A stretch of DNA of 64,000 nt from Gemmata palustris (GTDB taxonomy: Bacteria > Planctomycetota > Planctomycetia > Gemmatales > Gemmataceae), in NCBI RefSeq assembly GCF_017939745.1, contig NZ_JAGKQQ010000001.1, positions 7,517,299-7,581,298 of the forward strand, written 5' to 3'. How positions within the stretch are numbered: the first letter of the stretch is position 1; each line of letters begins with the position of its first letter. The notes beneath the pieces are model-generated. The model saw only the letters and a list, made by a program, of their open reading frames with translations. It had not been told where the DNA came from and searched no databases. The position numbers and the translations under genes are program-made. Shown here piece by piece: positions 1 through 64,000 of the stretch.

Positions 1-1
1 G

Positions 2-3000
2 CCGACGCTCCCGATGCCGGTCACGCGCGCCGTAAAGGTCCGGGCGGGCGCGGTGGAGCACTACGGCAAACTGATCGGGTTCGCAGGGAAATCCTTCTGC
101 CCCGGTGACACCGTGGAAGCGTGGGCGGAATTGAGCTTTCAGGAGAAACCCGTCGCGGACGCGGAAGTGACCGCGGTCGCGGTCGAAGCCGACGGCGTTC
201 CCCTTGAGGGAGTGCAGGTGGCGCCGCGGACCGATGCGCTGGGGCGCGCGAAGGTCCGGTTCGCGCTGCCGGAAGAGTTGGCGAACGGCGACGTGCGCCT
301 GAAGGTCGCGTTCCGTGCCGGGGGTCACAACGAAATGGTCGCGGACCGCGTGCCCGTTGTCGGCCGGCGGCTCGTCGTCGAGTTCTTCCCGGAGTGCGGC
401 GACACGATCGTCGCGGGCGTGCCGTGCAAGGTGTACGTTCGCGCCACCACGCCCGCCGGCCAACCGGTGGACATCAGCGGGATCATCACCGACGGCAAGG
501 AAACGCTCGCGACCGTCAAAACGCTCCGCGACGAAGGGGCGCCCGGCGCCAACCGCGGGCTGGCCTCGTTCACCTTCACGCCGCAGGCCGGAACCCGCAC
601 GTGGTTGAAGCTCGACGCGCCGAACACGATTTACGCGCCCATCGTGGACGGCCCGGTGCGCACGGCGTCGGTCGCACTCATGGGCGGTCCCGGTGCGGTT
701 GCGGCTCGAACCGGGTTCATGCTCCCCGCCCCGCAACTCGAGGGCGTGGTGATGAGCGTACCGGACACCATCACGGCACCGGGGCAACCGATCCGCGTTC
801 ACCTGCACTCGGTCGGGCAGCCGCGCACGCTCGTTGTCGGGGCGTACATCCGCGGGCGGCTCTGCGACACGCAGAAGGTGGTCGTCGAACCCGAGCAACT
901 CGCGGAAGTAAAGCTGATGGCCGGCACCGACCCGTTCACCGGCGGGCGGGGCGGGGTGGTGCGCATTACCGCGTTCGAGGAAGTGGACGCCAAGGACGTG
1001 AAAAGTGGCGAAGCGAAGCCCGACCTGAAACCGGTGGCAGAACGCCTCGTGTTCCGGCGCCCCGGTGAATTCCTCAATCTGGCGCTCGGAATCACTTCCA
1101 GCACGCAGGCCGCGACTGCAGCGCCGGCCGCGCCGCAAGGGGTACAGAAGCGCGCGACTGCCGCGGACCCTGGAGTGAGTTGCACGATCGCCGCGACCGA
1201 CGAGAAGAACAACCCGGTGGCCGCGGTGCTGTGGGCCGCGGTGGTCAACACGGGCGTCGCCCCCGGTCCCCGGGACCGGACGATGCCGACGCACTTCCTC
1301 CTCGCGGGCGACGTGAAGAGCCCCGACGAACTGGAGTTCGCCGACTTCCTACTGACCGACCACAAGCACGCGGGCGAAGCGCTCGATCTCGTGCTCGGCA
1401 CGCAGGGCTGGCGCCGGTTCGCGGAACAGGCGCGCGTGCCGAGCAAGATGTACGCAGCGCGAAGCCCGGAACTGAACCGAATGATGGTGCAGAACGGTCA
1501 GTATCAGGTGTTCGCCGAACCGACCGCGGCGCGCGAGTTCCGCAAGATCGCCGAGACCTACGCCCCACTCTACGAGGTCGCGGTTCAAGCGGTCGCGCGG
1601 GCGCGGACCGGGCTAGACATCGCCCGCGAAGAAACGCGCGACACGCTCGCGATCCGCGAGGCGGAGCAGCGCTCACGAGTCGCGGCACAGGCCGCCGACG
1701 AAACGCGCGAGCGCGCCGAGGCCGCACGCGGACCGGTGCGCCAGTTCCGCTCGGCGGTGTGGTACGGGTTCGCCGGGTTCGCCGGGCTCGCTTTACTGTG
1801 CGGTGGGGTCGCGCTGGCCCGCCCACAGACGCGGTTCCCGCTCGGGGCGAGCACGATCGGTTCTTTCGGGTTGGCCGCGTTCCTCTTCGTCGCCGCCGGT
1901 TGGGGGGAAGAAGCACAAGCACGGGCACAGGAAGACGCGCCGCGCGAGGTCGCGCTGGGCCTCGAGTTCGCGTCTAAAGAAGTTGCGCCCGCACCCCAAC
2001 CGCGCGTGAAAGCGCCCCCGCCTGATTTCGACGCAGCCGTGGCGGGAGCAACCGCCCAGTTGAGCAACTTCGGAGCGAAGAAGAACGACGGGCGCGAGAG
2101 CCCAACTTTGCCCGCGCCCGGACCCGTTCCGGCGAGTGGCGGTCCCGCGGGCGACGCGCCCGTGACCGGATTCGTGGCACCCAAGCCGGGCGGCTTCGCG
2201 GCCTTTCCCACACCTCAGCCCTTTGGCATAGTTCCTCCCACTGTTCCGCCGAATATGGGTCGCATGCCGGAAGTGAAGGGGGGATACGGTAGTGGAGGGG
2301 CGATCGCCCCTCCGTCGCTCGTGCGCCCCGAGTCGAAACCACTCGCGCTGTCGGGGGCTGCCCCCGGTGGTGTGACCGGATGGAACCCGATGAGCCGCAG
2401 CGGGGTTACGGTCGGAGATCTCGCGGCGCACGGCCCTACGAGCTTTTCGGCCGGCGTTGCGGGCGCGGTGGTGAGCGACGAACGGATCGACTCACTGAGA
2501 GCGGCCAATGATCGGGCCGCACGGTACGCGGGCGAGCGCCAGCGGGCGCTCGCCGAGTCGATGAACATGCACCGCGCAGCGCGAGCGCCCGCTCTCGTGG
2601 GACTGGAAAACTCGCTTCCGCAAACTACCAACGACGCGGTGCAGATGGCGCAAAAGATCGAAGCGCTCGCGCTCCAACAAGTGCGCGCGACCGTGGCTCC
2701 CGTCACGCCCCTCGTTGTGCGCGAGTACGCGGCCCCCAGGCCCGTCGTGGCCCCGTTTCCCGAAGCGCTCGACGCCCCGGACACCGTTCTCTGGCAGCCC
2801 GTTATCGTTCTTCCTTCGGACGGGCGGACGGTTGTGAACTTCCACCCCGGTAACGCGCTGGGCGGGTACCGGGTCGTGGTCGCTGGTCACACCGCCGACG
2901 GGCGGCTCGGTGAGGCCCGCATGGTTATTACCACTTCTCCCGGACAAACGGTAAATTCGCCCGCGAAGTTTGCGCCGGCTGGGGCGGCGCGACCGCCGGC

Positions 3001-3034
3001 GCCGACCGCACCAACCGCACCGCCGAGACCGTGA
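2..3034 (+). CDS. Macroglobulin-like domain membrane protein, 5' end outside the window
   Basis: The frame is open back to the window edge and the first ATG (14) has no ribosome binding site, so the true start lies upstream. The visible ~1010 residues begin with beta-rich segments that resemble the MG domains of alpha-2-macroglobulins (GKLIGFAGKSFCPGDTVEAW, then repeated domains of about 100 residues). A long Arg/Glu/Ala-rich helical stretch follows at about residues 510-575. Two hydrophobic segments lie near residues 580-600 and 615-635, and a Pro/Gly-rich low-complexity tail after them. No thioester motif is visible in this part. The likely role is a large envelope-anchored structural or protease-trapping protein, but only the fold resemblance supports this. 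The frame is certain and the function is weak. Confidence 0.7.
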   Translation, partial: PTLPMPVTRAVKVRAGAVEHYGKLIGFAGKSFCPGDTVEAWAELSFQEKPVADAEVTAVAVEADGVPLEGVQVAPRTDALGRAKVRFALPEELANGDVRLKVAFRAGGHNEMVADRVPVVGRRLVVEFFPECGDTIVAGVPCKVYVRATTPAGQPVDISGIITDGKETLATVKTLRDEGAPGANRGLASFTFTPQAGTRTWLKLDAPNTIYAPIVDGPVRTASVALMGGPGAVAARTGFMLPAPQLEGVVMSVPDTITAPGQPIRVHLHSVGQPRTLVVGAYIRGRLCDTQKVVVEPEQLAEVKLMAGTDPFTGGRGGVVRITAFEEVDAKDVKSGEAKPDLKPVAERLVFRRPGEFLNLALGITSSTQAATAAPAAPQGVQKRATAADPGVSCTIAATDEKNNPVAAVLWAAVVNTGVAPGPRDRTMPTHFLLAGDVKSPDELEFADFLLTDHKHAGEALDLVLGTQGWRRFAEQARVPSKMYAARSPELNRMMVQNGQYQVFAEPTAAREFRKIAETYAPLYEVAVQAVARARTGLDIAREETRDTLAIREAEQRSRVAAQAADETRERAEAARGPVRQFRSAVWYGFAGFAGLALLCGGVALARPQTRFPLGASTIGSFGLAAFLFVAAGWGEEAQARAQEDAPREVALGLEFASKEVAPAPQPRVKAPPPDFDAAVAGATAQLSNFGAKKNDGRESPTLPAPGPVPASGGPAGDAPVTGFVAPKPGGFAAFPTPQPFGIVPPTVPPNMGRMPEVKGGYGSGGAIAPPSLVRPESKPLALSGAAPGGVTGWNPMSRSGVTVGDLAAHGPTSFSAGVAGAVVSDERIDSLRAANDRAARYAGERQRALAESMNMHRAARAPALVGLENSLPQTTNDAVQMAQKIEALALQQVRATVAPVTPLVVREYAAPRPVVAPFPEALDAPDTVLWQPVIVLPSDGRTVVNFHPGNALGGYRVVVAGHTADGRLGEARMVITTSPGQTVNSPAKFAPAGAARPPAPTAPTAPPRP

Positions 3035-3046
3035 CCGCGCGCCAAT

Positions 3047-3122
3047 CTTCCGGCTTCCTTCGGACCCGTTCTGAGCGCAGCGCCCAGAGCGGGTCGAACC
3101 ATTTCAGTGGGGAAGCCGGAAG
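3047..3122 (+). promoter_or_regulatory. Inverted repeat whose 3' arm reaches the next gene's ribosome binding site
   Basis: A perfect 12-bp inverted repeat (CTTCCGGCTTCC at 3047-3058, GGAAGCCGGAAG at 3111-3122) encloses a second weaker pairing (GACCCGTTCTG with CAGAGCGGGTC). The 3' arm ends inside the AAGGAG sequence (3120-3125) that serves the GTG start at 3134. It could act as a terminator for the upstream gene, or as a structure that masks the ribosome binding site. Confidence 0.4.
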
Positions 3123-3133
3123 GAGCAGCTACC

Positions 3134-3925
3134 GTGAAGATGCGCACGTTCGGTTTGGCGGTCGTGGCGTGCTTGGTTCTACCCAACATCGGGAGCGCCC
3201 AGCACGTCTTCCTCGGTGTGGGGGTGACCCACGGGTACCCATACGGTCCCCGGGTCGCACCCGCGTGGGGGTACCCGGGGCTTTATGGCGGGCCCTTCGT
3301 CGGGTACCCGGTACCGCTCCGCTCCGGGTACGGCGGGTTTGCGGGTTACGGTTACGGCTCCAGCGGGTTCGGGTACGGTTACCCCGGTTATTACGGCTTC
3401 GGGTACCCCGGCTACTTCGGCTACCCGGGGCGTGTCGGGAGCTTCTGGTCGAACGGGCTGAGCCTCTACGGGCCGCCCGTACCGGTGTACGGGCCGGTCC
3501 CGGGGGTGTTCGGTAACAACGACCTCGTGCGCCAGTGGCGCGCCACCCCCGGGTTCGCCGGGTACGGGTGGGTGGGGATTTACGCCGCGTCGCCGCGCCC
3601 GCGCCACCCGAACGTGTCCGTGTGGCCCACGGTGGAGCAGTTCAGCAGTGGGCCGGTTGCGGTGCCCGCGGCGAAGAGCGGTGGGTGCCTCATCCTGTCG
3701 GTGAAAGTACCTCAGCCATCGGCCGACGTGTTCGTGGACGGGAAGAAGACCGCGCAGACCGGCACCGATCGCATTTTCGAGTCCCCGCCGCTCGAATCGG
3801 GGCAGGCGTACAAGTACACCATCACAGCCCGTTGGCTGGAGCGCGGGCAAACGGTGGAGGCGTCCCGCGAGGTGACTGGCACACCGGGTGAAGTGGTCCG
3901 CGTGGACTTCGGAAGCGGGAAGTAG
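3134..3925 (+). CDS. Secreted Gly/Tyr-rich protein with C-terminal TIGR03000 domain
   Basis: I chose the GTG at 3134 because an AAGGAG sequence lies 8 bp upstream and the product then begins with a clean signal peptide (residues 1-21, ending IGSAQ). An ATG at 3140 is also possible. After the signal comes a Gly/Tyr/Phe/Pro-rich region of about 130 residues (GYGGFAGYGYGSSGFGYG). The C-terminal ~75 residues match the planctomycete TIGR03000 domain: PSADVFVDGKKT, then FESPPLESGQAYKYTI, ending in EVVRVDF. TIGR03000 proteins are exported and of unknown function. The composition suggests a cell-envelope or extracellular-matrix component. Confidence 0.8.
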   Translation: MKMRTFGLAVVACLVLPNIGSAQHVFLGVGVTHGYPYGPRVAPAWGYPGLYGGPFVGYPVPLRSGYGGFAGYGYGSSGFGYGYPGYYGFGYPGYFGYPGRVGSFWSNGLSLYGPPVPVYGPVPGVFGNNDLVRQWRATPGFAGYGWVGIYAASPRPRHPNVSVWPTVEQFSSGPVAVPAAKSGGCLILSVKVPQPSADVFVDGKKTAQTGTDRIFESPPLESGQAYKYTITARWLERGQTVEASREVTGTPGEVVRVDFGSGK

Positions 3926-3941
3926 GAAGAAAGCAAATTCA

Positions 3942-4082
3942 CCACGGATAAACACAGATAACACGGATCAGACAGAAGAAAAATTAGGTGGTAAAAACAA
4001 AGCCGAGAGCCGAACCAAAGCGTGTGTTGGTTCGACTCTCGGCTTTGTTCGGATCGTGCCTTTAATCTGTGTTGATCCGTGG
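3942..4082. terminator. Nested palindrome between convergent genes
   Basis: The inner stem is 21 bp with one mismatch (3997-4017 and 4028-4048, 10-nt loop). An outer pair of 18-bp arms (3942-3959 CCACGGATAAACACAGAT; 4065-4082) matches at 17 of 18 positions. It lies between the stops of two convergent genes, so a bidirectional terminator is the simplest role. Confidence 0.6.
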
Positions 4083-4100
4083 CCCTTCATTCTCTGCTTT

Positions 4101-5513
4101 TCAAGCCAACACTTTCTCAATCAGTTCGCCGTGAACATCGGTGAGGCGCATGTCGCGCCCGCCGAAGCGGTAGGTCAGTTTCTTGTGGTCGAAACCGAGC
4201 AGGTGCAGTGCGGTCGCGTGTAGGTCGTGGACCTGCACTTTGTCTTTCACCGCGTGGTAACCGAAGTCGTCCGTCTCGCCGTAAATGGTGCCGCCCTTCG
4301 TTCCGCCGCCGGCCATCCACATCGTAAAGCCGAACGGGTTGTGGTCGCGCCCGTCGCTGCCCTGCGCGACGGGTGTGCGTCCGAACTCGCCGCCCCAAAT
4401 CACCAGCGTGTCCTTCAGCAAGCCCGTGCGCTTCAGATCGGTGAGCAACCCCGCGATGGGCTTGTCCACGGCCCGCGCGTTGTCCTCGTGCCCGCGCTTC
4501 AGGTTCGAGTGCTGGTCCCAGCGGTCGTGGCCCAGGTTCTGGCAGAGCAGTTCCACGAAGCGCACCCCGCGCTGGACGAGGCGCCGGGCGACGAGGCACT
4601 GGCGCCCGAACACTTCCGTTTTCGGGTCGTCGAGCCCGTAGAGCTTCTGCGTCTCGGTGGTTTCTTTGCTCAGGTCCGCGAGTTCGGGCACCGCGGTCTG
4701 CATTCGGAACGCCAGTTCGTAGTTCGCGATGGCCGCGTCGAGCGGGTCGCTGTCGCCGAACTTATCCTTCGCCGCCGCATCGAGCTTGCGGAGCAGGTCG
4801 CGCTTGGCGGTTCGCGTTTTCGCGCTCTCGCCGCCGGGCGGGGTGATGTCCGCGACCGGGTGCGCGCCGTTGCGAAAGACGGACCCCTGGTACGACGCAG
4901 GGAGGAACCCGTTGCCGAAGCAATCGGCGCCGCCGGGCGGGATCATGCCGCTCCCGAGGACGACGAACCCCGGCAGGTCGCGGCTCTCGCTCCCCAGGCC
5001 ATACGTCACCCACGAGCCGAAACTCGGGCGCCCCTGCTGGCCGTGCCCGCTGTGCCAGAAGTAGTTCGCGTTGGTGTGCTCGGAGAAATTGGCGACCATC
5101 GAGCGGATCACGGCGAGGTCGTCCGCGCAGGCCCCGACGTGCGGGAAGAGGTCGCTGACGGGCATCCCGCACTGGCCGTACTTCTTGAACTTCCACGGGC
5201 TGGCGAGCGTGTTGCCGACGTTGTTGAACTGCGTCGGTTCCACCTTCGTGGGGAACGGTTTCCCGTGGTACTTTTCGAGCGCCGGCTTGGGGTCGAACGT
5301 GTCGACCTGGCTCGGCCCACCGTCCATGAACAGGAAGATGACCGACTTCGCTTTTGCCGCGAAGTGGGGCTTCTTCGGGGCGAACGGGTCGTTGGGGGAC
5401 CGGGCCGCATCAACGGCGCGCCCGTCTTGCTCCAGTAGGGCTGCGAGCGCGGCGGCGCCGAACCCGTTGGCGGTACGGAGGAGCATTTCGCGGCGCGAAA
5501 GGGGGAAGTGCAT
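4101..5513 (-). CDS. DUF1501 family protein, Tat-exported
   Basis: The start at 5513 (MHFPLSRREML) is preferred over a longer frame to 5621, because it places a twin-arginine signal at the N-terminus (SRREMLLRTANGFGAAALAAL) as usual for this family. The 470-residue body carries family hallmarks: FLFMDGGPSQVDTFDPKP, the VRFVELLCQNLGHDRWDQHS region, GGEFGRTPVAQ, and GRDHNPFGFTMWMAGGG. DUF1501 proteins are alkaline-phosphatase-superfamily (sulfatase-like) proteins, very numerous in Planctomycetes and usually near DUF1549/DUF1553 cytochrome genes. The substrate is unknown. The partner gene is not adjacent here. Another DUF1501 gene lies at 35361. Confidence 0.88.
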   Translation of the reverse strand: MHFPLSRREMLLRTANGFGAAALAALLEQDGRAVDAARSPNDPFAPKKPHFAAKAKSVIFLFMDGGPSQVDTFDPKPALEKYHGKPFPTKVEPTQFNNVGNTLASPWKFKKYGQCGMPVSDLFPHVGACADDLAVIRSMVANFSEHTNANYFWHSGHGQQGRPSFGSWVTYGLGSESRDLPGFVVLGSGMIPPGGADCFGNGFLPASYQGSVFRNGAHPVADITPPGGESAKTRTAKRDLLRKLDAAAKDKFGDSDPLDAAIANYELAFRMQTAVPELADLSKETTETQKLYGLDDPKTEVFGRQCLVARRLVQRGVRFVELLCQNLGHDRWDQHSNLKRGHEDNARAVDKPIAGLLTDLKRTGLLKDTLVIWGGEFGRTPVAQGSDGRDHNPFGFTMWMAGGGTKGGTIYGETDDFGYHAVKDKVQVHDLHATALHLLGFDHKKLTYRFGGRDMRLTDVHGELIEKVLA

Positions 5514-5642
5514 GGGGTGGGACTCGTTCGGAGGGCACTCGCAAATCGAGCGAAGCCCGCGACCGGGGCCGCGGGCTTCCACAAAGTTTAGCCGATACCG
5601 AGGCGTCCGCAAAGCGAACACTTCTTACCCAGCGGCAACGTT

Positions 5643-5746
5643 TTACGAGCCGCGACCGCGAGGGAGCGGGGCTGCGGCCTCCCGTGCTAGCCGTGACCAT
5701 CGAGAACCCTGGACGTCTCCCGCTCCCTCGCGGTCACGGCTCGTAA
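5643..5746. repeat. Palindromic repeat, GAGCCGCGACCG family
   Basis: The 28-bp arms 5643-5670 and 5719-5746 pair with a single mismatch around a 48-nt spacer. The core ACGAGCCGCGACCGCGAGGG recurs at 49711, 57998 and, degenerate, at 63961. It lies between two minus-strand genes. Confidence 0.8.
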
Positions 5747-5759
5747 CTCGGAAGTCGGG

Positions 5760-7475
5760 CTAATCCTTCTCGTTGATGACCTCGCCGCCGTCGCGGGTGA
5801 AGAACGCCTTAAGCGTCTTCTCGGCGACCGACGTGCTGATCGCGCGGACAGAGCCATCGCCGAAGAGCGCCTGAAAGACCTTTTGACCGCCCACCGGATT
5901 GATCTTCGGGAGTGCTTTCTTCGGGTCGAACGTGTAATCGCTCGGCTTCGCCCACGGCACCGCGTCGGCGGTCTCGATAACCATGATCGTGTTCGAGAGC
6001 CCGTCGGTAAAATCGGCGAGTTTGAGTTTCTTGCTCGGCTCGAACGCGGCGCCCGGGCCGCTCACGGCGCGATAGTGGGTGAGCCCGAATTCGGGCTTAT
6101 CGGGAAAGGCGCCGTTCGGCGAGACGAAGGTTTTAATCATGGCCTGCGAGAGCGGCTTGTTGTTGGCGCTGTCCCACGGCTCGTCGAGTTTGAACTGGTT
6201 GTAGAGGTTGGCTTGCTCGATGTACGGCAGGATCGCGACGCGCCAACTCAGGATCGGCTTCCCGTTCTTGTCCAGGATGTCGTGTGGCAGGTGGCCGTTG
6301 GCGGACTCGTAGTTGTGGATCGCGAGCCCGATCTGCTTCAGGTTGTTGGAACTCTTCATGCGCGCCGCGGCCTCGCGCACCTTCTGCACCGCGGGAACCA
6401 CGAGCGCGGCCCCGAGTGCGACGAACCCGCTGCCGACGACGAGCAGTTCCTTGGGCAGCGGCACCGCCAGTGCGAGTTCCGCCTTGTCGCGGGTGATGAA
6501 CTTCGGGTCGGTGAGGATCTCGTCGAGCCGGTTGATCGCACCGAGCCCGAACACCGTGGCCAGTGCCTCGGGGAGATCGCCCGGCGGGCGCGGGGCCTTG
6601 ATCTTCGGGTCGTAGAGTTTGTCTTCCAGTTCCTTTTTCGACTTCGCCAGTTCTTTGCGGCCCAGGTCGGCCAGCGCTTTAACGGCTTTCTCGGCGTCCT
6701 GAGCGGCGGCGACGTCTGCGTAGGTCGCGCGCACGTCGAACCGGGCGTCGGCGCCGAGGTCGATCGCGATCGTGAGCTGCTTCGCCTGCAGGATCGCGCG
6801 GCCCTCGGGCGGGACGTCCTTGAGCGCGTCCGGCGGAATCGGCAGCGCGGAGATGTCGGCCGACGCGACCACGGCCTTACCGGACGCGGCCAGCTTGATC
6901 GCCGGTGCGAGCGGCCCGTCCTTCGCGGGTTCTTTGGAGAGGTAGTAGTTGAGTGACCCGCCGTAGCCGACGACGATGTGTTTGTTGTCGGGGAAGTACA
7001 TCTCCATCTCGTGGTCCGGGGTGCGGTACACCGTCTTCGCGCCCACCTTCTCGGTGGTGTTGTTGGGCAGGTACATCTTCACAACCTGCGCTGGGTCGAA
7101 CGCAGCGGAGAACGCCAGAATGCCGACCGCTTGCGGCTTCTTCTTGTCGTCCAGCATCACGAACGCGGTGCCGCGCGCGATCGTCGAAGGCGCGGGTACG
7201 AACTGCGTGTCGAGCGCGGCGAGGGCCTTCGGGCCGGCTTTTTCCCACGTCTTGCGGAACCCGTCCATCACCTCGTTCTTCCACAATTCCGCGAGCCGGA
7301 CGTGGACGAACCCGACCGCGTCGGCCGGGACGAGTGCGAGGTCCGTCGGGAGGTCGCCCGGTTGTGCGGCGGAGAGGGCGCTCGATTGCGGGGCCGCGCC
7401 GGGCTGCAACAGCGTGACTGCGGCGGCCAGCGCCGCGACGACGGCGAAGCCGCCGGCTCGGAGTGCGAATCGCAT
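5760..7475 (-). CDS. Secreted DUF1559-domain protein
   Basis: A 571-residue protein with an N-terminal signal peptide (hydrophobic residues 8-30). A long N-terminal region contains LVPADAVGFVHVRLAELW, which resembles planctomycete proteins that estimate substrate-free 'cost' domains of unknown role. The C-terminal half is a DUF1559 domain: [54 protein letters not shown] and the closing FGDGSVRAIS motif. DUF1559 proteins are a large, mostly exported planctomycete family whose biochemical role is unknown. A hydrophobic helix just before the DUF1559 core (LLVVGSGFVALGAALVVPAV) replaces the usual N-terminal pilin-like helix. The frameshifted gene at 7605-9216 is a relative. Confidence 0.85.
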   Translation of the reverse strand: MRFALRAGGFAVVAALAAAVTLLQPGAAPQSSALSAAQPGDLPTDLALVPADAVGFVHVRLAELWKNEVMDGFRKTWEKAGPKALAALDTQFVPAPSTIARGTAFVMLDDKKKPQAVGILAFSAAFDPAQVVKMYLPNNTTEKVGAKTVYRTPDHEMEMYFPDNKHIVVGYGGSLNYYLSKEPAKDGPLAPAIKLAASGKAVVASADISALPIPPDALKDVPPEGRAILQAKQLTIAIDLGADARFDVRATYADVAAAQDAEKAVKALADLGRKELAKSKKELEDKLYDPKIKAPRPPGDLPEALATVFGLGAINRLDEILTDPKFITRDKAELALAVPLPKELLVVGSGFVALGAALVVPAVQKVREAAARMKSSNNLKQIGLAIHNYESANGHLPHDILDKNGKPILSWRVAILPYIEQANLYNQFKLDEPWDSANNKPLSQAMIKTFVSPNGAFPDKPEFGLTHYRAVSGPGAAFEPSKKLKLADFTDGLSNTIMVIETADAVPWAKPSDYTFDPKKALPKINPVGGQKVFQALFGDGSVRAISTSVAEKTLKAFFTRDGGEVINEKD

Positions 7476-7505
7476 TTCAGGGTGCTCCTTTGGGGATGGG
7501 ATGAG

Positions 7506-7586
7506 CGGTCGGTGTCAGCCGGCCGGTGTGGGCTCCGCTCGGTCGAGCGAACCGCAGAGCCCACACCGGCCGGCTGACACCGACCG
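7506..7586. repeat. Perfect 30-bp inverted repeat, GGCCGGTGTG family
   Basis: Arms 7506-7535 and 7557-7586 are exactly complementary over 30 bp with a 21-nt loop. The core CAGCCGGCCGGTGTG resembles the palindrome at 16129 and the partial one at 19504. It lies between the start of one DUF1559 gene and the stop of its decayed relative, both on the minus strand, so it could terminate the upstream transcript. Confidence 0.85.
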
Positions 7587-7604
7587 TTCGCCGAGTTGTT
7601 GAGG

Positions 7605-9216
7605 TTAGAAATCGCCGACCACTTCGCCGCCGTTGCGGGTAATGAGGGCGTTGATCGTTTCCTTCGCCGCCAGCTTCGAGAGCGTGCGGACCGAGCCGTC
7701 GAACATGGTGACCTGGGCCTTACCGTTCACCACCATCCCGATCAACTTGCCGTTGTCCTTTCCGGGTCGAATTCCAGTTCGTCCGGCTTGGTCCACGGCA
7801 CCGCGGTCGCGGCGGTTACGCACATGAACGTGTTCGAGGTGCCGTCGGTGATTCCGACGATGGGTGTGCCCATGAGCCAGTCGAACCCGGCCCGTTGCCG
7901 ACGAACACGCGGTAGTACGTGTCCGTGCCGCCCGGCTTCGACTTGCCCGGTATTGCGTACACCTTGGGCATTTTGGCGATGAGCTTCTTGTTGTGCTCGC
8001 TGTCCCACGGCTCGTCGAGCTTGAACTCCTTTAAAGGGCGTCTTGCTCGATGTACGGCAGGATGAGGACGCGCCAGCTCAGTTGCGGCTTGCCCTTCTTG
8101 TCACACACCGCGGCCGGCGGGAACGCATTGTTCGTGTCGTGGTAGTTGTGCATGGCCAGCCCGATCTGCTTCAGGTTGTTGGCCGACTGGCTGACGGCAG
8201 CTCGTTGTTGGAACGCCTGAACCGCGGCCCCGTAAGCCGTGGCGAGCGGAAGATCCGTGAGCGGGAGCGTCGCGGTCATGCGGGCTTCGGTGTCGTCCAC
8301 CTCGAACTTCGCGCCTTTCGCGGCCGTCACGGTCGCCTTCAGCACCTTCACCACGTCTTTCAGGCCCGCGTTGTCGGCCGCGCCTTTTCGAGGTTCGGTA
8401 GTTCACCCGTGAGTTCGTCGCCGAGTAGCTTCGAGAGCGCGGCGAGGGCCTTCTCCGCGTCCACGGCCTGGGCCGCGCTTGGTCTTCACGCGAACGTTGA
8501 GATCGAGGGACTTGCCGAGGTCGAGGGTGGCCGTGAGCGGTGGCTTGGAAGATCGGCTGGAACGCGCGCACCTGGGCCGGGAGATCGTCCTTTCTGATTT
8601 CGTCCGGCAGACTGGCGAACGTGGTGCCCACGACGAGCGTGTGTTTGCCGCTCGCCGCGGCTTTAATGGCCGATGAGTGGGCCGTCGTCCGCGGGCAAGC
8701 GCGGCTTCGCGTACTCGTCGTCGAGCCCCACGAGAACCAGCGCCGTCTTTTCGTCCGGGGCGGACACTTTGGTTTTCGCGTTCTTGAGGAACAGTTCCGC
8801 GAGGCCGTCTTCCAGTTTCTTTTGTCGAACGCTTTGGTAAAGGTGAGGACGAATCCGGCTTTGTCGCTGTCCTGCGGCTGCTTCACGCTCGGGAAGAACA
8901 ACACGACCGTTTTCAGGTCGGTGATTTTCATGCCGGACACTTTGGTTGCGGCGTCTTCGAGTGCCGAACGTGGTCTTGTCCGCGCCGCGGAAACTCTTGG
9001 TCGCTTCGTGGGTCCAGATTTTGGCGGCGTCCGCGTACAGGAAGAGTGCCGCGTCGTGCGGAACGTACCGTAACTCGGTCGGGAGTTGTCCGCGGGTGGT
9101 TGCGCGGAGACAGGTTGCGTTGTGCCGAACGGGGCAATTGCAACGATAATTGCGATGAGCAGCCCAAGTATCGCGCCCTGCGTCGCGCGCCAGCGGAAAC
9201 GGAGCGAACCACTCAT
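7605..9216 (-). pseudogene. Frameshifted DUF1559-domain gene
   Basis: Protein similarity to the neighbouring DUF1559 gene continues through the whole region but jumps between frames. It starts with a signal peptide (MSGSLRFRWRATQGAILGLL), then LPTELRYVPHDAALFLYADA in another frame, KITDLKTVVLFFPSVKQPQD back in the first, KKLEDGLAELFLKNAKTKV, then [70 protein letters not shown], and the terminal MFDGSVRTLSKLAAKE. I count at least eight frame changes. Each fragment is well preserved, so the decay is recent or the stretch contains sequencing errors. Neighbouring genes 5760 and 13544 are intact. Confidence 0.8.
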
Positions 9217-9373
9217 GATGAGTCTCCGAATCGAGTAGCCAGGTCGGGGAGCCTGGGGTAGAGCCGCACGGGAAATTCGAGCGGAATCCTAAAGAAATGC
9301 AAACCATTTCTGGAGTTTCCCGTTACACTCCCATAGACGCCTCAGTCGGTCGGTGATTTCACCGATCAATACA

Positions 9374-9428
9374 CACTCCCCGAGCTGCGCATTCGCGCTT
9401 TCAAGCGCGCGGCTCGGGGAGTGAGTTT
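9374..9428. terminator. Stem-loop with T-run
   Basis: The arms CACTCCCCGAGC (9374-9385) and GCTCGGGGAGTG (9412-9423) pair perfectly and are followed by AGTTTT on the plus strand. It lies in the divergent gap between the decayed DUF1559 gene and the glycine-rich gene, so its owner is unclear. Confidence 0.5.
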
Positions 9429-9553
9429 TGTGGTGTCGGCTCGCAGTGGGCGCCGGATTGCGAACGCAATTCACGGCAATCATTCTCCGGGAGTTTTCAC
9501 CGCGATTCCCGGCGGATACGACTCGCGCGGAACACCTCTATCGAGGCGGAACA

Positions 9554-10553
9554 TGGTCCGTTCGCTGTACCGTTCCCTGGTGTGGGCGACTTTTGGCTTA
9601 TCCGTTCTTGCTCTTTTGCCACTGACGCAAGTCCTTAAGCGCAACCGCCGAACGGCCGCTACCGCGCTCCCACCAGTTTCTCCTACGTACCGCAGGGTGC
9701 GTGGCGCCCTCAAGGGTCTATTCAGGGAAGCATTCTGGGCGGTGTTCAGGGGAATAACCAGGGTGGCGGCATCCAGGGTGGCGGCATTCAGGGTGGCGGT
9801 ATCCAGGGTGGTGGCATTCAGGGTGGCGGCGGCTTCGGCGGTGGTATTCAGGGCGGCGGCGGCTTCGGCGGTGGTATTCAGGGCGGCGGCGGCTTCGGCG
9901 GTGGTATTCAGGGCGGCGGCTTCGGCGGTGGCGGTATTCAGGGTGGTTTCGGCGGTGGCGGCTTTGGCGGTGGTGGTATTCAGGGCGGCGGCTTCGGCGG
10001 TGGTATTCAGGGCGGCGGCTTCGGCGGCGGTGGTATTCAGGGCGGCGGCGGCTTTGGCGGCGGTGGCATCGGTGGTGGCTTTGGTGGCGGCGGTATCGGT
10101 GGTATTGGAGGTAACATTTCGCAGTTCCCGACGATCGGTAGCTACCTAGGTGGTGGTGGTGGCGGTATCGGTGGCGGCTTTGGTGGTGGTGGCTTCGGCG
10201 GTGGTGGTATTCAGGGTGGCTTTGGCGGTGGCGGTGGTATCCAGGGTGGCTTCGGCGGTGGTGGTATCCAGGGCGGCTTCGGCGGCGGTGGTATTCAGGG
10301 TGGCTTCGGTGGTGGTGGTATCCAGGGTGGCTTCGGCGGCGGTGGTATTCAGGGCGGCTTCGGTGGCGGTGGTATTCAGGGCGGCTTCGGTGGTGGCGGC
10401 TTCGGTGGTGGTGGTATCCAGGGTGGCTTCGGTGGTGGCGGCTTTGGCGGCGGTGGCTTTGGCGGTGGCGGTATCCAGGGTGGCTTCGGTGGTGGCGGCT
10501 TTGGCGGTGGTGGCGGTAAGGGATTCGGGTTCAGTGGAGAAGCGGCGTACTAA
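9554..10553 (+). pseudogene. Secreted glycine-rich GGGF/GGIQ repeat protein, one frameshift
   Basis: This is a paralog of the FGQ-repeat protein at 10957. The N-terminus (MVRSLYRSLVWATFGLSVLA, then LLPLTQVLK) matches that signal peptide. The paralog reads GTC CTC AAA GCG here, while this gene reads GTC CTT AAG CG, one A short (about 9637). A TAA therefore appears in the correct frame exactly at the junction. Beyond it, frame 9639-10553 stays open: AQPPNGRYRAPTSFSYVPQG, repeats of GGGGFGGGIQ and GGIQGGFG, an island SQFPTIGSYLGG, more repeats, and the tail GKGFGFSGEAAY shared with the paralog. The product would be exported. The shift may be a mutation, a sequencing error or recoding. Long Ala/Val/Arg-rich frames over this region are artefacts of the repeat. 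Confidence 0.7.
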
Positions 10554-10591
10554 CCCGTATTGTCTTTTGAGATTTGTTCTGGATTACCTGC

Positions 10592-10622
10592 GCCGCCCCG
10601 GATTATTCCGGGGCGGCTTTTT
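10592..10622 (+). terminator. Rho-independent terminator of the glycine-rich gene
   Basis: The perfect 10-bp stem GCCGCCCCGG/CCGGGGCGGC (10592-10601 and 10608-10617) with a 6-nt loop is followed by TTTTT, 40 bp after the stop at 10553. Confidence 0.8.
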
Positions 10623-10833
10623 ATTACGCGCTATGTCCGTTCATTTTCCGAGATTGCTGCTACTGGATCGTAAAGCACCCGTGGTGCGCTGTGTCAGCAG
10701 GCGGAATCACTTCAAGAAACCACTTCGCTTCCCACCGATTTTCCACTGCTCGATATTCGCGCGCACGGAATCGGAAGGAATTCCCGAACACTCGCGCAAG
10801 TCCGTCGGATCGGCGCATTTAGTACCCAAGGTG

Positions 10834-10917
10834 GGTGCCCGAGTGAAGTAATCGCTTCGGGCACCTGCGTTCACTCACCGGGCGCGTGGGACCGCCGCGT
10901 CCGGTGAGTGAACGCAG
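10834..10917. repeat. Two tandem stem-loops upstream of the FGQ-repeat gene
   Basis: The first stem is GGTGCCCGA/TCGGGCACC (10834-10842 and 10857-10865). The second, sharing one base, is a perfect 17-bp stem (10865-10881 and 10901-10917, 19-nt loop). The gene start follows 40 bp later, so the pair could act as a terminator of readthrough or as leader structure. Confidence 0.6.
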
Positions 10918-10956
10918 ACTTCCGCGGATTATCTTCATTGAGGCGAGGGGGGTGTC

Positions 10957-11856
10957 ATGTTCGGATCTCTCCAACAACGGTTAGCTTGGTTGGCGTTTGG
11001 TCTGGGCGCTCTCGCCCTGTTGCCCCTATCGGGCGTCCTCAAAGCGCAACCGCCGGGCGGCCGGTACCGATCCCCCGTCAGTTACCCCTACGTGCCGCCG
11101 GGCATGTGGCGTCCTGGGGGGGGGAACCCGGGAAATAACCAAGGGAACAGTCAGGGGAATAACGGGAACGTCGGCAACACTGGGAACGCGGGAAACACGG
11201 GAAACAACGGTGCGTTCGGCGGGAATACGAATGGTTTCACTGGTCAGCTCGGCCAAAATGGGCAGTTGGGTCAGTTCGGACAGAGCGGTCAGTTCGGTCA
11301 GAACGGCCAGTTCGGTACGGGTGGTCAACTGGGTCAGTTCGGTCAGCTCGGCCAAAATGGGCAGTTGGGTCAGTTCGGACAGAGCGGTAACACGGGTGGT
11401 GGGACCAGCGGGGCGATCGTGATGTTCCCAACGATCGGAAGCTATCTGGGGAGCGGGACCGGCGGTTTTGGCCAGTTCGGTCAGACTGGTTTTAATGGTC
11501 AGTTCGGCCAGGCTGGTGTTAGTGGTCAGTTCGGCCAGGCTGGTGTTAGTGGTCAGTTTGGTCAGTTTGGTCAGATGGGATTTAGCGGCCAACTCGGTCA
11601 GTTCGGGCAAAGCGGTCAGCTCGGTCAATTCGGGCAGTTTGGACAGATTGGCTTCGGTCAAGGTGGTCAGTTGGGTCAGTTCGGTCAAGGCGCTTTTGGC
11701 CAACTCGGACAATTTGGCCAGGGCCAATTTGGTCAGTTCGGTCAGGGGGGGCAGATTGGTCAATTTGGTCAGTTCGGACAGATTGGTTTCGGTCAGGGGG
11801 GCCAGTTTGGTGCGGGCGGTAAGGGATTCGGCTTCAGTGGAGAAGCCGCGTACTAA
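10957..11856 (+). CDS. Secreted FGQ-repeat low-complexity protein
   Basis: A 299-residue protein with a signal peptide (residues 1-28, probable cut after VLKA). A short conserved segment follows (QPPGGRYRSPVSYPYVPPG), then an Asn/Gly stretch. After it comes a long low-complexity body built from GQFGQ, GQLGQ and GQNGQ units; I count 22 FGQ triplets. A non-repetitive island (AIVMFPTIGSYLGSG) interrupts the body, and the tail is GKGFGFSGEAAY. Island and tail are shared with the glycine-rich paralog just upstream, while the repeat units differ completely. Function is unknown. The composition is that of self-assembling or phase-separating proteins, such as matrix, holdfast or sheath components. 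The GAGGGGGGT sequence at 10942-10950 may serve as ribosome binding site. Confidence 0.85.
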   Translation: MFGSLQQRLAWLAFGLGALALLPLSGVLKAQPPGGRYRSPVSYPYVPPGMWRPGGGNPGNNQGNSQGNNGNVGNTGNAGNTGNNGAFGGNTNGFTGQLGQNGQLGQFGQSGQFGQNGQFGTGGQLGQFGQLGQNGQLGQFGQSGNTGGGTSGAIVMFPTIGSYLGSGTGGFGQFGQTGFNGQFGQAGVSGQFGQAGVSGQFGQFGQMGFSGQLGQFGQSGQLGQFGQFGQIGFGQGGQLGQFGQGAFGQLGQFGQGQFGQFGQGGQIGQFGQFGQIGFGQGGQFGAGGKGFGFSGEAAY

Positions 11857-11886
11857 CTGTCCCGTTTGCCTATAACGAAGAATTAA

Positions 11887-11924
11887 GACGCGGCCCGTGG
11901 CTCCGGTCACGGGCCGCGTCGTTT
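11887..11924 (+). terminator. Stem-loop terminator after the FGQ-repeat gene
   Basis: The perfect 13-bp stem GACGCGGCCCGTG/CACGGGCCGCGTC (11887-11899 and 11908-11920, 8-nt loop) is followed by GTTTC, 30 bp after the stop. Confidence 0.65.
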
Positions 11925-11995
11925 CGTGCATCCGCTGGCACGCGCGTGACGAATGGTGTCGCGTACAGCGCGCCGCGAGCGAGGGGGCGGAACTG

Positions 11996-12532
11996 GTGAC
12001 GGACTGCGTGCTCCCGCGGATCGCGGCCGGCGACCCGGCCGCCGTGCCGGACTGCATCGCCCGCTACGGCGGGCTGGTGTGGTCCCTGGCGCGGCGGTTC
12101 CTGGGCAACCCCTCTGACGCCGAAGACGCCGTACAAGACGTGTTCATCGAGCTGTGGAAGAATGCGGCCCGGTACGATCCCTCCCGTTCGTCCGAGCCCA
12201 CGTACATCACTATGATCGCACGCCGCCGGTTGATCGACCGGAAACGACGGACCGGCCGCGCGCCGACCGCGCAAACACTGGCCGACGAACCGGCGGAGCC
12301 GACCGTGGTCGCGCGCATCGACATCGAGGAAGAGGCCGCGAAAGCCGCCGCCGTTCTCGGCGAACTGCGCGAAGACGAGCGCCGCGTGATCCAACTCGCT
12401 GTGTACCAGGGGCTCACGCACGAAGCGATCGCCGCCGCGACCGGGCTCCCGGTCGGCACCGTGAAGACACACATTCGCCGCGGACTGATCCGCGTGCGCG
12501 AGCGGCTGACGGCCGGGGGAGGGGCGCTGTGA
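11996..12532 (+). CDS. ECF-type RNA polymerase sigma factor (SigK-like)
   Basis: I prefer the GTG at 11996, with GAGGGGGCGG just upstream. The longer frame begins at 11897 inside the preceding terminator. The 178-residue product has a sigma-70 region 2 (CIARYGGLVWSLARRFLGNP, SDAEDAVQDVFIELWKNAAR) and a region 4 helix-turn-helix (VIQLAVYQGLTHEAIAAATG, LPVGTVKTHIRRGLIRVRE). It lacks regions 1 and 3, as ECF factors do. It overlaps the anti-sigma gene by 4 bp (GTGA), so the two are co-translated and very probably form a sigma/anti-sigma switch. Its target genes are not evident. Confidence 0.92.
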   Translation: MTDCVLPRIAAGDPAAVPDCIARYGGLVWSLARRFLGNPSDAEDAVQDVFIELWKNAARYDPSRSSEPTYITMIARRRLIDRKRRTGRAPTAQTLADEPAEPTVVARIDIEEEAAKAAAVLGELREDERRVIQLAVYQGLTHEAIAAATGLPVGTVKTHIRRGLIRVRERLTAGGGAL

Positions 12533-13266
12533 ACACCGACCCCCGGCCCGATCGACTGGACGAACTCCTCGCTCTCGAAGCCACCCAGGGATTGAACCCG
12601 GGCGAGGTGACGGAACTGGACGCGCTCCTCGCCGCGCTCCCGAACGAAGACCCGGATTCCCTCGAGCGCGCCGCGGCCGCGATTCACCTGGCTCTCAGCG
12701 GGCCGCCGGAACCGCTTCCCGCGCATTTGGCCGAGCGGCTCGAGCTCGCGGCCGCAGCATTTATTCCGGCCGCTCCCGCGCCGGCTCGACCGAGCCGGTC
12801 CCGGCCCGCGTGGGCGATTTGGGCGGGCTGGGCCGTGGCCGCGTGCCTGGCCGGGGTGCTCGTTTACACCCAGTGGCCCGAAGACTTGGCCGGGAAACGT
12901 GACCGGCTCGTCAAGGATGCCGTGGCGAAGGCGGAGAAGTTCGCGGGTGAGAAAGCCGGTGCGACCGGCGAAGTCGTGTGGAGCGCGGCGAAACAGGAAG
13001 GGTACCTCGAAGTTCGCGGACTTCCGCCCCTCGACCCGACCCGGGAACAGTACCAGCTCTGGATCGTGGACGGCGGGCGCGCCAAGAAAGAGCCGGTGGA
13101 CGGCGGGGTATTTGATGTGCAGCCCGACGGAACCATCCTCGTGCGCGTGCGCAACCCCATTCCGGTCAAGGACGCGAAGGCGTTTGCGGTTACAAAAGAA
13201 ACGGTCGGCGGCGTGGTCGTCTCGGACGGACCGATGCTCCTGGTGCTCACACCGAAACAAGGGTGA
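12529..13266 (+). CDS. RskA-type membrane anti-sigma factor
   Basis: The start is the GTG at 12529, which overlaps the sigma factor stop as GTGA. The 245-residue product has an N-terminal cytoplasmic domain (RLDELLALEATQGLNPGEVT) of the zinc-free type: no HxxxCxxC motif is visible. A single transmembrane helix follows near residues 85-106 (AWAIWAGWAVAACLAGVLVY), then an outer domain with the RskA/anti-sigma-K signature (GYLEVRGLPPLDPTREQYQL, WIVDGG). It should hold the upstream sigma factor at the membrane until an envelope signal triggers release. I did not see the protease that would cleave it in this window. Confidence 0.88.
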   Translation: MNTDPRPDRLDELLALEATQGLNPGEVTELDALLAALPNEDPDSLERAAAAIHLALSGPPEPLPAHLAERLELAAAAFIPAAPAPARPSRSRPAWAIWAGWAVAACLAGVLVYTQWPEDLAGKRDRLVKDAVAKAEKFAGEKAGATGEVVWSAAKQEGYLEVRGLPPLDPTREQYQLWIVDGGRAKKEPVDGGVFDVQPDGTILVRVRNPIPVKDAKAFAVTKETVGGVVVSDGPMLLVLTPKQG

Positions 13267-13274
13267 GTGCCCGC

Positions 13275-13374
13275 AGGTGAACCCGCCCGCAAGGGCGGCG
13301 GGCTCCCGCTGGGAACGCTGTGGTACCCGAGCGCTGTGTCACGTACCCACCGCCCTTGCGGGCGGGGTTCACCT
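13275..13374. repeat. Imperfect 29-bp inverted repeat
   Basis: Arms 13275-13302 and 13346-13374 (core ACCCGCCCGCAAGGGCGG) pair with one gap and one mismatch around a 43-nt spacer. The gap between the anti-sigma gene and guaB (13267-13543) holds this repeat and a possible -10 box TATAAT at 13497-13502 for guaB; no good -35 box is at the right distance. Confidence 0.7.
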
Positions 13375-13543
13375 ACAGCACCGTCGAGCAACGCGTCTTT
13401 CGCGAGCAGGTGCCCGACTACCCGCTACTCTTGCGGGTGGGATTCCCTTCAACCACCCGCGGCGCAGTTTCGCCGACGCGGTTTGACTCAACTCCCTATA
13501 ATCCCAAACCACCACCATTTCGCGCCTTCGCCACGGAGCCGCC

Positions 13544-15037
13544 ATGCAGGACCGCATTGCGTATCAGGGAATTACATTCGATGACGTGCTGCTGGAACCG
13601 GGGTACAGCGACCTCGTGCCGAAGGACACCGACGTCCGCACCCAACTGACCCGGAACGTGCGGATTAACATTCCGATCATTTCCAGCCCGATGGACACGG
13701 TCACCGAGAGCGAACTGGCGATCGCGCTGGCCCAAGAGGGCGGCATCGGGATCATTCACAAGAACCTCACGATCGCGTTCCAGACCCGCGAGGTGGACAA
13801 AGTCAAGCGGAGCGAGAACGGGATCATCACCGATCCGATCACGCTCCCGCCGGACGACACGGTCGGCCACGCGCGCAAGATCATGGAGGATCACCACATC
13901 AGCGGCGTGCCGATCACCGTGAACGGCGTACTGAAGGGCATTCTCACGCGGCGCGATCTCAAGTTTCTCGACGACAACGAGCAGAAACTCGAAGAGGTGA
14001 TGACGAAAAAGAACCTCGTGACGGCCCCGGAGAACACCACGCTCGACGCGGCCGAAAAGCTGCTCACGAAAAATAAGGTGGAGAAATTGCTCCTCGTAGA
14101 CGATCAATTCAGACTGAAGGGATTGATCACGATCAAGGACATCGACAAGACGCAAAAGTTCCCGAACGCGGCGAAGGACGCGCGGGGGCGGCTGAAGGTC
14201 GGTGCCGCGATCGGGGTCCGCGACTTCGAGCGGGCCGCGTCGCTGATCGAGGCCGGGGTGGACGTGCTGGTGGTCGATTCCGCCCACGGCCACAGCCGCA
14301 ACGTGGTCGAGACCGTGCGCGAGCTGAAAAAGCGGCACGCGATCGACGTGATCGCCGGGAACGTCGCCACGGTCGAGGGCGCCCGGGCGCTGGCCGACGC
14401 CGGGGCCGATGGCGTGAAGTGCGGGATCGGGCCGGGGTCGATTTGCACCACGCGGATCGTGTCGGGCGTGGGCGTGCCCCAGATGTCGGCGATCGCGAAC
14501 GTGGTGAAGGGGCTGGCCGGAACGGGCATCCCCGTTATCGCGGACGGCGGGATCCGGTACAGCGGCGACATCACGAAGGCGCTCGCCGCGGGCGCGTTCT
14601 CGTGCATGATCGGTGGGTTGTTCGCGGGGCTGGCCGAGAGCCCGGGGCAACTCATTTTGTACCGCGGGCGGTCGTTCAAACAGTACCGCGGAATGGGTTC
14701 GCTCGGGGCGATGATGGCCGGCAGCGCGGACCGCTACCAGCAGGGTGGCGGGGGCGGCTCCGGTCAACCGACGAACGGGAAGCTGGTGCCCGAAGGGGTC
14801 GAGGGTCGGGTTCCGTTTAAGGGACACCTCTCCCCGTATGTATACCAGCTGGTCGGCGGCGTGCGGGCCGGAATGGGGTATTGCGGCTGCAAGACGCTGG
14901 ACGAGTTGCGGACCAAGGCCCGGTTCATTCAAGTGACCGCGGCGAGTGTGCAGGAGAGCCACCCGCATGACATTGCTATCACGCAGGAAGCGCCGAACTA
15001 CAGTTCGGCTGATTACGCCGGGGACAGCGGGGGCTAA
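13544..15037 (+). CDS. guaB: Inosine-5'-monophosphate dehydrogenase
   Basis: Oxidises IMP to XMP with NAD, the committed step of guanine nucleotide synthesis, in the cytosol. The 497-residue length is normal. It starts with the family N-terminus ([20 protein letters not shown]) and carries two CBS domains at about residues 96-205. The IMP loop with the catalytic cysteine is [11 protein letters not shown] (C301), followed by [17 protein letters not shown] and the flap region RGMGSLGAM. Its 3' end overlaps the start of the next gene, giving translational coupling. Confidence 0.97.
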
Positions 15038-16115
15038 GGCCGCGCTGCTCCTGGCGCTGGTCGCGGGGCCGGCCCTCGCGCAGCCGCCCGGCACTCAACC
15101 GCAGGCGCAACCGCCGGGTGTTCAACCGGGCGGGCTGCCGCTGCCGCCGGGGTATCGGCCCCGAACGCCACCCGCGCAGTCGCAACCTCAGCGCCCGGCG
15201 CCGGGCGCGGCTCCCGGCGCCGCGGGCACGGTGATGTACTTCCAAAAACAGGTCGACGCGCTCACCGCGACCGGCGGCGGGTTGCCGAACGCGACCGAAG
15301 GCTCGGGCGTCGCGCAGTTGAAGGAGCCCGTGCGTGCCGGGGCCGTTCCCGATGTGCCGCCGGTGCCCCCGCTCAACGTCCCGCCGCCCGAGCGCGCGTT
15401 CACGCAACCGCCCGCGGTAAGTGTTCCGACGGTGGCCCCGAGCGGGTTCGCTGCACAACCGAAAACCGGTGGGCTGTTACCCGACAAGAAACTGGGGAAC
15501 GCGGTGCCGCCGGTGGACCCGCGCGAGATCCAGTTGCCGGCGCGCGACAAAATCTTCACGGTCTACAACGACCCCGAACTGGAACGAGCGATCATGTTCC
15601 AGACGATCCGCGACCGGATCGGCGTGCTCGAGAAGCAGCTCCGGGACGAGAAAGACCCGACCGAGATCCAGAAGCTGGAGAAGAACCTCCAGGAACTCAA
15701 GGGGATCAAGGAGCCCAAGGACAGCGGTTACCAGTTCCCACCGCTGCCGGTGATTACCTCACCGGGGGTGGCGTACCAGGCGAAAACGGCGATGTACGCG
15801 CCGCACACGATGTACCTCGAGCCGGGCTACGTGGTTCACCGGCGCCTGCACTTCGAGGAGCGGAACGCCGAGCGGCAGGGGTGGGATCTCGGCCCGCTTT
15901 CGACGCTCGTGTCCGCCGGGACGTTCTACCGCAACGTCCTCTTGTGGCCGCAGAGCCTCATGTCCGGGTGCCGGTCGGGGTTCTGGGACACCAGTGCGGG
16001 TAAGTGCTTGCCCGGCAGCCCGAGCCCGTACTACTTGTACCCGCCCGGCCTGACCCTCACGGGCACCGTCGCGGAAGCGGGCATCATCACCGGGGCCGCG
16101 TTCCTGTTCCCATAA
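14967..16115 (+). CDS. Exported planctomycete protein of unknown function
   Basis: The ATG at 14967, 10 bp after an AGGAG inside guaB, gives a product with a basic N-terminus and a signal peptide ([17 protein letters not shown]). It overlaps guaB by 71 bp. The mature protein starts with a Pro/Gln-rich linker (about residues 37-85). Residues ~215-255 look coiled-coil ([20 protein letters not shown]). The C-terminal 110 residues are the most protein-like part ([20 protein letters not shown], then [19 protein letters not shown]) and recall a family I believe is confined to Planctomycetes. No catalytic motif is visible. Three cysteines or so near the C-terminus could form disulphides. Confidence 0.8.
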
Positions 16116-16128
16116 GAGACGCGCTTCA

Positions 16129-16200
16129 GGCGAACGGCCGGTGTGAGCCGCCCGATGGGGGCAACGTCCTTCACCGGCCGGCTCACACCGGCCGTTCGCC
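16129..16200. repeat. Perfect 22-bp inverted repeat, GGCCGGTGTG family
   Basis: Arms 16129-16150 and 16179-16200 (core GAACGGCCGGTGTGAGCCG) are exactly complementary around a 28-nt loop. It begins 13 bp after the stop of the exported protein and may end that transcript. Confidence 0.85.
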
Positions 16201-16287
16201 ACAGAACCCGCGCTCAAGTTAGCAACACTCTACCGGTCGTTCGCCGTAATCGCCGCTCACATCGACTGTCCGCCGTAATATGCCTGT

Positions 16288-17442
16288 ATGCTTCCCCCCT
16301 GGCTCGAGCCGCGCACCGCGTACATTCACGTCCCGTTTTGCGCGCACCACTGCGGGTACTGCGACTTCGCGGTGACCGCGGGTCACGATCACCTCATCGA
16401 CCTGTACCTCGAGGCGCTCGCGACCGAACTGGCGACGCTCGGCACCCCGCGCCCGGTCGAGAGCCTGTTCATCGGCGGCGGCACGCCCACGCACCTGTCC
16501 GCGAATCAGTTGGAACGCTTGCTGGGAGCAATTACGCGCTGGCTGCCTCCGGCACGCGAAAGCACGCCGCGCGAGTTTTCGATTGAGGCCAACCCGGATT
16601 CACTTACCGAAGAGAAGGCCGCGGTGCTGGCCGCGTTCGGGGTGAACCGCGTGAGCATCGGGGTGCAGTCGTTCCGGCCGGAGTCGCTCGCCGCGCTCGA
16701 TCGGCGCCACGAGCCGGATCACATCGGGCGCGCCGTCGAAGCGGTGCGGAAGCACGTCCCCACGGTGTCGTTCGATCTGATATTTGGCGCGCCGGGCTCT
16801 ACCCCCGCGAGTTGGGTCGCCGATCTCGATGCCGCGCTCGCGTTCGCGCCGCAACACATTTCCACTTACGGCTTGACCTACGAGAAGGGAACTCCGCTGT
16901 GGAAGCAGCGGCACCGCGGGTTGATCGTAGCGGCGTCGGAGGACGACGAACTCGCGATGTACGAGCACGCAATGGACCGGCTCGCGGCGGCCGACTTCGA
17001 GCACTACGAGATATCGAACTTCGCCCGCCCCGGCTTCCGCTGTCGGCACAACGAGCGCTACTGGGCGAACGAGGCGTATTTCGGCTTCGGTGTCGGGGCC
17101 GCGCGCTACGTACACGGCGCGCGCGAACTGAACGTGCGCGACACGAAGCTTTACATCCGTAAGGCGCTCGGTAGTGAACCGGTCGCGTTCCAGCGCGAAG
17201 AACTGGCGCCACGAGCGCGAGCGTTCGAGACGATGGCGACTCAACTCCGGCGCGCGGACGGGATCGATCGCGCGCGATTCCATGAGCAGACCGGTTTCGA
17301 GTTGGACGCACTCGCGCCCGCGGCGCTCGCGCTTCTGCGCGACAACGCGCTCGTGAGTGACACCGGATCGGCCGTGCGGCTCACGCGCCGCGGAAAGTGT
17401 GTCGCGGACGCCGCCGTCTCGGAGTTACTGAAGGAAGCTTGA
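16288..17442 (+). CDS. hemW: HemW-like radical SAM protein
   Basis: The radical SAM cluster motif CAHHCGYC (C18, C22, C25) is followed by the glycine motif LFIGGGTPTHL and the family run EFSIEANPDSLTEEKAAVL, RVSIGVQSFRPESLAALDR, and YEISNFARPGFRCRHNERYW. Length (384) and C-terminal HemN_C-like region fit. The CxxxCxxC motif, with no fourth cysteine of the CxxxCxxCxC type, favours the HemW heme chaperone over the oxygen-independent coproporphyrinogen oxidase HemN. HemW delivers heme to membrane respiratory proteins. The gene stands alone, followed by an insertion sequence. Confidence 0.88.
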   Translation: MLPPWLEPRTAYIHVPFCAHHCGYCDFAVTAGHDHLIDLYLEALATELATLGTPRPVESLFIGGGTPTHLSANQLERLLGAITRWLPPARESTPREFSIEANPDSLTEEKAAVLAAFGVNRVSIGVQSFRPESLAALDRRHEPDHIGRAVEAVRKHVPTVSFDLIFGAPGSTPASWVADLDAALAFAPQHISTYGLTYEKGTPLWKQRHRGLIVAASEDDELAMYEHAMDRLAAADFEHYEISNFARPGFRCRHNERYWANEAYFGFGVGAARYVHGARELNVRDTKLYIRKALGSEPVAFQREELAPRARAFETMATQLRRADGIDRARFHEQTGFELDALAPAALALLRDNALVSDTGSAVRLTRRGKCVADAAVSELLKEA

Positions 17443-17509
17443 TTTCGCCGGCTCGTTCGGTTTCTTTCTGTACCCGCTTGACCACTCGCACGGAGAGTGG
17501 GTACAGAGA

Positions 17510-18737
17510 CAGGGCTACTCAGAGATTGAAACTGGCTGATTAAGCGCCGCCAGTGCCCGTTCGGGTGTGGCAACGATGGTCCGAACGGCCGCTGCAATGG
17601 TGCCGGCACCGAGGCGCCGTAGCAGGTACACGGCGACGTTCCGCAGTGACGCCAGTACCCGCGGTGCCGCGCCCCGGCGGACCCGGCACCGGTCCTCGCC
17701 CAGGGTCACGTCGCGGATGTGGTGCAAGCTCTCGATCCCCCAGTGGGTGCGGGTGTACCCGAGCAACGCATCCGGTGGCGCAGCCACCGGGCTCAGGCTG
17801 GAGATCCCATACACCATCTCCACGGTTGCTTTCCCACCGACCCGGCGGGTGCGCTCGAGCCGGAATACCTGTTGCACCCCGGGCCACCGGGTCAGGTACT
17901 CGTTGAGCCACGTGGTGGTGGTAATGGTCCGCCGCTCGATCCGCCCGTGCCCCTTGCTCAACTCACACGCGGTACCGGCATCCCGGTCCCACAGGCGCTG
18001 TAACCCGGGGGGAAAAGTCGCCCCCGGCGCCGGTGGCGAACGTGGCTTCCAGGTCCGCGTGCAGCGTACCTTGGTTGCTCTTGGCGTACAGGATGTAGTC
18101 CCCGCCCCGGTCTTGGACTGCGGTGCACACGTCCGGCTGGGTAAAGATGGCGCCCCCGGTGACCACGGCTCCGCCCAGCGGGGGCAACACGCCCAACAAC
18201 CGCAGCGCCGCCTTGTGCTCGTTGGTGGTGGCCTCGACCGTCATCTGGGCGACCACGGCCGCGGCGCCCGGGGCATACGCGGCCAGCAGGTGCGCGCCCG
18301 GTACCTCGCCGTCCCGGGAGCCCCGCAACCGCTTGCCGTCCAACGCGATGTGTTCCCACCCCTCGGGATGCCGCTCCCCCAGCCACGCGCCGATGATCCG
18401 GTCCAGGTGGTCCGGGTCCAGGTTCCGCAGCAACCCGGCGATGGTGTTGGGGCACGGCATGTTCCCGTTCCTGAACCCCAGCGCGTGCCCCAGTCGCTTC
18501 TGCCGCAGCCGACCGAACTGCGCAATCGCCTCGGGCGTGGTATGCCCGGCCATCACCGCCACGAGGCACAGGGTCAACAGCCCCACCAGCGGGTACTGGC
18601 GCCCGTGACGGCTCCGCGGATCCGGCAACTCGGCCAACCGCTCGACCAGTGAACGGGACATATACAGTTCCTCGCTTGGAGCTGCACGCATACCCAAACG
18701 CTACACCTTACCCAAGGCCAATCCGTGCGGAGCCCTG
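17510..18737 (-). mobile_element. ISAs1-family insertion sequence with 10-bp target duplication
   Basis: The element is 1228 bp long. Its ends are CAGGGCT (17510-17516) and AGCCCTG (18731-18737), and the terminal repeats match at about 15 of 20 positions. It is flanked on both sides by the direct repeat GGTACAGAGA (17500-17509 and 18738-18747), the 8-10 bp duplication size known for the ISAs1 family. The intact duplications argue for a recent insertion. Confidence 0.9.
17515..18661 (-). pseudogene. ISAs1 transposase, frame split in two
   Basis: The reading starts at 18661 (MSRSLVERLAELPDPRSRHG) after a GAGGAA sequence and runs to about 18015. It then goes off-frame and stops at 17963. The continuation is in the next frame (LQRLWDRDAGTACELSKGHG, RIERRTITTT, then GYTRTHWGIESLHHIRDVTL) to 17515. 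The junction is the homopolymer run TTTTCCCCCC (minus strand, about 18012-18021), so one extra base would explain it. The motifs IALDGKRLRGSRDG and HWGIESLHHIRDVTLGED are typical of ISAs1/H-repeat transposases. Either the element has just died, or the base is a sequencing error, or slippage restores the frame. Confidence 0.85.
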
Positions 18738-18890
18738 GGTACAGAGAACCGGCGCGCCGGACGAAATGCCGGCTCGTAACGCTCTCAGCCCGGCGCCGCT
18801 GGTGGGCCGTCCTCCCGTGGGCTTTCGCGGAGCCGTGCGTATATTAGCCCGACGGCCCTTCCATCTGGTAACAACTCAGGAGTCCTGCGG

Positions 18891-19496
18891 ATGTTGCGCG
18901 CGATCCGTTCGGTGTTGGGTGCGGCGGCGGTCCTGTTCGGCGGCGCGGTGTTCGCGCAACCGAAAGATGCGCCACAGGCCGAAGGGTACTTCCCGCTCAA
19001 GAAGAACACGACGTGGACCTACAAGGTCGGCGACAACGAGGTGAAGGTCCATGTCGCGAAGTCCGACAAGGTCGGCACCGAGGACCACTTCCAGGTCGAC
19101 ACGAAAGTGGGCACAGAAGTGAAGATGACCGAAGTGTACGTCATCAAAGCGGACGGCGTGTACCGCACCAAAGTGAAGGAAGACAAGCTCGACCCGCCCG
19201 TGAAGGTGCTCGCGCTCCCGATCAAGAAGGACGCGACCTGGGACATCAACAGTAAGGTCGGCACGCAGACCATCAAGGGCACGATGAAGGTGCTCAACGA
19301 CAAGGAAGAGATCACGACGCCCGCCGGCAAGTTCACGACGGTGTTCGTCGAGGGTAAGGACATGGACATTGCCGGGGCGAAGACCACCGTGCGCCTGTGG
19401 TTCGCCAAGGAGCGCGGCATCGTGAAGGAGGAATTCATCCTCCAGTCCAACGAAGTCGTGAAGCTCGAACTGAGCAAGTACGAAGAAGGCAAGTAA
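18891..19496 (+). CDS. Small exported protein of unknown function
   Basis: A 201-residue protein with a signal peptide (residues 1-22, ending VFAQ). The mature part is Lys-rich and beta-patterned: YFPLKKNTTWTYKVGDNEVK at its start and TTPAGKFTTVFVEGKDMD later. This arrangement resembles planctomycete proteins that begin with a 'YFPLKKGTTWTY' motif and is reminiscent of DUF3108-like lipocalin-type folds, but I cannot assign a family with confidence. A possible -10 box TATATT lies near 18840. It is preceded directly by the ISAs1 insertion. Confidence 0.78.
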   Translation: MLRAIRSVLGAAAVLFGGAVFAQPKDAPQAEGYFPLKKNTTWTYKVGDNEVKVHVAKSDKVGTEDHFQVDTKVGTEVKMTEVYVIKADGVYRTKVKEDKLDPPVKVLALPIKKDATWDINSKVGTQTIKGTMKVLNDKEEITTPAGKFTTVFVEGKDMDIAGAKTTVRLWFAKERGIVKEEFILQSNEVVKLELSKYEEGK

Positions 19497-19503
19497 GGTC
19501 TTA

Positions 19504-19548
19504 GGCGACCGGCCGGTGTGCAGAGCGTTCTTAGTACCGGCCGGCCAC
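19504..19548. repeat. Partial palindrome, GGCCGGTGTG family
   Basis: GGCGACCGGCCGGTGTG and TACCGGCCGGCCACC form a short imperfect inverted repeat sharing its core with those at 7506 and 16129. It lies directly after the stop of the small exported protein. Confidence 0.5.
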
Positions 19549-19739
19549 CCGACTTCGGGCCTTCGCCTGCGTGCCGCAGGCACGACACAAACATTCCCCG
19601 ATGGTCACGCATACGTCACCGGTCGCGGTCCAACGGCACGACCGGTGAGTTCTGCATCACATCGAGTCTCGGCATTTCGTCCTTTGGGTAACTCCTCATC
19701 AACGCTGGCCTGATCTTTGTGCTGCCGAGTGACGGGATT

Positions 19740-20130
19740 TCGTCGCCCGTGTGCGCGATCTGAACAACTCAAGAGCGGCGAAGGCGATTGCGGCCCGGTC
19801 TCGCGCACCGCGTGGTACGTGCAAGTAGCGCGCACGAACGGCTTCACCGGTCCCGTGAAAGTGGACGTGCGGGGCTGCTCGCGGGCATTTCTGTGAATAC
19901 GCTCACGATCTCTGCGAATATGACTCAGAACTTGCTCGTAGTGAGCGCCGCGAAGGACGCCAAAGTGGACGCTTCGGTGGTGCAGATTCGGTACTGCCAC
20001 GATCAATGAGCGGGGCGAACCTGTCTCACTCGATCCGAACGCTCCGGAATCCGCCGACGTACAGGATTTGTCGCAATCAACTTCGTGGTGAAAATCGGGT
20101 ACGTGAGCGAAGTGATCTGGGTAACTGTGA
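19740..20130 (+). pseudogene. Remnant of a large PPC-type secreted protein gene
   Basis: Short protein-like pieces appear in successive frames: VARVRDLNN, then SRTAWYVQVARTNGFTGPVK, then VNTLTISANMTQNLLVVSAA. They resemble the inner part of planctomycete PPC-domain proteins (ARxNGFTGPVKVDV, LTIxANMTQ, LLVVSAAKDAK). Stops separate the pieces and no start or end is seen. The rest of the gap 19549-20195 shows nothing I recognise. Confidence 0.5.
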
Positions 20131-20195
20131 AGAAGTAACGCCCTGGAACCGCGGCTTACTCACCTGCGAGCGGTGCATTGTAACCACTGTAAGGC

Positions 20196-20223
20196 TTGAG
20201 GATCGGGCACCGGCGCGGATAAT
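20196..20223 (+). promoter_or_regulatory. Possible sigma-70 promoter of the kinase gene
   Basis: TTGAGG (20196-20201), a 16-bp spacer and GATAAT (20218-20223) lie 33 bp before the ATG at 20256. Confidence 0.4.
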
Positions 20224-20255
20224 GGCTGTTCGCCCCGCCCGCGCGTGCCGCACCA

Positions 20256-23200
20256 ATGGTCTTAACCTGCCCCCGCTGTCACCGCTCCCTGTCGTCCGTG
20301 TCCGCGGACGCCCCGCCGATGTTTTGCATGTACTGCGGGCAGAAACTCACCGACAGCTCGCGGCCGTCGTCTGAAACGTACACGCAGACGTTCACTCCCA
20401 ACGCCGACCAGGGATATTCGGGAATCGATGACGACGTGCCGCCCGCACAGGAGTCGGCCCCGGAAGAAGTCGGCGGGTACAAGCTCGTTAAGATGCTCGG
20501 CGCGGGTGGGATGGGCACCGTGTACGAAGCGGAAGCGCCCGGCTCCGGGCACCGCGTCGCGGTGAAACTGCTTTCGTCGCGGCTCGCGTCCAACCCGTCA
20601 TCCGTCGAGCGGTTCCGCCAGGAGGGGCGGCTCGCGAGTCAGCTCGCGCACCCGCGCTGCGTGTTCGTGCTGTCCGCCGATACCGAGAACGGCCGGCCGT
20701 ACATCGTGATGGAGCTGATGCCGGGCCGCACACTCAAAGACCTCGTTGACGAGCGCGGGCCGCTGACCCAACACGAAGCCATCGCACGAACGCTGGACAT
20801 CATCGACGGGCTCAGTGAAGCGCACCGCGTCGGCATGATTCACCGCGACGTGAAGCCGTCCAACTGCTTCCTCACCGCCGATGATCGCGTGAAAGTCGGT
20901 GACTTCGGGCTATCGAAGTCGCTCGCGGGCACGGGACGCAACCACCTTACGCAGACCGGCGCGTTCCTGGGGACGGTGCTGTTCGCGTCGCCCGAACAGA
21001 TTCGGGGCGAACCGCTCGACTACGGTTCGGACGTGTACTCGGTCGCGGCCACGCTGTACTTCCTGCTCACCGGCCAGGCCCCGTTCCACCACGAGAGCGC
21101 GGCGACCGCTCTCGCGAAGGCGATCTCCGATCCGCCGCCCCGGGTTCGTGTCAAGCGCCCGGACGTCTCCGCGCAGCTCGAAACCGTCATCCTGCGAGGG
21201 CTGGAACGCGACCGCTCGCGCCGGTGGCAGACGCTCGACGACTTGCGCGAGGCGCTCGTCGATCTGCTCCCCGAACGTCAGCGCCCGGCCCGCCCGCGCG
21301 TCCTCGTCGCGGCGTACATCCTCGACCGTATCCTGCTCACGTTCCTGATTTTCCCGGCCGAGGTGGTCCGCATCTGGCTGGAGGGTTCGCGATCCGGGAA
21401 GATCGATGTTTTCGAGCTGCGCTGGCTCGCGGTCGGCCTTCTGTTCGCGTACTTCGGCCTCACCGAAGGGCTGCTCGGCGCCACGCCGGGGAAGTGGCTC
21501 CTCGGGCTGCGGGTCTCGCGCGTGGGGCAGACCGGTCCCCCCGGGATCGGCCGCGCGCTGGTCCGCGTGTTCGCGTTTCACGCGCTGTTCGTGGGGATGT
21601 TCTTCGTACCGGAAGAACTGGTCCGCTGGTTCGGCCCCGGGATCGGCGGGGTGCTCGGCGGCGGCTCGGCCCTCGCGTGCGTCGCCGCGATGCTGCTCCA
21701 GGTGCGGAAGAAGTGGAGCTTTCGCGGGGTGCATGATTTCGTGAGCGGGTGCCGCGTTACGCAGAAGCCACTGGGGGCGCGCAAACTGCGACTCGGGGTG
21801 CGCCAGCCGACCCCGCTCCAGACGCTGCTCCCGCCCCCGAGCGACGCGCTGCCCGAAGTTGTGGGCGGGTACATCGTTCGCGGGCGCCTTTCGGTCGAGC
21901 AGACCGGCGAACAGGTGTGGCTTGCTGAAGACCGCTCGCTCGGGCGCAGTGTGCTCCTCTGGCTGCGGCCGTGGGGCACCCTCACACTCAGTGCCGACCC
22001 GGCGCGCCCGACGCGCTTGCGGCGCGTGGGTAGCGGGGCGCTCGGGTGGGGCGGGGCCGCGTTCGACTGGACCGCGTTCGCGGCGCCGCTCGGTGGCCCG
22101 CTCGTCGAGGCGGTTCGCCCCGGGTACCCGCTGCCGTGGGCCGACGCCCGCTACGTGCTCGAACAACTGGTGGAAGAGTTCCGCGCTGCGGAGGTCGAAG
22201 AATCGGTTCCCCCGCGCCTCGCGCTCGATCACATTTGGGTCGAACCGAACGGGCGCGTGCAGGTGCTCGATTTCCCACTGTGTGCGACGCACTACGGTCC
22301 CAATGAACCGCTGGCCGTACTGCGCGAGGCCGCGTCGTTCGTGCTGGAGGGGCACCCGCGATCGAGTCGCGGCCCGGTGCGCGCTCCGCTCCCGGCGCAC
22401 GCGGGGCGCGTATTAAACCAGTTATTTGAGACCGAGCCGCCGCTGGCGGAGTTTCAGAAAGAACTGGCCGAAACGCACGCCCAGCAGCCGGAAGTAACCG
22501 CCCAGGTACGTGCCGCGCACCTGGGTATTCAGGCCGCGCTCCTGGCGCTGCCCGTGGCGACCATGTTCGCGATCTCCTTCATGCTCTCGCTGTTCATGGC
22601 GTTCGAGTCCACGTTGCAGGCCCAGCGCGCGAAACAGGCGGCCGAGGTTCTGGCGCAACCGGACGCACTTGCCAAACTGCCGGACGCGGCGACTCCGGAA
22701 CTCGCGGTGGCGCTCAGCAACCCGCGCGCGAAATCGCGCGTGAACGACCTCGTCGAGCGCACGCGGGCGGAAGCCGAAGTCCGGCGCGCGCAATTATTCC
22801 GCCCGCAGCGCCTCATCCTGGAGCAAACGGGTGCGGACCGCGCCGTGTTCTCTCCGGGCGCGGTGGAGCCCGTGCTCCTGTGGGCCGGCGCGCCGAACGA
22901 TTCACCGCGCTCGCGCACCCGCGCGCCGTGGGTCTCGGTCGTACCGGTCGTCTCGGTGGTATTTGCGCTCGTCCCGGTGGGCTTAGTGTTCTTTGCGGGA
23001 GCGACTCGTCGGGGGCCGTCGATGGTGCTGGCGGGCATCGCCATTGTTCGCGCGGACGGGCGCCCGGCGTACCGGCGGCAGTGTTCGTTCCGCGCCGGGC
23101 TGGTGTGGTTCCCGATTACGGCGCTGCTACTCGGCGCAATCCTGCTGCAAGTTTACGCGCCCGACGCGATGTACTTGGCGGCCGTGCTGTGGCTCCTCGC

Positions 23201-23297
23201 GGCCGCGCTGCTGCCGGTGTACGCGGTGATCGCACTGCGGTTCCCGGCGCGCCCGCCGCAGGACCGGCTCGCGGGTACGTACCTCGTTCCGGTGTAG
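20256..23297 (+). CDS. Membrane Ser/Thr kinase with RDD, pseudokinase and second RDD regions
   Basis: A 1013-residue multi-domain protein. A zinc ribbon comes first (CPRC at 5-8, CMYC at 24-27). A Ser/Thr kinase domain follows at about 75-335: LGAGGMGTVY, lysine K104 in VAVKLL, HRDVKPSN at 196-203, DFGLSKS at 216-222 and SPEQIRG. A transmembrane RDD domain follows (about 347-500, AAYILDRILLTFLIFPAEVV). Then a second kinase-like domain (about 530-700, GGYIVRGRLSVEQTGEQVWL) has LALDHIWVEPNGRVQVLDFP where HRD and DFG would stand, so it should be catalytically dead. A hydrophobic segment near 760-785 and a C-terminal RDD-like region (about 905-1000, ADGRPAYRRQCSFRAGLVWF) end it. It probably phosphorylates cytosolic targets in response to an envelope state. 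Confidence 0.87.
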   Translation: MVLTCPRCHRSLSSVSADAPPMFCMYCGQKLTDSSRPSSETYTQTFTPNADQGYSGIDDDVPPAQESAPEEVGGYKLVKMLGAGGMGTVYEAEAPGSGHRVAVKLLSSRLASNPSSVERFRQEGRLASQLAHPRCVFVLSADTENGRPYIVMELMPGRTLKDLVDERGPLTQHEAIARTLDIIDGLSEAHRVGMIHRDVKPSNCFLTADDRVKVGDFGLSKSLAGTGRNHLTQTGAFLGTVLFASPEQIRGEPLDYGSDVYSVAATLYFLLTGQAPFHHESAATALAKAISDPPPRVRVKRPDVSAQLETVILRGLERDRSRRWQTLDDLREALVDLLPERQRPARPRVLVAAYILDRILLTFLIFPAEVVRIWLEGSRSGKIDVFELRWLAVGLLFAYFGLTEGLLGATPGKWLLGLRVSRVGQTGPPGIGRALVRVFAFHALFVGMFFVPEELVRWFGPGIGGVLGGGSALACVAAMLLQVRKKWSFRGVHDFVSGCRVTQKPLGARKLRLGVRQPTPLQTLLPPPSDALPEVVGGYIVRGRLSVEQTGEQVWLAEDRSLGRSVLLWLRPWGTLTLSADPARPTRLRRVGSGALGWGGAAFDWTAFAAPLGGPLVEAVRPGYPLPWADARYVLEQLVEEFRAAEVEESVPPRLALDHIWVEPNGRVQVLDFPLCATHYGPNEPLAVLREAASFVLEGHPRSSRGPVRAPLPAHAGRVLNQLFETEPPLAEFQKELAETHAQQPEVTAQVRAAHLGIQAALLALPVATMFAISFMLSLFMAFESTLQAQRAKQAAEVLAQPDALAKLPDAATPELAVALSNPRAKSRVNDLVERTRAEAEVRRAQLFRPQRLILEQTGADRAVFSPGAVEPVLLWAGAPNDSPRSRTRAPWVSVVPVVSVVFALVPVGLVFFAGATRRGPSMVLAGIAIVRADGRPAYRRQCSFRAGLVWFPITALLLGAILLQVYAPDAMYLAAVLWLLAAALLPVYAVIALRFPARPPQDRLAGTYLVPV

Positions 23298-23359
23298 GGC
23301 GAACCCGGAGCCCGGAAAGGAGCCCGGGGTTGAAACCCTGTGGTCCTGGCGGTGCGTTA

Positions 23360-24046
23360 CTACTTCAGCTCTTTGATCCACACGTTGCGGAAATCGACGC
23401 GGATGTTGTAGCTCTGGAACCCGATGTGCCCCTTGGTGCGCTCCAGGCCGGGGTGTTTGTCGAATTTCTTCTTGTAGTCGTCCAGGTTCGCGTTCACCAG
23501 CTCCACGTCGTTGTGGACGACCGTCACCTTGCGCCCGTCGCAGACGACCTTCACGGTGTTCCACTCGCCGATCGCCTTGTTCTTCGCCTCCTTCGCGGGC
23601 TGCACGTCGTAGATGGAACCGGTGTGCTGGTAGCCGGCCAGCTTCGACTTGTTGACCGACTCCCAGCCCTCGTCGTCGATGAGCTGAATTTCCATGCCGG
23701 CGTAGGCCGGGTCGCCCTTTTCCGGGGTGCGGATGCCGACACCACTGTTGCCGCCCGCCTTCGCCCACTTGTACTCGCACCGGAACTCGAAGTTGGCGTA
23801 CTCCTTCTCGGTCAGCAGGTAGCCGCCCCCGCCGCTCTTGCAAACGATCACGCCGCTCTCGGTGCCCCACGCTTCGGCCTTACCGCCGCTCACCTTCCAC
23901 CCGTCGAGGCTCGTGCCGTTGAAGAGATTCGTGAACCCCGCGGGTGGCTCGATCGGCTTCTCGGTGGCCTTGGGTTTCTCGTCCGCGCGCAGGCCCGCCG
24001 CGCATACCACGACCGCGAGCGCACCGAATTGTAACGCGATTCGCAT
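23360..24046 (-). CDS. Secreted DUF1080 (3-keto-disaccharide hydrolase) protein
   Basis: The start at 24046 follows a TAAGGAGC sequence and gives a signal peptide (MRIALQFGALAVVVCAAGLR). The 228-residue product is a single DUF1080/PF06439 domain, a LamG-like jelly roll: FTNLFNGTSLDGWKVSGGKA near the start, FEFRCEYKWAKAGGNSGVGI, GYQHTGSIYDV in the middle, and RTKGHIGFQSYNIRVDFRNV at the end. Members of this family are found in planctomycetes and Bacteroidetes, often in carbohydrate breakdown; some cleave 3-keto-glycosides. The substrate here cannot be told from sequence. Confidence 0.88.
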   Translation of the reverse strand: MRIALQFGALAVVVCAAGLRADEKPKATEKPIEPPAGFTNLFNGTSLDGWKVSGGKAEAWGTESGVIVCKSGGGGYLLTEKEYANFEFRCEYKWAKAGGNSGVGIRTPEKGDPAYAGMEIQLIDDEGWESVNKSKLAGYQHTGSIYDVQPAKEAKNKAIGEWNTVKVVCDGRKVTVVHNDVELVNANLDDYKKKFDKHPGLERTKGHIGFQSYNIRVDFRNVWIKELK

Positions 24047-24142
24047 GAAGAAGCTCCTTATGTGGGGTGGTCCGCACGACATCTTACCCGCCGCGCGTAG
24101 AATGGTCAGCGAAATGCTAATAGATCGCGAGTTGGGGAGCAC

Positions 24143-24502
24143 ATGCGCCGATTCATGATGAAGTCGAAGCTGCACCGGGCGACGGTGACGGAAACGAACG
24201 TCGAGTACGAGGGCAGCCTGACGATCGACACGAACTTGCTCGAGGCCGCGGACATCTTGCCGCACGAGCAGATCCACGTGTGGGACGTGACCAACGGGAC
24301 GCGCCTCGTCACTTACGCACTCGAAGGGCCGCGGGGCAGCGGGGTGATCTGTGTGAACGGGGCCGGTGCGCACCTGATCCGCACCGGCGACGTGGTAATC
24401 ATCGCGACGTTCGCGGAGTACGAGGACGCGGACGCCCGGGGGCACCAACCGCGGGTCGTGTTCATCGACCGCGGGAACACGATCAAGGGCACGGTATCGT
24501 GA
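24143..24502 (+). CDS. panD: Aspartate 1-decarboxylase
   Basis: Makes beta-alanine from aspartate for pantothenate and CoA synthesis. With the ATG at 24143 the self-processing site is G24-S25 (YEGSLTID), the same position as in E. coli PanD. Serine 25 becomes the pyruvoyl cofactor. K9 ([13 protein letters not shown]) and the GAGAHL region are also in place. Length (119) is normal. It is divergent from the DUF1080 gene and convergent with the next gene, so it appears to be a single-gene unit. Confidence 0.96.
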
Positions 24503-24518
24503 AGCCGGGTTCGTCCCG

Positions 24519-25781
24519 TTACGCGCCCGGCACGGGTTGGCGCTCCCCCGCGAGTGAGCGAGGCGCGGACGGGAGCGGGGGTGGCTCCGGGGCGACTGGT
24601 CCCAGGAGCACGAGCAGCGCAAACGTCAGCGCCCCGGCGGGGCGGTAGAAATCGAACACCGGGTTCGTGCTACTGATCGGAATCGTCTGAATCACCAAGA
24701 ACAACACGGCGGTCCGGCCCCACACCGGGCGCCGGGCGGTGAACAAATCGCGTACCCACGGTACGGCGATTACGAGCACCAGCAGTTCATACGCCAATAC
24801 CTGGCTGCACACGACCGCGCCCGAAGCGGCCGCCGCGCACGCCCAGGTCGTCGATGGACGGCCCCCTGCCGCGCACCGACCGAGCACCAGCCCGCCCCAC
24901 ACGAGGTAGCCGGCGAGCGTCGTGGCCGCGCTCAGTTCGATGAGCGGGCCGCCGCACGAGACGAGAAGTCGGTTCCAGCTCGTAATTTGTGGGTTACGTT
25001 CCGCCTGGTTGTACAGCACGGCCTTGTGACCGGTCGGGAGGTAGTCGAAGTAATCCTTCAGGAACAGTGGCGAGCCGCCCACGATGGTCGCACCGACCAG
25101 GTTCAAACCGGCGACCAGCGCGACCAGTGCCGCAGCGCGTTTCCAGCCACCGAGGTACCACGCGAGCGGAACGAGTGGCAGCGCAACGTGCGGCTTCACG
25201 AACGCCACGGACCACAGAACCACACCAAGTGTCAGTCGGTTGCGCGAAAAGCACCACAACCCTGCTGCCACGCACCCGATCGAAACGATTGTGACTTGCC
25301 CGACGACGACGATCGCCAGTGCGAGCGGGTTCAGCACGAGCAAGAACGACACGATCGGCCGCAGCGGTCCCGCGCGAACGGGAGCGAGATCGCCCGCGTC
25401 GGGTTTGCGGAACAGGTCCGGTAGAGTCACGATTGCGGCCGCGGCGAGACCGAGCGCGACGCCCCAGGCAACCTTTGCCGCCGGCCACGCGAGTGCCGTG
25501 AACGGCGCGAACGCGAGCACGGCCATTGGCGGGAGGAAGTACCCGCAGTTGAGAACGAAGCTGTCTTCCCGCGGGTCATCGTCCGGGAACTGCGCCGATG
25601 CGATCTGCCGAATGAGTGCAATGTTGTAGGGCGATTCGCCGCGCAGCCCGAGTTCCGAGCCGGCGCGGTAGATGAAGAAATCGGGGAAGTTGTTCGTCGC
25701 CAAAGCTTGATAGATCCCCAAGGCGCCGAGCAGCACGGCCGGCGCGAATCGCACCCACGTCGCGGCGCTCGTGTCAAACAC
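24519..25781 (-). CDS. GT87-like (DUF2029) membrane glycosyltransferase
   Basis: A 420-residue polytopic protein with about ten hydrophobic helices. It has the GT87 features: an acidic pair in the first loop (NNFPDFFIYRAGSELGLRGE, with SPYN following) and the helix-loop VAFVKPHVALPLVPLAWYLG, as in polyprenol-phosphate-mannose-dependent mannosyltransferases. It probably transfers a sugar to a lipid- or surface-linked acceptor at the membrane. Its start overlaps the stop of the E2 gene by 8 bp, so it is likely translated from the end of the dehydrogenase transcript, though a metabolic link is not obvious. Confidence 0.75.
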   Translation of the reverse strand: MFDTSAATWVRFAPAVLLGALGIYQALATNNFPDFFIYRAGSELGLRGESPYNIALIRQIASAQFPDDDPREDSFVLNCGYFLPPMAVLAFAPFTALAWPAAKVAWGVALGLAAAAIVTLPDLFRKPDAGDLAPVRAGPLRPIVSFLLVLNPLALAIVVVGQVTIVSIGCVAAGLWCFSRNRLTLGVVLWSVAFVKPHVALPLVPLAWYLGGWKRAAALVALVAGLNLVGATIVGGSPLFLKDYFDYLPTGHKAVLYNQAERNPQITSWNRLLVSCGGPLIELSAATTLAGYLVWGGLVLGRCAAGGRPSTTWACAAAASGAVVCSQVLAYELLVLVIAVPWVRDLFTARRPVWGRTAVLFLVIQTIPISSTNPVFDFYRPAGALTFALLVLLGPVAPEPPPLPSAPRSLAGERQPVPGA

Positions 25782-27096
25782 CGAACGTCTCCGGGAGGAG
25801 CAATACGGCCGGGTTTTGGAGGTACCGCACTACGGCGTTACCGAACGCGGCCCCGATCGCGCCGTCCAGGACGCGGTGATCGAAGGAGAACGACAGGTAC
25901 ACGATGTCCGATGGCTTGAGCGCGCCGTTGGCGTCGTAGAGCGGGCGCTTCACCACCTTACCCACGCCCATGATCCCGACTTCCGGGTGGTTGATGATCG
26001 GCGTGGAGATCAGCCCGCCGATGCCGCCCACCGACGTGACCGTGAACGTGCTCCCGCGCAGGTCGTCGATCTTGCTCTTCCCGGTCTTCGCGTCGTTGCC
26101 CAGGCGCTCGATGTCGGTGGCGATGGTGGCGAGATCCTTTTTGTCCGCGTCCTTAACGACCGGCACCATCAACCCGCTCGGGGCCGCGACCGCGACGCCG
26201 ATGTGGTACTTGTCGTGGAGCACCACTTCCCCCGCGGCCTCGTCGTAAGTGCTGTTGACGACCGGCACTTCTTTGAGTGCCCGCGCCACGGCCTTCACGA
26301 AGAACGCGAGGTAGGTGAGCTTTACGCCGGCCCTCGCGAGCGGCTCGCGGAGCTGGTTCCGCAGCTTCACCACGTCGGTGAGGTCGCACTCGTCGATGTA
26401 CGAGTAGTGCGGAATGTGCTTCTTCGACTCGACCATGTGCTCGGCAATGCGCCGGCGCAAACCGATGAGCTTCTGGCGCGTCCCCGCGATTCCGAAATCG
26501 AGCTTCGATGTGTCCGTTCCGCTCGGTGCGGACGCGGGCCGGGCACTGGCGCTGGGGCGCGGCGCAAGGTACGGCGTGAGGTCGTCGAGCAGGATGCGCC
26601 CGTGCGGGCCGCTGCCGCGAACGTGTGCGAGGTCCACACCGAGTTTGCGCGCGAGCATGCGCACGGAGGGCGCTGCGGGGGGAAGTGTTGTGGTGTGCCC
26701 GTTGGAGGTGCCACTTGCCCCCTCCCCAAGAATGGATGAACCAGAAGCGGGCTTTTGTTTTTCTCCACCTTCCTTCTTGGGGAAGGGGGCCGGGGGGGTA
26801 GGTTGCCTTTCTATCTCCCCCTTCCCTTCAGGGGGGGAGGGGGGAATTGATTTTGCCCCCTCGCCGACCGGGTTGTAACTCAGAATCACCTGCCCGACTT
26901 TGATCTTCGTGCCCGGTGTGGCGCTCAGTGCGGTAATGGTGCCCGCGAACGGCGCCGGGACTTCCATGCTCGCCTTGTCCGACATCACCTCGGCCATCGC
27001 TTGCCCGCGCGCGATCGCGTCGCCGGGGCGCACGAGCCAGCGGGTCAACTCGACTTCGAGCAGCCCTTCGCCGACCGGCGGGAGAGGATAGTCCAT
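25774..27096 (-). CDS. 2-oxoacid dehydrogenase E2 (dihydrolipoamide acyltransferase)
   Basis: A 440-residue acyltransferase. Lipoyl domain: residues 1-75, with lipoyl-lysine K41 in MSDKASMEV. A Pro/Lys/Gly-rich linker covers about 75-140. The peripheral-subunit-binding domain lies near 143-177 (SVRMLARKLGVDLAHVRGSG). The catalytic domain follows, ending with the active-site sequence FSFDHRVLDGAIGAAFGNAV. It accepts the acyl group from E1 and passes it to CoA. It lies downstream of E1-beta and E1-alpha on the same strand. The linker is built partly from palindromic repeat DNA (26717-26845). No E3 gene is in this window. Confidence 0.92.
   Translation of the reverse strand: MDYPLPPVGEGLLEVELTRWLVRPGDAIARGQAMAEVMSDKASMEVPAPFAGTITALSATPGTKIKVGQVILSYNPVGEGAKSIPPSPPEGKGEIERQPTPPAPFPKKEGGEKQKPASGSSILGEGASGTSNGHTTTLPPAAPSVRMLARKLGVDLAHVRGSGPHGRILLDDLTPYLAPRPSASARPASAPSGTDTSKLDFGIAGTRQKLIGLRRRIAEHMVESKKHIPHYSYIDECDLTDVVKLRNQLREPLARAGVKLTYLAFFVKAVARALKEVPVVNSTYDEAAGEVVLHDKYHIGVAVAAPSGLMVPVVKDADKKDLATIATDIERLGNDAKTGKSKIDDLRGSTFTVTSVGGIGGLISTPIINHPEVGIMGVGKVVKRPLYDANGALKPSDIVYLSFSFDHRVLDGAIGAAFGNAVVRYLQNPAVLLLPETFGV
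26717..26845. repeat. Two palindromic repeats inside the E2 linker
   Basis: The first is GCCCCCTCCCCAAG (26717-26730) with CTTGGGGAAGGGGGC (26776-26790), one gap. The second is a C-run/G-run palindrome at about 26814-26845. Read on the minus strand they encode the linker sequence SIPPSPPEGKGE, TPPAPFPKKEGG and SSILGEGA, which is not conserved E2 sequence. Confidence 0.7.
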
Positions 27097-27163
27097 CTGT
27101 TTGCTCCGCTCACAGTGTTCCGCGGGCCGTGCCCACTCGTTGTTCGGTCAAGGGCTAGGTGCC

Positions 27164-28222
27164 TTAAGCGGCCTCGGTCGCCAAGTCCCACAACGCGCCG
27201 CGAATGTCGCCCAACTGCGGGACGCTGTTGAGTTCGTAGTTCTGGTTCATACCGATACCGGGGACGTGCTTGCCCATCAGCGTCCGCGGGCGCACCACCA
27301 AGTCGTAGAAGTGTTCGTCCACGATCCGGCGGAGCAGGTGCTCGCCGAAGTTCGTCACCTCGGTGTCCTCGTTCACGATCAGCACGCGGCCCGTTTTCAG
27401 TACACTCCGGGAGATCATCTCCCAGTCGTAGGGGAAGATGCTCCGCAGGTCGATCACGTCGAACGTGCGGTGGTGTTGGTTCGCGAGTTCGTCCGCGGCT
27501 TGCGCGCACAGCGGTAGCGGGCGCCCGTAGCTGATGACGGTGCCGAACGTGCCCTCGCGGACCAGTTCCGCCGTACCGATCTTCACCGTGTGGTCTTCGA
27601 GCTCCGGCCAGTTCGGTTCCCAGTCGGCGCGGTCGCCGATCGGTGCATCGATCATCCGGCTCAGTTCGTCCTGGTCGGCCGGTTCGCCCGGGATGAGCCG
27701 CGGGTCGCGCGCGCGGAGCAGCGCTTTGGGCAGGAGCACGAGCACCGGGTTCGGGTCCTTGATCGCCGCGATCATGAGGCCGTAAGCGTCCAGCGCGTTG
27801 GACGGCATCACGACCTTCCACCCCGGGAGCCGGCTCGCCCAGCTCTCGAAACTGTGCGAGTGGTACAGGCTCCCGCGGATGCCCGCCCCGTTCGGCGTCA
27901 TCACCACCAGGGGCATGTCGTAGCCTCCGCCGCTGGCCCAGCGCTGGTTGCCCGCGATCTTGAACATGTCCAGAACGTTGAACGCGTAGTCGCAGAACTG
28001 GATTTCGCAGACGGGCCGCCCACCGGCGTAAGCGATGCCCATCGCGGTGCCAATGATGCCGCGCTCGTCGAGCGGGGTGTTCCACGCGGTCTTCAGGCCC
28101 TGCGTGGCGGTAAAGACCCCGCCGAGGGGCGGGCCGACGTCCTCACCGAACACGTCCGTCACCCCGAGGTGTTTTTCGCCGTAGTGCAGTGCCATTCGCA
28201 CCGCCTGTGCCATGTTCGCCAT
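27164..28222 (-). CDS. 2-oxoacid dehydrogenase E1 beta subunit
   Basis: A 352-residue transketolase-type beta subunit: MANMAQAVRMALHYGEKHLG, FGEDVGPPLGGVF, DERGIIGTAMGIAYAGGRPV and FCDYAFNVLDMFKIAGNQRW. The C-terminal transketolase domain follows. With E1-alpha it forms the thiamine-diphosphate-dependent decarboxylase of a pyruvate or branched-chain 2-oxoacid dehydrogenase complex. Sequence alone does not separate these two. The intergenic gap to E2 is 67 bp, consistent with co-transcription. Confidence 0.92.
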   Translation of the reverse strand: MANMAQAVRMALHYGEKHLGVTDVFGEDVGPPLGGVFTATQGLKTAWNTPLDERGIIGTAMGIAYAGGRPVCEIQFCDYAFNVLDMFKIAGNQRWASGGGYDMPLVVMTPNGAGIRGSLYHSHSFESWASRLPGWKVVMPSNALDAYGLMIAAIKDPNPVLVLLPKALLRARDPRLIPGEPADQDELSRMIDAPIGDRADWEPNWPELEDHTVKIGTAELVREGTFGTVISYGRPLPLCAQAADELANQHHRTFDVIDLRSIFPYDWEMISRSVLKTGRVLIVNEDTEVTNFGEHLLRRIVDEHFYDLVVRPRTLMGKHVPGIGMNQNYELNSVPQLGDIRGALWDLATEAA

Positions 28223-28260
28223 TGTTGCTCCTCGGCGAAGTCACGAAGCTATAAAAGCCG

Positions 28261-28388
28261 CTCACCACGGGGATCGGGATCTGAGACTGCAGATTTATGG
28301 TTGGTGATTGGTGAGATTCGGGAAAACGCCCGGTTCTTCAATCTCCAAACACAGATCGACAATCCGAAATCCCATTCCCCGTGGTGAG
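28261..28388. repeat. Imperfect 20-bp inverted repeat
   Basis: Arms 28261-28280 (CTCACCACGGGGATCGGGAT) and 28369-28388 match at 18 of 20 positions. They fill the 169-bp gap between E1-alpha and E1-beta, so the hairpin could modulate the ratio of the two. Confidence 0.65.
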
Positions 28389-28391
28389 GTT

Positions 28392-29522
28392 TTACTTCGC
28401 TCCTGGGAGGCCGGTGTAATCTTTCGGGTACGCTGCGTCCACTTCGCTCGGGGCGTAGGTGAATGCGTACACGTCTTCACGAGTGGGTTCCGCTTCTTTC
28501 ATCGTCTCGACGACGGCCTCGTCCGCTTCCGCTTTCGCTTCGTCTTTCAGCGCGCGAACGGCGTTCGTGTCGATCGCGCCCGCGTCGATGAGCTTCTGCT
28601 CGAACGCGTTCAGCGGGTCGATCTCGTTCCAGTTGCGCTGGGCGCCGCTCGAAGACGAGTGCCCGTGCAACCGGCTCACCGTCGCCTCGAGCAGGAACGG
28701 CTTGCGCTCGCGGCGGCAGTAGCGCATCGCGCGGTCGATGCCGTGCCACGTCGCCACGGGGTCGTTGCCGTCGATCGTTTCGTGGCGCACGCCGTAGGGG
28801 ATCGCGCGGTCCGCGATCGGCCGGTGCGTGTGAACGCTATCGAGGTCGGTCGAGATGCCGTACCGGTTGTTGGTCACCAGCATCAGGACCGGCAGTTCCG
28901 CGCCGGGCCGCGTGCTCCAGTTCAAGCAGCTCTCGAAGTCGCCCTCGGCGGTGCCGGCCTCGCCGCCCACGACGACGCTGATCCCCTCGTTCTCGCCGGG
29001 GGTCTTCAGACCGTGGCGCTTCTGCACGAGTGCGGTACCGGGCGCCATCGCGAACTGCACCTCGATCACGCTCGTGACCGGGACGACGTTCCACTCGGGG
29101 ATGCTGTAGTGCCCGACGAAGTTGCGCCCGCGCGAGTGCCGGTCGGTCCACCGCATCGCGAGTTGTCGCGTGTGCTCGATCATGGGCATCCCCATCGCGA
29201 GCATGATTCCGGCGTTGCGGTAGTGGAGGTGCAGGTAGTCGTGAGCGGGACCGCGGCCCTTGTTGATTTGCAGCCCGAGGCAGACGTTGAAGGCCTCTTC
29301 GCCCGGCCCGCCTATCCAGAAGTAGGCCTCTCCGGACTTGGACATCTTGATACTGCGCTCCTCGAGAGCGCGCGTGCGGAGCATCTGGCGAAAGACCGTG
29401 AGCGCGACCTCGACCGACATGACGTCGCGACCCGACCGGATCGCGGACGGTGCTGCGGTGCGGGTGCCGCGCCGCAGCAGCGCGTCTTCGATATCGGGCG
29501 GATCCTCGTTTGCATCCGGCAT
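28392..29522 (-). CDS. 2-oxoacid dehydrogenase E1 alpha subunit
   Basis: I use the ATG at 29522 (MPDANEDPPD), preceded by GGGAG; a longer open frame reaches 30017 but its extra part looks non-coding. The 376-residue product has the family pattern: RTRALEERSIKM, GEEAFNVCLGLQINKGRGPA, HDYLHLHYRNAGIML and the serine-rich RLHGHSSSSGAQ. The thiamine-binding motif is altered: GGEAGTAEGDF (186-196) with NN at 218-219, where GDG is normal. The HSSSSG loop resembles branched-chain enzymes. Confidence 0.9.
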   Translation of the reverse strand: MPDANEDPPDIEDALLRRGTRTAAPSAIRSGRDVMSVEVALTVFRQMLRTRALEERSIKMSKSGEAYFWIGGPGEEAFNVCLGLQINKGRGPAHDYLHLHYRNAGIMLAMGMPMIEHTRQLAMRWTDRHSRGRNFVGHYSIPEWNVVPVTSVIEVQFAMAPGTALVQKRHGLKTPGENEGISVVVGGEAGTAEGDFESCLNWSTRPGAELPVLMLVTNNRYGISTDLDSVHTHRPIADRAIPYGVRHETIDGNDPVATWHGIDRAMRYCRRERKPFLLEATVSRLHGHSSSSGAQRNWNEIDPLNAFEQKLIDAGAIDTNAVRALKDEAKAEADEAVVETMKEAEPTREDVYAFTYAPSEVDAAYPKDYTGLPGAK

Positions 29523-29811
29523 GTGAATACTCCCGGCAGAGGTCGGTTTTGGAGAGGAGGGACCGACCAGGGTCCGAAAACGACTGCGATCCGGGCCTAA
29601 TTTGGTGTTCGGTATTTCGGCAATTCTGTGAGAGAAACCCACAGCAGGAATCGGGCCGAAACCCAAAGTACCAAATACCAAGCACCAAACACAACGTTGA
29701 ACAAATCCTACGTGACGGGCGTGTCGCGCGATTCGGCAAACTGTGCGGAATGCGCGAGCAGGGCTGCACTGTTGCGATTTCGTAACACGCCCCGCTAACC
29801 CTCTATCGGCA
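29523..29811. other. Gap with a degenerate inverted repeat
   Basis: TTTGGTGTTCGGTATTT near 29600 and ACCAAATACCAAGCACCAAA near 29673 form an imperfect inverted repeat. Nothing else is recognisable; a promoter for E1-alpha may lie here. Confidence 0.4.
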
Positions 29812-32283
29812 TTATACACCTCGGTCTGCCGCGCCGTCGGGCAGATTGCGGCTTCCGAACGCGGCCGACAGCAAATAAAATCCGACCGCCACGCACAAGA
29901 GCAACCGGAACCCAAGAACCACCGAGGAATTTTCGGCCAAGCCGCCGACGAGCGCCCCTGCAACGTTGGCCCCGAACACGCGGTCCGGTTGGGTAGTGCG
30001 CTTGAAGCTCGTGGCAAAGATCACGCCAGCGAACGCAATCGGCGCAAATACTAACGCACACGCCCCAATGACTTGCACCGCCGGTGCCGTTCCGAGAAAC
30101 GCGCTCGGTGATACCGCGAGCCCGATCCCGAGTGTGGCAAACAGGCCGAGGTAATACGGCTCCAGACGCTTCGGGTTCACTTTTCCCGCAAACAGGTTCC
30201 CCGCGAGGCTCATAACCAGGATCGCCGCGAACACTGCGGTGTTAACCATCCACGTCCCGCCGAACAAGAGCGCCATTTCCACGACCGCCTTCGTTTCGAC
30301 GAGCATGAACCCGGCCCCGAGGAAGAACGCCCGGAGCATCGCCGGGTAGTCGGGCCGGGCGGCGGTTCCGGCGCCGAGCGCCTTCGGCCCGCCAAAGGCG
30401 ATCCACAAACCGAGGGACAGGAACAGGGTGAGGGCGATACTGGTCCACGTTTGGTTGGGGACCCGGGCCTCGCGCGTGTAGAGGAACGGCCAGTCGTCCG
30501 TTGCCGGGCGCAGGGCGCCGGTGCTCTCCTCGATTTGGGCCGGAACCAATCCGAGCCACATCGGGGCGACGTCTTCTCGTGCCACCTTTCCGGTAACCGG
30601 GTCGATGACCGGTTCGTCGCCCTCGATACCGTTGGCGTCCGCGTGGAAGCGGGCGCGCCACGCCGGGCGCTGGGGGGCGGGCGGTGGTTCCGCGGGCGGC
30701 TCTGTGTCGAACCGGGACGCCGCGTCCTTCGGCACGCCCGTGTACCACGGGTACCAGTATTTGACCGGTTTCCCCGCGCGCGGCTCGAACGCCCGCTTCA
30801 GCGGCGCCAGCACCTCCGCGCTGCCCGCGAAGAGGCCGGTACACATGCCCGGGTCGAGCGGATCGGTGAACCGGATCGCGCCCGTCGGCGGGGTGGTCAC
30901 CGCGACCGGATCGACGCCCCCGAACGCGGTACGCAACTGCTCCCGGATGCGCACCGCGATCCACGGGTGCCGGAAGAAGTTGTACACGGTGTACACCCCG
31001 GTGGGCTTCAGCACCCGGCGCACGTCCTGAAACGATTCGAGTGTAAAGAGGTAGCTCTCGAGTCGGAGGTTCGAGTACCCGGACTGGAGCACCAACGAAT
31101 CGATCAGCGCGAAGACGACGAGGTCGTAGGTTTCGGGCTTGGCATCGCGCAGGAAGTTCCGGCCGTCGTTGATGTACACTTTGACGCGCGGGTCCTGGAA
31201 CGGCTGGTCCGGGTGGTACTGCGCGCCGAGCTGCTGGATCACGGGGTCGATCTCGACGGCGTCGATCTGCGCGTCCGGGGCGGCCCAGAGCAGCGCGCGG
31301 GCCACGTCGTTGCCGTTCCCGGCCCCGATGATGAGGACGCGCTGGAACGGCTTCCACGCGGGGGCGCCCTCGGGGGTCTTGAGGTCGCGCTGGAACAGGT
31401 AGGGCAGCGCGTATGCCACCGCCGCGATCGGCGGATCTTTGCGCGGTTCCATCAACTGTTGGCTGATGAGGTTCGTGTTGATCGTGTGGTTCGGCGCGTC
31501 CGCGGTGGGGCGGAGCGAGTCGATGCGGTAATATTCGCTCCAGATGGTGTCACGGTTGAAGATCGGTAGGAACCCGGACGTGGCGAACGTCAACACCACC
31601 GCGGTCACCAGGCACGCGAGCGGGATCGTGGGCGCTGCCGGAGTGGGGGCGGCTCCCGGCGCTGCCCCGTCGGGCGCCGGGGTTTTGCGCAACAGCCAGA
31701 GCGCCAGGACGGCGCCCGCGAGGCCGAACCACACGATCGGCGGGAGCCTCAGGACCGAACTCAGTGCGAACGTGCCGATCCCGACGAGGCTCCCGAGCAG
31801 GTTCGCGGAGTAGGCGGTGGTGCGGTTGGTCACGCGGTTGAACGCGCGCCCCATCTCCTGGCCGGGGCCGACCATGATGCCGGCGATGATGACAAAGAAC
31901 AGGGCGCCGACCAGTTCCATTGGCACCGTGAACGGGAGCGGGTTCCGGGACACGGCGGGCGCCTCGGTCCCGAAGTACACGACGTCCGGCTTCGCGGGGT
32001 TCCCGACCGCGAACACCGCTTGCAAGTAGTCGGAGTTGACGTTGGCAACGAGTCCCAGGCCGGTGCCGAGGAGCAACCAGTACGGCGTGTGGCGGATGAA
32101 GTTATTGGGCCGGCGGCTCACGAGGCACCCGACGGACATGCCGACGAAGCACGCCAGCAGCACCAAGTTGACGAAGAACGTGAGGAACAGGACGTGCGAC
32201 GGGAACCAGCGGATGCACGCGAGTTCGAGGAACAGCACGAGCCAGGAGATGAGGAACAAGTCGAAGGCCGGGCGGTCGCGCAT
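29812..32283 (-). CDS. Membrane protein with spermidine-synthase-like methyltransferase domain
   Basis: An 823-residue protein. Six or seven N-terminal membrane helices (LFLISWLVLFLELACIRWFP, FLTFFVNLVLLACFVGMSV and more) are followed by a soluble domain. That domain has a Rossmann motif (VLIIGAGNGNDVARALLWAA) and DAVEIDPVIQQLG, as in spermidine synthases and related class I methyltransferases. The acid YDLVVFALIDS and the loop INDGRNFL are also seen. Further C-terminal helices (about residues 610-810) end it. Proteins of this helix-MTase-helix type are common in planctomycetes; the substrate is unknown. It could make polyamines or modify a lipid. Confidence 0.82.
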   Translation of the reverse strand: MRDRPAFDLFLISWLVLFLELACIRWFPSHVLFLTFFVNLVLLACFVGMSVGCLVSRRPNNFIRHTPYWLLLGTGLGLVANVNSDYLQAVFAVGNPAKPDVVYFGTEAPAVSRNPLPFTVPMELVGALFFVIIAGIMVGPGQEMGRAFNRVTNRTTAYSANLLGSLVGIGTFALSSVLRLPPIVWFGLAGAVLALWLLRKTPAPDGAAPGAAPTPAAPTIPLACLVTAVVLTFATSGFLPIFNRDTIWSEYYRIDSLRPTADAPNHTINTNLISQQLMEPRKDPPIAAVAYALPYLFQRDLKTPEGAPAWKPFQRVLIIGAGNGNDVARALLWAAPDAQIDAVEIDPVIQQLGAQYHPDQPFQDPRVKVYINDGRNFLRDAKPETYDLVVFALIDSLVLQSGYSNLRLESYLFTLESFQDVRRVLKPTGVYTVYNFFRHPWIAVRIREQLRTAFGGVDPVAVTTPPTGAIRFTDPLDPGMCTGLFAGSAEVLAPLKRAFEPRAGKPVKYWYPWYTGVPKDAASRFDTEPPAEPPPAPQRPAWRARFHADANGIEGDEPVIDPVTGKVAREDVAPMWLGLVPAQIEESTGALRPATDDWPFLYTREARVPNQTWTSIALTLFLSLGLWIAFGGPKALGAGTAARPDYPAMLRAFFLGAGFMLVETKAVVEMALLFGGTWMVNTAVFAAILVMSLAGNLFAGKVNPKRLEPYYLGLFATLGIGLAVSPSAFLGTAPAVQVIGACALVFAPIAFAGVIFATSFKRTTQPDRVFGANVAGALVGGLAENSSVVLGFRLLLCVAVGFYLLSAAFGSRNLPDGAADRGV

Positions 32284-32615
32284 GGGGCGGCTCGGGGCTC
32301 GGTATGGCGGTCGGTAATTGAGGGCGGGGGCGTCCGGACGGTTTACGAACCGCTCGGCGCCGCGGACACCTCGATAAGACTAGGTCACGACACCGGACCG
32401 CACTTCCCGAATCGGGGCACCGAACCGTTCTCCAAGTTTACGGCGTTTCAAATTCGCGAAACACAGTGCAAGGCGATTGTTTGAACGCAGTTGTGCTCTT
32501 CCTGTGCGCCTGTTCCGTGGGTTTTCTCCGTTCGGGTGCCTATAACTTTGCGCCACGGGCGGCCTACTCGCGGCCGCCCAGTGCCCATCCCGCACTGACC
32601 CGTCGGAGATTCACC
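32284..32615. other. Divergent intergenic region
   Basis: It separates the membrane methyltransferase (minus) from the S46 peptidase (plus) and must hold both promoters. A TATAAC at 32541-32546 is the only -10-like box I note for the plus strand. Confidence 0.35.
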
Positions 32616-34736
32616 GTGACTTCGCGTGTCCCCGCGCTGGCGGCTGCCACCGCCCTGATAGGGTTTTTCATGATCCCCAACGTCATCCAGGCCGACGAGG
32701 GCATGTGGTTGTTCAGCAACCCGCCCCGCGCCCAGCTCAAGCAGTACAACTTCGAGCCGACCCAGCAGTGGCTCGATCACGTGCGGCTCTCCAGCGTGCG
32801 GTTCAACTCCGGCGGGTCCGGGAGTTTCGTCTCGCCCGACGGCCTCGTGATGACCAACCACCACGTCGGCGCCGGCGACCTGGAGAAGGTGTCCACGCCC
32901 GAAAAGAACTACCTCCGGGACGGGTTCCAGGCCAAGACCCGGGCCGAAGAGATCAAGTGCAAGGGCCTGGAGCTGAACGTCCTCATCGACATTAAGGACG
33001 TGACGGCCGAGGTGGAGAAGGCGGTCCCCGCGGGCACCGCGCCGGCCGCGGCGTTCAAGCTCCGCACGTCCAAGATCGCCGAACTGGAGAAGGCCGCGGC
33101 CGTTCCGGACAAGCAGATTCGTGCCGACGTGGTCACGCTCTACGCGGGCGGCCAGTACCACCTCTACACGTTCAAGAAGTACGAGGACATTCGCATCGTG
33201 TTCGCGCCGGAGAAGCAGGCCGCGTTCTACGGCGGCGACCCGGACAACTTCGAGTACCCGCGGTTCGATCTCGACGTGTGCTTCTTCCGCGTTTACGAGA
33301 ACGACCAGCCGATCAAGTGCGCCCACTATTTGAAGTGGAGCGCTGCGGGCAGCAAGGCGGACGAACTCGTGTTCGTGTCCGGGCACCCGGGGCGCACGAA
33401 CCGCGCGAACACGGTCGACGAACTCAAGTACCTCCGGGACACCGGGTACCCGTACCTGCTCAACCGCCTCAACCGGCTCGAAGTCATGCTCCAAGCGTGG
33501 TCCGGCCGGAGCGAGCAAAACGCCCAGCGCGCGGAAGAGGAACTGTTCAGCATCCAGAACAGCCGCAAGGCACGCATCGGGGGCTTGGCGGGCCTAATGG
33601 ACCCGGCGCTCATGGGGCGCAAGGAGTCGGAACAGGCGCGACTGAAGGCGTTCATCGGCCAGTGGAACGCACCCGAGGCGCAGGCCGCAGCGACCGCGTT
33701 TGATTCTGTCGCGAAGGCCGAGAAGGTTCGTACCGAGCTCATCAAAGAAATGACCGTACTGGAGAACGCGGGCGGGTTCAGCTCGGCCTCGTTCGGGATC
33801 GCTCGCACGCTCCTCCGCGCGTCCGAAGAGCTGCCCAAGTCCGGCGGCGAGCGGCTCCGCGAGTTCGCCGACGCCCGGCTCCCGTCGCTCAAGTTCGGCC
33901 TGTTCTCGGACGAGCCGATCTTTGAAGACCTCGAAACTCTGAAGCTCGCCGACGGCCTGCAGTTCCTCGCGGTCACGCTCGGGCCGGACTCGGACCTCGT
34001 GAAGAAGGTGCTCGGCGGCAAATCGCCGCGCGAACGGGCTTACGAACTCATTAGCGGCACGAAGGTCCGCAACCCGGAGACGCGGAAGAAGATCTTCGCC
34101 GACATCGAGGCCGCGGCCAAGGGCGGCAAGGCGGCCGATCTCGCGGCCCTGAACGATCCGATGATCGAACTCGCGCGCCTCGTCGACGGCCCGTCCCGGG
34201 CGCTCCGCAAGCGGTTCGAGAACGAGGTGGACGAGCCGAAGCGCCAGGCGCACGCGGCGCTGGCGAAGGCCAAGTTCGCGATGGACGGCGATAAGGTATA
34301 CCCGGACGCCACGTTCACGCTGCGGCTCGCGTTCGGCACGGTGAAGGGCTACAAGGAGGACGGCAAGGACGTGCCCGCGTTCACCACCTTCGAGGGCCTC
34401 TACAAGCGCTCGGCCGAGCAGAGCAACAAGGGGGCGTTCGAGCTGCCCAAGCGGTGGGTGGAGAAGAAGAACAAGCTCGACCTCTCGACGCCCTATAACT
34501 TCGTCTGCACCGCGGACATCATCGGTGGCAACAGCGGGTCGCCGGTGATTAACCGCAACGCGGAAGTCGTCGGGCTGATCTTCGACGGCAACATCCAGTC
34601 GCTGGTACTCGACTTCATCTTCGACCAGGACACCGCCCGGGCCGTGTCGGTGGACAGTCGCGCGATCGTCGAGGCGCTGCGGAAGGTGTACGACGCCAAC
34701 GACCTCGCCGACGAATTGACCGGGAAGGCCAAGTAA
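32616..34736 (+). CDS. S46 family dipeptidyl-peptidase
   Basis: I choose GTG 32616, seven bases after GGAG, because it gives a signal peptide (residues 1-26, PALAAATALIGFFMIPNVIQA). The frame is open from 32466. The 706-residue product has the S46 pattern: DEGMWLFSNPP at the mature start, SGSFVSPDGLVMTNHHVGAG with the catalytic histidine (82 or 83), an acidic residue in FDLDVCFFRVYEND, and the catalytic serine in IIGGNSGSPVINRNAEVVGL followed by IFDGNIQSL. S46 enzymes (DPP7/DPP11 types) remove dipeptides from peptide N-termini outside the cytoplasm. This would suit peptide scavenging. Confidence 0.92.
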   Translation: MTSRVPALAAATALIGFFMIPNVIQADEGMWLFSNPPRAQLKQYNFEPTQQWLDHVRLSSVRFNSGGSGSFVSPDGLVMTNHHVGAGDLEKVSTPEKNYLRDGFQAKTRAEEIKCKGLELNVLIDIKDVTAEVEKAVPAGTAPAAAFKLRTSKIAELEKAAAVPDKQIRADVVTLYAGGQYHLYTFKKYEDIRIVFAPEKQAAFYGGDPDNFEYPRFDLDVCFFRVYENDQPIKCAHYLKWSAAGSKADELVFVSGHPGRTNRANTVDELKYLRDTGYPYLLNRLNRLEVMLQAWSGRSEQNAQRAEEELFSIQNSRKARIGGLAGLMDPALMGRKESEQARLKAFIGQWNAPEAQAAATAFDSVAKAEKVRTELIKEMTVLENAGGFSSASFGIARTLLRASEELPKSGGERLREFADARLPSLKFGLFSDEPIFEDLETLKLADGLQFLAVTLGPDSDLVKKVLGGKSPRERAYELISGTKVRNPETRKKIFADIEAAAKGGKAADLAALNDPMIELARLVDGPSRALRKRFENEVDEPKRQAHAALAKAKFAMDGDKVYPDATFTLRLAFGTVKGYKEDGKDVPAFTTFEGLYKRSAEQSNKGAFELPKRWVEKKNKLDLSTPYNFVCTADIIGGNSGSPVINRNAEVVGLIFDGNIQSLVLDFIFDQDTARAVSVDSRAIVEALRKVYDANDLADELTGKAK

Positions 34737-34748
34737 CGCCGCTTACAA

Positions 34749-34775
34749 CGCCCGCGGCACACTGTGCCGCGGGCG
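34749..34775 (+). terminator. Stem-loop after the S46 gene
   Basis: The perfect 12-bp stem CGCCCGCGGCAC/GTGCCGCGGGCG (34749-34760 and 34764-34775, ACT loop) lies 12 bp after the stop; only a weak T-run follows. Confidence 0.65.
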
Positions 34776-35360
34776 TGTCTCGGTCGGTATGTTTGTGGGA
34801 TGAGTAGGCGTCGCACTCACCTTTCTCACTTCAGAACAAGGCACAAAGGCGGAACACGGAACCCGCTCTGGCCTCATACAACACGTCCCGGCGCCCTCCG
34901 CGCGTTGGCCCATCACCTACTCGCACGCAGCCTCGATCGAACCGATCGATCCTTCGGTGCTTTGTGCGAACGGCTCGTCACCATCTTCGAGATTCGCGAC
35001 GAATTGAAGACCGCGAACGGCCGGCAACGGTACCGCACCTGATAACACGGGTTTAATACGTTCTCCCCACAGCCCGGCACGCCTTTGGTCCCACCAGAGC
35101 GATCCGACCTTACCGCCTGGGTAATTTCGGAATTTCGGTGAGGACGAAAGGAATGAATTGACTCCCACTCTCCGGCCGACTATCTTCTACCTGCGCGAAT
35201 GACCGCTGCCACGGCGCTCGCGCGCTGCCACGTTTTGACGTCCTGCCAACAACCGCGCCGCCTGCCCTCCCCAGGCCCGAGCCTGCGCTCAACGCCCGAC
35301 CCGCTGCACACTGACCCGCCTAACAACCTCACGCCATTCCTTCCGACAGGAGTCCTGCCG
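34776..35360. other. 585-bp gap without recognisable gene
   Basis: Small open frames here (34764-35042 plus and 34917-35168 minus) have no recognisable protein features and lie across the upstream region of the DUF1501 gene. Confidence 0.5.
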
Positions 35361-36668
35361 ATGAACTTGCTGTCTCGTTGCATGGGTTCGCCGCTCAGCC
35401 GGAGAAACTTCCTGCACGTCGGGGCAATTGGTGCTCTCGGCCTGACCCTCGACCAGTACATGCGGCTGCAGGCCGCGGAACCGGCCGCGAAGAAGAAGCC
35501 GAAGGCCGAAGCCTGTATCCACATTTTCCTGCCCGGCGGTCAGGCCCACCAGGAGAGCTGGGACCCGAAGCCGTTCGCGCCGGTCGAGTACCGCGGGCAG
35601 ATGGGCACCGTGAAGACCAAGATCGAGGGCGAGGTCTTCAACGAGTGCCTCACGAAGACCGCCGCGATCGCGGACCAGATCACCGTGTGCCGGGCGATGA
35701 CCCACGGCGAAGCCGCCCACGAGCGCGGCACGCACAACATGTTCACCGGCTACCGCCCCAGCCCGGCGCTCAAGTTCCCCAGCATGGGCAGCGTGGTCAG
35801 CCACGAGCTCGGCGTGCGAAACAACCTCCCGCCCTACGTCGCGGTGCCGAACATGCCGGCCAACGACGCGGGCAGCGGGTACTTGTCGTCGTCCTTCGCC
35901 CCGTTCAGTTTGGGCAGCGACCCGGCCAATGGCGGGTTCCGCGTGCAGGACCTCAGCCTCCCGGGGAGCGTCACCCCCGACCGGTTCGCCACCCGGCGGA
36001 ACATGCTCGACGCGGTGAACGCTCACTTCGCCGGTAAGGAGAAGTCGGACAACCTCGACGCGATGGACACCTTCTACCAGCGCGCCTACGGCCTGATCTC
36101 CAGCGAGAAGGCCCGCGACGCCTTCGACATCAACAAGGAAGAGGCCAAGCTCCGCGACGCCTACGGCCGCAACACCGCCGGCCAGCGGATGCTGATGGCC
36201 CGCCGGCTCGTCGAGGGCGGCGTCCGGTTCGTCACGCTCACCTACGGCGGGTGGGACCTGCACAACGACATCATCAACGGCACGAAGAGCCAGCTCCCGC
36301 AATTCGACCAAGCGTTCGCGACCCTCATCACCGACCTGAAGCAGCGCGGGCTGTTCGACAGCACGCTCATCATGGTGTCGAGTGAGTTCGGGCGCACGCC
36401 GAAGATCAACGGGACCGCCGGGCGCGACCACTGGCCGAAGGTGTTCAGCGTGGTGCTCGCCGGGGGCGGCATCAAGAAGGGCTTCATCTACGGCAAGTCC
36501 GACGCGACCGCCAGCGAACCCGACGAGGACGGGCTGACGGTCGAAGACCTGGCGCACACCGTTTACGACTGCCTGGGCATCGACGCGACCAAGAAACTCA
36601 TGTCGCCCGGCGACCGCCCGATCGACATCGTCCGCGAGGGGAAGACCCGCAAGGAACTGTTGGCGTAA
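35361..36668 (+). CDS. DUF1501 family protein, Tat-exported
   Basis: The ATG at 35361 follows AGGAGTCC at a suitable distance and starts a twin-arginine leader (LSRRNFLHVGAIGALGLTLD). The 435-residue body has ACIHIFLPGGQAHQESWDPK near the N-terminus, GEAAHERGTHNMFTGYRP, VSSEFGRTPKINGTAGRDHW and FGRTP/GRDHW motifs. It differs from the protein at 4101 in detail but is the same family. It lies at the head of a plus-strand block with PPC, DUF1549/DUF1553 and WD40 secreted proteins, the usual partners. Confidence 0.88.
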   Translation: MNLLSRCMGSPLSRRNFLHVGAIGALGLTLDQYMRLQAAEPAAKKKPKAEACIHIFLPGGQAHQESWDPKPFAPVEYRGQMGTVKTKIEGEVFNECLTKTAAIADQITVCRAMTHGEAAHERGTHNMFTGYRPSPALKFPSMGSVVSHELGVRNNLPPYVAVPNMPANDAGSGYLSSSFAPFSLGSDPANGGFRVQDLSLPGSVTPDRFATRRNMLDAVNAHFAGKEKSDNLDAMDTFYQRAYGLISSEKARDAFDINKEEAKLRDAYGRNTAGQRMLMARRLVEGGVRFVTLTYGGWDLHNDIINGTKSQLPQFDQAFATLITDLKQRGLFDSTLIMVSSEFGRTPKINGTAGRDHWPKVFSVVLAGGGIKKGFIYGKSDATASEPDEDGLTVEDLAHTVYDCLGIDATKKLMSPGDRPIDIVREGKTRKELLA

Positions 36669-36688
36669 GCGGAATTTCAGGAAGGGTG

Positions 36689-36798
36689 TTCACCGCAGAG
36701 GGCGCAAAGGGCGCAGAGAAAGACCGGAATCAGGAGTTCACACCATGCTTCTTCGTCTCGTGCTTCCTCTCTGTGCCCTTTGCGCCCTCTGCGGTGAA
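36689..36798. repeat. Inverted repeat that flanks the PPC gene start
   Basis: The arm 36689-36720 (TTCACCGCAGAGGGCGCAAA at its left) and the arm 36767-36798 match at about 30 of 32 positions. The 46-nt loop contains the CAGGAG sequence (36731-36736) and the ATG 36745. The right arm lies in the coding sequence for the signal peptide. Relatives are at 39859 (one arm) and 55487. Confidence 0.8.
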
Positions 36799-39237
36799 AC
36801 ATTTGCCGCGTCTCCCTCGCTCGGCGGAATCCAGCCGCGCGGGGCGCAGCGCGGCACCGAAGCCGTACTCACGTTCTCCGGCGGGCGCCTCGCGGACGCA
36901 CAGGAGGTGCTCGTCTATTACCCCGGCATCGCGGTCAAGAAGCTCGAAGTCGTCAACGACGCGACGCTGAAGGCCACGGTCACGATCGCACCGGATTGCC
37001 CCCTCGGTGAGCACGCCTTTCGTGTTCGGACCGCGTCGGGAATCTCGGAGGTGCGCACATTTTGGATCGGGGCACTTCCAGTCGTGGAAGAGGTCGAGCC
37101 GAACAACGATTTCGACAAGCCGCAACCGGTCCCGCTGAACGTGACCGTTCACGGCATCGTTCAAGCGGAAGACCAGGATTACTTCGTCGTCGAGTGCAAG
37201 AAGGGCCAGCGCCTCTCGGTCGAAGTCGAAGGAATGCGTTTGGGCGTCACGTTCTTCGATCCCTACGTCGCGATCCTCGACGCGAAGCGGTTTGAACTCG
37301 CGACCGGCGACGACTCTGCGCTCAGCGCGCAAGACGGCGGGTGCTCGGTCGTGGTCCCGGCCGACGGCAAGTACATCGTCCAGATCCGCGAGAGCGCCTA
37401 CGGCGGCAACGGTGCGTGCCAGTACCGTCTGCACATTGGCAACTTCCCGCGGCCTACAGCGGTTGTGCCCGCAGGCGGCAAACCGGGCGAAGAACTGGAA
37501 GTCACCTTCCTCGGCGACCCGTCCGGGCCGATCAAGCAGAAGGTCAAGCTCCCCGCGAACCCGGACGACCAGTGGCGGCTGCACTGCCAGACGCCCGAGG
37601 GGATTCACCCCGCCGGCTTCAAGTTCCGCGTCGCGAACCTGCCCAACGCGCTCGAAACACCGAACAACGGCGCGCCCGCGACCGCCAGCCCCGGCGCCGC
37701 GCCCGGTGCGTTCAACGGCGTCGTGAGCGCACCGAACGAAACCGACTACTTCAAGTTCGCCGCGAAGAAGGGCCAGGTGTTCGACGCCCGGTGCTTCGCC
37801 CGGCAACTCGGCTCGCCGCTCGACCCGGTGCTCTACTTCGGCAACGCGACCGGCGGGGTGATCGCCGCCAACGACGATAGCGGTGGCCCGGACAGCTACT
37901 TCCGCCTCACGATCCCGGCCGATGGTGACTACACGCTCTGGGTTCACGACCACCTGAAGAAGGGCGGCGCGGACTACTTCTACCGCATCGAACTGACGCC
38001 GGTCGCGGCCGCGATCAGCACCACCATCCCCAAAGTTGACGGCAACAACCCCGCGAACCAGGACCGCCAGACGATTACCGTTCCGAAGGGCGGGCGGAAC
38101 GCGGTGCTCGTGATCGCGAACCGCGCCGACTTCGGCGGCCCACTCAACATCGGGTTGGATAAGCTCCCCGCGGGCGTCACGCTGACCGCGGAACAAATGG
38201 AAGCGGGGCTGAACGTCGTTCCCGTGGTGTTCGACGCCAAGCCGGACGCACCGACCGCGGGCCACCTCGCGGTAATCACCGCGGTCCACCCCGACCCCAA
38301 CGTAAAGGCGTCGTACAAATTGTCGCTCGATGCGGCGCTCGTTCTCGGTCCGCCGAACCAGACCGTGTACGCGCGGCACGAAATCAACCGCACCGCGGTC
38401 GCGGTCGGTGAGGTCGCACCGTACTCGATCGAGGTGATCGAGCCGAAAGTGCCGCTCGTGCAGAACGGCTCGTTCAACCTCCGTGTCGTCGCCAAGCGCG
38501 CCGCGGGCTTCAAGGGCGCGATCACGGTGTTCCCGCTGTGGACCCCGCCGGGCATGGGCATTCAAGGCTCCGCGGTGATCCCCGAGGGTCAAACAGAAAC
38601 CGTGCTGCCGATGAACGCGGCCCCGGACGCGGGCGCCCGCAAGTGGAAGACGGCCGTTCACGCGGTGGCGGACGCGGGCAAAGGCCCGGTCTGGGTTTCG
38701 AGCCAACTGTTCGCGCTCGAAGTCGCGGCCCCCGTCGTCACCCTCGCGATGGAGCGCCCGGCCGTTGAACAGGGCGGGCAAACGCAACTATTCTGCAAGG
38801 TCGCGGTGACGCGACCGTTCGAGGGCAAGGCGAAGGTGACCGTCTACGGCCTCCCGACGAAGGTCACGACTCAGGTTTTGGAAGTCACGAAGGACACGAA
38901 GGAGATCGCGTTCCCGATCGTCGCGGACAAGACCAGCCCCATCGGTCAGCACAACGTCTTCGCACAAGTGGTGATCGACAAGGGCGGCGAGCTCATCACG
39001 GGGAACACCGGCGGTACGCAGCTCCGCATCGACGCCCCGCTCCCGCCGAAGGTCGCGGCCACCCCGACACCACAACCGAACCCGATGACGCCGAAGCCGC
39101 CCACCCCGACACCGGCGACGCCCGAAAAGCGGCTCACGCGCCTCGAGCAGCTCCGCAAGGAAGCCGAGGAGCGCGAGAAGGCCGCGGCCAGTGGCACGCA
39201 ACCGCCACCCAAGAAAGAAGAGCCGAAGAAGCCGTGA
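36745..39237 (+). CDS. Secreted protein with two pre-peptidase C-terminal (PPC) domains
   Basis: An 830-residue protein. The signal peptide is MLLRLVLPLCALCALCGETF and is derived from repeat DNA. An IPT/Ig-like domain (about 20-110, SLGGIQPRGAQRGTEAVLTF) follows. Two PPC domains are visible: VEPNNDFDKPQPVPLNVTVH with DQDYFVVECKKGQRL, and LETPNNGAPATA with NETDYFKFAAKKGQVFDARC. Later domains are beta-rich, and the C-terminus is a Pro/Thr linker with a basic, charged tail (about 770-830). PPC domains are binding or processing modules of extracellular enzymes. No enzyme domain is visible, so it may be an adhesin or binding protein. It lies directly after the DUF1501 gene. Confidence 0.85.
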   Translation: MLLRLVLPLCALCALCGETFAASPSLGGIQPRGAQRGTEAVLTFSGGRLADAQEVLVYYPGIAVKKLEVVNDATLKATVTIAPDCPLGEHAFRVRTASGISEVRTFWIGALPVVEEVEPNNDFDKPQPVPLNVTVHGIVQAEDQDYFVVECKKGQRLSVEVEGMRLGVTFFDPYVAILDAKRFELATGDDSALSAQDGGCSVVVPADGKYIVQIRESAYGGNGACQYRLHIGNFPRPTAVVPAGGKPGEELEVTFLGDPSGPIKQKVKLPANPDDQWRLHCQTPEGIHPAGFKFRVANLPNALETPNNGAPATASPGAAPGAFNGVVSAPNETDYFKFAAKKGQVFDARCFARQLGSPLDPVLYFGNATGGVIAANDDSGGPDSYFRLTIPADGDYTLWVHDHLKKGGADYFYRIELTPVAAAISTTIPKVDGNNPANQDRQTITVPKGGRNAVLVIANRADFGGPLNIGLDKLPAGVTLTAEQMEAGLNVVPVVFDAKPDAPTAGHLAVITAVHPDPNVKASYKLSLDAALVLGPPNQTVYARHEINRTAVAVGEVAPYSIEVIEPKVPLVQNGSFNLRVVAKRAAGFKGAITVFPLWTPPGMGIQGSAVIPEGQTETVLPMNAAPDAGARKWKTAVHAVADAGKGPVWVSSQLFALEVAAPVVTLAMERPAVEQGGQTQLFCKVAVTRPFEGKAKVTVYGLPTKVTTQVLEVTKDTKEIAFPIVADKTSPIGQHNVFAQVVIDKGGELITGNTGGTQLRIDAPLPPKVAATPTPQPNPMTPKPPTPTPATPEKRLTRLEQLRKEAEEREKAAASGTQPPPKKEEPKKP

Positions 39238-39274
39238 TATGATGAGGCGTTCGCCCACTCGACACGGAGAAGCC

Positions 39275-39508
39275 ATGAGCGAAGCCGCCGAGAAACTGAA
39301 AACGGCCATACTGGAACTGCCCCTCGCGGAGCGGCTAGAGGTGATGGACGCGCTTGCTGCGTCGCTTCCGCCCGATGACGTCACGGAAGACAATACCGCC
39401 TTCGATGCGGTGCTCCAACGCCGTGCAGAAGACCTGGATAGTGGGCGGGTGAAGGGTGTACCGGCAAACGAAGTGATGGAACGGCTCCGTGCGAAGTACG
39501 CAAAATGA
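39275..39508 (+). CDS. Addiction-module antitoxin (CHP02574-type)
   Basis: The ATG at 39275 follows GGAG and is preferred over an earlier ATG. The 77-residue product has the pattern of unstable antitoxins of the TIGR02574/PF09720 family: EKLKTAILELPLAERLEVMD, with an acidic, Asp/Glu-rich C-terminal half (FDAVLQRRAEDLDSGRVKGV). It overlaps the toxin gene by 4 bp (ATGA). It would bind and neutralise the downstream toxin and autoregulate the pair. Confidence 0.85.
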   Translation: MSEAAEKLKTAILELPLAERLEVMDALAASLPPDDVTEDNTAFDAVLQRRAEDLDSGRVKGVPANEVMERLRAKYAK

Positions 39509-39810
39509 AACCGGTCATCCTGCACCCGGAAGCCGAAACGGAGATCGAGGACGCAGCCGACTTCTACGAATCGCGTCGGGCCGGCTACGGCGAACTGTTC
39601 CGGGCCGAAATCGAAGCCGCTCTCACCCAGATCGGCAACGTGCCCACGGTGTTTGCCCTCTACAAAGGTGGTCCCGCGCGGCGCCGGCTCCTCAATCGGT
39701 TCCCGTTCGCCGTCTACTTCATCGAACGAGATGCCGCGGTTCACGTGATCGCGGTCGCGAACCAACGACGGAAACCGGGCTACTGGCTCGACCGACTGAA
39801 CGACGTGTGA
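39505..39810 (+). CDS. RelE/ParE-type toxin
   Basis: A 101-residue RelE/ParE-superfamily toxin, ATGA-overlapping the antitoxin gene. It has the usual fold pattern: VILHPEAETEIEDAADFYES near the start, RRRLLNRFPFAVYFIERDAA in the centre and VIAVANQRRKPGYWLDRL at the end. ParE relatives poison gyrase and RelE relatives cut mRNA; sequence alone does not decide. The pair sits between two secreted-protein genes, which may make that locus hard to lose. Confidence 0.87.
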   Translation: MKPVILHPEAETEIEDAADFYESRRAGYGELFRAEIEAALTQIGNVPTVFALYKGGPARRRLLNRFPFAVYFIERDAAVHVIAVANQRRKPGYWLDRLNDV

Positions 39811-39821
39811 AGACCCACCGC

Positions 39822-42254
39822 ATGAGGCTTTTCGACATGCGCCTTGCTTATCTGCTTTCTCTCTGTGCCCTCTGTGCCCTCTGCGGTGAACCCGTCTTCG
39901 GGCAGCAGATCGCTGTCTACCCGCCCGACATTAATCTCGAAACGAGCCGCGACCGGCAATCGTTCGTGGTGCAGCTCACGCAGCCCGACGGTATCACCCG
40001 AGACGTGACCGCCCAGGCACAGGTCACGTTTGCGAACCCCGCGCTCGTGAAGCTCGACAAGTTCTACGTCGTGCCGGTCGCGGACGGCGCCACCGAAATG
40101 ACGGTCGGGCTCAACGGGCAAACGGTCAAAGTGCCCGTAAAGGTCACGAAGGCGAAGGACGATCGCGCGATCTCCTTCAAGCAGGACGTGATGCCCGTGT
40201 TCATGCGCACCGGGTGTAACGTCGGCGGGTGCCACGGCGCCGCGCGCGGGAAGGACGGGTTCCGGCTCTCACTGTTCGGTTTCGACCCCGAGGGCGACCA
40301 CTTCCGGCTCACGCGTGAACTCAACGGCCGCCGCATCAACCTCGCGCTCCCGGCCGAGAGCACGCTGCTCGAAAAAGCGACGGGCAAGGTCGCCCACACG
40401 GGCGGCGCGAAGATCAAGGAGGGCGACGAGTACTACCAGGCGATCACGCGCTGGCTCGAAGCTGATGCCCCGCTGGACGCCCCCACAATCGCACTGCCGG
40501 TGAGCATGGAAGTGTTCCCGCCGAGTGCCGTACTCGATGGCAAGGGCGAGAAGCAGCGCATCGTGGTGCGGGCGAAGTATTCGGACGGCACCGACCGCGA
40601 CGTGACGAACCTCGCGCTCTTCCTCACCAACAACGACACCGCGGCCAAGATCGACGACACCGGCGCCGTGACCGCGGGCGAGCGCGGGGAAGCGTTCGTG
40701 ATGGCCCGGTTCCACACGTTCACCATCGGCGTGCCGTTCATCACGCTGCCCAAAGATCTGAAGTTCGCGTGGGCCAACCCCGCGGAAACGAACTACATCG
40801 ACACGCTCGTTCACAATAAGCTCAAGAAGCTCCGCATCGAGCCGTCCGGCGTGTGCGACGACGCGACCTTCGTGCGCCGCGTATATTTGGACATCATCGG
40901 CGGGCTGCCCGCGCCCGAGGAGTACGCCCGGTTCATGGTGTCCACCCTGCCGAACAAGCGCGAGTTGCTCGTCGACGAGTTGCTCGACCGCAAGGAGTTC
41001 GCGGAACTGTGGGTGCTCAAGTGGGCGGAACTGCTGCAAATCCGCTCGTCGAACGAAGTTAGCTACAAGGCGATGCTGCTCTATTACGGCTGGCTGCAAG
41101 AGAAGATCGCGAACAACGTGCCCACGGACGTGTGGGTGAAGGAGCTGCTCGGCGCCAACGGCGGGACGTTCAAGAGCCCGGCGACCAACTACTACCAGCT
41201 CGAGCGCGACGTACTAAAAGTGACGGAGAACGTCGCCCAGGTGTTCATGGGCATGCGCATCCAGTGCGCCCAGTGCCACAACCACCCGTTCGACCGCTGG
41301 ACGCAGGACGATTACTACGGGTTCGCGAGCTTCTTCACGCAGATCGGGCGCAAGGGCACGGACGACGCGCGCGAACTGGTGGTGTTCAACAGCGGCGGCG
41401 GCGAGGTGAACCACCCCGTGCGCGGGCGCCCGATGCCCGCGAAGTTCCTCGGTGGCACGGCGCCGGTCGATGTGGCCGGGAAGGATCGCCGCACGGTCGC
41501 CGCGAACTGGCTCGCCAGTGCGGACAACCCGTACTTCGCCAAGAACCTGTCGAACATCGTGTGGAACCACTTCTTCGGTCAGGGCATCGTAAACGAAGTG
41601 GACGACGTGCGCATCTCGAACCCCGCGAGCAACCAGGAACTGCTCGACGAATTGGGGAAGAAGTTCACCGGCTACAAGTACGACTTCAAGAAGCTCGTGC
41701 GCGACATCTGCACGTCGCAGACGTACCAGCGCAGCACACAAGCTACGAAGACCAACGAGAGCGATACGCGGAACTTTGCGCGCGGTCCGGTCCGCAGAAT
41801 CCGGGCCGAAACGATGCTCGACGTCATCACGCAGGTGACGGACACGAAGAACAAGTTCCAGGGGCTCCCACTGGGCGCACGAGCCGTACAAATCGCGGAC
41901 GGCGGTGTGAGCACGTACTTCCTCACGACCTTCGGCCGGCCCACGCGCGAAACGGTGTGCTCGTGCGAGGTGCGCCTCGAGCCGACGCTGTCGCAAAGTC
42001 TCCACCTGCTGAACGGCGAAACCGTAGAGCCGAAGATCGCGCAGGGCAATCTGGTGGGCAAGATGCTCCAAGAGAAGAAGACCCCGGCGCAGATCATCGA
42101 ACAGATTTACGTCCGCTGTCTCACGCGCGCCCCGCGTGCGGAAGAGCTGAAGAACCTCACCGCCATCGTGGACGCCGCGAAGGACAAGAAGCAGGCGCTC
42201 GAAGACGTGTTCTGGGCGGTGATGAACTCCCGCGAGTTCATGTTTAATCACTAA
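39822..42254 (+). CDS. Secreted DUF1549/DUF1553 protein with Ig-like and cytochrome-type N-terminus
   Basis: I place the start at 39822 or 39837; both give a signal peptide (LAYLLSLCALCALCGEPVFG) that is derived from the CTCTGTGCCCTCTGTGCCCT repeat. Next come an Ig-like domain (about 30-105) and a cytochrome-like region (SFKQDVMPVFMRTGCNVGGC, then H). This is a PSCyt-type motif (CNVGGCH) with a wider spacing than CxxCH. DUF1549 follows (about 320-540; IQCAQCHNHPFDRWTQDDYY) and then DUF1553 (about 560-800; RTVAANWLASADNPYFAKNL, FGRPTRETVCSC). These proteins usually work with DUF1501 partners, here at 35361. The substrate is unknown. It starts 11 bp after the toxin stop. Confidence 0.87.
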   Translation: MRLFDMRLAYLLSLCALCALCGEPVFGQQIAVYPPDINLETSRDRQSFVVQLTQPDGITRDVTAQAQVTFANPALVKLDKFYVVPVADGATEMTVGLNGQTVKVPVKVTKAKDDRAISFKQDVMPVFMRTGCNVGGCHGAARGKDGFRLSLFGFDPEGDHFRLTRELNGRRINLALPAESTLLEKATGKVAHTGGAKIKEGDEYYQAITRWLEADAPLDAPTIALPVSMEVFPPSAVLDGKGEKQRIVVRAKYSDGTDRDVTNLALFLTNNDTAAKIDDTGAVTAGERGEAFVMARFHTFTIGVPFITLPKDLKFAWANPAETNYIDTLVHNKLKKLRIEPSGVCDDATFVRRVYLDIIGGLPAPEEYARFMVSTLPNKRELLVDELLDRKEFAELWVLKWAELLQIRSSNEVSYKAMLLYYGWLQEKIANNVPTDVWVKELLGANGGTFKSPATNYYQLERDVLKVTENVAQVFMGMRIQCAQCHNHPFDRWTQDDYYGFASFFTQIGRKGTDDARELVVFNSGGGEVNHPVRGRPMPAKFLGGTAPVDVAGKDRRTVAANWLASADNPYFAKNLSNIVWNHFFGQGIVNEVDDVRISNPASNQELLDELGKKFTGYKYDFKKLVRDICTSQTYQRSTQATKTNESDTRNFARGPVRRIRAETMLDVITQVTDTKNKFQGLPLGARAVQIADGGVSTYFLTTFGRPTRETVCSCEVRLEPTLSQSLHLLNGETVEPKIAQGNLVGKMLQEKKTPAQIIEQIYVRCLTRAPRAEELKNLTAIVDAAKDKKQALEDVFWAVMNSREFMFNH

Positions 42255-42265
42255 TGGGTCTTTGT

Positions 42266-42419
42266 AGCCCCGGTAGGGGCGACAGAGAGTAGCCAGGGGT
42301 GAAGCGCAGCGCAACCCCTGGCGGATTGGGTCCAACCGCTCCCGAATCGCTCTTTTCCAGGGGTTACGCTCGCGTAGCTCGCTCCACCCCTGGCTACACT
42401 CTGCCGCCCCTCCGGGGCT
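42266..42419. repeat. Long imperfect palindrome, AGCCCCGG...AACCCCTGG type
   Basis: The left arm (42266-42321) and right arm (42357-42419) share AGCCCCGG, AGGGGCG, CAGAG, GTAGCCAGGGGTG and AACCCCTGG elements in reverse complement, with indels. I know similar elements from other planctomycete genomes as dispersed repeats; this is recollection, not a search. Confidence 0.75.
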
Positions 42420-42481
42420 TAAAACACACCGGCGGGCTGATGTCGCGCCGCTCACAAACGATTCCGACGAGGCTTCTTGAT

Positions 42482-44641
42482 ATGCGGCAATTGGCATTCC
42501 TCTGTTCCGTGGTAGCGGTCCTTGCGGGCGGTGCTCGCGTCCTCGCGGACGCGAAGAACCCGACCTTCGACGACGATGTGTTGCCCATCGTCAAGCAGCA
42601 CTGCGCGAACTGTCACAGCAACGACAAGCAGAAGGGCGACCTCAACCTCGCCACTTACGCGGCGCTGCAAAAGGGCGGGTCGTCCGGGGCCGCGGTGAAG
42701 CCGGGCGATCCGTCGAAGTCGCGCGTCTACACGCTCTCGGCACACATCGAAGAGCCGAAGATGCCGCCCAACGGCAACAAGATGCCCGATGCACAGCTCG
42801 CGGTCATCAAGTTGTGGGTAGAGCAGGGGGCGCGCGAAAATGCCGGCAGTAAGGCCAGCGTCACGCCCAAGCCCACCGCCGACATCGGGCTGAAATCCAT
42901 CGTGAAGGGTCGGCCGGAAGGCCCGCCGCCGATGCCGGCCGTCGGCAAACTGAAGCTCGACCCGGTAGTGACCGCGCGCCGACCGGGCGCCGTCCTCGCG
43001 ATGGCGACCAGTCCGTGGGCACCCCTCGTTGCCATCGGCGGGCAGAAGCAGGTCATCCTGTACAACACCGACACCGGCGCGCTGATCGGGTTCATCCCGT
43101 TCGAGCACGGGCAGATCAACAGCATCAAGTTCTCGCGCAACGCCCGGTTCCTCCTGGTCGCGGGCGGTAAGGGCGGGTCGTCCGGGAAGGCCGTACTCTA
43201 CAAGGTCGAGAACGGCGAGAAGGTGATCGAGGTCGGCATCGAGAACGACGCGATCCTCGCCGCGGACATCTCCGCGGACCAAACGCAGATCGCCGTCGGC
43301 AGTCCGTCGAAGCTCGTCCGCATCTACTCCACCACCGACGGCAAGGTGATCCGCGAAATCAAGAAGCACACCGACTGGGTGACAGCGGTCGAGTACAGCG
43401 CGGACGGCGTGCTACTCGCGACCGGGGACCGCAACGGCGGCGCGTTCGTGTGGGAAGCGTTCACCGGGCGCGAGTACTTCAGCCTCCGCGGGCACACCGC
43501 GATGATTACGGACGTGTCGTGGCGCGACGACTCCAACGTGCTCGCGACGTGCAGCGAAGACACGACGATCAAGCTCTGGGAAATGGAGAACGGCGGGAAC
43601 ATCAAGAACTGGGGCGCGCACGGCGGTGGCGCGGCGAGCGTGCAGTTCACGCACGACGGCAAACTCGCCAGCACCGGGCGCGATCGGGTCACGAAGTTCT
43701 GGGACCAGAACGGCACCGCGCTGAAGACCTTCGAGGCGTTCCCGGACTTGGGGCTGAAAGTCGCGGTGACGCACGACAATGCCCGCGTGATCGCGGGTGA
43801 CTGGTCCGGCGTGGTGAAGACGTGGACCGCGGTCGACGCGAAAGCGGTCGCCACGCTCGACGTCAACCCGCTCCCGGCCGTCGAACGATTGAAAAAGGTC
43901 GAAACCGCGATCACTGCGGCGACCGCGAAGATTCCGCCGACGCAGGCCGCGTTCGATGCGGCTGCGCTCAAGGCGAAGCAAGCGACCGACGCTCACAACG
44001 CGGCCGTCGCGAACGTGAACAAGATCAACGCGGACCTGGCTGCAGCAAACAAGGCCGTGACCGACTTCACCGCCGCAGCGAACGCCGCCAAACCGCAAAT
44101 GGACGCGGCGAAGGCCGAAGTAGATAAGGCGACGCCGATCGCGACCGCGGCGGCAAACAAGGCCGCTGCCCTCGAAGCGGTGGTGAGCGCGGAAACCGTT
44201 GCGGCGAAGGCCATCGCCGACGCTTCGACGAAAACGCCCGCGAACGCGGACCTCGTCGCGCAAGTAAAGAAAAAGGCCGATGCGCTCGCGGCTTTGAGCG
44301 CAGAACTGGCGATCGCAAAAAAGGTCCAGGCCGACACCGCAGCCGCGCTCAAAGCGGCAACGGACAAGCACGCGGCTCAATCGAAGGCGTACACCGACGC
44401 AACGGCGGTGGTCGCTGCGAACCAGAAGACGGTCGCGACGCTCACTCCAATGCAGAAGCCCGCAACCGACGCGGTCGCACCGGCCAAAGCCGCAGCCGAC
44501 GCCGCAAACGCGGCCACGGCGCCCGCAAAAGCGGCACTCGACGCGCTCAACGCCGAAATCGCCACTGCGAAAGCGACGCTCGAGCAACTGAAGACCGTAA
44601 CCGCACCGCCGGCCCCCACGCCCGTCCCGCCGAAGAAGTAA
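42482..44641 (+). CDS. Secreted cytochrome-type/WD40 protein with Ala-rich coiled-coil tail
   Basis: The ATG at 42482 begins a clean signal peptide (MRQLAFLCSVVAVLAGGARV); an in-frame ATG at 42440 is possible. The mature protein starts with a planctomycete cytochrome-type domain: VLPIVKQHCANCHSNDKQKG with a CxxCH motif, then KMPPNGNKMPD. A WD40-type propeller follows (about 130-450): repeats such as GHTAMITDVSWRDDSNVLAT, CSEDTTIKLW. The last ~240 residues are an alanine-rich helix with coiled-coil periodicity (AAFDAAALKAKQATDAHNAA). It likely binds heme outside the cytoplasm and contacts partners by the propeller; it closes the DUF1501/DUF1549 block. Confidence 0.85.
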   Translation: MRQLAFLCSVVAVLAGGARVLADAKNPTFDDDVLPIVKQHCANCHSNDKQKGDLNLATYAALQKGGSSGAAVKPGDPSKSRVYTLSAHIEEPKMPPNGNKMPDAQLAVIKLWVEQGARENAGSKASVTPKPTADIGLKSIVKGRPEGPPPMPAVGKLKLDPVVTARRPGAVLAMATSPWAPLVAIGGQKQVILYNTDTGALIGFIPFEHGQINSIKFSRNARFLLVAGGKGGSSGKAVLYKVENGEKVIEVGIENDAILAADISADQTQIAVGSPSKLVRIYSTTDGKVIREIKKHTDWVTAVEYSADGVLLATGDRNGGAFVWEAFTGREYFSLRGHTAMITDVSWRDDSNVLATCSEDTTIKLWEMENGGNIKNWGAHGGGAASVQFTHDGKLASTGRDRVTKFWDQNGTALKTFEAFPDLGLKVAVTHDNARVIAGDWSGVVKTWTAVDAKAVATLDVNPLPAVERLKKVETAITAATAKIPPTQAAFDAAALKAKQATDAHNAAVANVNKINADLAAANKAVTDFTAAANAAKPQMDAAKAEVDKATPIATAAANKAAALEAVVSAETVAAKAIADASTKTPANADLVAQVKKKADALAALSAELAIAKKVQADTAAALKAATDKHAAQSKAYTDATAVVAANQKTVATLTPMQKPATDAVAPAKAAADAANAATAPAKAALDALNAEIATAKATLEQLKTVTAPPAPTPVPPKK

Positions 44642-44648
44642 CCCGGTG

Positions 44649-44764
44649 TTTTTCCTGGGACCGCGGACGTCCCGTCCGCACGCTGCATGACCGGAAGCGC
44701 GGTTCGTTGTACTGGTGAGTGGTCCCCAAAACAGCGGACGAGACGTCCGCGGTCCCAGGAAAAG
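44649..44764. repeat. Inverted repeat with GCGGACG...GGTCCCAGG core
   Basis: TTCCTGGGACCGCGGACGTC (from 44650) and GACGTCCGCGGTCCCAGGAA (ending near 44762) are reverse complements flanking a spacer of about 70 nt. Confidence 0.75.
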
Positions 44765-44807
44765 CACCGGGGCGGCACTCTAAAAGAGTGCCGCCCCGGT
44801 GCTTTTC
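44765..44807. terminator. Strong bidirectional terminator
   Basis: A perfect 18-bp stem (44765-44782 and 44786-44803, AAA loop) is preceded by AAAA and followed by TTTT. It sits between convergent genes ending at 44641 and 44828, so it can stop both. Confidence 0.9.
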
Positions 44808-44827
44808 ATTTCAATCGACCGATTGCG

Positions 44828-45865
44828 TTACTCGCTCAGGCCGAAGTCGATCGGGAGCCGGCGCCACGCGCTGTGGATGTGGTTCGCTTGGTTCTTCGCG
44901 CTGTCGGCCTGCACGTTCAGGAACTCGACGACGAAATCCGGCGCTTGCACGCGGTACGTGTACCCTTCGCCCGGCTTCGGGCTGCCGCTGTAGGCGAAGA
45001 ACAGTTTCGTATCGGGCGTGGCCTTCACCTTCTTCATTTCGGTGTCGGCGAGTTCGTCCGGCATGCGCCCGGCGTAGGCTTGCAGCAGCTTTACGAGCGT
45101 GGCCTTCTGGTCCGCGGTGAGCTTGTCCGCGGTGATCCCGACCGGGGCGCCCACGTCCGCTTTGGCCTGCCCCTCCTTGATTTCCGGGAACGCCTTCGGC
45201 TGCTTCGCGGACTTGTCCTGCTCCTCGTTGAGCGACTTGATAAGGGCACGCACGTGGTCCTCGATTTCCGGGAGCGGGCGCAGCCCCTTCTTCGCCCCGC
45301 CCTTCACCTCGGCCGGGTTGGACGCGAACAGGATCGGCGCGCCGGCTACCACCTCGCCCTTATCGAGCGTGTAGTTCACCGACAGGTGGTGCCCCTCGAA
45401 CCGCCAGCCCCATTTCCCGGTGCTCGACGGCTCCCCGAACACGCTCACGAAGTACCACGAGGGGTTGCGCGTCATCGCGCTCTTCGGTCCCTCGAGTTCG
45501 AGCAGCAGGTTTTCCAGGCCGATGATCGTGGTGGCCTGCTCGTACCCCTTGGCGGAGAGGCCGGACTTCAGCAGTTCCATCGCGGCCTTCTTCTGCTCCG
45601 CGGTCATTTCTTCGAGGCGGGCGCCCTTGCGGGTGAACTTCTTCTCCCGGTCCTGCTGCGGGGTGAAGAACCACGCGGCGCGGTGCGGGTCTTTGAAGTC
45701 GAAGACCGCTTTCTTTTTCAGTTCCGGCGACAGCGCCGCGAGGAACGTGGACGCGGACGCGGTCATCCGGCCGCCGGTCGTTTCCGGCGCGGAACTGCCG
45801 ACGAGCGCAACACCCATAACGGCAGCAAGGGTGATTGCGAGAACGGAAATGCGAACACGGGTCAT
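44828..45865 (-). CDS. Secreted DUF3500 protein
   Basis: The ATG at 45865 follows GAAAGGAGCC and gives a signal peptide (MTRVRISVLAITLAAVMGVA). The 345-residue body shows the DUF3500 pattern: FDFKDPHRAAWFFTPQQDRE, KGYEQATTIIGLENLLLELE, FVSVFGEPSSTGKWGWRFEG, HHLSVNYTL and the terminal NVQADSAKNQANHIHSAWRR. This family is exported and uncharacterised. It lies divergently from the sigma-54 regulator, with 109 bp between them. Confidence 0.87.
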   Translation of the reverse strand: MTRVRISVLAITLAAVMGVALVGSSAPETTGGRMTASASTFLAALSPELKKKAVFDFKDPHRAAWFFTPQQDREKKFTRKGARLEEMTAEQKKAAMELLKSGLSAKGYEQATTIIGLENLLLELEGPKSAMTRNPSWYFVSVFGEPSSTGKWGWRFEGHHLSVNYTLDKGEVVAGAPILFASNPAEVKGGAKKGLRPLPEIEDHVRALIKSLNEEQDKSAKQPKAFPEIKEGQAKADVGAPVGITADKLTADQKATLVKLLQAYAGRMPDELADTEMKKVKATPDTKLFFAYSGSPKPGEGYTYRVQAPDFVVEFLNVQADSAKNQANHIHSAWRRLPIDFGLSE

Positions 45866-45974
45866 TGGAGAGTGGCTCCTTTCGAGGCGGGTAGAAGACA
45901 TGTTAAGCGGTGTCTCGGCCCGGGGCACCGCTAAACTAAGGGAACCGCTCTCGTTTTGCGAAGGGACCGTTTTT

Positions 45975-47366
45975 ATGTCCGCCCCGGCCGAACCGCTCCA
46001 GATCCTGGTGATCGACGACGACAAGACCCACGCCGAAACGGTGGCCGAGAGCCTCGAGCGCCGCGGGCACGCCTGCACCATTGCAACCGGTGGAAAAGCC
46101 GGCGTCGCGAAACTGGAACAGACGCCGTTCGACGTGGTGCTCACCGACCTGAAGATGGCCGACCTGCACGGGTTGGAGGTCGTGGAGCGGTGCAAGCAAC
46201 TGCGCCCGGACGCGGAGGTGTACGTCGTCACCGGGTTCGCGGACGTAAAGACCGCGGTGGAAGCGATGAAGCGGGGGGCGGCGCACTACCTTCAGAAGCC
46301 GCTCGATATGGCGGAACTGCGCGCGGTGGTCGAAAATTCTGCCAAACGTGTGGGCACACTGCGCGACCTGCGCCGGCAGATCGATGAGAAATTCGGCTTC
46401 GAGGGCGTGATCGGCAACAGCCCGAAAATGCTGCGCGTACTGAAGGACTTGAAAGCCTACGCGCCCTCGCCCGCGTCCGTGGTCATCCTCGGCGAGAACG
46501 GCACCGGCAAGGAACTGGTCGCCCGCGCGCTCCACACCAACAGCCCGCGCAAGGCCAAACCGTTCACCGCGATGAACTGCGCCGCGCTCAACGAGAACCT
46601 GCTCGACGACGAGATGTTCGGCCACGAGGACGGCGCGTACACCGGCACGAAGGGCGCGCGCAAGGGCCGGTTCGAGCACGCCCACGGGGGCACGCTGTTT
46701 CTCGACGAAATCGGCGACATGCCGCTGACGCTCCAGGCGAAGTTGCTCCGCGCCCTGGAGAACGGCGAGATCGTGCGCATCGGGGCCAACGACCCGATCA
46801 AAGTGGACGTGCGTATCATCGCGGCCACGAACAAAGACCTTCAGAAAGAAGTGGACGCGGGGCGGTTCCGGCAGGATCTCTACTTCCGGTTGAAGGTCGG
46901 CACAATTAAATTGCCGCCACTGCGAGAGCACCGCGAGGACATCCCCCAGTTGGTTTCGCACTTCCTGAAGGACTTCGCGAAGCGCTACAACAAGCCGGTT
47001 CCCAAAGTCTCGCCCAATGTGTGGAAAGCCTTCGAGGGCTACGACTGGCCCGGCAACGTGCGCGAGTTGCGGAACCTGCTCGACAGCATGATGGTGCTCG
47101 ATCTGGACGGCGAACTCACACCCGACGACTTCCCCGAGGACGCGGGCGTGAAGCCGGCCGGCGCGACAAGTACAACCACGGCGACCGGCCCGGACCACCT
47201 GATCGGGCGCCCGCTCGAAGACGTCGAGCGCTACTACATGGAAAAGGCGCTGGACCTGACCGCCGGTAACCGCGAGGAAGCGGCCAAAATGCTCAAAATC
47301 AGCGAGCGCACGATGTACCGCAAGCTGCAAGAGTGGAAGAAAGAGGGCGAGAAGCCCGCCGAGTGA
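45975..47366 (+). CDS. NtrC-type sigma-54 response regulator with altered GAFTGA loop
   Basis: The ATG at 45975 follows AAGGGA. Residues 1-120 are a receiver (acidic pocket D14-D16, phosphoacceptor D58 in VLTDLK, K108). Residues ~140-370 are the AAA+ sigma-54 domain: Walker A GENGTGKE (173-180) and Walker B GGTLFLDEIGDM. The loop that contacts sigma-54 reads GAYTGT at 220-225, where GAFTGA is expected. A Fis-type helix-turn-helix ends it (NREEAAKMLKISERTMYRKL). It should activate sigma-54 promoters on phosphorylation; no histidine kinase is next to it. Confidence 0.93.
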   Translation: MSAPAEPLQILVIDDDKTHAETVAESLERRGHACTIATGGKAGVAKLEQTPFDVVLTDLKMADLHGLEVVERCKQLRPDAEVYVVTGFADVKTAVEAMKRGAAHYLQKPLDMAELRAVVENSAKRVGTLRDLRRQIDEKFGFEGVIGNSPKMLRVLKDLKAYAPSPASVVILGENGTGKELVARALHTNSPRKAKPFTAMNCAALNENLLDDEMFGHEDGAYTGTKGARKGRFEHAHGGTLFLDEIGDMPLTLQAKLLRALENGEIVRIGANDPIKVDVRIIAATNKDLQKEVDAGRFRQDLYFRLKVGTIKLPPLREHREDIPQLVSHFLKDFAKRYNKPVPKVSPNVWKAFEGYDWPGNVRELRNLLDSMMVLDLDGELTPDDFPEDAGVKPAGATSTTTATGPDHLIGRPLEDVERYYMEKALDLTAGNREEAAKMLKISERTMYRKLQEWKKEGEKPAE

Positions 47367-47420
47367 TTACGAAGTGACGCGCGGACCAACCCAGCTTCCA
47401 GTCACGAGCACTTGCACCGG

Positions 47421-47426
47421 TATAAT
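47421..47426 (+). promoter_or_regulatory. Possible -10 box giving a leaderless mRNA
   Basis: TATAAT lies 6 bp before the ATG at 47433. If used, transcription would begin on or next to the start codon. A -35 box is not evident. Confidence 0.35.
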
Positions 47427-47432
47427 GCACGC

Positions 47433-49025
47433 ATGGCAAGCGACAACCCTTCGGAAATTCTGAACCTCGTCCGCCGCGGGCACACCTACGCGCGGCGCGG
47501 CGAGTACGGGAAAGCGGTCGAGGCGTTCTCCGGCGCCGTCGACCTCGACCCGACCGACCCCGAACTGTACTTCCACCGCGGCAACGCGCTCGCCGCCGCC
47601 GGGAAGCACGACGACGCGGTTGCCGACTTTACACAAGCCGTCGAACTGCGACCGGACTACGCGGAGGCGTACCACAACCGCGCCACCGCCCACGTCGATA
47701 GCGGCGACCTCGACTCCGCACTCGCCGATTACACGAAGGCCATCGAACTGGACCCGGACGACCCGGACGCCGTGAACGGGCGCGCGGCCGTTTACAGCCG
47801 TCAGAAGAACTACGACGCGGCGTTCGTCGATTACGAGGCCGCCGCGAAGCTCGCGCCCGACACGTTCCGCGTGTTCTTCAACCGCGGGAACGCCTACTCC
47901 GCGCTCAACCAGCACGAAGAAGCCGTCGCCGATTACACCGTCGCGCTCCGTATCAACCCGCGGCACGCCCGGGCGTACCTCTACCGCGCCATGTCGCTCG
48001 ACGCGCTCGACCGGTCCGCCGAGGCGCTCAGTGACCTGAGCACGGCCCTGCGGCTCCAGCCGATGAGCGCGGAAGCGTTCTGGCAGCGGGCACGGGTCCA
48101 CGCCGAGCGCGACGAGCACGTGAAGGCCGTCTCCGACTTCACCTGGGTGCTGAAGATCGACCCGAAGCACTCGGACGCGCTCAATCTGCGCGGCGTGTCG
48201 CACGCGGAACTGGACGACCACACCAAGGCGATCACGGACTTTACCCGGGCCATCACGATCGACCCGGCCGACGCCGCGCCGTGGTTCAACCGCGGGCTGT
48301 CGCACCTCCGGCTCCGAAACACGCAGCCGGCCATCGACGACTTCACGGAAGTGATCCGGCTCACGCCCGACGACCCGGCCCCGTTCGTGCAGCGGGGCTA
48401 CGCATTTCACGAGTTGCGCGATTCGGAGCGCGCGATCGCGGACTTCACCCAGGCCATTGCCCTGCGCCCGGACGGCGCGCGGGCCTACTTCGGCCGCGCG
48501 CTGGCGAACCGGCGCAAGGGCGACCTCCGCGCCGCCCTCGTCGACGCATCGGCCGTGGTCGAGCGGAACCCCCAATCGGACTCCGCGTACAACCTGCGCG
48601 CATCACTCCTCTACCAGCTCGGCGACTTCGCGACCGCACTCGCGGACCACCTGAAAGCGGCCGAGATCGACCCGAACGACGCGGCCACGCTCAATCACGT
48701 CGCCTGGGTACGTGCCACCTGCCCGCAGGACGATCTGCGCGACGGCACGGCGGCCCTGCGCGACGCGCTGCGGGCGTGCGAACTCACCAACCACGAAGCG
48801 CCCGGGTACGTGGACACGCTCGCGGCGGCTTACGCGGAACTCGGCCGGTTCGAGGACGCGGTGAAGTGGCAGCAAAAAGCCGTGGAACTGGCCCCGGACG
48901 CGAGCAAACCTGATTACGAAACGCGCCTGACCCTCTACTGCGAGAACAAGCCGTTCCGCGATCAGATCGAGGTGCCGCCGGCAGAATCGAAGGACGCGCC
49001 CGGCGCCGAACAGGGCGGCGCGTAA
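47433..49025 (+). CDS. Tetratricopeptide repeat protein
   Basis: I prefer the ATG at 47433 ([20 protein letters not shown]); an in-frame ATG at 47412 lies upstream of the TATAAT box. The 530-residue product is TPR repeats throughout: for example [34 protein letters not shown] and [20 protein letters not shown]. At least twelve ~34-residue units are visible, to about residue 480. No signal peptide is seen, so it is cytosolic. It probably serves as a scaffold; partner unknown. It starts 66 bp after the sigma-54 regulator on the same strand. Confidence 0.88.
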
Positions 49026-49077
49026 AGTGGAGTGCGTTTACGCATCGCGCCTCCCGGGGCACGAGCCGGCCACAGAT

Positions 49078-49578
49078 TTACGGCTTCGATTTCGGCTTAC
49101 TGAAGATTTGCAACAGCTCGTCCAGGTCGTCGGCAGTGGGCTCCGGCTTATCGGGTTCCGGCGCGCTGGATGCACTGGCGCCCGGGGCTCTGTCGCTAAT
49201 CAGCCAGTCGGTAAATTCCTGACACGACGCGACGCCGCAATCCGCCCGCCGCGCGGCTTCGCGCACGCGCGAGTCGTTCGACACGACCGTGACCGCGTGC
49301 GGCTTCTGTTCGACCGCGACCAAGTCTTCGATCACGTCGTCGGCGGTGCGCTGGTACGCGAACCGCACGCGAACCCCGCGGTGGGTCATTTCGAGCGAAG
49401 GCGCGGGGGCGTCTTGGGCGTCGAACACCACGCGGAGCGTGGCCGCACGCCCCTTCACTCCGTCGGCCAGCCAGTCGAGGAACCGCGTGCGGGCGCGCTC
49501 GAAGTGCGCGCTGGGGGTCGCGCGGCTCACGAGGCCGACCGCGTGCATCAGGTTGTAGCCGTCGATGAGGAACGTCAC
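49078..49578 (-). CDS. NYN-domain RNase, YacP/Rae1-like
   Basis: The GTG at 49578 is chosen because it starts the family motif exactly (VTFLIDGYNLMHAV, with D6 and N9). The 166-residue product keeps the other acidic positions: TLRVVFDAQDAPAP and RTADDVIEDL, then TVVSNDSRVREAARRADCG. YacP-type (PF05991) proteins are PIN-like endoribonucleases that cleave ribosome-associated mRNA in Bacillus. An acidic tail follows. It lies downstream of yacG on the same strand. Confidence 0.8.
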   Translation of the reverse strand: MTFLIDGYNLMHAVGLVSRATPSAHFERARTRFLDWLADGVKGRAATLRVVFDAQDAPAPSLEMTHRGVRVRFAYQRTADDVIEDLVAVEQKPHAVTVVSNDSRVREAARRADCGVASCQEFTDWLISDRAPGASASSAPEPDKPEPTADDLDELLQIFSKPKSKP

Positions 49579-49933
49579 GGCGCACCGGGTTGGCGCAGGG
49601 GTCGTTAGTGAACCGTTCGCTCCGCGAGCGGCGTATCCGTGTGCGTGTGATCCATTCGGGTGGGAGAGGCGACGATCTCGTTCCGTTTTCGGGCCGTCGT
49701 AACGGTTCAAACGAGCCGCGATCGCAAGGGAGCGGGAGGCGCTACTCGTTACTCGGAATCCGAACTCGACAAAGAACCGCGAGCGGACCACACTTACAAA
49801 GGCATAACTACAGCATAGCCGATCTTTGACGGCGCGCCACAAAACGCCGAAGGCCGCGCGTCGCGACGCGCGGCCTTCAAGCGTTATCTATCGTAAATCG
49901 GCCGGAGGATCGGCCGTGAGAACAACGAACGAG
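49579..49933. other. Gap holding a half copy of the GAGCCGCGACCG repeat
   Basis: ACGAGCCGCGATCGCAAGGG at 49711-49730 continues as AGCGGGAGG and is a single arm of the family seen as palindromes at 5643 and 57998. No gene is seen here. Confidence 0.6.
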
Positions 49934-50122
49934 TCAGTCGGCGTCACCGGGTCCATCACTAGAACTGTCAGGCGGCGTCGGGTCGGGCACGCGATACTTT
50001 CCGTCGAGCCACCGACCCAAGTCGATCTTGCGGCACCGTGCGGAGCAGAACGGATAGTCCGGGTACTCCTGCCAGTTTCCCGGCATCGCCGCGTCACAGA
50101 TCGGACATTGCACCTTATTCAT
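49934..50122 (-). CDS. yacG: DNA gyrase inhibitor YacG
   Basis: A 62-residue zinc-ribbon protein with four cysteines placed as in YacG (C6, C9, C26, C30; VQCPICDAAMPGNW, PFCSARCRKIDLGRWLDGKY). YacG binds GyrB in E. coli and blocks the enzyme. It is the last gene of the chaperone strand, 58 bp after the fmdB-type gene. Confidence 0.9.
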   Translation of the reverse strand: MNKVQCPICDAAMPGNWQEYPDYPFCSARCRKIDLGRWLDGKYRVPDPTPPDSSSDGPGDAD

Positions 50123-50180
50123 CGGTTCCGCCCCCTCCCGACTTCGAGAATTCTCCCGATAACCCGGACGACCGGCGCCA

Positions 50181-50537
50181 TCACTTTCCCTTCTTCTTCG
50201 CGCCGCCCTTGCTCTCGCTCTTGGTCTCGGTTTTGGTGGTGCTCTCCGCTGCGGGCGCGGGGGACTCGGCCTTCGTTTCTTTCGTCTCCTTCGTCTCGCT
50301 CTTGCTCGTGTCGCTGGCGCCCTTCTCGGCGCCGTCGTCCTTCTTCTCCCCCGCGCGGCGGTAATCGGTTTCGTAGAAGCCGCCGCCCTTGAAGATGATC
50401 GCGCCGCCGCCCCCGAACAGGCGCTCGAGTTTGTTCTTCTTGCACTCCGGGCACTTCGTCAGCGGTGCGTCCGAGAACTTCTGGAGCTCGTCGAACGTGT
50501 GGCCGCACGCATTACAGCGGTAGTCGTATGTCGGCAT
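50181..50537 (-). CDS. FmdB-family zinc ribbon protein
   Basis: A 118-residue protein. The first 52 residues are an FmdB/TIGR02605 ribbon: MPTYDYRCNACGHTFDELQK with C8/C11 and CPEC (C29/C32), then KLERLFGGGGAIIFKGGGFY. The remainder is a charged Lys/Glu/Thr/Ser-rich tail with short repeats (ETKETKETK, TETKSESKGG). Family function is uncertain; it is suspected to regulate gene expression. It follows grpE on the same strand. Confidence 0.9.
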   Translation of the reverse strand: MPTYDYRCNACGHTFDELQKFSDAPLTKCPECKKNKLERLFGGGGAIIFKGGGFYETDYRRAGEKKDDGAEKGASDTSKSETKETKETKAESPAPAAESTTKTETKSESKGGAKKKGK

Positions 50538-50618
50538 GGGTACTCCGGGCGAACGGTCGGCGCGGGCCGACCGGTGACGTGTTTGAAGGTGAACGACGGA
50601 GTGCTCGGCGCGCCGCGT

Positions 50619-51125
50619 TTAGGCTTCGCTGGCGACGATCACGGACGCCGGGCGCAGGACGCGGTCGTGCAGCATGAAGCCGTGCTGGAGCACCTGCACC
50701 ACCTGACCGGCGGCGAACTCGGTTCCGGGCTGCTGCATGACCGCTTGGTGCAGGTTCGTATCGAAATCCGCCCCCGGCTCGCACACGATCCGGGTGATGC
50801 CGTGCCGCTTGAGGGCGTCGAGGAACTGCGCTGCGGTCGCGGACACGCCCGTGGCGAGCGGCCCGGTGTCGCCGGCGCGCTTCACGGCGTCGAGCGCGCG
50901 GTCGAGGTTATCGAGCGGCGCGAGCAAATCGCGGGCGAGCGATTCCGCCGCGTACTTGCGCTCGACCTCCGCGTCGCGGAGCATCCGCTTGCGGGCGTTA
51001 TCGAAGTCGGCGAGCTTCAGCTTGTAGTTGCTCAATTCCTGTTCGGTCGCGTCCAGTTTCGCGCGCGTCGCGGCGAGTTCGGAAGCGTTCTCAACAGGGA
51101 TCGCGTCGGGTGCTTCGTCAGGCAT
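50619..51125 (-). CDS. grpE: GrpE nucleotide-exchange factor
   Basis: A 168-residue protein with an N-terminal coiled coil (about 12-55) and the GrpE domain: ADFDNARKRMLRDAEVERKY, LLAPLDNLDRALDAV and VVQVLQHGFMLHDRVLRPAS, VIVA. It ejects ADP from DnaK. It lies 107 bp after dnaJ. No dnaK is in the window, so DnaK must be coded elsewhere. Confidence 0.95.
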   Translation of the reverse strand: MPDEAPDAIPVENASELAATRAKLDATEQELSNYKLKLADFDNARKRMLRDAEVERKYAAESLARDLLAPLDNLDRALDAVKRAGDTGPLATGVSATAAQFLDALKRHGITRIVCEPGADFDTNLHQAVMQQPGTEFAAGQVVQVLQHGFMLHDRVLRPASVIVASEA

Positions 51126-51232
51126 TCGTGAAACCCTGGGGCGGAGTCGGCGCGTTCGTGTCGCGTTTGGTGCGAGTCGTCACAACGGTGGGCAGGCGCA
51201 AGGCCCCGACCCACCCTACAAATCACTGCGGA

Positions 51233-52384
51233 TCACTTCTTCTCTTCTTTTTGAGGGAGATCACCGCTTACGAGATCCTTCAATTTGCCGAAAATTCCCT
51301 TCCGCGGACCGGGCGCGAGTGTGCCCTCCAGGTCCGCGAGCTTGCGGAACAACTCTTCTTGCTCCGCGTTCAGTTTCGTGGGCGTTTCGACCACCAGTTG
51401 CACGAGCAGATCGCCCTTGCGCCGGGCGTCGTCGAGCCAGGGCATCCCGTGCCCCGGGACGCGGACGACGGTCGCGTGCGTCTGGCTCCCGCGCGGCACC
51501 TCGATGGTCACCTTCTGGTTCGTGAGCGTGGTGATTTCGATCGGCCCGCCGAGCGCGGCCCGGCTGAACGTGATCGGGCACTGGCAGATCAAATTGTGCC
51601 CGTCGCGCTCGAAGCTCTTGTGCTCGTGGACGCGGATCACGATTTCGAGATCCCCGCGCGGCGCGCCGGGCTCGCCCGCGTGCCCGCCGTTGGGGTAGGT
51701 GAACCGGATGCCGGTGTCCACGCCCGCGGGGATGTTCACCGTGACCGGTTCGCGCACCTCGACGCGCCCGGCCCCGCGGCACGTCGGGCACGGGTCGGTG
51801 ATGACCACGCCGCGCCCGTTGCACCCGCGGCACCGCATCCGCGTCGCGATGCCGAATCCTGTGTCCGCGACCTCGAAGCCCTGCCCGCGGCACCGGCGGC
51901 ACTGGGCCGGTTGCGTGCCTGGTTTCGCGCCGCCCCCGCCGCAATCGCGGCAGTTTTGCTCGGAGGGCACGGTGAACGTCTTGCTGACGCCGGTCGCGGC
52001 TTCGAGCAGGTCCAGATCGAGGACCGCGGCGATGTTCTCCCCGCGCCGCGGACCGCGCTGCCGGCGCCCGCCCCCACCACCGCCGAAGAACCCGCCGAGG
52101 AAGTCGCCGAGGAGGTCGCCCAGATCGACGCCCACGCCCTCACTGCTGGCCCCGCCCTGCACACCGGCGTGGCCGTGCCGGTCGTAGCGGGCGCGCTTGT
52201 TCGGGTCGTTCAGTATCGCGTAGGCCTCGTCGACTTCGGCGTACCGAATTTTCGCCTCGTCGTCGCCAATGTTGCGGTCCGGGTGGTACCGCTTCGCGAG
52301 TTGCCGGTACGCCTTGGTGATCTCCACCTCGGTGGACGTGCGGATGACGCCCAGCACCTCGTAGTAGTCGCGCTTCTCGGCCAT
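51233..52384 (-). CDS. dnaJ: DnaJ chaperone
   Basis: The ATG at 52384 gives the standard N-terminus (MAEKRDYYEVLGVIRTSTEV); a longer frame runs to 52471. A J domain (1-70) has HPD at 34-36. A Gly/Phe-rich region follows (GDFLGGFFGGGGGG). Four zinc-binding CxxCxGxG-type repeats follow (CRDCGGGG, CRRCRGQG, CRGCNGRG, CPTCRGAG). The C-terminal substrate domains are present (383 residues in all). It delivers substrates to DnaK. The gap upstream holds repeats and the IS110 element. Confidence 0.95.
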   Translation of the reverse strand: MAEKRDYYEVLGVIRTSTEVEITKAYRQLAKRYHPDRNIGDDEAKIRYAEVDEAYAILNDPNKRARYDRHGHAGVQGGASSEGVGVDLGDLLGDFLGGFFGGGGGGRRQRGPRRGENIAAVLDLDLLEAATGVSKTFTVPSEQNCRDCGGGGAKPGTQPAQCRRCRGQGFEVADTGFGIATRMRCRGCNGRGVVITDPCPTCRGAGRVEVREPVTVNIPAGVDTGIRFTYPNGGHAGEPGAPRGDLEIVIRVHEHKSFERDGHNLICQCPITFSRAALGGPIEITTLTNQKVTIEVPRGSQTHATVVRVPGHGMPWLDDARRKGDLLVQLVVETPTKLNAEQEELFRKLADLEGTLAPGPRKGIFGKLKDLVSGDLPQKEEKK

Positions 52385-52599
52385 AGGTTTGGGCGGTGAA
52401 CTGGGGGTAATTGAAAAGACACAATACCCATGATAGGCAGCACGCGGTAATGGGCACACAGACAAGCACATGGCTTCCGCCCTGTGCTACGGAAGACGGC
52501 CCCTCCGGGGCGGAAGACAGAAACACCCACGGATCAGATCAGGTGTCTTTCTCTTCGCCCCGGAGCGCCTGTGTTGAAGGTCAAGGGAAAAACACGCGA

Positions 52600-53544
52600 T
52601 TAGGCGGTGGCGACGTTCGGGGTCCACGGTTTGTTGTCGCGGATCATGGCATTAAGGATGACGAGGAGCTTGCGCATCGCCGCCACCTGCGCGACCTTGA
52701 TCGCTTTACCCGCCTTTCGCCGCTTCTGATAGAACGCGCGGATCGGCTCGTTGTACCGCACGGCCGAGAGGATCGCCATGTACAGGCCGCTCCGAACGCC
52801 CGCGCGCCCGCCGGCGATCGAACGGGTGCCCGACATCCGGCCACTGTCGCGGCTCATCGGGGCCACGCCCACGAGCGACGCGATCCGCTTGTTCGAGAGC
52901 GTTCCCAGCTCCGGGAGCTCGCTCACCAGCACCCGGCTCACGACCGGTCCGATGCCCGGAACCCCTTGGAGCAGGTCGTCCTTGGCGCGCCACACCGGAC
53001 GCGCTTCAATGAGCTCGGCCAGTTCCTTGTCGACCTGGTCCAGTTGCTTCGAGAGCCACGCGATGTGGGCCCGCACGCTCGTCGCCACGCGCGCGGTCGC
53101 CAGGGCCAGGCGGTTGGCCTCCGCGGTGCGCATCTCCAACAGCTGGCGGCGCCGGTCCACGAGACCCGCGAGGGCCACGGCCTCGGCACCGGGGAGCGCC
53201 CGGACCTCGGGTCGGATGGCCTCGGCGAAATGGGCCAGTACCGCGGCGTCGATGGCGTCGGTCTTGGCGAACTTGCCGGTGGCCCGGGCGAAGTCCCGTA
53301 CCTGGCGCGGGTTGACGACGGCCACGGGGTGCCCGGCCGCGGCGAGGGCCGCGGCCACCGCGCCCTCGAACCCCCCGGTGGCTTCGAGGACGATGCGCTC
53401 GGGCGCCCGTTCGCCCACGCGCGCGAGTAGGGCCGCAATACCGGTCGGGTCGTTGGTGTAGCGCGCGGCCGATCCGTCGGGCCGCGCGTGGAGGTCGAGA
53501 TGATCCTTGGAGACATCGATCCCCACGAAACATGCGGTCGTCAT
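52600..53544 (-). CDS. IS110-family transposase
   Basis: The ATG at 53544 gives MTTACFVGIDVSKDHLDLHA, the usual start. The 314-residue length fits. The DEDD residues of the RuvC-like domain are placed as expected: D10 (GIDVSKD), E54 (VLEATGGFE), and D96 and D99 (KTDAIDAAVLA). The C-terminal IS116-type domain contains GIGPVVSRVLVSELPELGTL and GTRSIAGGRAGVRSGLYMAI. These enzymes act with a bridge RNA encoded by the element. The frame is intact, so the element may be active. Confidence 0.93.
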   Translation of the reverse strand: MTTACFVGIDVSKDHLDLHARPDGSAARYTNDPTGIAALLARVGERAPERIVLEATGGFEGAVAAALAAAGHPVAVVNPRQVRDFARATGKFAKTDAIDAAVLAHFAEAIRPEVRALPGAEAVALAGLVDRRRQLLEMRTAEANRLALATARVATSVRAHIAWLSKQLDQVDKELAELIEARPVWRAKDDLLQGVPGIGPVVSRVLVSELPELGTLSNKRIASLVGVAPMSRDSGRMSGTRSIAGGRAGVRSGLYMAILSAVRYNEPIRAFYQKRRKAGKAIKVAQVAAMRKLLVILNAMIRDNKPWTPNVATA

Positions 53545-53718
53545 GGTGGTGCCCCGATGCACCCGTTCGGCCCGGCCTTGCGAATCCGGTTGGGGTCCAC
53601 GCGCCTGTTCGGGCTGCGAGGGTGCGAGAGTCGTGGGGTGGTCCTTGCTCCGGGACGGGATTTCACTCCCAAGGGGCGTGCGGCCTACCCCACCACTCTT
53701 CGGTTTACGAAACATACA
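53545..53718 (-). ncRNA. Candidate bridge RNA of the IS110 element
   Basis: No convincing open frame fits this 174-nt leader, and its length is close to that of known IS110-group bridge RNAs, which are encoded just upstream of the transposase. Sequence such as GGGGTAGGCC and GGACCACCCC can pair, but I did not fold it. This is an inference from family position and length. Confidence 0.4.
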
Positions 53719-53782
53719 AGGGGCCGTCTGACGTAGCACAGGGCGGAAGCCCTGTGTACCAGCGTGTACCCATCGCGGGCTA

Positions 53783-55468
53783 TCAGGCGATCGCCCCGGT
53801 GACCTTGGACTTCTTGTCGTCCTCGTCGATGCGGGTGACCATGACCTCGGTCGTCAGCATGAGGGCGGCGATGCTGGCGGCGTTGGTCAGCGCGCTGCGG
53901 GTGACGCGGAGCGGGTCGAGCACGCCGGCCTTGAACATGTCGACGTACTTGCCGGTGTTCGCGTCGTAGCCGATGTTCGGGTCCTTCTCGCCGCGGGTGG
54001 TCACCTCGTCGGCCACCACCGCGCCGTCCACGCCGCCGTTCTCGGCGATGGTGCGGATCGGCTTCTCGAGCGCGCGGGCCACGATCTCGGCCCCGATGCG
54101 CTCGTCGCCCTTGAGCTTCTCGCCCAGGGCCTCGACCACCGGGATGCACCGGAGCAGGGCCACGCCGCCGCCCGGCACGATGCCCTCGGACACCGCGGCG
54201 CGGGTCGCGTGCAGCGCGTCCTCGATGCGGCCCTTGGTCTGCTTCATTTCGGCTTCGGTGGACGCCCCAACCTTGACGATCGCGACCCCGCCGAGGAGCT
54301 TCGCGAGGCGCTCGGAGAACTTCTCCTTGTCGTACTCGCTCTCGGTCTGGTTCATCTGGGTGCGGATCGTCTGGGCGCGGGCCTTGATCGCCTCTTCGCG
54401 GGCGTCGTCGGGGTCCACGATGATGGTGCAGTTTTCCTTGTCGACCGACACCTGGGTCGCGTGCCCGAGCAGCGCGAACACCTTCGGCTGCGGGCGGGCG
54501 CCGCGCTGCTGCTCCGCGGGGCTGATGTCCTCGACGCTGTCGAGCTTGATCCCGAGGTCCTCGCTGACGAACGTGCCGCCGGTGAGGACCGCGATGTCTT
54601 CCATCATGGCCTTGCGGCGGTCACCAAACCCGGGCGCCTTCACCGCGCACACTTCGAGCAACTGGCGCAGCCGGTTCACCACCAGGACCGCGAGCGCCTC
54701 GCTCTCCACGTCCTCGGCGATGATGAGCAGCGGGCGGCCGGCCTTCGCGACCGCGTCGAGCAGCGGGAGCATCTCGCGCACGTTCGAGAGCTTCTTCTCG
54801 AACAGCAGCACGGAGACGTTCTCGTGCTCCCACTTCAGTTCCGGCGTGTTCACCACGAAGTACGGCGAGATGTAGCCCTTGTCGAACTGCATCCCCTCGA
54901 CGAACTCCAGCACGGTCTCGGAGGTCTTGCCCTCTTCGACCGTGATGACCCCGTCGCGCCCGACCTTCTCGAAGGCGTCGGCCATCAGGGCGCCGATCTT
55001 CGGGTCGTTGTTGGCCGAGATCGCGGCCACCTGCTGCATCTCTTCCTTCTTGGAGAGCTTCTTCGTGAGCGTGTCTTCGAGGTGCTTGACCGCGGCGGCC
55101 ACGGCCTTATCGATGCCGCGCTTCACGGCCATCGGGTTGGCGCCGGCGGTGATGTTCCGCAGTCCCTCCTGGTAGATCGCCAGGGCCAGTACGGTCGCGG
55201 TGGTGGTGCCGTCGCCGGCCCCGTCGCTCGTCTTCTGGGCGACCGCGTTCACGAGCTTGGCGCCCATGTTCTCGAACGGGTCGGCGAGGTCGATTTCCTT
55301 CGAGACGGTCACGCCGTCCTTGGTGACGGTCGGTCCGCCGAACGACTTGTCGATGATGACGTTCCGGCCGGTCGGCCCGAGCGTCGAACCGACCGCGCGG
55401 GCCAGTTTCTCGGCGCCGGTCAGGAGCTTCTTCCGCGCGTCATCGGTATAGAGCAGTTGCTTCGCCAT
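53783..55468 (-). CDS. groEL: Chaperonin GroEL, tail-less paralog
   Basis: A 561-residue GroEL with intact signatures: AKQLLYTDDARKKLLTGAEK, STLGPTGRNVIIDKSFGGPT, the ATP motif [18 protein letters not shown] and [13 protein letters not shown]. The C-terminus is RIDEDDKKSKVTGAIA and lacks a GGM tail; the equatorial core looks normal. It lies downstream of groES. The other groEL (56045) does carry a GGM tail, so the two may have different clients. It is the downstream paralog and the gene next to the IS110 insertion. Confidence 0.95.
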   Translation of the reverse strand: MAKQLLYTDDARKKLLTGAEKLARAVGSTLGPTGRNVIIDKSFGGPTVTKDGVTVSKEIDLADPFENMGAKLVNAVAQKTSDGAGDGTTTATVLALAIYQEGLRNITAGANPMAVKRGIDKAVAAAVKHLEDTLTKKLSKKEEMQQVAAISANNDPKIGALMADAFEKVGRDGVITVEEGKTSETVLEFVEGMQFDKGYISPYFVVNTPELKWEHENVSVLLFEKKLSNVREMLPLLDAVAKAGRPLLIIAEDVESEALAVLVVNRLRQLLEVCAVKAPGFGDRRKAMMEDIAVLTGGTFVSEDLGIKLDSVEDISPAEQQRGARPQPKVFALLGHATQVSVDKENCTIIVDPDDAREEAIKARAQTIRTQMNQTESEYDKEKFSERLAKLLGGVAIVKVGASTEAEMKQTKGRIEDALHATRAAVSEGIVPGGGVALLRCIPVVEALGEKLKGDERIGAEIVARALEKPIRTIAENGGVDGAVVADEVTTRGEKDPNIGYDANTGKYVDMFKAGVLDPLRVTRSALTNAASIAALMLTTEVMVTRIDEDDKKSKVTGAIA

Positions 55469-55486
55469 TGTGTCTCCAGGAAGGTA

Positions 55487-55581
55487 TTCACCGCAGAGAA
55501 CGCAGAGGGCGCGGAGAGAGAACGTGAGATCGGCTGAGTCCCGCTCTCAATCTCTGCGTTCCCGGCGCCCTCTGCGGTGAA
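55487..55581. repeat. Imperfect inverted repeat, TTCACCGCAGAG family
   Basis: TTCACCGCAGAGAACGCAGA (from 55487) and TCTCTGCGTTCCCGGCGCCC...GCGGTGAA (55551-55581) form an imperfect pair in the gap between groES and the downstream groEL. It is related to the repeats at 36689 and 39859. Confidence 0.7.
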
Positions 55582-55593
55582 ATAGAGTTTGAA

Positions 55594-55905
55594 TTACTTG
55601 TTCAGCTTGCCGAGGATCTCGGACTCGCGGACGATCTTGTATTCCTTGCCGTTCACTTCGACGTCGGACCCGCTGTACTTGCCGAACAGCACGGTGTCGC
55701 CGACCTTCACGGCCAGCACGGTCCGGGTGCCCTTGTCCGAGAGCTTGCCCGGGCCGACCGCGATCACTTTGCCCTGCTGCGGCTTCTGCTTCGCGGTGTC
55801 GGGAAGCAGGATGCCGCCGGCCGACTTTTCTTCCGCTTCGGTCGGCTCCAGCACCACGCGGTCGTCGAGCGGCTTCAGGGTCAGTTGCTTTTCTGCTTTG
55901 GCCAT
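55594..55905 (-). CDS. groES: Co-chaperonin GroES
   Basis: A 103-residue GroES with the usual motifs: [20 protein letters not shown], the mobile-loop [20 protein letters not shown] and [20 protein letters not shown]. It caps the GroEL cavity in the cytosol. It stands between two groEL genes, with the upstream one ending 139 bp before it. Confidence 0.97.
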
Positions 55906-55983
55906 TGTTGTGCTCCGGTTGAATCTTGTCGGAACCCGGGGTGTCGCCCCGAGGAGTCGCAGTTCTTCGGACTGATTTTGTAT

Positions 55984-55999
55984 TCACCCGATCGGGTGA
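55984..55999. promoter_or_regulatory. Perfect 16-bp palindrome upstream of groES
   Basis: TCACCCGATCGGGTGA lies 79 bp before the groES start. It could be an operator. No CIRCE element (TTAGCACTC-N9-GAGTGCTAA) is seen at this or the upstream groEL promoter region. Confidence 0.4.
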
Positions 56000-56004
56000 C
56001 ATTT

Positions 56005-56033
56005 CTCAGCCCGGGGTAACCCCCCGGGCTGAG
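56005..56033 (-). terminator. Stem-loop after the upstream groEL
   Basis: The 11-bp stem CTCAGCCCGGG/CCCGGGCTGAG (56005-56015 and 56023-56033) lies 12 bp beyond the groEL stop. It may limit read-through into groES. Confidence 0.6.
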
Positions 56034-56044
56034 AACGAAGCTGT

Positions 56045-57790
56045 CTACATCATCCCCGGCATGCCACCCATTCCGCCCATGCCACCCATTCCGCCCATGC
56101 CACCCATTCCACCCATCCCGCCGCCGTGATCGTGATCGTGATGATCGCCGCCCGCCTTCTTCGGCTCGGGAATGTCCGCGATCATGCACTCGGTGGTGAG
56201 GAGCAGGCACGCGACGCTCGCCCCGTGCTGGAGCGCGCTGCGGGTGACCTTGACCGGGTCGATGACGCCGGCTTTGCGGAGGTCGGCGTACTCACCGGTG
56301 TCCGCGTTGTACCCGAAATTCTTGTCCGTCCCCTTGAGGATCTTGGACACGACCACGGTGCCGTCCGCGCCCGCGTTCTCCGCGATCATGCGGCAGGGCA
56401 TTTCGAGCGCCCGGAACAGCACGCGGGCGCCTTCGCCCTCGTCGCCCGCGAGCTTGCTCTTCTCGATCGCTTTACGGGCGTTGAGAAGGGCCACGCCGCC
56501 GCCGGGCACGATGCCTTCGGCGATGGCCGCGCGGGTCGCGTGGAGGCTGTCTTCGTACAGCGCCTTGCGCTCCTTCATCGCGGTCTCGGTCGCGCCGCCG
56601 ACCTTGAGTTGTGCCACGCCGCCGGCGAGCTTCGCCAGGCGCTCTTGCAGCTTCTCGCGGTCGTACTCGCTCTCGGTCTTCTCGATTTCCTTGCGGATCG
56701 ACTCGGCCCGGCCCTCGATCGAGGCCTTTTCGCCCTTACCCTCGGTAACGGTCGTGTTCTCGGCGTCGATCTTCACCTTCTTCGCGCGCCCGAGCGTCCC
56801 CTTGTCGTGGACGACCGTCGGAACCGGCCCCTTGGGGGTCTGCGTGACCGCGTCGAGTTGGATCGCGAGGTCTTTGAAGATCGCCTTACCGCCGGTGAGG
56901 ATGGCGATGTCTTCCATCATGGCCTTGCGGCGGTCGCCGTAGCCCGGCGCCTTCACCGCACACACCTGAACGACGCCCTTGAGCTTGTTCAGCACCAGGC
57001 CCGCGAGCGCGTCGCCCTCGATGTCCTCGGCGATGATGAGCAGTTGGGCCTTTTCCTTGTGCGCCCACTCGAGCAGCGGGAGGATGGTCTTGAGGCTGCT
57101 GATCTTCTCTTCGTAGATGAGGATGTACGGGTTCTCGAACTCGCACGTCACCGTTTCGGCGTTGGTGACGAAGTGCGGCGAGAGGTACCCGCGGTCGAAC
57201 TGCATGCCCTGAACGACGTTAATGACCGTCTCGGCGGTCTTGCCCTCTTCGATGGTGATGACGCCGTTGGCGGCGCCGACCAGTTTCATCGCTTCGGCGA
57301 GCTTCTTGCCGATTTCTTTGTCGTTGTTGGCCGCGATGCTGGCGACTTCGGTGATGCTCTTGTTGTCCTTCGGGTCGATGGTCTCGGCGATCTTGGCGAG
57401 CTCTTCGACGACCTTATCGACGCTCTTCTGGATGCCGCGCACGATCGCCATCGGGTCGTGCCCGCCGGCGACGCTCTTCAGCCCCTCGCGGAAGATGAAT
57501 TCGGCGAGAACGGTCGCCGTGGTGGTGCCGTCGCCGGCCACGTCGGAGGTCTTGCTCGCGGCCTCCTTGACGAGCTGCGCGCCCATGTTCTCGAACGGGT
57601 CTTTGAGCTCGATGTCTTCGGCGACGGAGACCCCGTCCTTGGTGACGGTCGGCGCGCCCCAACCCTTGTCGAGAACGGCGTTGCGCCCGCGCGGCCCGAG
57701 CGTGGAGCGAACAGCACGAGCGAGCTTGCTGGCCCCGGCGAGAAGTTTCTGCCGGGCATCATCGGCGTAGGAAAGTTGCTTGGCTGCCAT
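56045..57790 (-). CDS. groEL: Chaperonin GroEL with His-rich and GGM tail
   Basis: A 581-residue GroEL with ATP motif [38 protein letters not shown] and [20 protein letters not shown]. The C-terminus is unusual: it ends with a His/Asp run (HHDHDHGGG) and a GGMGGM repeat finishing MPGMM. GGM tails are normal in housekeeping GroEL; the histidine run may bind metals. It is first of the groEL-groES-groEL set. A 330-bp gap with a palindrome lies upstream, so it begins the transcript. Confidence 0.96.
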
Positions 57791-57997
57791 CGGTCTATCC
57801 GCCCGTTGGGAAACGAAAGGGAATATCGTTTTCGCGGTTCACATGCAATGTTTGTGCCGCGAAATGCGGGCGACGCAACCTGTGAAAGGGCAAGCCTTTG
57901 GCAAAGCGCGGTGATGGGAAGAAACGGCCCGTGGTGTCAGAGTGGCAGGAACCGCGAGCCGGGCGTGCGGCGAAATGGCAGGCCGGTCGAAGCCGAA

Positions 57998-58062
57998 CGA
58001 GCCGCGACCGCAAGGGAGCGGGAAGTGTCTCTCGCTTCCCGCTCCCTTGCGGTCGCGGCTCG
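57998..58062. repeat. Perfect 28-bp palindrome, GAGCCGCGACCG family
   Basis: Arms 57998-58025 and 58035-58062 (core GAGCCGCGACCGCAAGGGAG) are exactly complementary with a 9-nt loop. It lies in the gap 57791-58120, downstream of the kinase stop and upstream of groEL, where it may terminate the kinase transcript. Confidence 0.88.
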
Positions 58063-58120
58063 CCAAAATGAAAAACCAAAACCGGGTAAACCGACGGGTA
58101 CGATTAACGATTGTGGCCCA

Positions 58121-60700
58121 TCACCGCTTCACCTCGCGCGGTGGAGGAGCGACCGCGAGCGGCGGTAATTTCGCGAGCAGCGACGAGTATCGAGGCGGGT
58201 TGAGCCGAGCCGCTTCGGTCAACGCGGTTCGCGCGCCAGGGATGTCGCCAGTCTTGTGGAGCAGGAAGCCCAACAGAGCGAATGCGTTGGGGTACGTTGG
58301 GTCGATTAGGGTCGCGGTTCGTGCCCAGCGGATCGCTTCCGGAAGGTTGTCGCGATCGAGATAAATCGCCCCCAAATTGCTGTAAGCCGCAGCGAGTTTC
58401 GGATCGAGCCGCATGGCTTCGCGGAACGAAGCTTCAGCGCCCTTCAGGTCATCCATCCGGTGCCGCACCAAACCCAAATTGTCGTGTGCTTTTGCATCGA
58501 GCGGGCTGAGCCGGACGAGTTCCCCCCACGCGGCAGCAGCCCCCGCCCAATCGCCCTTGGCGTACAGCGTGACACCCAAATTGTTGTGCGGAGGCGGATA
58601 GGTCGGGTCGATCCGAATCGCGCCTCGAAGGGCCGCGACTGCCCCATCGTAATCACCCTGCGTGTACAGCGCGAGACCCAGATTATTCCAGGTGGTGAGG
58701 TGCTCGGGTCGGAGCGCACGGGCGGCCTCGTAAGGGCCGATTTGTCGCCCGCCCTTCTGCCACAGAGCCAACACGAACGCCAACTGGAAATCGGCCGGGT
58801 ACCGCCCGCGTGCGGCCGATAGCATCGGAACGGGGTTCAAGCCGTTCCGTTCCATCAACTCGGCCAGCGAACCGAGCGCGGTGGAAGAAACCGCTGCCGA
58901 ATCCGCTTCCGCAGCGAGTTTCGCGACGGCGGCCTTATTCGTGCGAACGGCGGGATCACGGAACCGGTCGGTCCACGGTCCGGGATCAGCACGCCGGGCG
59001 ATTTCCAACAACCGCTCCCGAACCTTCACGTCCGGTTCGTACAGCGACCAGTCGTCCAACGCGGCCACGGTTTCAATCCGCACACTCGACGCCGTCACAC
59101 GCCGCGCAGCTTCGATGGGATCGAGGGTCGTCACATCTAGCCCGCGACCCGTGAACGCCTTTCGGTAGCCGGGCGGTGCGCTCTGAGTGTTGAACTCTCC
59201 TCTCCCGTTCGCGATCACGAACACCCACTTGCGGAACCGCACCTCGTCCAGTTCGGTGACGAACGACAAATCGGCTCGAGCCTGTTCGACCTCCGCGAGT
59301 CGTTCCGGCGCCCCACCGCGGGCCAAACTCTCGGCCTGCGCGAGCGCGGTCCCGGCCTGACCGAACTTGTACTGCTTGTGGAGGTCGGCCGCGAGCCGCA
59401 GGCTGGCCTCGACGCCTTGCTGGGCTTGCGCGCTCTTGTTACGGGCCTCGGCGTCGCGCTCGCCCACGAGCCGCGCCTCGACCGCCCGGCGATCCGCCTC
59501 CGCGTGCTCACTGTCCGCGAGTCGCTCGGCCGCTTCGCGCTGGGCCGTGAGTTTCCGTTCGGCCGCCTGCCGGTCCTGCCACCACGCGATGGACCCACCT
59601 CCAGCCACCATCAGCAACACCGCGAACGCCAGCGCCAACTGGACGCGCCGGCGCTTCCGCTGTTCCGTCAGTCGCGCCTCGGCTTCGCGCCGGGTGTTCA
59701 CCGCCTCGGTCGTCCGCGCTTCGGCCGCGGCGCGGTCGCGCTGGGCGCGGCTCAGGCGCTCCTCGACACCCGCCCGGTACGCGCTTACAGCTTCGGCCAC
59801 GGCCGCGCCGTCCGGGTACCGGGCATCGGGCTCGGGCGCAAGGCACCGGCGCGCGACCGCGATCAGTTCCGCATCGGCCCCACTCGCATCAAGTTGCGCG
59901 AAGCAGTCGCTCAGTTGCGCCTGGGCCGCCTTCATCACGGTGTCGAAGACGGTATTACCAAGAAACGGCGGTTTGCCGGTCAGCATGACGGCCAGGATGC
60001 CGCCGAGCGCGAACACATCGGCCCGCACATCGACCGGTTCGCCTCGCGCCTGCTCCGGCGCCATGAACGCGGGCGTGCCCTTCACCTGACCGGCGATTGT
60101 CTCCACTGCGTGCGGATCGCGGAGCGTGGGTACGTTCGTCGCGGTGCCCTCTTGGTCCGCGGTGCGGATCTCCTTCGCGAGCCCCCAATCCATGACCTGC
60201 ACTTCGCCGAACGCCCCGACCATGACGTTCGATGGCTTCAGGTCGCGGTGAATGATCCCCTGGGAGTGCGCGAAGCCCACCGTCTGGCAAATTTGCTCGA
60301 ACGACGCCGGGAGCCGCGGGAGGTCCGAGCGCCGCAATTCCTCGGTGAGCGTGCGCCCGTGGATGAGTTTCATGACCAGGTAGGGGCGCCCGTCCGATAG
60401 GGTGCCGAGCGCGTGTACGGGCGGTATGCCCGGGTGCGCGAGCCGGGCTGTTACCTTGGACTCGATCACGAACCGGTCGGCGTCCAACCCCGCGTGCATC
60501 ACCTTGATTGCCACGTCGCGTGCGAAAGCGAGATCGTGCGCGGCGAACACGACGCCCATTCCGCCGCGCGCGATCTCGCTCGACACAACATACCCCGGCA
60601 GCGCCGGGAGCGCATCGGAATCGAAGCGCGGCGGCAAGTCGCGCTGCACCTCGGTCACTGTTGTCCGCGGTGGGCTCTGAATTGTTGGATCGTCAGCCAT
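58121..60700 (-). CDS. Ser/Thr kinase with transmembrane helix and TPR domain
   Basis: An 859-residue kinase. Domain: about 35-325, with ARGGMGVVFAAHD, K66 in DVAIKVMHAG, HRDLKPSNVM (151-160), VMDWGLAKE (DWG in place of DFG, as in many planctomycete kinases) and GTPAFMAPEQARGE. A coiled-coil region and one transmembrane helix follow (about 350-375, VQLALAFAVLLMVAGGGSIA). The outer region contains a linker and TPR repeats (about 660-850; LTTWNNLGLALYTQGDYDGA). It probably senses an extracellular or periplasmic state by TPR and signals inside. Confidence 0.92.
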   Translation of the reverse strand: MADDPTIQSPPRTTVTEVQRDLPPRFDSDALPALPGYVVSSEIARGGMGVVFAAHDLAFARDVAIKVMHAGLDADRFVIESKVTARLAHPGIPPVHALGTLSDGRPYLVMKLIHGRTLTEELRRSDLPRLPASFEQICQTVGFAHSQGIIHRDLKPSNVMVGAFGEVQVMDWGLAKEIRTADQEGTATNVPTLRDPHAVETIAGQVKGTPAFMAPEQARGEPVDVRADVFALGGILAVMLTGKPPFLGNTVFDTVMKAAQAQLSDCFAQLDASGADAELIAVARRCLAPEPDARYPDGAAVAEAVSAYRAGVEERLSRAQRDRAAAEARTTEAVNTRREAEARLTEQRKRRRVQLALAFAVLLMVAGGGSIAWWQDRQAAERKLTAQREAAERLADSEHAEADRRAVEARLVGERDAEARNKSAQAQQGVEASLRLAADLHKQYKFGQAGTALAQAESLARGGAPERLAEVEQARADLSFVTELDEVRFRKWVFVIANGRGEFNTQSAPPGYRKAFTGRGLDVTTLDPIEAARRVTASSVRIETVAALDDWSLYEPDVKVRERLLEIARRADPGPWTDRFRDPAVRTNKAAVAKLAAEADSAAVSSTALGSLAELMERNGLNPVPMLSAARGRYPADFQLAFVLALWQKGGRQIGPYEAARALRPEHLTTWNNLGLALYTQGDYDGAVAALRGAIRIDPTYPPPHNNLGVTLYAKGDWAGAAAAWGELVRLSPLDAKAHDNLGLVRHRMDDLKGAEASFREAMRLDPKLAAAYSNLGAIYLDRDNLPEAIRWARTATLIDPTYPNAFALLGFLLHKTGDIPGARTALTEAARLNPPRYSSLLAKLPPLAVAPPPREVKR

Positions 60701-60726
60701 TGGGCGCTCGCACTCTGAAGAATCTG

Positions 60727-62160
60727 CTACTTCTCGTCCCTGGACCCGATCTCTTTACGAAGCGATTCCATTTTCGCTTGCAGTTCCTTCACGGTCGCCT
60801 GGAACGCGGGCCGGTTCGCGAGGTTCACGCGCTCCTCGGGATCTTTTTCCAGATCGTACAGTTCAAACTCCTCGCGGAACTTGAACGGCGGATCGTAGTA
60901 GTGAATGAATTTCCATTTCGGGGTCCGAACGCCACGGTGCTTGTTCACGTTGTGCGACACGTCCGGGAACTCGAAATACTCGTAGTACCACGCTTCCCGC
61001 GGAACCATGTGCGGCGGGAGCGGTCCGGTCGGTGGAATCAGTGCGAACGGGAGCACACTTCGCCCGTGCATTGTCTTTGGTGCCGGCGTGCCCGCAAGGT
61101 CCAGCAGCGTCGGCGCGATGTCCACGTTCAGCACCATCGGGTCGAGTTTCGTGCCGATCGGCCGATAGTGCTTCTGCGTCACTTTCGGCAACTTCACCAA
61201 CAGCGGAACGCGGATGCTCGGTTCGTGCATGAACCGCTTGTCGAACCGCTGCCATTCGCCCAGAAAGAACCCGTTGTCCGACGTGTACATGACCGCCGTG
61301 TCGTCGGCGATTTTCAGGTCGTCGAGCGCCTTCAGCACCTTGCCCACGTTGTCGTCTACGCCGGTGAGACACCGGCAGTAGTCGCGGATCATGCCATCGA
61401 AATCCTTCGTGTCCGGGTACTGGCCGATCATGTTCGCGGCCTGAAGGAACGCGCGCGGCTTACCGGTGCCAGCGTCCTCCCACAACGCGGGCTTCTTCAC
61501 AACGGCGTCCGCGTACAGTTCCTTGTGCCGCGCTGCGGGCTGCCACGCCCGGTGTGGCGCTTTGAAGAACAGGAATAACACGAACGGCTTCCGCTCCTTG
61601 CTACTCTCCGGTCCCTTTTTAACCCACTCGATTGCCTTGTCCGTCACGACGTCATCGATCCAGCCGTCGTAGGGCTTGTCCGGGCCGATCTTGCCGTCCG
61701 CCCCGCTCTCGGCGATCACCGGCTTGAGGTAGTTCCCCTGCCCCTGGAAGCCGAAGTAGTAGTCCCAGGTCTTTTCGCGGAAGTGCCCGGGAACGTGTGA
61801 CTTCCCGCAGAACGCGACCTCGTAGCCCGCCTTCCGCAATTCGTCGGGCAGCCACGGCGAATCGGGATTGAGCTTCGTGCCCATGTTGTCGCGGACACCG
61901 TTCGCGTGCGAATATTGCCCCGTGAGGAGAGACGCGCGGCTCGGTGCGCACAGGGCGTTGGTCACGAAGGCGTTCGTATAGCGGTAGCCCTCCTTCGCGA
62001 TGCGGTCCATGTTCGGCGTCTTGATGAACGGGTGGCCGGCACACGACATGAAGTCGTGCCGCTGGTCGTCCGTCATCATCACGATGATGTTGGGCTTGTC
62101 CGCCGCGCGAACGGGGAACGCGCACGCCGCGAGGAACGCAACCGAGAGGAGCAGTCGCAT
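60727..62160 (-). CDS. Secreted sulfatase
   Basis: The ATG at 62160 follows GGAG and gives a signal peptide (MRLLLSVAFLAACAFPVRAA). The 477-residue product has the sulfatase pattern: NIIVMMTDDQRHD at the metal site, then C71 in the formylglycine motif CAPSRASLLTG, TSDNGFFLGEWQRF and VNLANRPAFQ. It needs a formylglycine-generating enzyme; none is in this window. Planctomycete sulfatases mainly release sulfate from algal polysaccharides. Its short gap (26 bp) to the downstream kinase stands on the same strand. Confidence 0.93.
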   Translation of the reverse strand: MRLLLSVAFLAACAFPVRAADKPNIIVMMTDDQRHDFMSCAGHPFIKTPNMDRIAKEGYRYTNAFVTNALCAPSRASLLTGQYSHANGVRDNMGTKLNPDSPWLPDELRKAGYEVAFCGKSHVPGHFREKTWDYYFGFQGQGNYLKPVIAESGADGKIGPDKPYDGWIDDVVTDKAIEWVKKGPESSKERKPFVLFLFFKAPHRAWQPAARHKELYADAVVKKPALWEDAGTGKPRAFLQAANMIGQYPDTKDFDGMIRDYCRCLTGVDDNVGKVLKALDDLKIADDTAVMYTSDNGFFLGEWQRFDKRFMHEPSIRVPLLVKLPKVTQKHYRPIGTKLDPMVLNVDIAPTLLDLAGTPAPKTMHGRSVLPFALIPPTGPLPPHMVPREAWYYEYFEFPDVSHNVNKHRGVRTPKWKFIHYYDPPFKFREEFELYDLEKDPEERVNLANRPAFQATVKELQAKMESLRKEIGSRDEK

Positions 62161-62292
62161 GGAGAACTCCGGGAAGGAACGCGACCGAAGTATAACGCGG
62201 CGTGCCCTCTCGTTCACGCCGACAGATCACCTTTTGCCGACTCGCGGTGTCGGAGACAATGACCGCACCCTTTTCCCCGTGAGGCCCGCCCG

Positions 62293-62883
62293 ATGCGAAA
62301 AGAAGAACTCGACGGCGAACAGGTGTTCGTGATCCACGATTTCCTCACACCGGAAGAGTGCGCGGAATACGTCCGCGTGACCGAGGCCGTGGGCTACGGC
62401 GCCGCGCCCATCAGCACGGGCGCCGGGTTCGTGATGGCCCCGGAAGTTCGGAACAACGAGCGCGTGATGGTCGATAACTTCGCCTGGGCCGCCGAGCTCT
62501 GGGGCCGGGCGAAACCGCTCCTGCCGTCCCCGTACCGCGGGCGCGAAGCGACCGCACTGAACGAGCGGTTCCGCTTCTACCGCTACGACCCGGGACAGAC
62601 GTTCCGCCCCCACACCGACGGGGCCTTCGCCCGGAACGACGAGCGGAGCCAGTTCACGTTTATGGTGTACCTGAGCGGCGAATGTGAGGGCGGCGAAACC
62701 GTCATTTACATCCAGGACGACGGACTGGTACTTCCCGATGGGACCGACATCCGCGTGAAGCCCGAAGCGGGTAAGGCGCTGGTGTTCTTCCACTACCTGT
62801 TGCACGAAGGGGCGCCGGTCCGCGCCGGGCGCAAGTACGTTCTGCGAACCGATGTGATGTACCACGTGGGGCGGGACGAATGA
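62293..62883 (+). CDS. 2OG-Fe(II) dioxygenase, prolyl-4-hydroxylase-like
   Basis: A 196-residue protein with the P4Hc iron and 2-oxoglutarate residues: H107 and D109 in FRPHTDGAF, H171 in FFHYLLHEGAPV and a basic residue in GRKYVLRTDVMY. The fold pattern RFYRYDPGQTFRPHTDGAFA is typical. It hydroxylates an unknown substrate in the cytosol. It lies divergent from the sulfatase gene. Confidence 0.9.
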   Translation: MRKEELDGEQVFVIHDFLTPEECAEYVRVTEAVGYGAAPISTGAGFVMAPEVRNNERVMVDNFAWAAELWGRAKPLLPSPYRGREATALNERFRFYRYDPGQTFRPHTDGAFARNDERSQFTFMVYLSGECEGGETVIYIQDDGLVLPDGTDIRVKPEAGKALVFFHYLLHEGAPVRAGRKYVLRTDVMYHVGRDE

Positions 62884-62978
62884 CCCGCGTGCTGAGCAAC
62901 CAACATGTGGGGCGGAGAAAAGCTCAGTTAAATTGCCGCTCCCCCAAATCGCCCTCAACATACCCACCACGGAAGATC

Positions 62979-63941
62979 ATGTCGCGCCCCAAAGCAACCG
63001 CCGCTGCGCTCAAACAATTATCCGACGAGGGAGATGGCACGGACAAGGATCAGGCAGCCGAGACGCTCCGCTCCGCTTTATCGAGCGGGACGAGTGCGGT
63101 CGTCGCTCAGGCGGCAGAGTTGGCCGGGCGCCTCGCCCTACCTCGGCTCGCGCGTGACTTGTGTGCCGCGTTCGAGCGCTTCAGCGGCGACGGGATGCGC
63201 GCGGACCGGTACTGTGCGGCGAAAGTCGCGATTGTGAACGCGCTGCGCCGACTCAAAATCGAGCGCGCCGCACCGTACCTCAACGGAATGACGTGCTACT
63301 GGCCCGCCCGTCCCAATAAAGGTAGTCGCGACGCGGCCGCCGAGTTGCGAATCGCCGCGGCTTATGCTCACGCAGAACTGGGTTCCGCATCGGAGGTCGA
63401 CGAACTGGCGGGTTTGCTCGCGGACCCGACCGAGGACGTGCGACTGGCCGCGGTCCACTGCGTCGCCGCGCTGGGGGGAGCGATTTGCGGCCCGCTCTTG
63501 AAGCTGAAGATCCTTCTCGGTGACGACAGCCCGAGTGTCATGGCCGCGGGCTTCGAGCAGGTTCTCGCGTGTGACAAAGTGAGGTACTTCCAGGTTGTCG
63601 CTGACCATCTGGATAGTCAAGACTCGCGGGTTCGGGCGCACGCGGCACTCGCCATCGGTCAATCTCGGGCGCCGGGTGCGTTGGACCTCCTTACTGCCAA
63701 ATGGAAGAGCACCTTCGACGACGATTTCAAACCCGACCTGCTCACCGCCATCGCACTTTTACGGGACGACCGGGCGGTCGAGTTCCTTCTCTCTTTACTC
63801 GAGAACCACCGGGGCACCGCCCGCGACGCCCTCGCCGCGCTCGCGCACTGCCACATGCCTCGGGTCCGGCAGCAAGTCGAAGAAGCAATCGCGCGCGTCG
63901 ACGACCGCGAACTCCGCCGACACTTCGAGGAATTGTTTTAG
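62979..63941 (+). CDS. HEAT-repeat protein
   Basis: The ATG at 62979 follows GGAAG and starts MSRPKATAAALKQLSDEGDG; a longer frame begins at 62880 but overlaps the dioxygenase stop. The 320 residues form alpha-alpha repeats of HEAT type: AAELRIAAAYAHAELGSASE, DPTEDVRLAAVHCVAALGGA and DSRVRAHAALAIGQSRAPGA. No enzymatic motif is seen. Such proteins bind protein partners; its role is unknown. It may form a unit with the dioxygenase, 95 bp upstream. Confidence 0.85.
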   Translation: MSRPKATAAALKQLSDEGDGTDKDQAAETLRSALSSGTSAVVAQAAELAGRLALPRLARDLCAAFERFSGDGMRADRYCAAKVAIVNALRRLKIERAAPYLNGMTCYWPARPNKGSRDAAAELRIAAAYAHAELGSASEVDELAGLLADPTEDVRLAAVHCVAALGGAICGPLLKLKILLGDDSPSVMAAGFEQVLACDKVRYFQVVADHLDSQDSRVRAHAALAIGQSRAPGALDLLTAKWKSTFDDDFKPDLLTAIALLRDDRAVEFLLSLLENHRGTARDALAALAHCHMPRVRQQVEEAIARVDDRELRRHFEELF

Positions 63942-63960
63942 TCCCATTTCAGTTCCCTTG

Positions 63961-63990
63961 TAGCGAGTCGCGACCACAATGGAGTGAGAG
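63961..63990. repeat. Degenerate half copy of the GAGCCGCGACCG repeat
   Basis: AGCGAGTCGCGACCACAATG, GAGTGAG resembles one arm of the family but is cut by the window end. Confidence 0.4.
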
Positions 63991-64000
63991 GTTCCCGGAT

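Follow-up and report, generated by a model that had tools for sequence, protein, structure and literature searches.

An IS110 element inside a REPIN of Gemmata palustris, with a putative bridge RNA predicted to specify the REPIN hairpin apex

How does an insertion sequence come to lie between the arms of an inverted repeat, inside a gene cluster? This question is raised by a locus in a 64,000-nt stretch of Gemmata palustris DNA (the window), where a same-strand heat-shock cluster (window 50619-57790) reads groEL, groES, groEL, REPIN plus IS110, dnaJ, and grpE, with the gene names assigned by reading translations. The first-pass annotation had placed an intact IS110 transposase between inverted arms, and this was borne out. 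The open reading frame (53544 to 52600, minus strand) is intact and encodes 314 aa, and 31 of the 33 positions of one arm (52472-52504) are complementary to the other (53719-53751) in inverted orientation.

The transposase matched PF01548 (1.5e-23) and PF02371 (2.5e-16), both above cut-off, and scored 217 bits (cut-off 140) against NF033542, 'IS110 family RNA-guided transposase'; a DEDD N-terminal domain and a Transposase_20 C-terminal domain were both found. The noncoding ends consist of a long left end (LE, 174 nt) and a short right end (RE, 34 nt), which is the layout of the IS110 group and the reverse of that of the IS1111 group. The element is thus a member of the IS110 group, a kind already known. 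Alignment of five copies with empty repeats placed the true ends at CT/AG cores (52564-52565 and 53719-53720), with transposase-strand junctions of GGCCC-CT-TGTATGTTTCG on the left and CAACACAGGCG-CT-CCGGGGCG on the right. The CT core was kept at the left junction in all five copies and at the right junction in four, an indel having removed it in the degraded copy L005. The element therefore spans 1,155 bp including one CT core (52566-53720), and the interval 52472-53751 earlier given for it needs trimming, as its first 94 bases (52472-52565) are REPIN. The features of the locus, in window coordinates, are:

52467..52518, plus strand: left REP arm of the REPIN, uninterrupted, with outer hairpin, CTAC tag, and inner hairpin CGGCCCCTCCGGGGCGG (RF01687 match at 52467-52512, 23.9 bits, gathering score 37; genome-wide recurrence)
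52552..52565, minus strand: target right half on the transposase strand, CT-CCGGGGCGAAGA, with core CT at 52564-52565 (same sequence in empty REPINs)
52566..53720, minus strand: IS110 element with one core copy (boundaries from the five-copy alignment against empty repeats)
52566..52599, minus strand: RE, 34 nt, terminal ACAGGCG adjoining the core CT (copy alignment; RE ends similar in relatives)
52600..53544, minus strand: IS110 transposase/recombinase gene, 314 aa (PF01548, PF02371, NF033542; four identical copies)
53545..53718, minus strand: LE, 174 nt, putative bridge RNA source (two-loop consensus fold of 53559-53697 with relatives; start CT|TGTATGTT, as in most relatives)
53571..53581, minus strand: predicted right donor guide region GCAAGGCCGGG (CAAG pairs with CTTG at LE; weak, four contiguous pairs only)
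53600..53609, minus strand: predicted left donor guide AACAGGCGCG (ACAGGCGC against RE ACAGGCGCT, 8/8, covarying with relatives)
53648..53654, minus strand: predicted right target guide CCCGGAG (its reverse complement, CTCCGGG, is identical to the target right half, 7/7)
53672..53677, minus strand: predicted left target guide GCCCCT (six contiguous matches to the target left half GGCCCCT)
53719..53756, minus strand: outer part of the right REP arm, with GTAG tag, hairpin, and target left half GGCCC-CT (RF01687, 22.3 bits, gathering score 37; alignment to empty repeats)

The split arms had been suspected to be a genomic repeat, and at least 116 arm matches were found genome-wide, the five element copies included, with 40 of 243 first-look candidates scored; the inverted pair as such exists in dozens of copies, solo pairs among them. 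The repeat is an inverted pair of ~45-nt arms plus a spacer (about 100-180 bp in the solo copies inspected) with the build CACAGGGCTTCCGCCCTGTG-CTAC-N6-CGGCCCCTCCGGGGCG, then the spacer, then the reverse complement. On the opposite strand GTAG precedes the outer hairpin, and GTAGCACAGGGC...GCCCTGTG was seen directly. The earlier picture of a divided palindrome was therefore right in its inverted arms (31/33) and wrong in supposing a 33-bp palindrome cut centrally: the insertion point lies off centre of the arm pair, where the inner hairpin of the right arm has its apex, and for this reason the CT core marks the exact end of the arms; the GTAG hairpin is not targeted. Genome-wide, the 11-mer target GCCCCTCCGGG was counted at 143 sites versus 12 for the reversed control, and a strict REP pattern surrounds it at 97 sites versus none in the control.

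A Y1 transposase open reading frame of 148 aa (C1:4267498-4267944, minus strand) carries a REPIN on each side, the layout of a REPtron. It is the one of four Y1 matches in this genome that is flanked by this repeat. Near the match at C1:3636373 no copy of the exact repeat was found and an RF01687 match of 31 bits lies in the neighborhood; no repeat copy was seen in the neighborhood of C1:4313822; and the fourth match, C1:7130432, is below the Pfam cut-off. Because of the GTAG tag, the inverted pairs, and the Y1 frame with an inverted pair on each side, the repeat is, as judged from these sequence features, a REP/REPIN with a RAYT. GTAG-tagged REPs with RAYTs have been described with Planctomycetes named among the holders (PMC3733652), and the repeat resembles them in having GTAG beside a hairpin, inverted dimers, and a RAYT flanked by the repeat. 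The text of that paper does not mention Gemmata and seemingly makes no connection between the repeat and any Rfam family.

Five near-full copies of the element are present in the 9.2-Mb genome (three contigs), of which four encode the identical transposase protein and one is disrupted by indels. With these copies, and with an arm that recurs genome-wide as solo inverted pairs, the pattern is far beyond chance. A survey of the other copies, proposed in the first-pass annotation, placed all five near-full copies and a single short derivative in the same repeat family. The degraded copy (L005, G000:C1:1801743-1802929) is full length and has many 1-2-base deletions spread along the gene, and in another copy (L004) the junction reads GTCCCCT and mismatches the left guide at one base. 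The idea that insertion is safe and frequent may hold in part: this copy is intergenic between groEL and dnaJ, and for the other copies the surrounding open frames were listed.

The short derivative (L006/L109, G000:C1:3004409-3004623, ~215 bp) is an internally deleted IS110 inside a REPIN. Its right end and most of its leader remain, its left end is decayed, and the transposase is gone. We rejected a role for it as a functional bridge-RNA MITE: it is a single copy whose longest matching piece is 88% identical, it lacks the LE start CT|TGTATG, and the second half of its donor loop is deleted. We read it as probably a decayed relic. No paper on a bridge RNA together with a non-autonomous IS110 was found in the open-access literature.

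The order of events can be approached through the groEL-dnaJ gap of same-genus genomes, which was readable in 15 of 18 (G012 and G013 were left out, and G025 is cut by a contig end). The IS was seen in none of the 15 readable gaps, and none of the 18 genomes had a transposase match at E ≤ 1e-60. A complete empty REPIN is present in the same gap of G010, whose groEL end is 95% identical, and G017 and G024 also have a REPIN there; G009 and G026 have only an outer-hairpin remnant, G016 has a different inverted repeat, and no such repeat was seen in the remaining readable gaps. Given these empty REPINs in relatives, the REPIN most likely preceded the IS, which would then have entered it.

The 174-nt noncoding leader upstream of the transposase (53545-53718), proposed earlier as a bridge RNA on account of its size and place, is present as described. 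Folded alone it is only modestly stable (z = -1.07; 28 of 200 shuffles equally stable), and since single-leader folding was uninformative, an alignment was needed. In a consensus from 15 aligned leaders two loops were recovered, with compensatory change in 15 of 24 pairs (0 of 500 shuffles equal) and 92.7% of cells paired, compared with a shuffled mean of 77.7% and at most 52.8% in slid versions. G-U cells outnumber A-C cells by 19:3, or by 10:3 leaving out one pair that supplies nine, an excess that favors the sense strand as the folding strand. Thus, the covariation supports a leader that encodes a bridge RNA with two loops.

Loop complementarity, the other check proposed for the leader, was examined in this element and its relatives. 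With the core included, the left and right target guides are complementary to the target at 6/7 and 7/7 positions, respectively, and the left donor guide matches at 8/8. CAAG of the right donor guide is kept in all 15 aligned leaders, its contiguous pairing with LE being 4 bases only. Relatives were collected by protein search (six of 95 family genomes at E ≤ 1e-60 and 20 of 397 class genomes at E ≤ 1e-75, own genome included in each) and by a wider contig scan that gave nine loci, of which two were used and seven partial matches (L045-L051) were left out. The guide test scored the 19 of 23 elements with readable ends; LE was not found in G050, G199, G300, and G350, and contig-end truncation is taken to be the cause in G300 and G350. 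Multi-copy elements were represented by one copy each, the second one in the case of G239. Guides were (i) taken at the same alignment columns for 15 elements (right target guide perfect in 13), and (ii) set by eye against the known target for the G046, G052, Rhizobiales, and Chloroflexi elements; matches had been noticed by eye before the guide positions were fixed. For the left guide the highest score among three registers was taken, with real and shuffled targets treated alike, and G046, whose left target is off the contig, was given 0.

The ends of the relatives are alike, with CT followed mostly by TGTAT and mostly ACAG-N-CG before the right CT, and the targets differ. Across the 19 elements the right target guide matched at 126 of 133 positions, compared with a shuffled-target mean of 74.3 and maximum of 102, a sum that 20,000 shuffles never reached; leaving out the core gave 88 of 95 versus 36.3. 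The match was perfect (7/7) in 16 elements, 6/7 in G239 and the Chloroflexi element, and 2/7 in G203. For the left target guide the sum was 108 versus 76.7 (0 of 20,000 shuffles), with only four elements perfect at 7/7, and for the left donor guide 147 of 152 versus 134.5 (0 of 20,000), with 8/8 in 14 elements and 7/8 in five. When the core was removed and one element was kept per distinct right guide (n = 15), the sums were 74 versus 28.6 on the right and 58 versus 36.8 on the left, again with 0 of 20,000 shuffles. The fifth base of the donor guide tracks the RE, being G in this element, C in G271, G205, and G362, and T in the rest. The element of G203 (L092), the sole clear misfit of the right target guide among the 19, has a TAG stop in its transposase frame and may be a copy that was rearranged or recently retargeted.

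Two other accounts of the locus were weighed against these data. The transposase protein itself might recognize the REP hairpin, by structure or by sequence, with the leader acting as a regulatory 5′ UTR only. A target at a hairpin apex would suit such recognition, as would the palindromes in which some relatives (G172 and G205) also lie, and the leader of ISPpu9, over which a stable antisense RNA (Asr9) is described, offers a precedent as a regulatory 5′ UTR (PMC8450116). However, the targets of the relatives differ from one another, and the guides in the leaders collectively fit their own targets much more closely than those of others; we regard protein recognition as very unlikely.

Alternatively, the arms and the element could be mobile as one unit, moved for example by a REP-handling RAYT, so that the arms would be terminal repeats. 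A RAYT with the same flanking REPINs does reside in the genome, and the order REP-IS-REP resembles a REPtron, yet the five copies differ in left arm, spacer, and outer flanks, and identity begins at the right-arm target and core. None of the five copies shares identical arms and spacer; in three (L002, L003, and L005) the untouched arm is a variant with a poorer fit to the guide, and in two it is perfect. Joint movement by a RAYT was rejected because the flanks of the copies differ; we consider it extremely improbable.

Our preferred reading (probability about 0.95) is that the locus is an IS110 insertion sequence with a leader-encoded bridge RNA whose target loop would specify the REPIN hairpin apex. 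It builds on the boundaries, the core, the repeat family, the guide-target and guide-donor matches, the two-loop covariation, and the empty site of a relative, all observed in the sequences, while RNA production, circle formation, and the chemistry are inferred from IS621 biology. The target loop (GCCCCT left, CCCGGAG right) would specify GCCC-CT-CCGGG, the inner-hairpin apex of the REP/REPIN, and the donor loop would read the circular element junction ACAGGCG-CT-TGTATG. Recombinase and bridge RNA would then recombine the CT of the circle with the CT of the hairpin apex, leaving CT at both junctions and a split REPIN arm. With the repeat scattered genome-wide, one guide could have about a hundred landing sites.

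This model follows the IS110 elements of Durrant 2024 (PMC11208160), for which REP targets, two loops, and a core inside all pairings are described. Like IS621 of E. coli in that report, the Gemmata element has (i) a DEDD plus Transposase_20 recombinase and a long LE with a predicted two-loop RNA; and (ii) a CT core within the guide pairings and insertion in a REP. It differs from IS621 in host, REP family, and guides, its right target guide matching 7 nt; right target guides longer than that of IS621 are noted there for some orthologues. REP association is also tabulated for ISPpu9 (7/7), ISPpu10 (7/7), ISPa11 (6/6), and ISRm19 (4/4) by Tobes and Pareja 2006 (PMC1525189, Table 2). What sets the present element apart from these four is that it cuts a REPIN arm at the inner hairpin, next to the outer hairpin with its GTAG tag. 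The open-access literature yielded no paper on IS110 in Gemmata, nor on IS110 with a bridge RNA in planctomycetes.

The REPIN arms and the leader also touch two Rfam families. RF01687 (Acido-Lenti-1) is typed as sRNA, and its row in the table of Weinberg 2010 (PMC2864571) gives 'RNA? y' with Acidobacteria and Lentisphaerae. On the repeat of this genome it scores weakly, with 81 matches at E ≤ 1 and two over the gathering score; 29 of the 81 have an opposite-strand partner within 220 bp, a count lowered because many arms score too low to be among the matches. In the bacterial family, 67 of 95 genomes have matches at E ≤ 0.001 and 54 exceed the gathering score, with at least 57 matches in the top genome. 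Among 14 control genomes four had weak matches at E up to 1, none over the cut-off, and none had matches at E up to 0.001. The eight RF01687 loci that were read are inverted pairs built along similar lines, for example CCCAGGGC..GCCCTGGG-CTAC..CCGCCCCTTCGGGGC.

Y1 neighborhoods (n = 20) were those of each genome's best match by E-value, with G017 skipped for a partial match and several cut by contig ends. An over-threshold RF01687 lay within ~800 bp in seven and a weak one in one more, and none was found at E ≤ 0.01 in the other 12; chance expectation is ~0.01-0.02 per neighborhood at 57 copies in 8 Mb, by our own estimate from lower-bound counts. The repeat flanks or neighbors Y1/RAYT genes at L172 (594-1278), L174 (360-1311), L158, L159, L161, L163, and L168. 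Genomes with at least five RF01687 repeats numbered 47 with Y1 and two without, compared with 26 and 20 for those with fewer repeats, a co-presence that genome size and kinship confound and that is only supportive. In this bacterial family, RF01687 has the look of the RAYT-associated REP repeat and not of an sRNA gene. Inverted repeats adjacent to Y1 at L145 (1344-1468), L147 (1058-1151), and L172 (599-689) score against mir-609, mir-8515, and mir-607, all below gathering, and such miRNA precursor names on bacterial repeats are likely false.

The second family, RF02234 (sX15), is a Xanthomonadaceae sRNA family. It matched the G200 leader (L080 417-570, minus strand) in antisense, end to end, at 46.9 bits (cut-off 55; E 5.3e-7 in a 241-base scan); at E 0.05, only G200 matched among the ten relatives' loci scanned. 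The window leader (53553-53707, plus strand) matched weakly, also in antisense, at 24.8 bits, below cut-off (E 0.025 in a 261-base scan); this match was seen only in that scan, none being found in the window at E ≤ 5 in a 4-kb scan. Overall, we lean toward the view that both 'sRNA' families are parts of mobile DNA, RF01687 being the RAYT REP/REPIN and, here, the IS110 landing site, and RF02234 the strand antisense to the bridge-RNA leaders of IS110, perhaps a conserved, Asr9-like RNA acting on the bridge RNA. No paper joining RAYT, REPIN, and Rfam was found in the open-access literature. If these links are right, automatic annotations of these two 'sRNAs' in many genomes would be mobile DNA.

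These elements may provide a clean natural test of bridge-RNA targeting, in that the guides of related IS110 elements appear to track different targets, and the relatives could readily supply recombinases that differ in their guides, 7-nt right guides included, and in their donor ends. For Gemmata, two independent mobile systems would be tied together, one that spreads a hairpin repeat and another whose guide reads the hairpin.
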